Shown: piece after piece, positions 1-42,958 of the stretch
Layout of the letters: every line of letters begins with the position of its first letter
Position numbering within the stretch: position 1 is the first letter of the stretch
Source: Phlebiopsis flavidoalba
Lineage: Eukaryota; Basidiomycota; Agaricomycetes; Polyporales; Phanerochaetaceae
DNA length: 42,958 nt
NCBI GenBank assembly: GCA_035772785.1
Contig: JAOCPU010000104.1
Span: 1 to 42,958 of the forward strand
Reading direction: 5' to 3'
The notes under the pieces: generated by a model
The model's database searches: none
Told to the model about the DNA's origin: nothing
Seen by the model: only the letters and a program-made list of their open reading frames with translations
Translations under genes and position numbers: made by a program

Positions 1-818
1 GTCCTGGGCCTTCGAGATAGTGCTAGGCACTGATACACGGGTGGACGGTCTCTCGGGAGCCACCCTCTTGTAGACGAGTATTACTTGGATTATCGACCTC
101 GACTCAACATGCTGATGTACGGCACCGCTCTACAACATCAACGCCAAATGGAAGAAGGAGTGGTTCAGAACCACTACCGACGACAATCTTATTGAGCTCT
201 TATCCACTGTGGATAGACGCCGGATAGTCGAGATATTCACCTCATATCAGGTCGATTTCCACCTCAACTATACAGCCTCTATTTGCAAAAGTGGTCGTTT
301 ATCCTGGCAATATCCAGTGACTATAATTATATTCGAATTGAATGTCAATTTTACCGCGCCCCTACTCTCTGGGCCCCGCAATACCACACTACGTAGCCCG
401 CTACACACACATTGAGCCTCGCATGGATGTCATTGGACTGATTGATATTAAGGTACATATTGTAAGGTATATGAGTATTTCGCTGCCCTGGCTACCCTCA
501 TGGAACATTACTACACACCACGCCAAGACGGCAGGCCCTTCTGCCAGTGCTAGATTGCACCGGGAGTGCTCACTGCCTCACTCACCGTGAATAGCGCTCC
601 ACCGAGCAGCGGCGCACCCATCTGTCAATCTGAAATGTCTGCCTTATCAGAGTAAGCAGGGCAGAGAGGGTGAGTATATATACCTGCGGGAGTGTGCAAG
701 GTGACGTCAAAGACTCATAGGCTGCTTCATGTGCTGTAAGGGGCAGTGTTCAGGTCTTAGCGGACTAGAATGCAGGTATGTATCTGTAAGCCAATGAGCT
801 CATATGCGGGAACGCTCA

Positions 819-1540
819 CCTATAGAAGACGGCCCACATCGGCACTTCGTGACTGTCTTTCCGGGCCATCTCACACGCTGCACACGCAAACGCGTCAGAT
901 ACGGTCTCAAACGTGCACGCAGCCAGCAGCTCAGGCTCAGCGTCGCGTCCTGGGGCGGCGGAGCTCGACGCGCTGTTGTAGCCGAGGGGCGTGCCGCCGA
1001 ACGACACGGCCCTCATCCCCGCGGCGGCGCCCCCGCGGACGGCTCCGCGTCAGAGCCGTCGCTGCCGAGGCGGTCGATGTCCTCCGCCTCCTCCTTAAGG
1101 TCCATCGAGTGGTGAGAGAGCACGCCGAGGGGCGCGCACGCTCGCGGCGCCGTCGAGAAGGAGAAGCTCGGTGCCGCGGTAGAAGAAGCCGCTACGCGGC
1201 CGTGGGGACCTCCCATTCAGTATGGGTCTGCGGCGGCATGCATTTGAGCGTGGGCCGTGCGTGCGTGCGCCTGGGAACGGGGGCTGTGTGGGGAGTGTGG
1301 CGAGGCGGAGAGGTGCTCATCTGGATTTTGAGCTCCTTGACGGTCGTCCCGGGCGTGATTGTGAGCTTGCACCGTCGGCCCAGCTCGCGCACCTGCCGGA
1401 AGCGCTTTGACTGGCGCATTCTGTCGACCTTGCGCAAGCCGTACGTGACGAGGAGTGACGAGCGTCGGGTGAGGGAGTGGTAGGACACTTGAGGGAGTTA
1501 TCGTCGACGGCGTCTGTGAATGTAGGAAACAAAACATGCT
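819..1540 (-). pseudogene. Orphan fragment: ubiquitin-like domain followed by RanBP2-type zinc finger (resembles the C-terminus of a USP48-like deubiquitinase)
   Basis: Reading leftwards, one frame gives a beta-strand/turn segment containing LTITPGTTVKELKIQM (about 1450-1325), the typical first half of a ubiquitin fold. A second frame gives FFYRGTELLL and then GVLSHHSMDLKEEAEDI (about 1190-1070), the second half. These are followed by an acidic stretch and FGGTPLGYNSAS. A CTF-x10-CAAC pattern near 925-870 looks like the last part of a RanBP2 zinc finger, and a GTGAGC donor-like site follows at about 820. The order UBL, acidic linker, FGGT-LLG, zinc finger recalls fungal USP48-type ubiquitin proteases, but that family name is from memory. 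No catalytic Cys or His box is visible on the upstream side (above 1540), where the DNA becomes AT-richer and non-coding. It is therefore either a gene fragment or the tail of a gene interrupted by insertion. Several frame breaks are present, as elsewhere in the window. Confidence 0.4.
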
Positions 1541-3970
1541 GGAGGCGGAGTTGTGACGTATATAGGAGGCACGCAGTCGCTTGCATAATACTTCAAACAG
1601 ATTTATGCCGAATAGCTGGTGGATAGCTGAAGACCGGATAGTCCCTGGTTAGTCCCTGGATAATCACTCTATCAAGTCACTATCCACCACGGATAACTGG
1701 CCCTGCAAGGCCTGAAGTGCGGTTCATAAGTATTTGCAAGCATCCTGAAAACACCAGAATCTGTAAACACAACATATGTGACTAACGTAACAACTTTGTA
1801 GTCCCGTCCCCAGACCCTCTGCCCGATGATAGTAGTAGAGTAACCAGTAATTAATTGATTAGCTAGTAACGGTAGGCGGGCGAGTTCCGGTCGGGTCGAG
1901 TTGCTTACTCCGTAAGTAACTACTGACTAGTGTTCAACACTGACTAACTTCGCAGCGTAGCGCTGCGCGCCCTAGGGTCTGGGAACGAGGACTAACAACT
2001 TTGCTCTTCTGGATGGTATGCGCGGTGCAACAAATGCGCGACGCGATTAGTCTAGGTGTTGACGGACTCTGTTCAAATGACAAATTATATGGAAATCAGT
2101 CGAATATTCTCGACATTAGGTGTTACCAGCACTGTGCAAAACGGATTCACAATTTGGCGGGTTATGTTGAGTGGTTTCGCCGTCAAAGTCACCGAAATCG
2201 TGAGAAAGGTTTCCCGCCAGATCCCATACTGGGCCGCTATTTATTTGCTCTTTATTGATCATCTTTTTTACACTCTTCATTTGAGGCCGTCCAGCGATCG
2301 CGCTTCTTGTTGAGCGACCCACTGCACGGAGCGAAGCGGAGGAATTTCTTGCGTATGAAAGATCGCATAAATACATGTTCGTTGATATTAAAACGCTTCC
2401 CAGTTCAAAGTTGTAGCGGCAGCGGGCGGTCAGACGTCTTTTAGAGCGGCTTCGGCTCCCATAGACTCACTGCCGTTTCTAAATGCTGTTCTCTCCTTGA
2501 GTTTGAATGAGTCGCTCGGACTGTTTGTAGTTATATCAGATTTTTTAGATACTGTACATAAAGGCGTAAGGATACGATCTGTACAGTAGTTTCTGCCCCG
2601 AGAAAATGGAGCTCTGTGATTCTTACCGTGGGAACTCTAGACCGTGTGCGCCGATAACTATCTTTCGAGCGGTTTGAATCGTTACACCAGGCGGCGTATT
2701 AGCATTTTGACACAGTTGCCTTAAATGTCTAATTTCATCTAGACCAGACGGATTAGACAAATCAGACCATTAGACAGGTCTTTGCTGAGTTAGAGACGAT
2801 GTTCTGGGATTCACTTAGATAAGAGCTCTAGGACCAAGTCAAACTAGACCGCATATCAAACAAGCATTAGACCCTGCCTTGAGGGCATTTCCAGATCCGA
2901 ATATTTGGATAAAAATACGAATCTAGTGCTACAAAACAGTCACTACATATATGCATACATTAGAAACTACTATTTCATATAGGAGGCAGTCAGGAGAAGA
3001 CTCAGGTCAGCTTCGAGCACGGCACATGACCGAGCAAACTCAGATCCCCCTCTACATGACCGCCGTGGGCAAGCCGCAGCATGCACTCAAAACACCCTCT
3101 GGCACCACCACTCCTCAAGCTACAAAGGTAGTACCAAGGTCAGTAGCTAAAGCAAGAAATGGGCTCATATTGACGTACAAGTGCAATGGCATTATCCAAT
3201 GGCATCTCGCTATACCCATACGAGACTAAGATCAAACTCACGTAGCTCCGCATACGAGGCTTCGTATGCGTCAGCACTTGTTATAGAGGTCTGTGGACGA
3301 CGAGGGATCAGGGAAAGTATTCTTCTCTTCCACGGCAGCCCCCATGAATGAGAACGATCCCTCCATGATTTGCTCACGACGAGGTCTTCAATCTAATTCG
3401 TCGTTTTTTAGAATTCTTCGGTGGGTGGTTGTCCTCGTCCTTGTCCGAGCTGGGGCTGTGTGGTGACATGTCTGAGTCTTCCGAGCGTTCTTCAGCAGAG
3501 CGACGACCGACCGAGCACTTGGGGCTCGGCCAATGTGTTCTGTAGCATTCAGGTCAAGAGTACTGTCAAAACTTCTTGATCTGTCTAGGGGCACTCACCA
3601 TGTGGTGTCCATAGCCAGGCTGACTTAGGACATGTTGTGTCGAGTTTGAATTGGCGTTCGGAAGTTGCGTAGCAGCAGTGAGCGTGAGGGGGAAGGCAGA
3701 GGGTTCCATGCAAGAACACCTTGGACATTCGACGCATTGCAGGAGCCGGCTGGGACCCGGTGTGCCGTGTTGCTGGAATAGTAGGTTGTCAGATATCTTA
3801 AAACCATGTCAGCATTCACTTGAGCACATATATTGTTAATATAACTTGCGATTGCACTCGGGAGAGCATGTATCGACTGCGCGAGAGGTCAGTCGAGATG
3901 CTTGCCTGGCATATTGCTCGCTTGGGCTATTACCGTCAGGACCCATGATGTCGCATCATGATTCCTCGGG
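1541..3970. other. Gene-poor DNA
   Basis: No frame here gives recognisable protein over any useful length. I see small imperfect inverted repeats, for example GGTGGATAG near 1617 against CTATCCACC near 1680, and runs of the word TTAGACA around 2740-2780. The composition is visibly less GC-rich than the coding DNA to the right. It is probably decayed repeat DNA, but no element ends could be set. Confidence 0.4.
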
Positions 3971-3973
3971 GTT

Positions 3974-4255
3974 GTGAGACCCTTTCTGCCTGGGTGCTCA
4001 TCTCTTGTCGTCCTATATCACCGTTCTCGGCGAGTGCAATATGATTGTCTCAACTGTCGTCGCATATTTTCAGACACTTCTGCACTGCATAAACATATAA
4101 AATCCTCACCTTGCCGCACCTTCGGGCAACAACAACGCGGACTGAGTGAGCGACTTGAAGGGTGCAAGTTTACACGCACTGGCAGGCTGAGAATTGGGCA
4201 CTGTCAGAGATGGACCGGATGCGTCTTTCAGCTTGGATGGCGCAAGTGGAGGTAG
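3974..4255 (+). CDS. Possible C2H2-like zinc-finger fragment
   Basis: An open frame of 93 codons contains YDCLNCRRIFSDTSALHKHI followed by KSSPC: two cysteines two residues apart, a Phe, a Leu and a His-x5-Cys ending. This spacing is that of a C2H2/C2HC finger in which the last ligand would be Cys. A second frame over the last third of the stretch reads ENWALSEMDRMRLSAWMAQV up to a GTAGG donor-like site near 4252, which hints at a frame break or intron inside a real exon. Zinc fingers of this kind start several basidiomycete transposase families, and the surrounding DNA is gene-poor, so a decayed transposon gene is as likely as a host regulator. I do not recognise the protein. Confidence 0.22.
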   Translation: MRPFLPGCSSLVVLYHRSRRVQYDCLNCRRIFSDTSALHKHIKSSPCRTFGQQQRGLSERLEGCKFTRTGRLRIGHCQRWTGCVFQLGWRKWR

Positions 4256-5189
4256 GATACTCACCTATCGTTGCTTGACACGATGCCCCCACCTGTCTCG
4301 CCACAGCTCCCAGTATGTCGTCTGGCTCTGGACTCGACAAAAGCTACTTGCAGCTTGAGGAGCGTGTCGTCTGGCAGTGCTCAGCGCCGAAGCCACCCCC
4401 AAAGCATCCATACCCTCTGCCCTCGAAAAGAGACGGAAGGAAATCACATCGCTTCTATGGATGACCTGCGGCAGCGAGAGTTGCATAAATGAAGATGTCT
4501 GGTATGGTTTATAGGAGTGGTGGTGGAAAGTTACTGGCTTGCGCCAGGACCGTTCTTTTTCATACCTCTCGCGCGTCTCACTGATCACCACGTGATTCTC
4601 ATCACCGTAACACACCTTGCGAACGATGCCCATGCTGAAGAAATTGGAGAGCTGGAGAAGGCCCAGAGAGTGTGCCGACCCCGCTAGTGATCGATAGACG
4701 ATGCTCGAGTACATTCGCGCGGCTAGAAATCCTATGTAGAAGGGCGTCCGTACGATGAAGACTATTGAATGTGCGCTGTACTACAAACTGCTGTATAGTA
4801 CACGCGTTCCTATCCAGCTGAATGGCCCTTAGAGATGGGGTCTTTTGCTCTCATAAGTGATGCATGATGTACCGGTGACGGCAAAAGATTATTGGTGCAA
4901 CCTCGATTCGAGGATTGGTCTAGGTACCAGAATACTCACGTATTAATGTCAAAGTAGTGCATAGAAACAGTCTTGAATGTAGCTCAATGATGCTGACTTT
5001 TCGTTGAGGTTGTGGTCCAAATGTCACCATAGTAAGCGCCGACGACACTGACGATGCGTGCAGCGTGAGGCAATCCACAACAATGTTGGCATTGAAGTCA
5101 TCCACTGATCTCGAGAGGCGTTGCTCATGCTAGCACATAGTATTGCACGTTGCCAATGTACAGTCCATTTTAATCACAAGATACATTAG

Positions 5190-5450
5190 TGCGATACGAC
5201 AAGTTCGGCTAAGACAGAAAGAACTTCTCGCCTTCAGGAGGCCCGTGGCAAGACGATCTTCACGGAGCTGGTCGATTCGTGGGAAGACATTCATTCACCG
5301 CTCTTTTTCCAGCGTGAGTCACGACTCGCTGAGCAGCAAGTCGGCTTTGGCCACGTGTTTTTTGTCTTGCCTGAGGAGCTGCTCCCTAGCTCTGGAATAC
5401 ATGTGCTGCAGCAAACCCGAACAGAAACAGTCCTCCCCGCGGCATACTGG
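5190..5450 (+). CDS. Exon-like open stretch, unknown protein
   Basis: An 87-codon open frame without an ATG is bounded by an acceptor-like TTAG (5186-5189) and a donor-like GTTAGT (5451). It reads as well-mixed protein, including RLQEARGKTIFTELVDSWED and then GFGHVFFVLPEELLPSSG. Its amino-acid composition is protein-like rather than the Arg/Pro/Ala bias of most chance frames here. It could belong with the zinc-finger fragment 1 kb upstream on the same strand, as a remnant of one multi-exon gene or transposon. The opposite strand also has open frames across 4.9-6.1 kb, so strand assignment is uncertain. No family recognised. Confidence 0.2.
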
Positions 5451-6359
5451 GTTAGTGAGATATGATCCTTGTGAGGCAGAATAGGTATGTTACCGTGTGG
5501 GGAATGTGGCAGAGGGTGGAAGACAAGAGAGCCAGGACTGGGTTTCAAACGACGAGTTTAAGCTGACGTGGCGCAAGATGTCCGCCGTACGATGCATCTA
5601 AGTCTCCAAAATGAGAGCATATCGACATATCCATTGACCTCGTTACCATAATCCTCATGTTCGCATGTGACAAATGCTTGGGCCGTAATTCGTCGAAGGT
5701 AAGTTTTTGCATAGATACCACCTTCGAAAATCCGGCTAGAGAAAGGGACAGCGATCCAAGAGGGCAGCCATATTGTCGGCATAAAGTACTGACAATAGAG
5801 ACTTAGGAAATGGAAGGCAGTAACACCTGGGAGGATAAGCTGATTTGTGCCAGCGAGCGACGGAAAATCACTGACTGTTGGCAAATTTCATGAGACGCGT
5901 GACGTGAGGGTCTTGGTGTATTTCCTCGAGCAAATATTGGTTGTGCGGCGGGTGTTTCAAGTTTCCTGGCTGCTGTTGGGATATAAGGGCCAATAGCTGT
6001 ACAATCATGTCTATAACGTATCTTCTGTCCACCTCCATATGATATGTCGTAGGCGAGAAAGTTGGGAAAGGTCCAGGCCGATCGGGAACGTTTGTTTGTG
6101 CCAAAGTTCAGCTTCTGGCCTCCTGCGTCTGATTTTGCCATCCTCCTCGCGTCGCGGTGATTGAGAAGGCACGCCCAGCTAGTATGCACAAATGCCTTGG
6201 ACGTAGGTCAAAGATAGACCATAGGGCTCTAATGTACATAACAGAATGACACAATCGAGCAAGTATTCAATGGTGCATGACCCTGTGCGTGTAGTAGAAG
6301 ATAACGCGTCTCACCTGTTAGCCCATTGTACAAGTATGAAGTTGTCGCGGAGTGCCACT

Positions 6360-6545
6360 GTGAGGTCCAAAACCCACGAAGTTCGCCCGGCTTACCTTGG
6401 CGCATAGTGGCGAACTTCACAAATTCACCCGGAAAACGGGCTAACACAGGGCGAAAGTGCAGAACGGGCGAAAGTCGCCCTTCAGCGCGTTTAACAGAGA
6501 TTTTCCCTACCGATATGGGTAATTTCGCGCGACATGCATATTATC
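6360..6545. repeat. Cluster of GGGCGAA / TTCGCCC words, copy 1
   Basis: Within under 200 bp the words TTCGCCC, GGCGAA, GGGCGAAAG (twice) and CGCCCTTC recur at irregular spacing on both strands. The stretch lies in otherwise unremarkable gene-poor DNA. A second, denser cluster is at 7.52-7.75 kb. The spacing is not regular enough for a tandem array. The two clusters may be ends or pieces of one dispersed repeat. Confidence 0.35.
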
Positions 6546-7519
6546 GGCGCTTAAGGGTAAAAGGAGGAACGCGTCATCTTCCTCCCTCTGACCTTCACCG
6601 TCCATCATCGTACTGAGATGGGTCCCCTCCTCGACATCATCCCTGCGGTTTTCTTCCTCTACTCCACAGTTCTGAACACTTGACCCAAGGACAGCAATAT
6701 ATCAGCCGTAAGCCACACGCTCCTCCTTGCAATCCGACGCGCGTGATGGCGCAGCTTGCTTGCAAAGGAACCAGCTGACGCGTTGTTCGAGGTCGGGTAG
6801 TACCGTCGTAGCACAGGCCCACGTTATGACACGCTCTTATCTTCCCGCGGTGCGTACTTGACACTAGTAGCTTCATATACGCAGCGGTAGTTGCACTGAC
6901 ACCTCTTCCTATCAAATAGCGAGTAAAAAAAAAACATTCTAAAGTATCTTGTATGTAGGCCAAAACAACGCGTGCAAGTTTGTGAAATCACAATTCGACT
7001 TATGATGTGGAAGCAGGTTGTGTATTATCCCTAGTTAGCTTACGGTCAAACCTCTATTAATCGCTCAGATGATATTATAGGTGGTGGCCTCACTATATGG
7101 CATATGCCGTTTGACCGTCGACAGTAGAGATGGTGGGTGCAAGCCGCCGGCACGGGGAAGTCTTATGCTGAATGATATGTATGCCGCACTCCAAGTCTAA
7201 TGTGTTCATACCCCAGATCTAATTTTAGCTGAGGAGCCAAGCAAGCTCTCTACTCCATGCATTTCATTACCTGAGAGGTAGCGTAGTTGTACCAAAAACC
7301 ACACCGCAGTCACCCCACTGACCCACCGCACTCTCGTAGTAGCCCCATGTCACCAAGAACTTAATACAGTAGGTACTGGGTAACTCATTTCAGGACCCCT
7401 GGAGAGTAATGTCAAGTAGCATAGTTTCACTGTATTGTACTGGATCCATAGGTTTTATAATATATAATGGATTCTGACTCAATTTGGCGGCGTTGTGGTA
7501 ATACCAATTCGCCCTATAA

Positions 7520-7750
7520 ACGGTGGAATATGCGCCAGTGTAGTGAACCCCGCCCACCGCGTCAGGACGAAATTACATCGGCGGCGAATCATACGGGCGA
7601 AACGTCCAATATGTTCGGGCGAATTTTATATAAGAAGAAATCGCCCTGTTATTTACCGGGCGACGCAGCACCCGGTTATCGGCGTGAAATGAACCTTCAT
7701 TCACGGCGAATACACCGCCCCTCCCGTCCTGGCGAAATTAGCGCCCTTTT
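7520..7750. repeat. Cluster of GGGCGAA / TTCGCCC words, copy 2
   Basis: GGCGAA, CGGGCGAA (twice), ATCGCCC, CGGGCGAC and GGCGAAATTAGCGCCC occur in about 230 bp. The vocabulary is the same as in the cluster 1.1 kb to the left. A run of about 100 codons is open on the + strand, but its composition (many Arg, Pro and His) looks like chance. No terminal repeats or target-site duplication could be seen. Confidence 0.35.
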
Positions 7751-7768
7751 TCCGAACCTCACAGTGAG

Positions 7769-8191
7769 TCACAAGGTCTCATAGTAGCGGGAGAAACGGG
7801 GGAAATTGGATTGCCAAAGCTCGATATACGCACCCTTTACAGCCAGAGTAGATTTTGAAGATTCAACTGGGTCATCAGGTGGGTCGACGTCTTTGTACTT
7901 CTCTGGCGAAGAAGAGTGGATCTTTGTAGTTGCGATGGATCTGTGACGTTCTGTGCAAGCCTTTGACGTTTTCGTTAACGCACGGCCAGTACGGCCGCCT
8001 TTCCCAGCGACGCGCAAATGTATGTGGCAGGTTGCTGGACTGTGGGTGAAGGAGAAAACGGCGGCTTTGTGGAGAATGGACCGCAAGACTTGGCAGCTAC
8101 TGACGTGTGTGTAGATTAGTCTCCCTGTACCCTGGTCTTCTGCGTCCCACGTGCTACTGCGCCAGTCGAAAGCGGCTTTCTTTCGGGTCAA
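7769..8191 (-). CDS. Possible hypothetical protein exon
   Basis: A 140-codon open frame begins MTRKKAAFDWRSSTWDAEDQ. The frame stays open upstream without an ATG to about 8259, with a protein-like stretch RASQVEFLSAQISDIL just before it. The true start is probably upstream, or a spliced exon is present. No conserved domain, signal peptide or membrane segment is evident. Neighbouring DNA on both sides carries no recognisable gene. Listed because the composition is more protein-like than the other open frames in this gene-poor stretch. Confidence 0.2.
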   Translation of the reverse strand: MTRKKAAFDWRSSTWDAEDQGTGRLIYTHVSSCQVLRSILHKAAVFSFTHSPATCHIHLRVAGKGGRTGRALTKTSKACTERHRSIATTKIHSSSPEKYKDVDPPDDPVESSKSTLAVKGAYIELWQSNFPRFSRYYETL

Positions 8192-8259
8192 AATGTCCGA
8201 GATCTGCGCTGACAGAAACTCGACCTGGCTCGCCCGCGTGTGGTACGTCGGGCCTTCAT

Positions 8260-11200
8260 GAGTCTTCGTGGCAAATTTCGTTCTGCTTCATCGAGCTAGT
8301 GCAAAGCTGCCGTTGCAAAAGACTGCTGGGTGCTGTAGACGCGGTTGGAACAAGCATTGAATTGCACTGCGGTTTTCTTGTCGGGTGTGAATACGTGAGT
8401 GTAGGATGCACAAAAAAACGACGTATAACAGGGCAGTCCTGAGCAAGCTGGTGTCGTCCAAAAGGTCCGTATTCGCGGTCCGGAGATTCGTCCAGCTTTG
8501 CGAAAGATAAGAAAAATGCTCGCTGGATGCACACGTACGATCGGAGTCCGGCGGAGCCCTATTCGTATCCGCACTACTAATAGATCCCTCGAATCGTGTG
8601 CCCCGTGCAAGTGGGGCTGTTCGAACTTCCCTGAGAGCCTAGATGGTTCTCGTAGACTCAGAGAGCAAAGATGATCATCACTGACTCACATAACAGTCTG
8701 GCGCCTACCTCCGACTAAAAACGTGTTTTGAATCGCTTCCTCCATACAGGGTTTCCGACAGAGTCCTGATATCACCAACGACATGCCGATAGTGCAAAAA
8801 CAAAACAAACCAAAAAACAAACGAAAAAAAGAGTTCCAGTTGCCTGTGTTAAACTTCAGTGGTTCTCAGTGTCCATGGGCATCGACCGGATCCCGAGGCC
8901 TAAAGCAGCGCTGGCACTGGTGTGGCCCAGCTGGACATTTGCGGCAGCCTCGCTGCTGTCACCGCGGCTTCAATCACACACCAAGGGTGTTCGATATGCG
9001 CATTGGGAACACTGCTTTTTAACCGGGACCGCCAGAGTTGTGAAGGCTGAGCAACCAACATCATTGACAAGTCTTCTGGTGACGCTCGGTAAGCACACGG
9101 GGAGGCCCACGCTGGTTTCCTGTTCAATCAGACGGATGGAGCCAACCCTCGAATGTTGAAGTGAGGTTTCCCATCATTCCCTCTAGCACAGACTTTTCTA
9201 ATGCCGTGAGTGCGTCGTCACCAAGCGTGCACAACACGCTTGAGCCTCTGCTGTCCACAAGAGTTGCAGTACATGTTGACACCCGCAGTTACACATCGGT
9301 TCGATGCGGGACGCCGCCGGTGTCAGACGCAAACCTACAGGTGCACATGTCGCGCGACACTGTTGTGGTTGTAAACACAAGTGTATTGTTGCTAATTTGC
9401 TTGTTATGTATAGATTGTAGTGGTGGAAGTATGTCTCATTGGATCTATGAACCGATGTCTGAGTCGCGTTCACCAATAACAATCAAAAAAAAAAAATCTC
9501 AAAAAAAAATGCAGATCGAAGCGTATTTTCGCGGGTAGTAGCATAGTGATCTTCTGATGTTCCCAATAAGGAAATCCGTTTGTGCGGAGCCTCACCTTCC
9601 CGTCCGAGTAACCAGCTCCAAAGCAATGCTTTCCGCCGCCTATGTGCCCTTTTCTCGTGAGAACGGTCATGAGCAGCGCCTGGCAGGCTTATGGGTTTTG
9701 AGCCACTGTGGTACCCTCACACAAGCCTTTTTGTACTAGCCTTTGTCCTTCCCCTGTGGTACCCACCTGACTCCTGCGCCGATAGTGTTATCATAACGGG
9801 ATCCTTGTGGTAGTTGGTGTGCAAATAGCGTAGGATTGATATGCATTCTGTTTACAAAAGCATTCGTGCCACGACAAACCATCAAGTCATTCTGTGGAGC
9901 CGCGATCAGTCGGGCGAGCTATCTTGGAGGGTGGGGGCGGCCCCGGTGGGGTGATGTTGAGGCTGAATAAACACACAAGTAATCAAAGCATTACTGCTTT
10001 TGGCGGCACTGGTGTTACCGCCCCGCTCTGACAGCAGTGGCATATTACCAAATATCATCAGTAAATTTTCACAAGCGCCTATGGAGCGCTTAGAGTAAAT
10101 CCTCCGCGCTAAGTATTGCTTTGCCACTTGGCAGATCAAACGCCACGAAGCCGTTGTGTCACGTGCGCATCAAGGCGTTACTCGGCGGATGTCACGTCAC
10201 ACGCGCCTTGTTTCCTCCTCTCGAGCCTCAACGTCGATATTAATGTCTATTATTTCGTCCAACTCGCGATGTTCCACCATTCATAAGCCTAATGGACCTC
10301 ACACAAATTGAAAAAGGACTTTACCATAAAACGGCAAGGGTTACGCATTGATTTCCCCCTATCAGGAGGTCGAGGCTGTCGTTCGCAGCGACGTCCGAGC
10401 CCTTGACCTTTGGTCCAGTGTTTGCGACCAGTATGTGGCTACAGGTCGCATGAATGGAGGCTTGACGTTGAGAAGTTTAATCAAGAGGTGAGCTCAACCC
10501 TCGTGAGTGTGGACCGCAGCTGTGTGTTGAACTTATGCGATATCTTCGCAGTCATACATCCTTACAACGGACCTGCATTATCCGACGTTGATGCATTGAT
10601 TCTTGTCTCTCACTCCAGCACATGAAACGAGATCGTAGTGCTATTATATTCGCTGCCACATCCCATGGTCGGTGTGCGCCCCGCCGTTATCCGGTGCGCC
10701 TCAGTCGCAACAACGCATCAGGGGGAGCCCCACAATGCACCACTTGAGAGGATTTGCAGAGTTACAATCAAACACGTATACGCAGATTTCTCGACTGCTT
10801 CAGGTTTGCCGCCACAAGCCTCGCATTGCTTGCCAATGATGCGAACATACGCCATCATCGGCAGACTCATGCCGGCAGCTGGGCTTCGACGAGATGTATG
10901 CATAGGACTTGCCGTCGCTGCGAATGTGAGTCTCTTATATGCTCTGGATGGGCTCGTCTGACTGTCTTACTACGTAGGCATGTAGAGAAGACTTTCAAAC
11001 GTGCCATTTACCGTAGTAAGGGAGTCTACGCTGTAGTTGAAGGACTGGCATTGCCCTGGTCAGGGTCGTGCAAACGCTCTACGTCGAGTGATCATGATCG
11101 TAATTAGCACGTGTGCTATGTTTAGCCACTGTTAGTCTCGCCTCGTGAAGCTAGTCGCTCGCTGCACCACTATGCAGTTCCGAGGCTCGTTTCACCTGCA

Positions 11201-11290
11201 AGCTCTTGCATGTACGCTGATGGCACAGTAACGCGTCTAGAAGTCAATGGATCCCCTCAACTCAACTTCTATGACGTTAAGTCATGGGCC
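8260..11290. other. Gene-poor DNA with possible exon remnants
   Basis: No recognisable gene. A stretch near 10360-10490 on the + strand reads as protein (for example SVCDQYVATGRMNGGLTLRS) and runs into a GTGAGC donor-like site near 10491, with an acceptor-like CGCAG at about 10551. This could be part of an unrecognised spliced gene. The rest, including the A-rich tracts near 8800-8830 and 9485-9510, shows nothing I can support. Confidence 0.3.
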
Positions 11291-11297
11291 GTAGGGT

Positions 11298-11305
11298 TAT
11301 AAAAG
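11298..11305 (+). promoter_or_regulatory. TATA box of repeat-precursor gene 1
   Basis: TATAAAAG lies about 100 bp upstream of the shared leader and about 280 bp upstream of the ATG. The paralogous gene at 14.7 kb has the identical octamer about 320 bp before its ATG. A strong consensus TATA box suggests high, regulated expression, which is common for fungal secreted proteins. Confidence 0.65.
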
Positions 11306-11397
11306 GGGGCACGAACCGTCGAGTTTCCTCAGCTCCTCAGCTCAACCGCTCACTTACAAGCCTTTTATTCTTTCTTTCCAAGTTCGGGTGCTGGTCT

Positions 11398-11458
11398 GTG
11401 AGTCTACCCATCCATACCTTTACTGTCACACATATACTCACAATGCTCCTTCAACCAG
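11398..11458 (+). other. 5'UTR intron of repeat-precursor gene 1
   Basis: GTGAGT at 11398 and CAACCAG ending at 11458 delimit a 61-nt intron. The paralogue has the same arrangement. The sequences just outside the intron are conserved between the two genes (CCAAGTTCGGGTGC before, CCCGTCTTG after), while the intron interiors differ. That pattern supports transcription and splicing of both leaders. Confidence 0.6.
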
Positions 11459-11579
11459 CCCGTCTTGTCTTGATTTTTACACCACTTTATCCTTATTAAC
11501 TGCAACGACCTTCGTCTCCTTTACGATCTCACGACAATACCTAACTTCCACTCTTAATCACATCTCACTTTACGACAAC

Positions 11580-12965
11580 ATGTTCGGCCCCAAGACCATC
11601 GTTGCTCTCGCTCTCGCTAGCTCTGTTGCACCCACATTCGCCACCCCGTAAGCTATCCTTCTTCATTGGGTTGCCATTCAAACTGACCATCTCGTCAGCA
11701 TCTTCCCCTGGGCGAGCGAGCACCAAGCCCGCGACGACGCTACCCTCGTTGCCCGCGAGCCCGAGCCGTTCGCGCCTGGCAGGATCGGCATCCCTGTTTG
11801 GGATCTCCACACCGCCGCGCGCTGAGCAGTCTGCTCACGGCGCACAGAACGGCCAAAGCTAAGCACGGCCAGCCCAAGCACGGCCACCCCGGCCACAGGC
11901 ACGGTCGCAAGCACGGACACAAGAGGCGGCCGCAAGCACGGGCACAAGGGCCGCAAGCACGGACACAAGCACGGACACAAGGGTCACAAGGCGCACAAGG
12001 CTGTTGCTGAGAAGCAGCAGCACCACGCCCGCGACGAGGTCGAGCTCTACTTGCGCGATCTTCTGCAGGGCTCCCAGGTGCACCGGTACGCGAACTGCTT
12101 CTTACAGAATCGAGTCGTATGTTAATGGGAAATATGCAGCCCTCAACTTCACTTTCCCGCTCCAAGTCGCCCGTGATGTCCCCACGGACGAGTCGGGTGC
12201 CTTTAACCTCGGCAGCATTGTCAAGGGCATCGCGTCTTTCTTGAAGCGCGAGGAGCTCGAGATGCTTGCGCGCGACGTAAGCCCAGAAAGGCCCACTGAC
12301 GAGTCGGGCGCATTCAACTCGGCAGCATCGTCAAGGGCATTGCGTCCTTCCTCAAGCGGCGCGAGGAGGAGATGGAGATGCTCGCCCGTGACGTCCCCAC
12401 CGACGAGTCTGGCGCGTTCAGCCTTGGCAGCATCGTAAAGGGAATCGCGTCTTTCCTCAAGCGTGAGGACCTCGAGATGCTCCGCTCGCGACCTCTCCCA
12501 CCGACGAGTCGGGTGCCTTCAACCTCGGTAGCATTGTCAAGGGCATTGCGTCGTTCCTCAAGCGCGAGGACCGTCGAGATGCTTGCCCGCGACGTCCAAA
12601 CTGACGAGTCCGGTGCTTTCAACCTCGGCAGCCTAGTGAAGGGTGTTCTCTCCGTCCTGAAGCGCGAGGAGTTGGAGATGCTCGCTCGCGATCTCCCCAC
12701 CGACGAGTCCGGCGCATTCAACCTCGGCAGCATTGTCAAGGGCATTGCGTCGTTCCTCAATCGGCGCGAGGACATCGAGATGCTCGCCCGCGATGGCCCA
12801 AACCGACGAGTCCGGCGCATTCAACCTCGGCAGCATTGTGAAGGGTGTCCTTTCCGTCCTCAAGCGCGAGCGAGTTGGAGATGCTTGCTTCGCGATGTCC
12901 CCACCGACGAGTCGGGTGCTTTCAGCCTCGGCAGCCTCGTCAAGGGTATCGCGTCTATCCTCTAG
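11580..12965 (+). CDS. Secreted tandem-repeat precursor 1 (putative Kex2-processed multi-peptide precursor)
   Basis: The start MFGPKTIVALALASSV is a typical signal peptide. Exon 1 ends at 11647 and a 51-nt GT-AG intron (11648-11698) follows. After a pro-region (with GRIGIPVWDLH) comes a stretch of Lys-His-Gly repeats, then AVAEKQQHHARDEVELYLRD and a second short intron (about 12090-12141). The C-terminal two thirds hold eight copies of a unit with consensus EELEMLARDVPTDESGAFN followed by LGSIVKGIASFLKR. Each repeat brings one Lys-Arg, the classical Kex2 site. The last copy ends ...VKGIASIL and stop. The unit is 99 nt, but observed spacings (111, 104, 101, 100, 99, 103, 101 nt) show a frame break in almost every copy. 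Since enolase in the same window is broken the same way, I read these as sequence errors. Peptide release is inference from the sites; no function is known to me. The paralogue lies at 14.7 kb. Confidence 0.7.
12187..12965 (+). repeat. Coding tandem repeat, 8 units of about 99 nt
   Basis: The anchor GACGAGTC(G/C/T)GG starts at 12187, 12298, 12402, 12503, 12603, 12702, 12805 and 12906. Variation between units is mostly synonymous or conservative: SIVKGIASFLKR against SLVKGVLSVLKR, EELEM against EDLEM or EDIEM. This suggests selection at protein level, with exchange between units. Confidence 0.85.
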
Positions 12966-13383
12966 AGCTGTCTGTATTAGAACTGTTGTAGAGAAGGTAT
13001 TTTCTTCGTTGTAGCCAGGTGGTGTATTTTTCAAGTATAGTAAATGAATTGGCTGGTTGAGGACCTCCTTTAATTGCAGTGATTAGTTACAATTTACACG
13101 GGCAACGAGCTCAAGCTCGGGCCGTTTGAGAGCCAAAAGGTATGTTCGGGTTACGTAATCATTCGAATCAGAGACGCGCGGGGAGCGCGTTGGCGCACAG
13201 TGGCTGGTTTCATCGCGACCGCCGCTTTCGAGACTCGATGATGTTTCTCCTCGTAGGTGGCTCTGTGCATATTACTCTAAACGCGACTATGAAAATAGCC
13301 CAAAATTACTGCTGTGAGTTATATAAAGACCATAAGTGCTCAATATTGACTTGGTACTAGGTTGTACCAGTGCCGCATAGCAA

Positions 13384-14215
13384 ATGTCTGTTCAAGTTGC
13401 CAGTCTACTAAGTGCGGGCGGCCCAGACTTCCTTGTCGCCCTACGATTTGAATGTTTATGGGTCACCGGGTAAGATTGGTTTCTTAAGGTGTGTTTTGGA
13501 AACACGTAATCTTACTATAGCTCAAACTGCTCCGATTCGTGATTGCTTACCTTCGGTTAAGCTGTCGCCGGACACCCAAAACTTTGGGCTCGGTCGTTGT
13601 AATTTTCGACCTGCGACACTTCATGCTGGTGTTCCACGAGGTAAAGGTACCGCGAGAGCTATATTTGGAAGCCGTCGCGTCCTACACAATCGTTTTGTCC
13701 GAGCCCGTGGCCCGATTGTCCGCGTCGGCCGTGACTCAGGGGTTGGTTATCAAAGTCGTTGTAAGTCTCGGACGCCGCCAACTGTCATCCGTCTCATTAC
13801 CATCGCGCACGACACTGAAACTTGCGCGTAGGCCGTGATGTTCGCGACATGCTCTCGTGGATACACCCGCCTCCTCGGAAGGCTATTCCTTCACAACTGT
13901 ACAGCTGCTGGATCGTGATGGCATCACCATCTCTCTGTATGTTTGTTGAGAAGACCCTGGACCTCGGGCGTTGTGTGTCCATGTGTTATTGTTAGGAACA
14001 GGTCCTTTCTGCCAAGTGAATCCTCCAAGCCAACCACTCGTCCACTCCCTACGCACTTCATTGACCTCCTGAAGGCCAATATCCAAGACTCCCTCCCAGG
14101 CTATCGCTTTCACATCATCCGGTCGCGTTCGCGTCAAATTCTGGCGGCTGGACTTTCATCATCCAGATCAGATGGACTTCAAGGGTCGCACGGCTGTAAC
14201 AGAACCATTACGTTA
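13384..14215 (+). CDS. Unrecognised multi-exon gene between the two repeat precursors
   Basis: A likely first exon starts at ATG 13384 (MSVQVASLLSAGGPDFLVAL) and ends at a GTAAGA donor (13470). A 51-nt intron to CTATAG (13520) follows. The next exon stays open to about 13838 and is protein-like: LGSVVVIFDLRHFMLVF, then VASYTIVLSEPVARLS. Further right, SSEGYSFTTVQLLDRDGI (about 13875-13930) lies in another frame before a GTATGT donor. After an acceptor TTAG near 13993 comes more coding-like sequence ending around VRVKFWRLDFHHPDQMDF (about 14125-14180). The exon 1 to exon 2 junction does not keep frame, probably through an indel. No family recognised. Its position between two paralogous precursor genes makes it a candidate partner, but that is only context. 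Confidence 0.35.
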
Positions 14216-14401
14216 ATAGACCAAGTAGTCATTGCTTGCGGCATAATGGTGGGATGTGTGGGCAGTGCCCGTTTCACGTTTGGACTCAGCCCGCAATCTG
14301 TCATATTGATCAAGATGAGTTTATCGAGCTACCCAGCCACAACGCGGGCGAAATGTGCAGCCCGCACATCACGCGGGTCACTCCCATGGATCGAACCCAA
14401 G

Positions 14402-14409
14402 TATAAAAG
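14402..14409 (+). promoter_or_regulatory. TATA box of repeat-precursor gene 2
   Basis: TATAAAAG lies upstream of a leader that contains the same CCAAGTTCGGGTGC block and intron as gene 1. The sequence between the box and the leader (TAGTTTCCTC, pyrimidine-rich) is also similar in both genes. Confidence 0.65.
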
Positions 14410-14510
14410 CAAGGAGAACACACCCGAGTACCTCAGCTTGCCTTAGTTTCCTCGTCAACTTTAGGGCCACTTCTCTTCTCTCTTCTTTCCAAGTTCGGGT
14501 GCCGGTCTGT

Positions 14511-14601
14511 GTGAGTATACTAACTACAACTCTTCCTTTGTTGTTTTTTTTTTTTTTTTTTTTTTTTGTAGAACTGTGACTGGACAATCATCGTCTCGTA
14601 G
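14511..14601 (+). other. 5'UTR intron of repeat-precursor gene 2
   Basis: GTGAGT at 14511 and TCGTAG ending at 14601 give a 91-nt intron. It is longer than in gene 1, partly because it holds an uninterrupted T run of more than 20 bases (about 14546-14567). The exonic flanks match those of gene 1. The homopolymer length is likely to be unreliable. Confidence 0.6.
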
Positions 14602-14723
14602 CCCGTCTTGTTTTAATTTGTTCACCACTTTATCTATTATCAACTTTTACGACCCTCCTTCCTTTCCTTTAACGACTTACGATCTCCCTCTATCCTCTCT
14701 CACTACCCAAATTACTACTCAAG

Positions 14724-16477
14724 ATGTACGGAAAGGTTGTCATTAGCCTCGCTCTCGCCGCCGCTGTGGCCCCTGCCATGTGCTACCCGTAAGTATCATG
14801 CCCGAATCATGCGAGCACCCAGATGTTGACAGAATACCTGGATCACAGCGCGACTCCCCTACGTTACTCGTGAAAGAGCAGGCTCTGATTGCCCGTCAGT
14901 TGTCCGGCACCCCGTAAGGCAGCTATTCGATTTTGACTCACTGTGATTAACTCACGTACAATCTGCAGGGGTGACTTCCACGGCCTTCGCACCACTATCG
15001 GCATCCCCGTCTTCAACGGCCACATCTTGCCCGTTGAGCCCTCCGCCTTCATTGGAAGACCTCGAAGTCCCGCGAGGGGACAACCCGAAGAAGGCCCAAC
15101 GGACACAAGTGGCGGCCGCAAGCACGGACACACAAGCATGGCCGCAAGCACGGACAGCAAGCACGGACACAAGGGCCACAAGGGCCACAAGGGCGCTCCG
15201 TCGCGAACAAGCAGAACCACGCCAGCGACGTCGTTGACCTCGCCCAGCGCCGCATCCTGTTCGAGAACTCTGGGCTCCATGTGTACGTTCCCAGCTTTCT
15301 AATCATCGGATAACACGAAAATTGACGATGATTAATATAGCACCCACCGTGATCAATGCCCGCGACATCGACCAGTCTGGCGCGTTCAACCTGTTGAAGG
15401 GCCCTCAGAGGTGCTCTGAACAGGCGTCGAATTCAAGCGCGAGGAGCTCCGACGAGATGCTCGCGGACCCGCGACGTGTCTGAACGACACGAGTCCGGCG
15501 CGTTCATACATCGGCAGCCTCATCAAGGGTGTCCCTCTCTGTTCTCAGCGCGAGGACATTGAGATGCTCGCCCGCGACGTCCCCACCGACGATGTCTGGC
15601 GCATTCAGCATCGGATATTTAAGCCTTATCAAGGGCGTCCTGTCCGTCCTCAAGCGCGAGGACCTCGAGATGCTCGCTCGCGACGTTCCCACCGACGAGC
15701 CTCCGGTGCCTTCAACCTCGGCGGTCTCATCAAGGGCGTCCTTTCTTTCCTCAAGCGCGAGGATATGGAACTCCTTGCCCGCGATGTTGACCAGTCCGGT
15801 GCTTTCAACTTCGGTAGCCTCGTCAAGGGCCTCTTGTCTGTCCTCAAGCGCGAGGACATCGAGATGCTGGCTCGCGACCTCCCACCCTGATGAGTCTGGT
15901 GCCTTCAACCTCGGCGGTCTCATCAAGGGTGTCTTTCCTTCCTCAAGCGCCGAGGACATGGAGCTCCTTGCCCGTGACGTCGACCAGTCCGGTGCCTTCA
16001 ACCTCGGCGGTCTCATCAAGGGCTTCCTCTCCGTTCTCAAGCGGGTAGGACATCGAGATGCTCGCCCGCGACGTCGACCAGTCCTGGTTGCATTCAACTT
16101 CGGCAACCTCATCAAGGGCGTCCTCTCCGTTCTCAAAGCGCGAGGATATCGAGATGTTGGCCCGCGACGTCGACCAGTCCGGTGCTTTCAGCATTGGTAG
16201 CCTCTTCAAGGGTCTCCTGTCCGTTCTCAAGCGCGAGGACATTGAGATGCTCGCTCGCGATGTCCCCACCGACGAGTCTGGTGCCTTCAAACCTCATCGG
16301 GCGCACCGCGGTCTCATCAAGGGTGTTCTCTCCGTTCTCAAGCGCGAGGACATCGAGATGCTCGCTCGCGATGTCTCCGCTGACCAGTCCGGTGCTTTCA
16401 ACTTCGGCAACCTCATCAAGGGTGTCCTCTCTGTCCTCAAGCGCGAGGAGCTCGAGATGCTCGCCCGCTCGCTCTAA
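14724..16477 (+). CDS. Secreted tandem-repeat precursor 2 (putative Kex2-processed multi-peptide precursor)
   Basis: The ATG at 14724 opens a signal peptide (MYGKVVISLALAAAVAPAMC). Short introns follow at 14789-14832 and 14914-14968, both after a CCC/CCCC end as in gene 1. Exon 3 has GIPVFNGHILPVEP, a Lys-His-Gly block (GHKGHKGHKG), and SVANKQNHASDVVDLAQRR, each alignable to gene 1. A fourth intron (about 15285-15339) precedes eleven repeat units. Two forms are intermixed: ...LARDVPTDESGAFN... and a shorter ...LARDVDQSGAFN..., each followed by (F/L)G(S/G/N)L(I/V)KG(V/L)LSVLKR. The final unit ends EELEMLARSL and stop. Frame breaks are frequent, yet every unit remains readable in some frame. 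Processing at Lys-Arg would release 31-33-residue peptides beginning Glu-Asp or Glu-Glu. Function unknown. Confidence 0.7.
15366..16474 (+). repeat. Coding tandem repeat, 11 units of about 93-99 nt
   Basis: SGAF-type anchors occur near 15377, 15493, 15593, 15703, 15796, 15895, 15988, 16081, 16178, 16277 and 16396. Units lacking the Pro-Thr pair (DVDQSGAF) are six bases shorter than those with DVPTDESGAF. The two forms tend to alternate in the left half. Nucleotide similarity to the array of gene 1 is obvious by eye, which supports a common origin. Confidence 0.85.
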
Positions 16478-16966
16478 GATCTTCGGCCCTGGTGAGAGCA
16501 ATTCATCCACGATACGTTGCCGTCAAATACTTACGCACCCCCTTCAGACGCGATGCGATCTTTTCCAACTTTGTGGTGCATGATTTATACTCTTCGGAGA
16601 TTAAGTGGTGATTGAATGGTTTATAGTTGATAGTTTTTTGTTTTCTGGTGAAACACATTAATGATGAATAAGAAGTACTCGGCTTGCTGAGGAGCTCATT
16701 TATGATAAATCACCAGTGTGAATGACTGTCGCATTGATTCGAGTCGATGAGAAGGCAACCGTTACGAGCAAAACGAATACTTCACCTGCCATCGTGCGTG
16801 GACCAAGGGACTTGTAAGTATGGGCGTATCATTTCACTTACACTGAACAATAGCCTCCAAGCAAAATCTCGACTTTGGAGCTCATCGCACACTGTGCTTC
16901 CTCTTCCCAGCATGCGACGACATAAGCAGTGAAAGAGTCTGCTAGAGCATCTGTTGCTTTTCTCGC
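16478..16966. other. Intergenic, 3' flank of repeat-precursor gene 2
   Basis: Contains the likely 3'UTR of gene 2, with AT-rich sequence around 16600-16720. No coding or repeat signal beyond that. Confidence 0.4.
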
Positions 16967-18630
16967 CGGGTCAGGCCCGATGACGTAGGAGCTGCAGGAA
17001 GCACGCTCCAAGAAAGGCAAGTGCTATCTACTTTGGGACCGGCGTCTGCCGTGGAGGCTGGCTTCGGGGACGCATAAAAACGAACCAGGTTGCTTTCAAA
17101 CCTCCTCACCCTCTCCCCTCATGCGCTGACCATCTCGACCACAGTATTCCAGGATCTCGACACCATCTCGTGCCACACCGACAAGCACATACGCTATGAT
17201 CAAGTCCTTCCACTCGTGCAACGTTCCTGACTGCAGCGCGGTCACCCCTGCATCGCCGTCTTCCCCTCGTGTCCGACCGTAGGACCCGGGCACCGCACTG
17301 CGGCACATGGTAAAGTAGCATGCTCTACTCTTCTCTCGTTGTGGATATTCGGTTTAGGACCCGGGAGGTTGTTGGCGATGGGTTGTCTTGAGTCGTGGCC
17401 AAGGCTTGCCATTGCTGGGGGGGGGGAACCACTTCTATGCCGTGAGCACAGTCTAAGGTCCTTGAAGCGACACGACACGGACGACGAACGGTGACACCCG
17501 CACGCCTGCACGAGGAAGCCGACCACGGCCAGCCGCACTCACCACACGCGCAACGCGCATGACCAACGATGAGCAACATGGTTAGCACGCCCACAGGGGG
17601 AGCATCCTCGGGCAGTGGGACTACACGGTGACTGAGACCAGCTCGCTTTGGGACCGCCCCTTCGGGGAAGGGGGGTTGTAGAGCCCACCGAGCCAGGCGG
17701 CGGCCCGTCCAGTCCGCGCGCGTAAGGCAAGGCCGGGCGGATTCAACGATGTTCCCTACCATCCTCGTGTGGGTGTTGGCGTCCAACATTGAAGCCTAGT
17801 CTTTGGGTGCGTGTCGGTTACTCTCTCTGTACCAGTGCTGTCTAACCCTTGCCCATCGCGCAGTTGCTTCAAGCTCAAGACCTCTGAGGCACGACTTCTT
17901 GGGTGGTTATGTCTTTTCTTGTTTTCTTTCCTTGTTCCGTGTTTTCCGCGACTTTCGTCGTGTTTTCTCTACTTCTCCTGTCTGGGGACGGCGCAAGATC
18001 AACTCGATGACTTGGGAACATGGACGGCGCAGGCGCAAACATCGACTTGGAAACTGGACTCGGACAACATAGACCTTGACCATTCTGGAGTTTCTAGTGC
18101 ATTTGTGTTGTTTGGTTCGTGGTCCCTAGGCGAGTTGTGTTAGGGATCAGTTGTACAGATGAGTCCGCTTTCATTAATGTCCAGGCGATCATACGCTGAA
18201 CGAGCCTATATTCAGAGACGGTGTTCGGTGTTGGAGTTCTGCAACCAAACCCCGTCCCAACGATCCGTCCTTCAATCTCCTATCTGTTGATTGTGGCCAA
18301 TCCAAGGTGAGACATCTTTTCGCTCGACGTGTATCTTGTCGATTTCGGTATTCGGCTCTTGCCTACGTGTGGCGCCGCTCCCATGGCTGCAGGGGTCGAG
18401 GGGGGGGGGGGGGGGGTGGGCCGGTCTCTTTCTCGTTCTTCGACTGAAATTCGGTTGTATTTCTGGAGTCTTGCTTTCGTTGACGCCTGCGGTCTTCATC
18501 TGTGTGTATGTTTGTGTTTCCGCGCTTAGCACATATCCTGTCGGGCCTCACGCTCTTGTACTACGTCTTTTTGCGAAACCAACGCCAGTGACGGCGCCCC
18601 TTTACTCGGAAACCCTCTCGTCTGACTCGA
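16967..18630 (+). repeat. Direct duplication, copy A
   Basis: Matches copy B, which begins 2.09 kb further right, in the same order and orientation. Shared blocks include TGCCGTGGAGGCTGGCTTCG (17047), a TATA-like ATAAAAACGAACCAGG (17077), CCATTGCTGGGG (17409), and a block of about 130 bp before and across GATGTTCCCTACCATCCTCG (17749) that is nearly identical. Other blocks are a pyrimidine-rich segment near 17930, CAGATGAGTC near 18157, and CCTTTACTCGGAAACC near 18599. Copy A has about 200 extra bases near 18250-18500, including a long G run (about 18400-18416). No frame is conserved in both copies throughout. The unit may be a duplicated untranslated locus, a long-terminal-repeat-like sequence or a decayed gene. 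Confidence 0.6.
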
Positions 18631-19053
18631 GCGCGTGCGACGTCCATTGTCTCCCCTTTGCATCCGGTCTCGTCCTCACACATAATGCAGTTGTCATCAA
18701 TCAGATTATGCACTAGGTATTCTACCGCCGCACGGTCTGCAATGCTATCCTTTTCGTGGTTCTTTATTTCATTGCATGAGTATGGTGGGTATCAGTGTGC
18801 CACAGCCGGAGCTGTCTGCGTACAGGAAAAGCGTCGTAACGGGATCGAGTCCCGACTTGGACTCGACGAAACCGTTGTCTGACGGCTGGATGGTTTTCAG
18901 GAACAAATCCGAGTCCCTCCGGTGAAGAAAGGGATCAAGTTGGTGTGCGACTAGTTCTCCCACACAATCCACTCTGTCAACATAAAATGGCCATGGGATG
19001 GAGCTCGAGCTGTATGATATTCCACTGCTAGGTCAGCCTCTCCGGATTTCTTG
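18631..19053. other. Spacer between the duplicated units
   Basis: About 420 bp without recognisable coding sequence. I looked for a tRNA-complementary primer site next to copy A and for a purine tract before copy B, which an LTR pair would need. I cannot point to either with any certainty. Confidence 0.35.
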
Positions 19054-20525
19054 CTGAGTCGGCCCGACGACGTAGTGGCGGCGGGAAGCCCATCCAAAAA
19101 AGGCAGGTGGCTGCCCGCTTTTGGCTCGGCGTTCTGCCGTGGAGGCTGGCTTCGGGGTTACGATAAAACGAACCAGGCTGCCGTCAACTCCCCTCACTCT
19201 CTTTCGCTCCCCTCCCACCACCACATCCCCGCAGCTGCCGGTGACGCTACAACGACGCGCGATACCCTCAAGGCGCACCCACGGACCTCAAGCACCACGG
19301 ACTCGCATCGCCATCCCCCTGTGTGTGCCGACTAGTTGGATGCTGCGTACTGCGGCATGTGGTATAGTATCTAACCGTCATAGTTTATAGGTTTCCATCC
19401 ACGAGTCGGTCGCCCTCCGTCCCAGCCACCTCTTTGTTCGAGTCCGTTGTTGTTTGTAGATACCTGGTTTCGAGTTCGGTTGGATTCGTCGGTGGTGATG
19501 AGTTTCCTGAGTCGAGGCCAAAGTCTGGCCATTGCTGGGGGGGAACCACTACTACTACGCGACCGTGAGCAGCGGCCCTTGAAGCGATACAAGACGACGG
19601 CGACACCAGCGCGCCTGCACGAGGAAGAGCCGACCCGGCCAGCCGCACGCACTCACACCACACGCGCAGATGACCACCGGCAAGCAACGGTCAGCACGAC
19701 CACAGGAGGAGCATCCTCGCGGCAGTGGGACTACGGTGACTGAGAGACAGCTCGTGTCGGGACCGCCCCCTCGGAAGGGGGGTTTGTAGAGCCCACCGAG
19801 CCAGGCGGCGGCCGTCCAGTCCGCGCGCGTTAGGCAAGGCTGGGCGGATTCAACGATGTTCCCTACCATCCTCGTGTGGGCGTTGGCTCCAACATTGAAG
19901 CCTAGTCTTTGGGTACGTGTCGTTACTCTCTCTCTGTCCCAGTACTATAACCAATCTGTACGCATCACGCAGTTGCTTCAAGCTCGGGATATCTGAGGCG
20001 TAATTTCTCGATGTCTTTATTTCTGTTCTCTCGTTGGTCTCGTTTTTTTCCCTTTATTTCCGTCGTGTTCGTTGTCTCTTGTCTAGCGGCACTGTTTCTC
20101 ACTTGTTATCTCCGGAACGGCGCAACATCGACTCGACTTGGAAATATAGACGACGCAACATCAACTCGCCTTGGAGAAATCGACCCGAGTTCTGGAGCCC
20201 CCGGATGATTTCCGTTGTTTCATGGTCCCTAGCTAAGTGAGAGCTAGGGATCTATTATAATTTATGCAGATGAGTCGGCTTTCATCTGTCGTTTATGCGC
20301 TGGACAGCTAACCAGCCTATATCTAGAGAATGGTGTGTGGTGCTGTAAGGTTACCTTCTGTAACGGCTTGACCCCGCGCGCTATTCGTTTGCACATGTTT
20401 GTCCTTCCCGCGCTTCGCACTTGTTGTCTTGTGTTGCCTATCGTCCTCCTGTACACAGGCCTCTCTTGCATAACTCTCGCCATCGCGGCCCACCTTTACT
20501 CAGAACCTCCTCGTGTCCCGCCCTA
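19054..20525 (+). repeat. Direct duplication, copy B
   Basis: Second copy of the unit at 16967-18630, with TATA-like GATAAAACGAACCAGG near 19162 and the near-identical block around GATGTTCCCTACCATCC (about 19856). A 65-codon frame at 20011-20208 has a hydrophobic start (MSLFLFSRWSRFFPFISVVF), and the matching place in copy A also has a short hydrophobic frame (MSFLVFFPCSVFSATFVVF). A small secreted or membrane protein is therefore possible, though the frames diverge after it. The copy ends about 175 bp beyond the enolase stop codon. Confidence 0.6.
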
Positions 20526-20699
20526 TCCGACGTCCCTAGCACGCAAGACACGGCGCACATCCAGAATCGTAAAATGGTCGTATACATTCTATCTAGGTTC
20601 TTTCATTTTGTATAACTACAGCAGCGTACATCGCATTAGTACAATTGTGTCGTGTTGTTGCGCGTATCATCGATCGTCCCTTTTTAGATGCGCTTCTCT

Positions 20700-22489
20700 T
20701 TACTTCTTGAGCAGAGCAGGCGCCTCGTGGCCAGCCGAGAAGCCCTTGTCGCACCGCGAAGGACGAGTTTCGTCGCCGAGCTCCTCCCTGCAAGATAAAA
20801 TTGGTGAGAAGGTTACAGGGAAGGACCGCGCGGGTACGCACTCGATACGGAGGAGGGGTGTTGTTACTTGGCGACACGCTCGCTGCGCGCGGGCGCGCCG
20901 GTCTTGATCTGGCCGGTGCCGAGCGCGACGACGAGTGTCCGCGATGAACGTGTTCTTCAGGTCTCACCGCTGCGGTGCGACACCATGTGACGCCCCAGCC
21001 GTCGCTCTGCGAGAGCTGCGCACTATAGATTCCATATCAGCACGCCGCACAAAGTGCGCCTTAATCGATTGCGAAAGACTTACGCCTGGATGGACTCGGG
21101 AGACCGTGCCGATCTGGTTGACCTGTAGCAGTGCGATTATCGGTTAGTGGCTGGGCGAGAGCCAAGAGTGAGAGAGCAAACGTGCCCTGAGCAGGAGGCC
21201 GTTGCAGGCCTTCTTCTCGATGGCGGTCTTGATGCGGAGGGGGTTGGTGACGGTCAAGTCGTCGCCGACGATCTGGATGCCGCTGTTGGCGGTGAAGTGG
21301 CTCCAGGCCTCCCAGTCGTCTGGTCGAAGGGGTCCTCGATCGAGACGATAGGGGTACTTCTTGACGTAGCCGAGGTAGAGGTCCGCGAGCTCCTTGCCCG
21401 AGATCCACTTGCTGGGGTCCGAGTTCGGGTTCTTGAAGTCGAGGTCGTACTTGCCCTCCTTGTATGAGCAAGAACTCGGACGAGGGCGACGTCGAGCGCG
21501 ATCTTGATCTTGCCCTCTGTAGCCGGCCTTCTTGATCGCCTCGCTGAGGAGCTCGAGCGACTCGTCGGCGCCAGAGACGTTGGGCGCGAAACCACCCTCG
21601 TCACCGACGTTGACGGCTGCACGGTAGCATATGACGTCATTGTATGCGTAGAAAACACGCATATATGCACTCACCATCAATACCGTACTTGGCGCTGATG
21701 ACCTTCTTGAGGGTGTGGTAGGTCTCAGTACCAATCTTCATGGCATCGGCGAAGCTGGTAGCACCAGTGGGGAGAAGCATGAACTCCTGGAAGGCGAGCT
21801 TGTTGCCGGCGTGCGAGCCACCGTTGATGACGTTGAAGGAGGGGACGGGGAGGACGTATGGGGGCTTGACACCGGCGAGCTCAGCGGAGGTGCTGGTAGA
21901 GGAGGGACGCCCTTTCTCGGCAGCGGCGGCCTCAGAGACGGCGATCGAGACACCGAGGATGGCGTTGGCACCGAGCTTGCCCTTGTTGGGGGTGCCGTCG
22001 AGCTTGATCAATAAAAAGTCATCAATCTCCTTCTGCTGGGTGACCTTGAGCTGCGACTTGATCAGCTCGGGGCCAATGACGTCGTTGACGTTCGCGACGG
22101 CCTTGAGAACACCTGCAGAACGCGTCCGGCGCGGCGGCGTTAGATCGAGATGTGCGCGAGATTCAAGGTGCATATATGCGTACCCTTGCCGACGTATTGG
22201 GACTTGTCGTCCCGTCCGCGGAGCTCGACGGGCCTCGTGAATGCCCCCGGTGGAGGCACCCGAGGGGACAGCAGCGCGGAAGCGTCCTAGAGAAACGCGT
22301 CGGGTGATCGATTCCCCGGCACACAAGTAGCAGTTAACGCACCCTTATTCGGTGTAGAGGTCGACCTCGGACGGTGGGGTTACCACGGGAGTCGAAGATC
22401 TAGCGGTCGCGTTGAGCGTTTGCAACAGCGTACACTCGAGCGCGTCGTGCAGCACATACCTGGCGTGCGTGTACTTTGGAGATGGACAT
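20700..22489 (-). CDS. eno1: Enolase (phosphopyruvate hydratase)
   Basis: Cytosolic glycolytic enzyme converting 2-phosphoglycerate to phosphoenolpyruvate with two Mg2+ ions. The start at 22489 gives [10 protein letters not shown], then introns at about 22459-22400, 22342-22287, 22183-22113 and 21674-21617, and further ones near the 3' end. Recognisable parts in order: [19 protein letters not shown] (substrate loop), [58 protein letters not shown] (Mg-binding Asp), [18 protein letters not shown] (Mg-binding Asp), SHRSGET (phosphate-contacting Ser-His-Arg) and a C-terminal ...ALLKK before the stop. All key residues can be found, but the frame changes at several points: the start of [12 protein letters not shown], around SIEDPF, exons after 21180, and the last exon. 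Such an essential single-copy gene is unlikely to be dead, so indel errors are the best explanation. One intron near 21185-21127 may use a GC donor. Confidence 0.93.
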
Positions 22490-23624
22490 GGCGGCGGCGG
22501 ATGGAGGAGGACGGGGATGTGAGGGCGGGCAGAGGCCCAGCGGGCGACTTTATGACTCTTGATCGCTTTCCCACGCTGATTATCTCCCACTTGAGGCTGT
22601 TTTACGCCCGCCGCGCGCATGCAGGCCCTGCGCTGAGCTCTGAGAGCGAGCTCGACGCAGAGCTCGCGGCCGACGGTCCTCACATCCGCGGACGCCGTCC
22701 TATCCTTTTGCTTCTCGGTCCTGGACACCGTCTACTCCATAAGCCCAGCCCGCAGAGCCGACATCTCGACATGCCTCGTGAATCTCCCGCGCTTTATCCC
22801 GGTCTAGCCGACGCCCACCCGCCCGCTTTCCACCTCAGCGTCGTCGCTGGCCTCGATTTTTTGGCATGCACATGTCCCCGCGCGGCCTTGTTTTCTCAGA
22901 CCGGGTCCTCTCGATTCCCGATCGCGCACACGCGTGTCGTGTCAGAAAAAAAAAACATCTGCCGGTGACGGGCGTCTGCACTTGTCGTCGCGAGAGCATG
23001 GTGGCACAGCGCAGAGTGGCAGAAATCTGTCGAATCGGCGCGGCGTGCCTGCAGGGGTCTCGCTCAGTTTTAGTGATCCCATATATCGCACAATGCACAC
23101 ATATATACGCAAACTCTATCGCTCAGCCGACAAACACGCTGCCACGATTGGTCTCGGGGGTAGGAGTTACGGTGGGAGCGCGTCCACACTATTTCTGGTA
23201 CCGGGCAGTTCGTATACGCCGCAATGAATCTACGCACCCTGTGTGATACGCCCGAATATCTCGTGACAATGCACTGGACCGAAGTCCCCGGTAGTCTCGT
23301 TTTCTCAGACCTTTAGAGCAGAGTGTTTACTACGTAAGCACCGTAGTAGCAGTGGTAACAGTCGGAGTTTTAAATATCTGCGAGCGCAGTTCGAGCTCCG
23401 ATTGATCGATCAGTGTGAATTCTTACATGATCAATAGCGGGCGTAATGTTTGGGGACGAGACTAAGTCCCCAGGCGCGTTCTGAGCCCACGCCGACTCCC
23501 ACGCAGACAGAGATAGCCCGAATATACTATTTGATGCACGAGGGACAAAGTGTCCCATTTTTACCAAAGCAACCAGGGTGCACACCGCGGGGCGAGCCAA
23601 AGTCCCCGTACCCGGCGGACAACC
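22490..23624. other. Intergenic: enolase promoter and Utp13 3' flank
   Basis: Upstream of enolase on the minus strand the DNA is GC-rich and pyrimidine-biased. No clear TATA box could be fixed. An A run lies at about 22947-22955. No gene recognised. Confidence 0.4.
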
Positions 23625-26600
23625 CTATGCCACCGCGACCACGCCCGCGCCCACATCCACCTCCATGGGCACGCCCGCCCACTCCTCCACTGCATCCCCC
23701 GCTTCCTCCTCCTCATCACCGAGCAAACCCCCGTCCATCTCCTCCAACAGATAATCAACCACATAGCTCTCCTGCACCAGCTTCTCCATCCGCGCAAGAT
23801 GGCGCTCGGTGTACGGCACGAGCGCCTCCACGAGCTCCCGCAGCGGCGCCGCGCCCTTGCCTCCCTCGCCCTCCCCACCAAACGCCTGCATGATATCGTC
23901 CGCTTTATGCAGCTTCACAATCGCGTGCAGCACGCGCTGCGGCGACGACGCTCGTCTTCGCGTTCGCGTTCCACACCGCGCACGTAGCGCAGGAGCGCGG
24001 CGAGGTCCGCGCCGCGCAGAACAGCCTGCGCGGAGCACGGCGTCGACCGCGGGGTGGCCCGTGAGCGCGCCCTGCGTGCCGGCGGGAGGGAGGGCCTTTG
24101 AACAGCAGCGCGTGCAGTCCAGCCCGGGGCTGCTCCATCGCGAGCGCGAGGAGGATGGCGTTGCGGTAGTCTTGGAGCGCGGGTAGTTTTTGGAAGTCTT
24201 GTTCCCTGCTTCCGCGTCAGCAAACGAGTTAGTGATGACGTGAATTTGAAAGCTTACTTGAGTACCTTGGTCGGCGCGTTTGTTCTCCTTTTTCCTGCTC
24301 CTGCTCCGCCCGTGCAGTCCTCGCCAGAACGTGACCACCGAGTCCGCCGCGCCCGACACCACCGTACGCTCGTCCGCGCTCACCGCAAGCGCCCACACCT
24401 TGTCCTCATGGTTGTCCATCGTCGCCGCCACTGTTGATACACACGGCCTCGTCGCGCACGTTCCAGAGCTTGAGCTAAGCCCGTCGCTCGCCGTGCTCAC
24501 TCATCTGCATGCCCGTGCGTTGAGGAAATCGACGCGGAGCACCGAGTTTCGTGTTTGGCCCTCGAACGTCTTCAGAACACGAGTAGGTTGCGTCTCCAGG
24601 CTCGCCACAGGCGCACGCTCCGTTCGCCCGCTCCCCGTCGCGAGCACCCGCTCCGCGCGCCGAAGCGTCACGCTCCACAACGCCCCCGCCGGTGCCCCCG
24701 TGCACGTCCCCAGCAGCCGTATCTCGCCCTTCACCGCGCCGCTGTCATACACGATGTACTCGACCACCGCCCACAACCTTCGCGCTCTATTGTCCTGCGA
24801 GCCCGACACGAGCAGCCGGTCCCGTTCGGCGACACGTCGAGCGCGTTGATGTCCTTCTCGTGCGCGCGGTTGCGTCGCGAGGCTGCGGCACTTGACCGGC
24901 GCAGCCTGCCCAGCGACGAGCGGGACCTCGCGCAGGTCCCACATCTTGATCGTGCGGTCCTGGCTCCCGCTGAACGCGACAGCGCAGGCTCTGCTCGTCC
25001 GTCGCTGCGCGCGCGAGCGCGACTGCGCCGACGCTCTCTCGCGCGTGCGCCCTCGCAAAACACCGCGACGCAGGCCTCCACTCCTCCGTAGTGGAGGAGG
25101 GCGCCCAGGAGCCGCAGCGAAAGGCGGTCCTTGCTCCCGCTCGCGAGCACGGCGCCTCGCTCCTGGGGGCCTTGTCGAGCGCAGAGCACGATCTCGGCGT
25201 GGCCCGCGAGGAGCGCGCGTCTAGCGACTGGGTGTTGTACACACGCGGATGAGCGACGAGTTGGGTCGCGAGCGTCGAGGTGTGTGTCGAGTGTGCCCCG
25301 TCGGCGAGAGGAAAGGTTGCGTCGACGTATTTCACGTCGTTGAAGCCGATGAGCTGGCGTGGTGAGCGAGCGCGTGGTGAGAGAGTGGAAGAGGATGTTT
25401 TGGTCAGGCACGTGGATGTGGAGACTACTGTGGACGTTGACGGGACGTACCTATTTACTTTGTCAGTGGATGTATGATTTACATCGCTGGGATCACTCAC
25501 AGTGCGTCCACAATCTGTCGCTGCTCTTCCTGTTCCTCGGTTGTCGACTCTAGCTCCTGTCCGAGTGTATAGAGCACTTCACCCTTGCGCGCGTCCCAAA
25601 CTTTAATGACGCCCTTCTCTCCGCCAGTGTATATATGCAAGCTTCGTCGCACCCGAGGTAGTCCCAGCGAGGTCCTCGTCCTGCCGGAGCAGACCCACCA
25701 CGCTCTCCACCCGTCTGTCCAGGATAGGTATCGTCCTAGCGACGAGGACGTCGGCGCGCCGTCCTTTTCCTTTCCCTTTGCCTTGCTGCTTTTCGGCTTC
25801 GCCTCCCTCCGCGGGCTTCGGCGATATATCCCACACAAGCACCACCGTGTCGCGCCCCCCACTAACCAGCCACTTGCCGTCCCTCGTCACACATCCAGTC
25901 CCCTTGGCACCGACACATGCATGCCCCTCGAGCACCGCCTCAGGCCGCGCCGCCGCGCCCGAGCGCGCCTTGTGTCCGGCGCGAGGTTCAAACACGCGGA
26001 TCTTTCGTGTCGACGCACGCCGTGATGTAGCTGCATATGCATGCGCGGCGCGCTGCGGCTCGAGCGCACGGCGGCCGCGTCGAAGGGCACGTTGAAACAC
26101 GAGCGCGCTCACGACGCTATCGCCGTGCCCTTGAAGACGTGCGTCCGCGAAGCCGCGCGCGATGTCCCCACACTTTGACCACGCCGCTCGGCCGCCGCTG
26201 AGAGGACGCGAGGTATGTCGAGGCTATGGGTCTGTGCGGCAGACGTGTTGTGATTAAACTGGGGCGGGGGGGGGTCGTGCGCGCGGGCGATGACGCGTAC
26301 GGGTTGCACAGGTTTGGAGATTGGTGTGTTGGAGGTGGGGAGTTCGTAAATACGTAAGGGCGAGGGCGGAGGTGATAAACAGCAGGAGGTGGGTCGAGGC
26401 GGTGGGAGATGCACATGGCTGTAAATGGACTCTGTGTCCTACATACGAGTTAGTTTCCTATCCTCGGGAAGACATAGCAAAAGATCAGCACCACAGAGAC
26501 TAGTCGGAAAGAGTCACACACCCTGCAAAGCGACATATCTCTCTTCCCTCGCTCCACATCCGTCAAAACCGCCATCCTCACCGACACAAGTAACAAGTCT

Positions 26601-26777
26601 TGTCCCATCCTGCGTGACCGCTACTGGAACCCCCATTTGTAGAGCGGCGCAATGACCCGGGCCTTTTTAAACCTAAAAACATACATTCAGCCTAGCACTT
26701 ACGCAGCATTCAGCAGCCTACCTGACGACGCTTGGTTTCTGAGCTTTTTCGGTACGCGGCGCAGAGGTCGAAGCCAT
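23625..26777 (-). CDS. utp13: U3 small nucleolar RNA-associated protein 13 (WD40 protein, UTP-B complex)
   Basis: Nucleolar WD40 protein of the small-subunit processome, homologous to yeast Utp13 and human TBL3, needed for early 18S rRNA processing. The start at 26777 gives MASTSAPRTEKAQKPSVV. A 49-nt intron (26721-26673) follows, then FKKARVIAPLYK and PVAVTQDGTRLVTCVGED, the usual opening of this family. WD-repeat pieces follow in order: LRIYELPTSNTPISKPVQPV, GVVKVW, RTIPILDRRVESVVGLL, VYNTQSLDAR, LASGSKDR, and HEDKVWALAVSADERTVVSG near 24415-24355. After these comes the C-terminal Utp13 helical domain: NAILLALAMEQPRAGLHALL-like text in broken frames, then QRVLHAIVKLHKADDIMQAF, and LVQESYVVDYLLEEMDG near 23760-23710. 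The domain order and C-terminal domain distinguish it from other WD40 proteins. Frames shift many times, so introns cannot all be placed. Confidence 0.85.
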
Positions 26778-27913
26778 AACGAAAGAACCAAACGCATTAC
26801 GCCGGGCGCTTTCACACGCACATTTTCTTTGCGCGGACGAGCGCGCGGATTCGGCAAACCCCGCGCGCACGCGAGCCTGCTTGGCGACATCATCTTATGT
26901 AAGGCGCTACTACAAACGCCCACGCCGTAGATTAGATTATGTGCATGACATCGATAACGAATCAATAATCGCACAGGCAAACTTTTGCTGCCCGTCATTT
27001 CATTTAATTGTAGGTGGCACTTGTTTCTTTTTTTTTTGGACTGTTACTGCTTCCGTAGTTTGCGAAATACACCACTTGTCTATTATTTTTCTGCGTGGGT
27101 TATGGCATCTCCCTTCCACCTTTTCCCCACGAAAAATATGCGCATGTCACCCACCAGTTCAAAGGGTTAATACAAAGACTTTTGCTCATGAAATATTGAT
27201 TAATATAGACATTCGGGCAGTGGTGAGCAGACAGGCGGTTGTCGGGGGCGAAGTACATCTCGAAGGGCACTTTAGCTACATACTAAGTCCCAAACTATGT
27301 AGCTACTCATACTACCCGCCCCACTATATAGCCATCATGGTATAAATAAGTATACATATAAAAGATTACTACTATGCGTGTACTACGAGAGATAACGCGC
27401 AGCACTGTCACATGGAGCTACAACAAATCGGCTCCTAGATTTCCATTATTGACTGACTTCCGATGTGTTATTCACCCGCCTGCCGAGCTTTGCCAATCAA
27501 CGCGATGCTCACACAATTCATACCATCTGTGTACATGTGGCTGGCTGATCAAACACGAAGCAGAAAACACAGTCACAGCCCGCGACTCTTTCAATAAGCA
27601 TCAACCTATACCGTGACCGACTTTGACAGCCTCGCCGAGTTGAGGCCGTGCCATCAATCTCGCGCGGTCGCTAGAGCCCTTATAGTACAATAGCTCGGAT
27701 AGTAACGCAATACTGTATGAACACTGTCAGCAACTATCTCACTGACTTTGCGTGCTATATAGAAGGGGAGGTAGGCAGGTGCGCTATGGGGCTCTAGGGA
27801 TCGCTCTGCGGTTTCGGCGCTTGCGCGTGCGAACTGACCCCCCCCTTGTTTTGGCCCTGTTAGCGTGGACACACTCGAGGGAAAACCTTGTCCGGGAGCG
27901 CCGATCACCGAGC
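26778..27913. other. Intergenic upstream of Utp13
   Basis: No recognisable gene. The first 150 bp would hold the Utp13 promoter. A T run at 27025-27035 and AT-rich sequence up to 27370 follow. Short open frames have chance-like composition. Confidence 0.4.
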
Positions 27914-28439
27914 CCGCCGAGGACCCCCAACAATGGGAGGGAAAACCCTACCCAGAGATTTCGCCAAACCACCCCAGAATACGGACGGGAGCGGCGAAAT
28001 TTGGGTCCAAATCATACGGATTTTCTGCGGGCGTCCGGCCTGCGGCCGGACCAGTATACGGACTTTTCGCGGAGGCTACCTAATAAACAATGATTATTAT
28101 CGCTTCATCCACAGCTCTTACCGCATCAACTCCACATTGATCTCGTAGGTTTTACCTTCACTTCCGCGCGGTTTGGGCCAATTCAACCTCAGATGATGAC
28201 TAAATCATCGCGTTCTGAAGTCCAATTTAAGCAGCGACCATGACATGTCGAAGGACTTTGGGTAGGCTTCCGCCCAAGGGTCCGCTCGACCATATACGGA
28301 CGAACGGGTAGCCATCTCGGACCAAAAATCTTGCCGTTTCGATACGGATTGTTCGCCGGCTGGGGGGCCTCCGGCCCCCCCAGATATATACGGACGCCGG
28401 GTAGGGTCTCCCTCCCATTGTTGGGGGTCCTGCCCGCCG
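27914..28439. mobile_element. MITE-like element with about 40-bp terminal inverted repeats
   Basis: The left arm (27914-27953) contains GGACCCCCAACAATGGGAGG and ends AACCCTACCC. The right arm (28399-28439) is its reverse complement with a few changes. Inside each arm, at roughly mirrored places, is a short GC hairpin: GTCCGGCC-TGC-GGCCGGAC at 28033-28051 and TGGGGGGCC-TCC-GGCCCCCC at 28361-28382. The words TACGGA and GTATA recur near both. The centre is AT-richer and has no coding sequence. No target-site duplication could be fixed. Consistent with a non-autonomous DNA element. Confidence 0.6.
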
Positions 28440-28925
28440 TCGGTATCCATCATCCATTGTGGCGGCGGCGGCGGCGCGGCGCGGCGGGGAGCAGCGTAGC
28501 GGGCCCAGGCACTCGCGATGTGGGCATCACCGCATGAGCTCATCCCGTTGGCGTCGGTGCCCGCGTACCCACACCCACGTCACGGTCGTGCGCGGGAGCA
28601 GTGGCCAGGTTTCTCGCTGGGGTTCCGGGGGCCCACGAGCCCTGTGTTTCCCACCCGCCGCGCGGCGCGGTCAGCTGGGCTGCAAACTGTATCGCGCCGT
28701 GGATGGGGCATCTAGCCTTTGCGGGCCCAATGGGCCTATGCACGCGCGCGGGCGGAAAGATTAACGCACGGAAGGGCGCGAGGAGGGCCCACATGCGCAC
28801 ACCAAAACGTTCTTTGTCGCAGCAGCTGCGCATCAAAACCTGAAACATATTTGTGCTATCGTAGATCGGCCTCGGGTATACATCCCACGCTAGATTACAA
28901 GGTAACATGCCGACGAGACGACGGG
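28440..28925. other. Intergenic, 3' flank of the forkhead gene
   Basis: GC-rich with a GGC-repeat patch at 28459-28480. No gene recognised. Confidence 0.35.
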
Positions 28926-28929
28926 CGAG

Positions 28930-30627
28930 TCAAAAAGGTATCCAAGAACTGAACTCAGATGCAGCAAACAACGACTTACGGAACGCACGAGATCCCCACA
29001 AGCCCCGCCCCACATCACCCTCCCACGACGTCACGCAACGCGCCCCCTCCCCACCGCGAGCCGCACACAAGGGGCTACCGCGGCGGGCGGCGCCATGCCC
29101 GCCGCGCGCACCTGTACCGATCCGCAGCTGCTCATCCGCGACGCGCCTTCTTCTCGCCTCCTCGTCCGCGACGCGCTCCGCCTCGACGCGCCGCCTTGTC
29201 TCGTCCTCGAGCCGGCTCTCCGACATCTTGAGCGCCTGCTTCGCGCGCGCCGCGTCCGTCTCCGCGCGCGTGAGCGAGTTTTTGTTGAGCCGGATGACGA
29301 GCGACTCCTGGTCCGTCGTGTGCCGCTTCAGGCTCTCGACTTCCTGCCGCAGCTGCGCGATCAGCGCGTCCTCCGCCCGCGGCACAGGCGGCGGCGGCGG
29401 CGGCGCGTACCCGTTCGAGAACGCCCCGTGCAGCCGCGGCTGGTGCGTCGGCGTGTGATTGTGGTTCGGGTGCGCGTGCGGGTGCACGGGGCTGTGCTGC
29501 GCGCGGTAGCTCGTCGCAGTGCTCGAGCTCGACGTCGCGCTGAGCGGGGGCTGGTACGGGTGGTACGCGGGCGGCGCGCGCGCGCCGCCGACGGGGGGCT
29601 CGTCCTCGCTAAAGTCCTCGTCCGACAGCACGTGCGGGCCCCCGGGGCCCCACTCCATCTCGTCGTCGTCCTCGTCGTCGTACGGGCTCTGCCGTACCGC
29701 CGACGTCTTGAACGAGTGCGCGTCGACGGGCCGCAGGATCGTCGACTGCAGCGGCGGCCGCCCGCTGCCATTCTCCTCCCGCCGCGGCGCCTGCTGCGGG
29801 GGCGGCGGCGGGACGTGCGGAGGCGCGCGCAGGCGGCGGCGGCGGGTGGTGCACGGCGTGCTCGTGGCGCATGGGCATCACGGGGATGTAGGCCGGCTTC
29901 TCCATGAGGGGCGTCGGGACGGGCTGCTGCTGCTGCAGCTGCTCCTTCTGCGTGCGGCCGCGCTTACGCGGGCGCTTCGTGCCTGGGGGGGCCTCCAGGT
30001 TCACGGTCCAGTACGAGCCAAAGCCGGGGTCCGTCGCTGGCCGCTGCTGGCGCTCGAACAGCCGGTTCAGCGAGAGGTGGTGCCGCACGGATTGCTGTGG
30101 GCGCCGTCGTCGTCGTTGTCAGCATGCGCACACAAACACGCGCGCGCGGGGGCGGGCGCACGTACCTTCCATGCGGGGCCTGCGGTCGTGTAGTACGGGT
30201 ACTTTTTCTCCATCGCGGCATATATCTCGCGGATCGTGAGCCGTTTCTTGGGGCTGCCGAGGATCGCGCATCGCAGGATGACGGGCAGGGTATGTTGTGG
30301 GCGGCCGTTGGTATCGGGCAGGCAGGCGAGGGTATCTGGGCAGTCGGGGTGGGCTCGTGGGGACGCATGACAATGTCTGTCTGCGCATAGTAGTTGGACT
30401 CGGCCGCGGCGCGTTCGTACGCCATCGTGTTCGGCGGCGTGCGGCGGCGATGGCGAGGAGGACGAGAGCTGCTGGTGGCGTGCTGCAGGCTGGGGCACGA
30501 GGTCAGCGTCGGGCTCGCGCAGGGCGCCCGAGGACGCATGCGGCGGGCGGCGGGCTGGGGCGGGTACGCACCGCATGTCGCGCTCCTGGGTGCTCTCCGG
30601 GTTGAGGAGGTTGTTGAGGCTGGCCAT
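28930..30627 (-). CDS. Forkhead (winged-helix) transcription factor with C-terminal coiled coil
   Basis: The start at 30627 reads MASLNNLLNPESTQERDM. A donor at 30571 and an intron follow, then NTMAYERAAAESNYYAQTDI. The forkhead domain follows: LRCAILGSPKKRLTIREIYA and MEKKYPYYTTAGPAWK to a donor at 30165. After a 71-nt intron, the recognition helix QSVRHHLSLNRLFERQ starts at 30094, then DPGFGSYWTVN (wing) and a basic tail GTKRPRKRGRTQKEQ. The helix has His where most forkheads have Asn (RHHLSLN for RHNLSLN). Downstream are poly-Gln, Pro-rich and acidic segments (SDEDFSEDEPP). They are followed by a heptad-like coiled coil, ALIAQLRQEVESLKR through RLEDETRRRVEAERVADEEA (about 29370-29140). The 3' end is uncertain because of possible late introns. 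A nuclear DNA-binding regulator; targets cannot be inferred. Confidence 0.82.
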
Positions 30628-31365
30628 GGAGGTGCAGACGGCGATCAGGGAGGGGATGGTGGTGTGTGGGTGGGAGGGGGAGTTTGTCCTGTGGGTCCAA
30701 ACGTGCAGGTCCATTGTTGTTTTCAGAGGCGCCAGCCAGATCCGCCCTGCCTTGATTGTCTACTGCCCGGGGCCGCATCCGGGGTCCTGGCCTCTTTCCG
30801 GGCACAGTGGGCCTTGTGGCTCCCCGCGTGCGACAACCCCGCCGGCAGATGGCGCGACAGAGACCCCGACGGCACAGCGCCCGACACGCCCGCCGCGCGC
30901 GCGCGCACACCGCCGTCCCACATGACTCACGCCCTGTGCGGCGGCGGCGCGCAGCTGCCCAGGAGCCTGGCGGGCCAGCCGCCGCCCCAGCCTCCGCCTC
31001 GGGCGGCGCGCGCGGGGCGCATTCGGCCGTCTGCCTCGGCACATCCCAGGTCCCCTAAGCTCAATCACTCGCACACAAGCCACGAGAACGCGTCCCACGC
31101 GCCCCCGCTACACGTAACCCCGCGCGTGTTCGCTCGCCGCCCTCCCGCGATGGGTCCGCTCTCGCCCCGCCCACGCGATCACACAACACACCCATGCAGC
31201 GCATGAGCCGCACGACACATTGATACGGGCGCCGGCATGTGGACCCATGGATGGCCCACAGGATGGACACGGGCGTGATGCCAGGGTATCGTACAACAGA
31301 TTCCGCAGATGGCTGATACAGCGTCCACATGCTACTATGTACACAGTCCCCCTTGCTCCAAACCC
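30628..31365. other. Intergenic between NIPSNAP and forkhead genes
   Basis: Very GC-rich upstream region of the forkhead gene, with a long chance-open frame on the + strand (30394-31206) of Arg/Ala/Pro-rich composition. No conserved protein text seen. Confidence 0.4.
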
Positions 31366-32728
31366 TCACTTGAGCGGCGAATACGGCAGCGGCTCGAGGA
31401 TGTACGAGTCCATAAACTTTGAAAACTCGCTCGTCTGCAACAACAACAACAATACGCCGCTCAGCGCAACCGCACACACGCCAGAGGAGCACCCGATCGC
31501 ATACCTTCCGGTGACAGTCTACGACCAGCCCTCCCAGTTGCCATGCCTTTTCCCGCGTCTCCTTGCGGGGTCTGCAGGTCCCCTGCGCACATACCGCGTT
31601 AGCCAGGGCACACAAGCGAGCAGTGAATACGCACGGGTACTGCCACATGTGGTACACTCTGGTGCAGACGACCGACCTGCGAGAACCACGCGCCGACGGG
31701 CGCGACAAACTGTCTGCGGGCCTCGATGCCCTTGCGCCTGCGTCATCCAAGTGCGGGAAGCGGACGATCCATCAGCAGTCATGTACTAGGCAGCCGTGTG
31801 TGTGGCGCTCACCAGGCCCGTGGCTCCCACCTCGAGCAGTCGGCGCTCTGCTTGGCCTTGAAGCTGCGGTACTTGCGCAGGCTCAAAGATGCGCGTCCCC
31901 TCCGAAGTGCGTGTCCACGGCGCCCTGGTGGGCGAGGACTTGCAAACTCCTCGTCAGAGCTGGGCTCTCGCGCGCGTTCAGGTACGGGTATCATACGGCC
32001 CTAGTACGCATTCTGTGCTACTAGCCACCCGACGTCATCCCCTGCGCGCACCCACTAGCCCAGCGCGAAAGCACACTCGACCCCCGAGACGAGGACATAC
32101 TTCGCCGTCGTCCTTGTCGTACCGCTTAAAGTGCTACGTACTCGAGGATGTGGACTGGCTGCGTCAGTGCGTGCAGGGGCCAGAGGGCGCGCGGGAGGCG
32201 TTACAGAACCGTGGTCCTGGTCGCCGGGACGACGTACCTCCAGCTCCCCGTGAGGCGTGACGTGCAGCGCGGGTCGTCCTTGTCGTCGCGTAGGAGGACT
32301 CGTATGGGGGACGCGCTGTCACGCGCGCAATCACATGCCGCGGGTTCGGTGGGACGTACGCAGCCTCTTGTAGCATATACTCGCCGCTGAGGTTTACCTG
32401 TGTAATGCAGAGAACATGAGGAAGTAAAGAGACGGAGAGAGATAGACGGTGCGTATACCTTCGAGCAAGTCACGTACTTTGCATCTTGCCACCAGCCCGT
32501 GAATGCTGCTGGGGTGACAGACACGTCGCCCTCCTCCACTTTGCTTCAGGGGACCCATGCAGTATAGTCTGCATGCGAACCGTGTGAGCTCATGGTACAC
32601 TTTGAACAGCCATGTGAATGGCGCATGTTCTGACCTTGACCGAGATACCTCGCTTCCCTCCCTTGCCTGCGACGCCACGGGGCGCCGACGTCGACAGCGC
32701 GCAGTTTACTCCAACACGCGCAAAGCAT
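31366..32728 (-). CDS. NIPSNAP-family protein (probably mitochondrial)
   Basis: The start at 32728 gives a basic leader with RALSTSAPRGVAG after one frame correction, typical of a mitochondrial targeting sequence. Next come HGSPEAK and VEEGDVSV, a segment around HGLVARCK, SRLTGSWRYVV and VHILEY, the first dimeric alpha-beta barrel half. The second half reads LRKY, then W-x-x-x-W and KGIEARRQFVAPVGAWFSQV, GRLHQ, YHMWQYP, then after an intron DLQT, RKETREKAWQL, and after another intron TSEFSKFMDSYILEPLPYSP, LK and stop (31366-31368). The closing PLPYSPLK and the VHxLWQY-type strand are hallmarks of NIPSNAP proteins, linked in animals to mitochondria and mitophagy signalling. The fungal role is not established. 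Several frame breaks. Divergent from the gene at 33.0 kb. Confidence 0.8.
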
Positions 32729-33042
32729 TTTCCTTCTTGTTGAAATAGATCTGTTTGAGGTGCGTATGAGAGGGTATATGGCAGCAAAGGCAGAGTATAA
32801 AGACGAGTGACGACGGGCGCGGTGGAGGCGAGGGTGTGGGTGCCGTCGTGCACGATTTAAGAAGCGCGCTCCGCACTAACGACGTAAGCGGGGAAAGTCA
32901 GCGAGATCATTGAGCCGCCATCAGAACTGATCGACCCCTCCTACGGGGGGTTTTCAAATGATTCGGCCCGCCTCCTCACTCTGCTTCCGTCAATTCCTCT
33001 CCTCACCCACAAACTGAGTAGCGAACAAAAAGAGAAAGAAAG
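32729..33042. promoter_or_regulatory. Divergent intergenic promoter region
   Basis: About 315 bp separate the start of the NIPSNAP gene (minus) from that of the putative glycosyltransferase (plus). A possible TATA-like AGTATAAAG lies near 32793. The region must hold both promoters unless the starts are misplaced. Confidence 0.4.
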
Positions 33043-34678
33043 ATGGCTGAACCGTCCGCGACGCGACTTCGTGGTGTGGTTGCTCGCTGCGCTGTGGTCG
33101 CGTGGCTCGCGTCGACGTGGGGCCTCGGGCGGGACCGTGCTGATTGGCACGGTGCCCAAATATCGCAGCGTCTCGCCACCCCTTCTGTCCGGCCCCCCGT
33201 CTATCGACGCGTGGGTCTCCCTAGCACACTGCTCGCACCTGCTCGACACAGCGCCCGACACGACCGCCGTGGTGCTCAACTGGTCGCGGTTCGCGAACGT
33301 ACTCCAGATCGCGTCGCTCTCCTGAGTGCTCGCCGCCTCTGGGAAAACGTTGTGTCGGGTCGTCGCGAGCGTGTTCATTTGGAATAACGACCGCCCCCAG
33401 CGGGTGGCCCTAGGAGTACGGAAAGCCTAAACGCATCGCGAAAAATACTCGCCCGGTCCAGAGTGTTTCTTACATCTTTCACTTCTGTTAGGATTTCGCA
33501 GGTCACGGGATATGGCCCCGGGGCTAAATTACAGATCCACAACTCGGCGGAGAACCTCTACTTCGGGGGCCCGGTTCTCCGCGTGCGCGCAGGGCGACGA
33601 CTTGCGTTCTGTTTCGGGGTGCAGGTGCGGCGCCCCTGTTTTCATCCTCGGTGTTCACAAACGCGACATCCCACCCCCGCCCCGCGCCTGCCAGCTATGG
33701 ACGCACTATACTCGTCCCCCCGGAGATCATCCTCTCTCATTCTACAAACGCGACGCGGCGTGGCTCTGTCCGAGACCCCCGCGCCGCGATTCCACCTCCT
33801 GCCGGCGCACGAGCACCTCTCGACGGCCCTGCGCACTGCGTGCGCGCGGGCGCCGTACACACCTCATTTGCGTGGCTCGGGCACGGCCCGCTGTTCCCCC
33901 GCGCGAGGCCGAGCAGTTCCTCGCGCTCGATGCACACTCTCAACGCGTCCGAGGCGGAGCTCGCAAATGGCGGACAACTACTTCACGATCCTGAAGAACC
34001 GCGTGCCCGAGACATGGCAGGACCAGGGCGTCGCGCTCGGCGGCGGCACGCCCTTCACCGTCGGCGACGCAGGCGCGGCCCGCAACGCGCTCCACATCGT
34101 ACATCCTCCCTCTCCCGCATGCATACAGCACAACTGACCTCCCGCCGGACCAGCGGCCGCGCCTCCGCGTACCTAGCCGTGATCCTAGAGCGCACTGATA
34201 GCGACGCGCTGCCGTACGTCGCGCACCATGGCCCGCGTGGGCCCGACGGGCCATCAGTGCGCGCGCGCAGCGTGCCGGCACGCCCGCTGTGTGCTCGCGA
34301 CGAACGTCCCGCTGGTCCCGGCGGGCCTTGGTGCGCCCGCGGGTGGGCCCTGGGACGTGCTCGGCGTCGAGGCGCACCGGCGCGCGCGGCTTGCAAATAG
34401 GACGGTGGAGGTGTATCTGGAACATCCGCTTTCTGCTGCGGGTGGATGGAGATGCGGGGACTTGGTTTGAGAGTGATGGAGGTACGTGCGCCGGAGTTCT
34501 GCGCGTTTGGTGGTGAAGCTTAATGTTCGGGGTTATCGGTGCAGATGCCGTCGCAGGCGAGTACGTGGATGCTTGATTATTTCGGGGAATTGGAGGCGGC
34601 CGCGTGGCGGTTTGTCGTCGTCGTTGACGATGCGACGCGGCGGCCCGTTGGGTCTTGGAGAAGAGCGAGGTCGTGTAA
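33043..34678 (+). CDS. Putative membrane-anchored glycosyltransferase, GT64 (exostosin)-like
   Basis: The ATG at 33043 is followed by a hydrophobic stretch (VVARCAVVAWLASTWGL) that would form an N-terminal membrane anchor. Next, in a neighbouring frame, are GGTVLIGTVPKYRSVSPPLL, TTAVVLNWSRFANVLQI, and ASVFIWNND, which resembles the VVWNN strand of exostosin-type GT64 domains. After an intron ending at 33491 come DFAGHG, IHNSAENLYF, RFSACAQGDD, PPEII, VHTSFAWLGHGPLF and MADNYFTILKNRVPETWQDQ (from 33967). Further on are LAVILER, CVLATNVPLVP, DVLGVEAHRRARLANRTVE, WFESDGG and RFVVVVDDATRR, ending WVLEKSEVV and stop at 34676-34678. The linear order is coherent over 1.6 kb despite frame breaks. The GT64 link rests on the WNN and DD-type motifs only, and the family name could be wrong. 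Confidence 0.6.
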
Positions 34679-36145
34679 GCCTGCTTCGAGCAGACTTACT
34701 CGATCCAGCCCCGGACGCTTACGTAAGCGCGTCCGTGTTCCTTCTGCTCCTCGTCGTTGTCTCGTTTTCACTAGTCTACCACCACCGCCTCGTTTGTACA
34801 TACTCTCAGCTAGTCTCGTAGTCGAATAGAGCGCGGTCCCAATAACCTAGAGCCCGAGTCCGATCCCCGTGCTGCGCTCAGCGCCAGTGTTCCCCGCTCG
34901 GCCAGCAGGGTTCCACTTTTTTTTTATTGTCTACCGCTCGCTCGCTCGCTCTCGTTGTTTTCCCTCCTACCCAACTACTCCCTCGCGCTGGACAACCAGG
35001 ACGCTCCCCGGTTCACACGCAAAACTGCCACTGCGCAGGACCTGCCGATTCTCGGCCGCTCTGGCTGACCCGACGCGCCGCAAGCCGCGAGACCGCACTG
35101 TCTCTGCAGACACTGCACGCCGGGCTTCAGGTGCGCATACACCACCACTTCCAATCCCAGCACCATCCCTCGCCCCTCATCTGCCACTCCAACTCGAAAT
35201 CTCCCCTCCACGCCAACCTCCGAAGTGCCCGAGCAGACCTCCTTCGCCACCATCTCGAGGCAGGACCCGAGAACCCTTGACCGTGGCCAGTCTCGCTCTG
35301 GCTCTCGCGATCGGCCCCCGCACGAGAAAAAGTCTGTTCCTGGGGTCAAACGCGGCTCTGGGATGAAGCTCTCGCTCCCGACTCTCCAGGCTTTCCGCCT
35401 GATTGGGCAGTGCACTCCGTCCTGCTGCTTTCAAGGACATGGATAGCGCGCGCTGTGAAGACGCCTTCGAGGGCTACGAGGACCTTACCGGTGAGACACT
35501 ACGTGTGTCAAGACGAAGATTTTGCAGGCTTGGTCTCAAGCTGGAATGCGCCTTCGTTGCCGCCTGCACTTGGGGGCGGACAACCGTGCTGAGCTCAAAG
35601 CACTACTTTGTCATGGAAGGACTTCACGCAGCGGCCTCTGCGAGCGTTTCATTGCTTCCAACTGGGCGGGTTTGAGGCTCTCGAGGCGTTCTACTCCCAT
35701 TCGTCAAGGCTCCCCGACCTTTTCCTGCCTTTGTCGCGCTCGGTTGCAGGCCAGCACGCAACAACCTGGTTAGCGCTGGTACGGCGTATGCCATCTCTGG
35801 ATGACACCATGTTGAAGAACCATATCCTTTTCTTCTGTGCTCCCCGCCTCCGTCGTCGCGTCTTAGCCATTCCCGACTTCAGGCTTCATGAAGTCAAGGT
35901 CGACCGTGCCTCATCAATACCCTGTCCTCTACGTGGGGCATCCATGGTAGAAGACGGAGCGACCGTTGGTGCGTTCGTGCAACTCCCTCTCGTCCTCAGC
36001 TTGTTGGACCCTCCTCCAGTCTGTTGACTGCTTCTCACCCTCTGTCTCACCGCTCTCCGATGCAGTAGAACGTCAGCACCTCCGGGACGTGAAGGGTTGT
36101 TTTCACTGTCGCCTCCACCCTGGGCTCTCCTTAGTGAAGACAGGG
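34679..36145. other. No recognisable gene; possible unidentified exons
   Basis: Pyrimidine-rich sequence around 34915-35000 and Pro/Arg-rich chance frames to about 35370. At 35500-35950 several overlapping frames look somewhat protein-like (for example FHCFQLGGFEALEAFYSHSS in one frame), but none gives a family. I cannot choose a strand or exon structure. Confidence 0.3.
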
Positions 36146-36269
36146 GTAAACCCCCCGGGTGTCCAGGAGTCAACCCCTACCCCTACCCGCCAGAAACCCC
36201 TACCGACCCAGCAGGGGTACGGGTTTTGGAAGGGTACTGAGGGGTACGGGTCCGACCCGCGGGTTTAGC
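36146..36269. repeat. 124-bp near-palindromic repeat
   Basis: Left end GTAAACCCCCCGGGT (36146-36160) and right end ACCCGCGGGTTTAGC (36255-36269) are near-perfect inverted copies. Inside, CCCCTACCCCTACCC faces GGGGTACGGG. The whole unit could fold into one long stem, as in very small non-autonomous DNA elements. It lies 80 bp left of the larger element. Confidence 0.55.
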
Positions 36270-36350
36270 GCCCACACGTGCTTACCAAGCGCCCAACTAC
36301 GTAGAGCCCAGCGGAGCGCTCGATGCAGGTTAGTGCAGCCACCGGGTCAT

Positions 36351-36376
36351 CAGGGAAAAATCCAGCCATTATTTAA
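36351..36376 (+). repeat. Left terminal inverted repeat
   Basis: CAGGGAAAAATCC followed by AGCCATTATTTAA. It pairs with the right end with one length difference in the A run and a few mismatches. Confidence 0.7.
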
Positions 36377-36789
36377 CGTTTTTTTTAACAGTTGAACACC
36401 CAGCGAATGCAGCTAATGACTGAGCATTCGCCAGGCATTATTTACTATCGTGCCTCTGATTCGTTCATTTCTGCATTCGCTGCATTCGCCAGCCATTTGC
36501 CAAGGCATTATCTCATCTGGAAATTTAGTAATTAGATGCATTTATGTATTTTGTATGTTTTACTATTTGTTTCATTCATCTATTATACACATTCAATCAC
36601 TTGGCTGGTTTAATATATCACATTATTAGGCAGTTTATACTTCTTCTACTCTTGACCAAGTTTACATCATTAGACAGTTTGTGATTCATTCTTACCATCT
36701 AATACCAATGCAGCACTCATTCAGACCATTGTATATGTAAACATTGAATGCTCATTATAAAGAAATGGTACAAACATAGAGGGATCAGC

Positions 36790-37400
36790 CCTCGTCATGC
36801 TGTAGTTGGCCTTGTCGCGCTCTCGCTGGCCTTTGTCGTGTTTGTAATTGACGCTGTGGCTGTCCTCGTGCTTGTCCTTGCTGTGCTTGTCCTCGCCGTG
36901 CTGTGGCCGTCCTCGCCGTGCTGTGGCCGTCCTCTTACATGCGCCGTGCTGTGGCCGTCCTCGTCGTAGTCGTTGTAGGTTGTCGGCGCCGTGTAGTCGT
37001 TGTCGTCGCGCCGTAGTTATCCTTGTCGTGGGCATCCCCGTCGTGAGTCATTCTGGTCGCGCCCAGCGGGTCATCCTCGTCGGGCCCATCCTCGTCGGGC
37101 CCATCCTCGTCTGTGCTGTGGTTGTCTTCGTCGTGGTTTTCCTCGTCGCGGTCGTTCTCGTCGCGCCGTGGCCGTCCTCGTCCTGCTCGTCCCCGCCGTG
37201 GGGTGTTTCTCGCTGCGCCGGGGTCTCCTCGTCGGGCGCATCCTCGTCGTGCCGTGGCAGTCGTACACTCCGCGCCGTCCGCGCCGTGCTGTGGTCGTCC
37301 TCGTGCGTGGTCGTGCCTCGTCGCGGCGGGTGGCCGTCGTATGCTCCACGCTACCCGCGCCGCGTCAAAACGGTTTGTACACGTCCAATGGCTGTCCTTA
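36790..37400. repeat. Degenerate GC-rich minisatellite inside the element
   Basis: Words such as GTCCTCG, CCGTGCTGTGGCC and CGTCGTG recur. Between about 36893 and 36965 the unit is close to 21 bp (CCGTGCTGTGGCCGTCCTCG). The long open frames across it (for example 36848-37750) follow from the lack of A/T stop words and have Val/Leu/Arg-biased composition, so I do not call them genes. Confidence 0.65.
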
Positions 37401-38873
37401 TTCTCGTCCTTCTAGTCATCGTTCTTGTTGTGTTTGTCCACATCGGAGCTGTTCGCGTCGGGTTGCGGTCGTTCTTCTTCGTCGCGCTGTTCTTGTCGTA
37501 CGCGTGCCTCAGTCTGCTTCATTTTCGTCTTCATCGGCATCGTGGCCGGTGTCGTTGTGGGGTGAAGTGGGGATGGTCCGGTTTGCCTCACAGGCGTCTT
37601 CGGTATCCGTATTTCTTTCTGCGCACGGGCAAGGCCTGTGGAGGGGGGGAGTGGTTGGACGACAAGGAAGGGGACGCACCTGGGGGCCCCGCCGACCGCG
37701 GCGGCCTTGCGACGGCGGAGACGACTAACATTGAGAAGAGTTTACTGTGAACTGATTTCTCACCTTTTTTTAGATAGGGTTTCGGGCACTCTTGAAGGGG
37801 CGCGTCACTGGGGAATTCAGCTCGGTGTGCGGGGGCGCGCGAGAGCCAGCCGCGCACCTGTGACCAACGAGTCCGTAGACTCGTCTGTATCTACCTGCCC
37901 ATACCATCATCTAATATGACCGGAGCACCTTCATTAAACCCTGCGATGCTCGCCACTCAGCGAGCATTGGCCGTTCTTGAAGTAGCGGCGAGGGGGCCGA
38001 TGTGGTTGAGGTCGAGCGTGGCGCGTGTTGAACGGCGGCTGGGCGAGGAGAGTGGGCGGCGAAAGTGGGAAAGAGGGAGGAGAGAGGGTTAAGGGACTTC
38101 CATTAGAAGTGCCCTAAAGTCAGAAAGAAAGTAACACAAGCCGCCGTTCTCGTGAACGACGGCGGAGGATGATGGGGCGAGAGACAGAGCGTCACGGGCG
38201 CTCCGGACGTTCAACCTCGACGCGTGAGCGCAAGCGCCCTACCAGGCCGTCTGACCCTGCAGGGCCTCCTGCATAATTCCCCTATTGGGGGTAGTATGGG
38301 GATTGCTGGGTACAAACCGGTCCGGCCCGGAGGGCGGCCGCTCCGAAAATTATGGGGTGTACAAAAGTCCCGAAATTTGGCTCGAGGACCGATGTTTTGG
38401 CGGGTAAACAAACGACCCTGGCCTGCGAGCAGGGTCTTTAAGGCCGTCAGGTCCAGGAGTACAAGCCGGAGCCTTGGGTTCAGTACTGCAAGCTCGGCGC
38501 TGTTGTAACCTGACGTCCACAGTCAATTGCTATGTGGTAAGAAGGAGCATCAGAGGAGAAACTAAGCCGTGTTTTGACGGGCCACCCACCGTGTGGTCGG
38601 CCTGCGTTTGGGCGTTGTTCTTAAGTCGGGCCCTTGGACATCAACCGACCCATCTTGGGAGAGAATTAGTGTAAATCTATCCGTCTCCGTGGCAGACCGT
38701 GGCTGACCATATTAGGCCCATGTGTGATGGCAGTCGGGCTGTGTAAATCGTACTCCTGGCTCTCATGTTTTTTCATAGGATAAATATGTTTTGTTTGTAT
38801 GTAGCCTAGGCCTCCCTCATCTAGTGCAACGTGCATGCAACAGCCAGATTCTCCATTCTACATGTCGGGGCGT

Positions 38874-38914
38874 TTTAAAAAAAAAAAAAAACGCATAGAA
38901 AAAGGGGGGGGGGG
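38874..38914. repeat. Homopolymer pair: A run then G run
   Basis: About 15 A followed within 20 bases by about 10 G. Simple sequence inside the transposon-like element. Lengths are likely to be unreliable. Confidence 0.6.
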
Positions 38915-40336
38915 TGAAACAAACTACAATCATTGTCCCAAGTATGTCTCACGCTTTCTCCTACAATGTTTCAAAGCGATGCCATAAAGGCGCAGAGGAA
39001 ATCCACAGTCATGGTCCCGTGCTGGCAGTACTCGCCGATGTCACTAAGTACTGGGCTGGAGCCTTGCTGAAAAACTTCAGTAAATGCCTCAATTTGAGTG
39101 CTATGCCTAGGGCTGTCCCCAATGGAAGTGCCTTAGCATGTATATAATGCCTCTCCGGCAATTATAAGAATATTTCTATTTATTTTTCTGGCGATTTTCT
39201 AATAATTAATTTTGATTTTTCTGGCGAATTTTTGGGGGATATATGCGGTCTGCGGATACAAATCGGTCCCTGTCGGGGGGTGCCGAGTACCCATCCGGGT
39301 ACAAATGGGATCAAATCATCCGCGGTACAAACGTGTGGACAAAATGGCGATCGGACCTTCACTCGAGGGGATATGCAGGGGGCCTGTCGTGACTCGCGCG
39401 TACAAGCGCGTCCCCTGCTCGACTACCACTGCCGCCGCCTGCACCCGTCGGCCGTCGTTGCGACGTGTGAGAACGTCGGTCACCTCTTGCTCTTTCACTC
39501 TTGCAGCAGGGCACCCTTTTGTGGTGCTCTTTATCAACTTCGCCCTTCACCCTCAACATTGGATGTCCGACGGCCCGTCGATCTCCCTTCGGAACCCCGC
39601 GCCAACGCGGTCGCGCCTAATAGTCTGGCTTGCCTCTGAACCCTCCAGCCACGGCCTATCACCACCCCACCGGATATCCGAGGACGGGCCACAACATTCA
39701 TAGTTGGGTCCAGGGACGGTGCCGCGGGCAGGTTGCCGATTACTCGTGGTGCAGTCGATTCCGGCCGTCCTGCGGGACGAGAGCACGAAGCCTGCGGGGC
39801 TTCTACGGCAACACGGTGGAAAGTACGACCGCCGCTCCTATTTGTCTTTGCATGCGAGCCCCTAGCCACAGCCGCTTGCACGCGGTATGTGCAACGCAGA
39901 CGCGTTTATCGTCGGCGTTTTCTGCACGCTCACCGACGCTCCCCCGCCTCCTGCGGCTATGGTCAGCACCCGTCACAAGCCGCGCCCCGGCCACCTCTCG
40001 GCTGCTTTTGTCGCCGTGCGAAGTCCCCACGGCACTGTGTCCCTTACCCCCACTCAGGCGCATCCTCCCTGCCGAGACTGCACGCTCCGCTCATCGCCCG
40101 GTTTTGGTGCTCTACGATCTCGCTCTCGCTGCCCCGCTGGAGCCATCCCATTCTTCCAGCCCTGCCCTCACGGTGCCTACGCCCTCCAGCCCTCGACTCT
40201 CCTCGCCCCCGCCATCCACGGCACGCGACGGCGGCCTTCCGCTCCTCCGCACTTGGTACTCTGGTGGTCAACACAGTGCCCGTCCCCACGTCATAGGGCG
40301 GCCATTTGCTTGTTAGCCAATAACAACTATGGGGTA

Positions 40337-40576
40337 TCATTTCCTCATCACGGCCACCACGCTGTTGCTGTCGCCATCCACCTCTGCGCGATAATTGTGT
40401 GTTTCTCCACGGTAGCGACCTCGTCTCCAGGAGTCATTGTCGATCTTGTCCTTTGCGCACCGATTGCATCTGCTGCCCTTGTCTCCACAACTTCCACAAC
40501 TTTGACATTTTGTACATACTTTGTAGTTAAACTGCATCCTCTCAAAATAGCTGTGAAGGCCCTTAGGTTTAGGCAA
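40337..40576 (-). CDS. Short Cys-rich frame, possible zinc-finger remnant of a transposase
   Basis: A 79-codon frame carries LHSYFERMQF followed by a cluster of CxxC pairs (CTKCQSCGSC, then CNRC). An aromatic-rich segment before paired cysteines is loosely like the BED finger that begins hAT transposases. Its place, just inside the right AT-rich end and pointing inwards, is where such a gene would start. Nothing downstream on the same strand reads as a catalytic domain. Chance cannot be excluded. Confidence 0.2.
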   Translation of the reverse strand: MPKPKGLHSYFERMQFNYKVCTKCQSCGSCGDKGSRCNRCAKDKIDNDSWRRGRYRGETHNYRAEVDGDSNSVVAVMRK

Positions 40577-40992
40577 TGAGAGTTTATAATTGCATATCCA
40601 TACACACCAAACTGAAACACTAACAGCTTGTTGAATTGTAGTATAAACTCAAGAATATTGTGTTTAATGGAGTAAACTAATAGCAAATGTCTAGCAAACT
40701 GTATGGTAATTGCACTAATAAGAAGTAATGGCCTGAATGTAAAAATGACAAAACAGCCAAATAACTATGAATTAATCATGAATGCCCAAATGAAAGGTAA
40801 TAGTCAAATAGAGTGGATAATGAAAAAAGAACATGCTAATGCACAGGTAAATCCCACTAATTGTTGAAAGGTTGGATAATGACTGGCGAATGCAGAAAGC
40901 AGTGGCAAACTTGTGGCGAATGCAGCGAATGCAACGAATTGCAAGGTGAATTGCAACAAATGATTTGGAAACTGTTGAGCATTAATTAATGT

Positions 40993-41019
40993 TTAAATAA
41001 TGGGAGGATTTTTTTCCTG
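40993..41019 (-). repeat. Right terminal inverted repeat
   Basis: TTAAATAATGGGAGGATTT then TTTTCCTG, the inverted partner of the left end at 36351-36376. Confidence 0.7.
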
Positions 41020-41449
41020 TATGGGCCACCACCTTCCCTCGCACCTCATCTTCGCGACGCCGTTTCCGTACGACCCTCACGCAAAGCGCACGACAGAGGT
41101 GTATCAACTCGAAGGTGTAACAGAGATCCATATCTGCATGGTATGGCAGGGGTCGCGGGCGCGGGAGAGTTTACATGGCGCCGTGGGGGCACGACGAGGG
41201 ATTCGGGAGACTCGGCGGTGTAAACAAAAAACAATATGCATGCATGCATCGGCTGGTGATAGGTACATCGCAAGTCATTTACGCGGAAGGGAAGTGGCTA
41301 ACAGTGGCGGGGTGGTCTATGCCCTCACAGTGCCATTGGAACCGACGCCGCCGACCGCTGGCGGACTCCGCAGCGTAGGCGTGGCCACACCGGGCGAGCT
41401 AGGTCACCCAGTGCGACGCGGCGTGAGGCCATCACCAGAAGAGCTGGCC

Positions 41450-42958
41450 ACGAGACGGCAGTGAACAGACGGCCGTCATCGCGATCGGCCATGAGACAGC
41501 CAAACAAGATCGCCAGCGACGACGCAAATAGCCGAGCACGCGCCTTGGCCATTAACTAAGCGGCTAGAAACGAGACAGCTACGAACGGACGGCTGCAACG
41601 AGATGGTCAGCGAACAGCACTGCCACCAGATAAGAAGCCCAACGAGGACGAATGGGGACAGCATCAACAAGGCGCCAGCGACGAGAACGTTGCAGCAGGA
41701 CGTCACATGGCCATGCGCGGGCGCACGCACCAGCGACGACGGACGGCGCGGCGCAATCACCTACGACACACGGCTCGGGACGCCCACCCGACGCGACGAA
41801 CACACGACAGGAGACGAATCAACGACTAACGGAAACAGGGAGCGGCGCCAGCAGCGACTATCAAACCGACGAACATTCGCAGTGATACTGCCTGGCGGGA
41901 TCGAGCTGTGCTCGGTTTTTGGCACTTCACCAGCGACACGCACTATGAAGGCTCTTGTCGCCTGCCGGCACCGAACGACAGCACGATGCGGAGACAGCCG
42001 CCAATTGACGTGACTCGACAGGGGAATGGGACAAGGCGACTAACAGCAGCGGCGCATGCACCCAGCGACCGCACCGGGACGCGGCGCACCACCATATCAA
42101 CGCACGGCGTGGGACACCGCAGCATCGACGAAGCACCGCGATGGGATACAGAGCCAGCGACTAACGTCCGCGATACAAAGCGCCTGCCCGCCAAAGAACC
42201 GACACAGGCTGGTCAAGCGACGCACGGCCGCCTGGCGCTACCACCCAGGGACCGCCACGTCGGTGACATCCTCCACCAACAACGAACGCGCTGTCAGAAG
42301 TCCTCACAGGCAAAAAAAAACGAACGGCGAACGTGACAAGCGGCGCACTACGACAAGGAGGCTAGACCAAGCGAACAATCAACACGGCGCGTCGCAATAA
42401 CACGAAGCGACGCACGCATAGAGCGTGGGACGGACGCCAGAGCGAACAAACGGCCGCAAGAGGACGGCCTTAGAAGTGACAGAAGGGGTTCGGCGTCACG
42501 TCAGACCAGACGACGCACGGCGCGAGCGCCCCATCCACAGACGCACTGCAATGCGGACCCCCGGACCAGCGCACGACACTCCGCATGCTGGCAGGCCAGG
42601 GTCGTCGGTGTACATCGCGTGGGAGCGCCTCTAACTCTACCGAACAGCGCACGCAAGAAGACCAACCACGCAAAGAACGGACTGCGGGAACGACCTACCC
42701 AGCAGACGAAACGTCGAGTGGACATCACCTACCGACGAACGGCGCAGAAGGCCCGTGAACTCGAAAAAAAGACGAACGCCGCGGGACACCCCCAACCCGA
42801 CGACACGTCGGGGGTAAACATCACCACCGAACGAAGCGGCGCTAGAATTGCCACCACCGACGAACGTCGGCAGGAAGTACACCAGCAACAAACCGGCGCA
42901 GGAGGTCGCTCTCGACGAACGGCGCACGATACCAGCAGCAACGAACGAGGCGAGCAGC
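41450..42958. repeat. Degenerate GACGAACGGCGC-type minisatellite running to the window end
   Basis: Words such as CCAGCGACGA, CGAACGGCGCA, GAGACGG and ACGACG recur at irregular spacing for 1.5 kb. Their reverse complements resemble the words in the tract at 36.8-37.4 kb, so the two tracts seem to be the same sequence class in opposite orientation. Open frames here are by-products of the composition. The tract continues beyond the window. Confidence 0.6.

Follow-up and report, generated by a model that had tools for sequence, protein, structure and literature searches.

Tandem genes for putative repeat precursors in Phlebiopsis flavidoalba and a mushroom protein family with two cut-like sites per repeat unit

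We analysed a window of 42,958 nucleotides from Phlebiopsis flavidoalba (contig JAOCPU010000104.1, assembly GCA_035772785.1), in which two tandem plus-strand paralogues, copies A and B, each present a signal-like exon, a pro-region and then a repeat array, confirming the layout proposed in an earlier note on this DNA. The best explanation, with a probability of about 0.6, is that both genes encode KEX2-processed repeat precursors (KEPs), which would release a helical product via two-site processing. The signal-like exons, the repeat units, the Lys-Arg sites and a kexin-like gene in the genome support the KEP-type reading, already put forward in that note. The features of the two genes were as follows.

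11298..11305, + strand: copy A, TATA-like box TATAAAAG, in alignment with those of copies B and C
11375..11395, + strand: copy A, conserved 5' leader motif TTYCCAAGTTCRGGTGCYGGT, identical in all three copies (A, B, C)
11580-12965, + strand: copy A, whole gene, 8 units
11580..11648, + strand: copy A exon 1, signal-peptide-like MFGPKTIVALALASSVAPTFATP, followed by a putative GTAAGC..CAG intron with splice sites placed by eye
11699..12070, + strand: copy A, pro-region including a His/Lys/Gly-rich stretch at about 11860-12000
12166..12965, + strand: the 8 repeat units of copy A, with SGA anchors at 12193, 12304, 12408, 12509, 12609, 12708, 12811 and 12912
14402..14409, + strand: TATA-like box of copy B, aligned with copies A and C
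14486..14506, + strand: copy B, conserved 5' leader motif, from the whole-genome motif search
14724-16477, + strand: copy B, whole gene, 11 units
14724..14789, + strand: copy B exon 1, signal-peptide-like MYGKVVISLALAAAVAPAMCYP
14850..15290, + strand: copy B pro-region, introns plus a His/Lys/Gly-rich stretch at about 15090-15200, exon limits predicted
15355..16477, + strand: copy B repeat array, 11 units, with 10 readable SGA anchors and one broken at about 16079-16142

The TATA-like boxes aligned with that of a third close paralogue, copy C on contig C55, which reads TTTAAAAG. Searching the whole genome with the leader motif gave four matches: three exact ones, in copies A, B and C, plus one with two mismatches at a fourth paralogue on C39; the backwards pattern, used as a control, gave none. 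The first exons of copies A, B and C look signal-like by eye, and a crude rule detected a signal-like N-terminus in 32 of 54 related proteins (see below), a set that includes fragments without a start. One of these relatives, P0004, also has a His/Lys/Gly-rich stretch like that of the copy A pro-region.

The counts of 8 and 11 units were borne out, one anchor of copy B being broken by indels. Tandem Repeats Finder gave array scores of 671-903 with a period of 93-101 or about double, and on these results and the repeat analysis of the arrays a chance origin of the repeats was rejected. The description of each unit as ending in Leu-Lys-Arg before Glu-Glu or Glu-Asp applies to most units, with exceptions in both copies: under a loose codon-level pattern tolerating small indels, Lys-Arg precedes Glu-Glu or Glu-Asp in 5 of the 8 units of copy A and 9 of the 11 of copy B, and the exact string AAGCG(C/T)GAGGA occurs 4 and 8 times, respectively. 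Two units of copy A are off by a few bases and its last unit reaches the stop without Lys-Arg; in copy B one unit reads Phe-Lys-Arg-Glu-Glu and one carries an insertion. Where KEPs are defined by at least three repeats of 8-100 residues between KR, RR, KK or RK, copies A and B have 8 and 11, read across frameshifts, and 45/54 relatives have at least three [KR]R[EDA] sites.

Neither copy is an intact open frame; the units are spread over all three frames, and the expectation of one continuous frame per gene was not upheld. These breaks are most likely assembly indels; the neighbouring enolase gene in the same window is affected too, with a frame switch visible by eye within its SGASTG..IHEA..VELR stretch. 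Two frameshifted arrays without an intact frame might also be decayed pseudogenes, but the same indel type in enolase and a pN/pS of 0.34 (78 pairs) among 13 intact units, namely the indel-free ones fitting a 27-residue pattern out of about 30 in copies A, B and C, make this very unlikely.

Besides the dibasic Lys-Arg, the units carry a second cut-like site, the monobasic (hydrophobic)-Ala-Arg. Its commonest position is 8 residues beyond Lys-Arg, and the stretch separating the two is an acidic spacer. The earlier reading had overlooked this second conserved site, as well as the paralogues on C55 and C39. In the first 39 relatives there were 211 occurrences of [KR]R[EDA], where 500 shuffles averaged 23 and never exceeded 35, and 260 of [LIVMFY]AR, where the shuffles averaged 27 with a maximum of 44, i.e., both types of site are about 9-fold over shuffles. 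The 226 anchored segments of these 39 relatives included 161 with both sites, 23 with the dibasic site only, 24 with the monobasic site only and 18 with neither. Of 285 dibasic sites across all 54 relatives, 143 had the next monobasic site exactly 8 residues from the dibasic Arg, 42 had it 7 or 9 residues away and 42 at another distance, while for 58 none was found.

These counts bear on whether a KEP of this kind would be cut at Lys-Arg only, giving 29-33-residue units that retain an N-terminal acidic segment. Kexins canonically cut at Lys-Arg, Ala-Arg being monobasic, and the units are regular; but the monobasic site is as conserved as the dibasic one (185 and 184 of the 226 segments), 8 residues is their commonest distance, (hydrophobic)-Ala-Arg recurs in pro-regions, and 27 of the 31 tail-bearing relatives have an Arg before that C-terminal tail, so that we regard cleavage at Lys-Arg only as rather unlikely. 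Because the family conserves the monobasic Arg site besides Lys-Arg, the likelier product would have 21-23 residues, and the 31-33-residue unit first proposed is less well supported. As evidence for a kexin, monobasic Ala-Arg is weaker than Lys-Arg. The kexin-like gene lies on C1, where a P_proprotein domain (C1:695473-695787) sits just downstream of an S8 domain (C1:694370-695080), as in kexins; this pair provides the kexin that the KEP definition expects in the genome. Mushroom KEPs expressed in Pichia gave products apparently cut after a single Arg (PMC9769878).

The search for related proteins that the earlier note had called for returned the family of 54, fragments included. All 12 named species with members are Agaricomycetes, 11 of them Polyporales, and P. 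flavidoalba itself has at least nine family loci, among them one on C21 with a 73% match over about 100 residues to P0040 of Hermanssonia centrifuga and one on C50. The C-terminus, of the SLN(E/D)LD type, is conserved in the family. The open frames of the arrays had only sub-cut-off Pfam matches. Scattered Pfam labels of unrelated families on the relatives were read as effects of repetition and composition, because different members name different families: P0001 carries a precomputed PF18311 (Rrp40_N) label (best E 2.8e-08), and P0043 and P0023 exceed certain Pfam cut-offs, but by no single stretch among the matches listed. Searching solved structures gave two EF-hand-kinase matches, neither significant (E 0.43 and 0.78).

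No functional assignment was found among the 54 relatives save two EF-hand labels, which do not hold. The motif D(x)SGA(L/I) does resemble the start of an EF-hand loop, P0040 and P0022 were named as EF-hand proteins at source, and on summed matches P0043 clears the Pfam EF-hand cut-offs. An EF-hand loop needs Ca ligands at positions 1, 3 and 5 and Glu or Asp at position 12. Over 367 anchors, however, Asp stood at position 3 in 72%, at position 1 in only 21% and at position 12 in 10%, with Glu outside the seven commonest residues at position 12, and in P0043 no single stretch passes the cut-off alone; we give calcium-binding repeats of the EF-hand type hardly any credence.

The cores have amphipathic alpha-helix periodicity. 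Hydrophobic periodicity was strongest at 100-110 degrees, both in 182 family cores and in 9 own cores, and it exceeded shuffles at p<0.05 in 96/144 family and 11/12 own cores; smaller excesses appeared at 130 degrees in the family cores (z 7) and at 180 degrees in the own cores (z 2.7), all z-scores being inflated by the relatedness of the sequences. These sets exclude any family core with (hydrophobic)-Ala-Arg in it, and each core stops at a dibasic site, which makes the scarcity of Arg partly a matter of construction. An AlphaFold model of P0004 had no confident overall fold (pTM 0.31, mean pLDDT 55), with every core helical; in two units out of three the helix is interrupted close to the dibasic site, and in the third one continuous helix runs through it.

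Cores diverge between paralogues while the processing segment stays conserved: between copies A/B and C, pN was 0.31 in the core and 0.09 in the Lys-Arg/spacer part (42 pairs). Within copy C the core was no more variable than the processing part (0.08 and 0.09; 21 pairs). This pattern also bears on the idea of an uncut, secreted structural protein of cell wall or matrix, in which the basic residues would serve another purpose. Many fungal wall proteins are repetitive, and cleavage of the present proteins is itself predicted from sequence, but the 9-fold excess of both sites, the different evolution of core and processing segments and the lack of a confident overall fold for P0004 render such a protein improbable.

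From the repeats, both site types, their conservation, the helical periodicity and the relatives we infer a route of secretion and cleavage, an exact peptide and an activity, as follows. The signal peptide would take the precursor into the secretory pathway, where every unit would be cut by a kexin behind Lys-Arg and, by that enzyme or a different protease, behind (hydrophobic)-Ala-Arg, most often 8 residues further. The two cuts would excise the acidic spacer, of the type ED(I/L)EMLAR, and a carboxypeptidase would trim Lys-Arg, leaving 8-11 copies of a linear 21-23-residue peptide, e.g., DVPTDESGAFNLGSIVKGIASFL. The absence of Tyr and Cys from the core, claimed before, held for 12/12 own cores examined; Tyr made up 0.2% of 144 family cores, and Cys and Tyr 0.09% and 0.59% of all residues in the 54 relatives. 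Since the own cores lack Tyr and Cys and neither C104 nor C55 had a UstYa (DUF3328) match, a linear product appears likelier than a cross-linked one. UstYa was above cut-off on C50 and C18 (two matches) and sub-threshold on C59; C50 also has a family member, about 109 kb away. A Pfam scan for flanking modification genes (E up to 1e-4, both strands, 1.5-11.1 and 16.5-26.1 kb, at a sensitivity lowered by indels) returned only enolase and Utp13/WD40, and searching the window for Rfam families (gathering) and tRNAs gave no match.

The peptide may act at interfaces, either as a coating or wetting agent for hyphae and substrate or by perturbing competitors' membranes, which we suggest with somewhat less than even confidence; this role nevertheless seems the most likely, above a cross-linked toxin or a mating pheromone. 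The candidate mature peptides have a net charge of -1 to -2, and this mildly acidic charge, unlike that of classical antimicrobial peptides, counts against it. Several mushroom KEP peptides had no antibacterial activity, and kep knockouts had no phenotype (PMC9769878). More tentatively, the genes may represent a large undescribed precursor family of wood-decay mushrooms, in which two-site excision would discard a helical, acidic spacer whose presence renders the amphipathic core harmless within the cell; the peptides released would form a diversifying arsenal of surfactant-like or membrane-active helices, encoded by many paralogues in each genome. A signalling peptide like alpha-pheromone would overlap with the KEP readings and differ in function only. 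The multi-unit layout and the acidic spacer after Lys-Arg are as in yeast alpha-factor, but the cores differ among paralogues and STE13-type XA/XP has no clear enrichment: it followed 60/332 (18%) of monobasic sites against 15% Ala+Pro overall and 20/315 of dibasic sites, where composition would predict more (15%), so that the latter do not bear the STE13 mark of alpha-pheromones. We hold such a function to be improbable, though a little less so than the structural protein.

KEPs are widespread in fungi and few have a known function. Present in 12 named species and at no fewer than nine loci of a single genome, and combining conserved processing segments with helical cores that vary, the family offers a concrete and testable peptide prediction, and two-site excision, if true, would be a further fungal route for releasing peptides from repeat precursors.

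Among known systems, the yeast alpha-factor precursor has Lys-Arg, then an acidic spacer, then the peptide, an order common to the Phlebiopsis family, whose spacer differs by ending in Ala-Arg and whose sites show no clear STE13 XA/XP enrichment. The dikaritin RiPPs (ustiloxin, phomopsin type) likewise have a KEP-type precursor, whereas C104 and C55 gave no UstYa match and the 12 own cores lack Tyr and Cys. Rep1 of Ustilago maydis is described as giving kexin-cut repeated peptides, as proposed for the present family; those of Rep1 have 37 residues and are said to affect hyphal wall properties. They form amyloid-like fibrils (PMC9769878); compared by description rather than sequence, the Phlebiopsis cores show helical rather than strand periodicity. 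Ece1 of Candida albicans, described as a multi-KR precursor that yields the amphipathic 31-residue candidalysin via Kex2 and then Kex1 (PMC5784256), produces a human-acting toxin, whereas the Phlebiopsis candidates, again compared by description and not by sequence, are mildly acidic and, if cut twice, shorter. The earlier note had proposed an undescribed peptide system. The kind is already described: the survey texts present KEPs with a signal peptide, at least three near-identical units split by KR or RR and repeats filling much of the protein, known also from Agaricomycetes with peptides seen by mass spectrometry (PMC6339444, PMC7329392, PMC9769878), and they name Phlebiopsis and Antrodiella among their genera. 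For this particular family the literature search, with the surveys' supplementary tables outside it, found no description; a HAM-5 paper matching tail or core letters was set aside as unrelated judging by its title. Copies A and B share the KEP layout, to which their family adds the monobasic Ala-Arg, the acidic spacer of most often 8 residues, the amphipathic-helix cores and the SLN(E/D)LD-type C-terminus.

Two related genes on the same strand, A with 8 units and B with 11, bear out the earlier note's claim of a paralogue pair, and the repeat-precursor observation is real. Each copy presents a TATA-like box, a common 5' leader, a short signal-like exon, a pro-region and a repeat array. The source genome comprises 36.3 Mb in 129 contigs (the window is contig C104).

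Features of the window and of the paralogous loci
11580-12965, plus strand: copy A, 8 units
14724-16477, plus strand: copy B, 11 units, head to tail with copy A
11860-12000 (A) and 15090-15200 (B): His/Lys/Gly-rich (HGHKHGRK-like) pro-region stretch, also in the database relative P0004
21100-22400, minus strand: enolase gene broken by small indels, used as yardstick of assembly error
23600-25500, minus strand: Utp13-like WD40 protein
30067-30714, minus strand: forkhead-domain fragment
Contig C55: copy C, 11 units
C104:11375, C104:14486, C55:212060 and C39:94996: 21-base leader motif

The 21-base leader motif had four matches in the source genome at up to two mismatches, at A, B, C and a fourth locus on contig C39 (0 for the motif read backwards), and is there confined to the repeat-precursor family. 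What follows it looks like a 5'UTR intron. The C39 locus has a start resembling a signal peptide and a stretch rich in Lys and His; by eye it also seems to contain two units, and its pro-region matches P0004 (29%, E 1.6e-5). The His/Lys/Gly-rich stretch possibly serves metal binding or solubility.

Searching with the natural open frame of copy C retrieved 4 proteins, profiles built from the matches 39 (those 4 among them), and a profile with a more diverse seed 24, 15 of them new; the total of 54 is a lower bound, since each search scored only the ~8000 candidates sharing most words. Named sources were Cerrena zonata, Cristinia sonorae, Antrodiella citrinella, Steccherinum ochraceum, Somion occarium, Irpex rosettiformis, Phlebiopsis gigantea, Hermanssonia centrifuga, Trametopsis cervina, Phanerochaete sordida, Cytidiella melzeri and Amylocystis lapponica, i.e., 11 of 12 in Polyporales, the exception being Cristinia, placed in Agaricales. 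Where given, names were "hypothetical", "uncharacterized" or "unnamed", except for EF-hand labels on relatives P0022 and P0040; the loop positions do not fit an EF-hand. Further members in the source genome lie on contigs C21, C5, C50, C10 and C69, giving at least nine loci on 8 contigs with A, B, C and C39 included; weaker signs came from an additional site on C5 and from C19 and C72. On C50 the family member and a UstYa match are ~109 kb apart (163-165k; 273k) and probably unrelated.

Neither A nor B has an open frame, their units being spread over all three frames. Assembly error is the most likely cause. The enolase gene in the same window also changes frame, over only a few bases of a conserved stretch that by eye leaves no room for an intron; its Pfam match is split across three frames, for which introns may account in part. 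Decay of A and B is argued against by pN of 0.17 versus pS of 0.49 among 13 indel-free units (78 pairs; 2 units from A, 4 from B and 7 from C, about 17 dropped). Between A/B and C, pN was 0.31 in the core and 0.09 in Lys-Arg plus the acidic spacer (42 pairs); within copy C both parts were equally conserved.

Family units run in the order acidic stretch, D(E/Q/A)SGA, hydrophobic core, (K/R)R, E(E/D)xE and (L/M)(L/M)AR. In 39 relatives the dibasic pattern [KR]R[EDA] occurred 211 times (500 shuffles: mean 23.0, maximum 35) and the monobasic pattern [LIVMFY]AR 260 times (mean 26.9, maximum 44). Among their 226 SGA-anchored segments, 184 had the dibasic site, 185 the monobasic, 161 both and 18 neither; in the examples listed, units lacking the dibasic site often had Gly-Arg, Asn-Arg or Ser-Arg before Glu, with Arg-Glu kept. 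In the 54 relatives, the monobasic Arg that follows a dibasic Arg lay 8 residues on at 143 of 285 sites and 7 or 9 residues on at 42; a further 42 sites had some other distance, and at 58 no monobasic site was found. A C-terminal S(L/I)(N/E)xL(D/N), of SLN(E/D)LD type, closes 31 of the 54 (e.g., P0002, P0004, P0005), directly preceded by Arg in 27; this conserved hexapeptide may be set free or may serve in sorting.

Kexin-type processing of these precursors is likely (probability about 0.85); the rival readings overlap, so that their probabilities and that of the favoured reading, excision at two sites, do not add up to one. The earlier note had proposed a 31-33-residue product released at Lys-Arg: that site holds, and the chief difference from the note's picture is that the family conserves a second Arg site. 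In the peptides checked, cutting at both sites would yield 21-23 residues of net charge -1 to -2, and cutting at Lys-Arg only, with Lys-Arg trimmed, 29-31 residues of -3 to -4. The site pattern tips the balance slightly towards excision at both, and a mass-spectrometry search should include shorter peptides too.

The 144 distinct family cores contained 1.0% Glu, 0.2% Tyr, no Cys listed and 0.4% Arg, the last owed in part to the way the cores were defined. At 100 degrees the hydrophobic moment exceeded shuffles (p<0.05) in 96 of these and in 11 of 12 own cores. In 182 family cores and 9 own cores the mean moment was highest at 100-110 degrees, as in a helix, and in the family it fell below shuffles at 150-180 degrees; smaller excesses appeared for the family at 130 degrees and for own cores at 180 degrees, all z-scores being inflated because units are related. 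A structure model of P0004 (12-sequence alignment) placed a helix at each core. In two of three units the helix is interrupted and the spacer forms one of its own, while in the third the spacer continues the core helix; the overall fold was not predicted with confidence (pTM 0.31). That any released peptides act at interfaces or membranes is a reasoned guess, somewhat short of even odds.

Dikaritins and alpha-pheromones were also considered; the former did not fit for want of a UstYa match on contigs C104 and C55 and of Tyr in the cores (none in 12 own cores), the latter for want of the STE13 signature. The family appears to be of the KEX2-processed repeat protein (KEP) type, a known kind of precursor, and agrees, as far as sequence can show, with the definitions in the accessible parts of the Le Marquer and Umemura surveys (PMC6339444, PMC7329392). 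It would itself be a variant, no description of it having been found in the accessible text of these surveys and of Vogt et al. or among the titles of the other accessible papers that use the phrase "KEX2-processed repeat". In the accessible parts of Vogt et al. (PMC9769878), the KEPs tested had neither knockout phenotype nor antibacterial activity, KEP peptides were detected in Coprinopsis, Lentinula and Pleurotus, and Pichia products were apparently cut after a single Arg.
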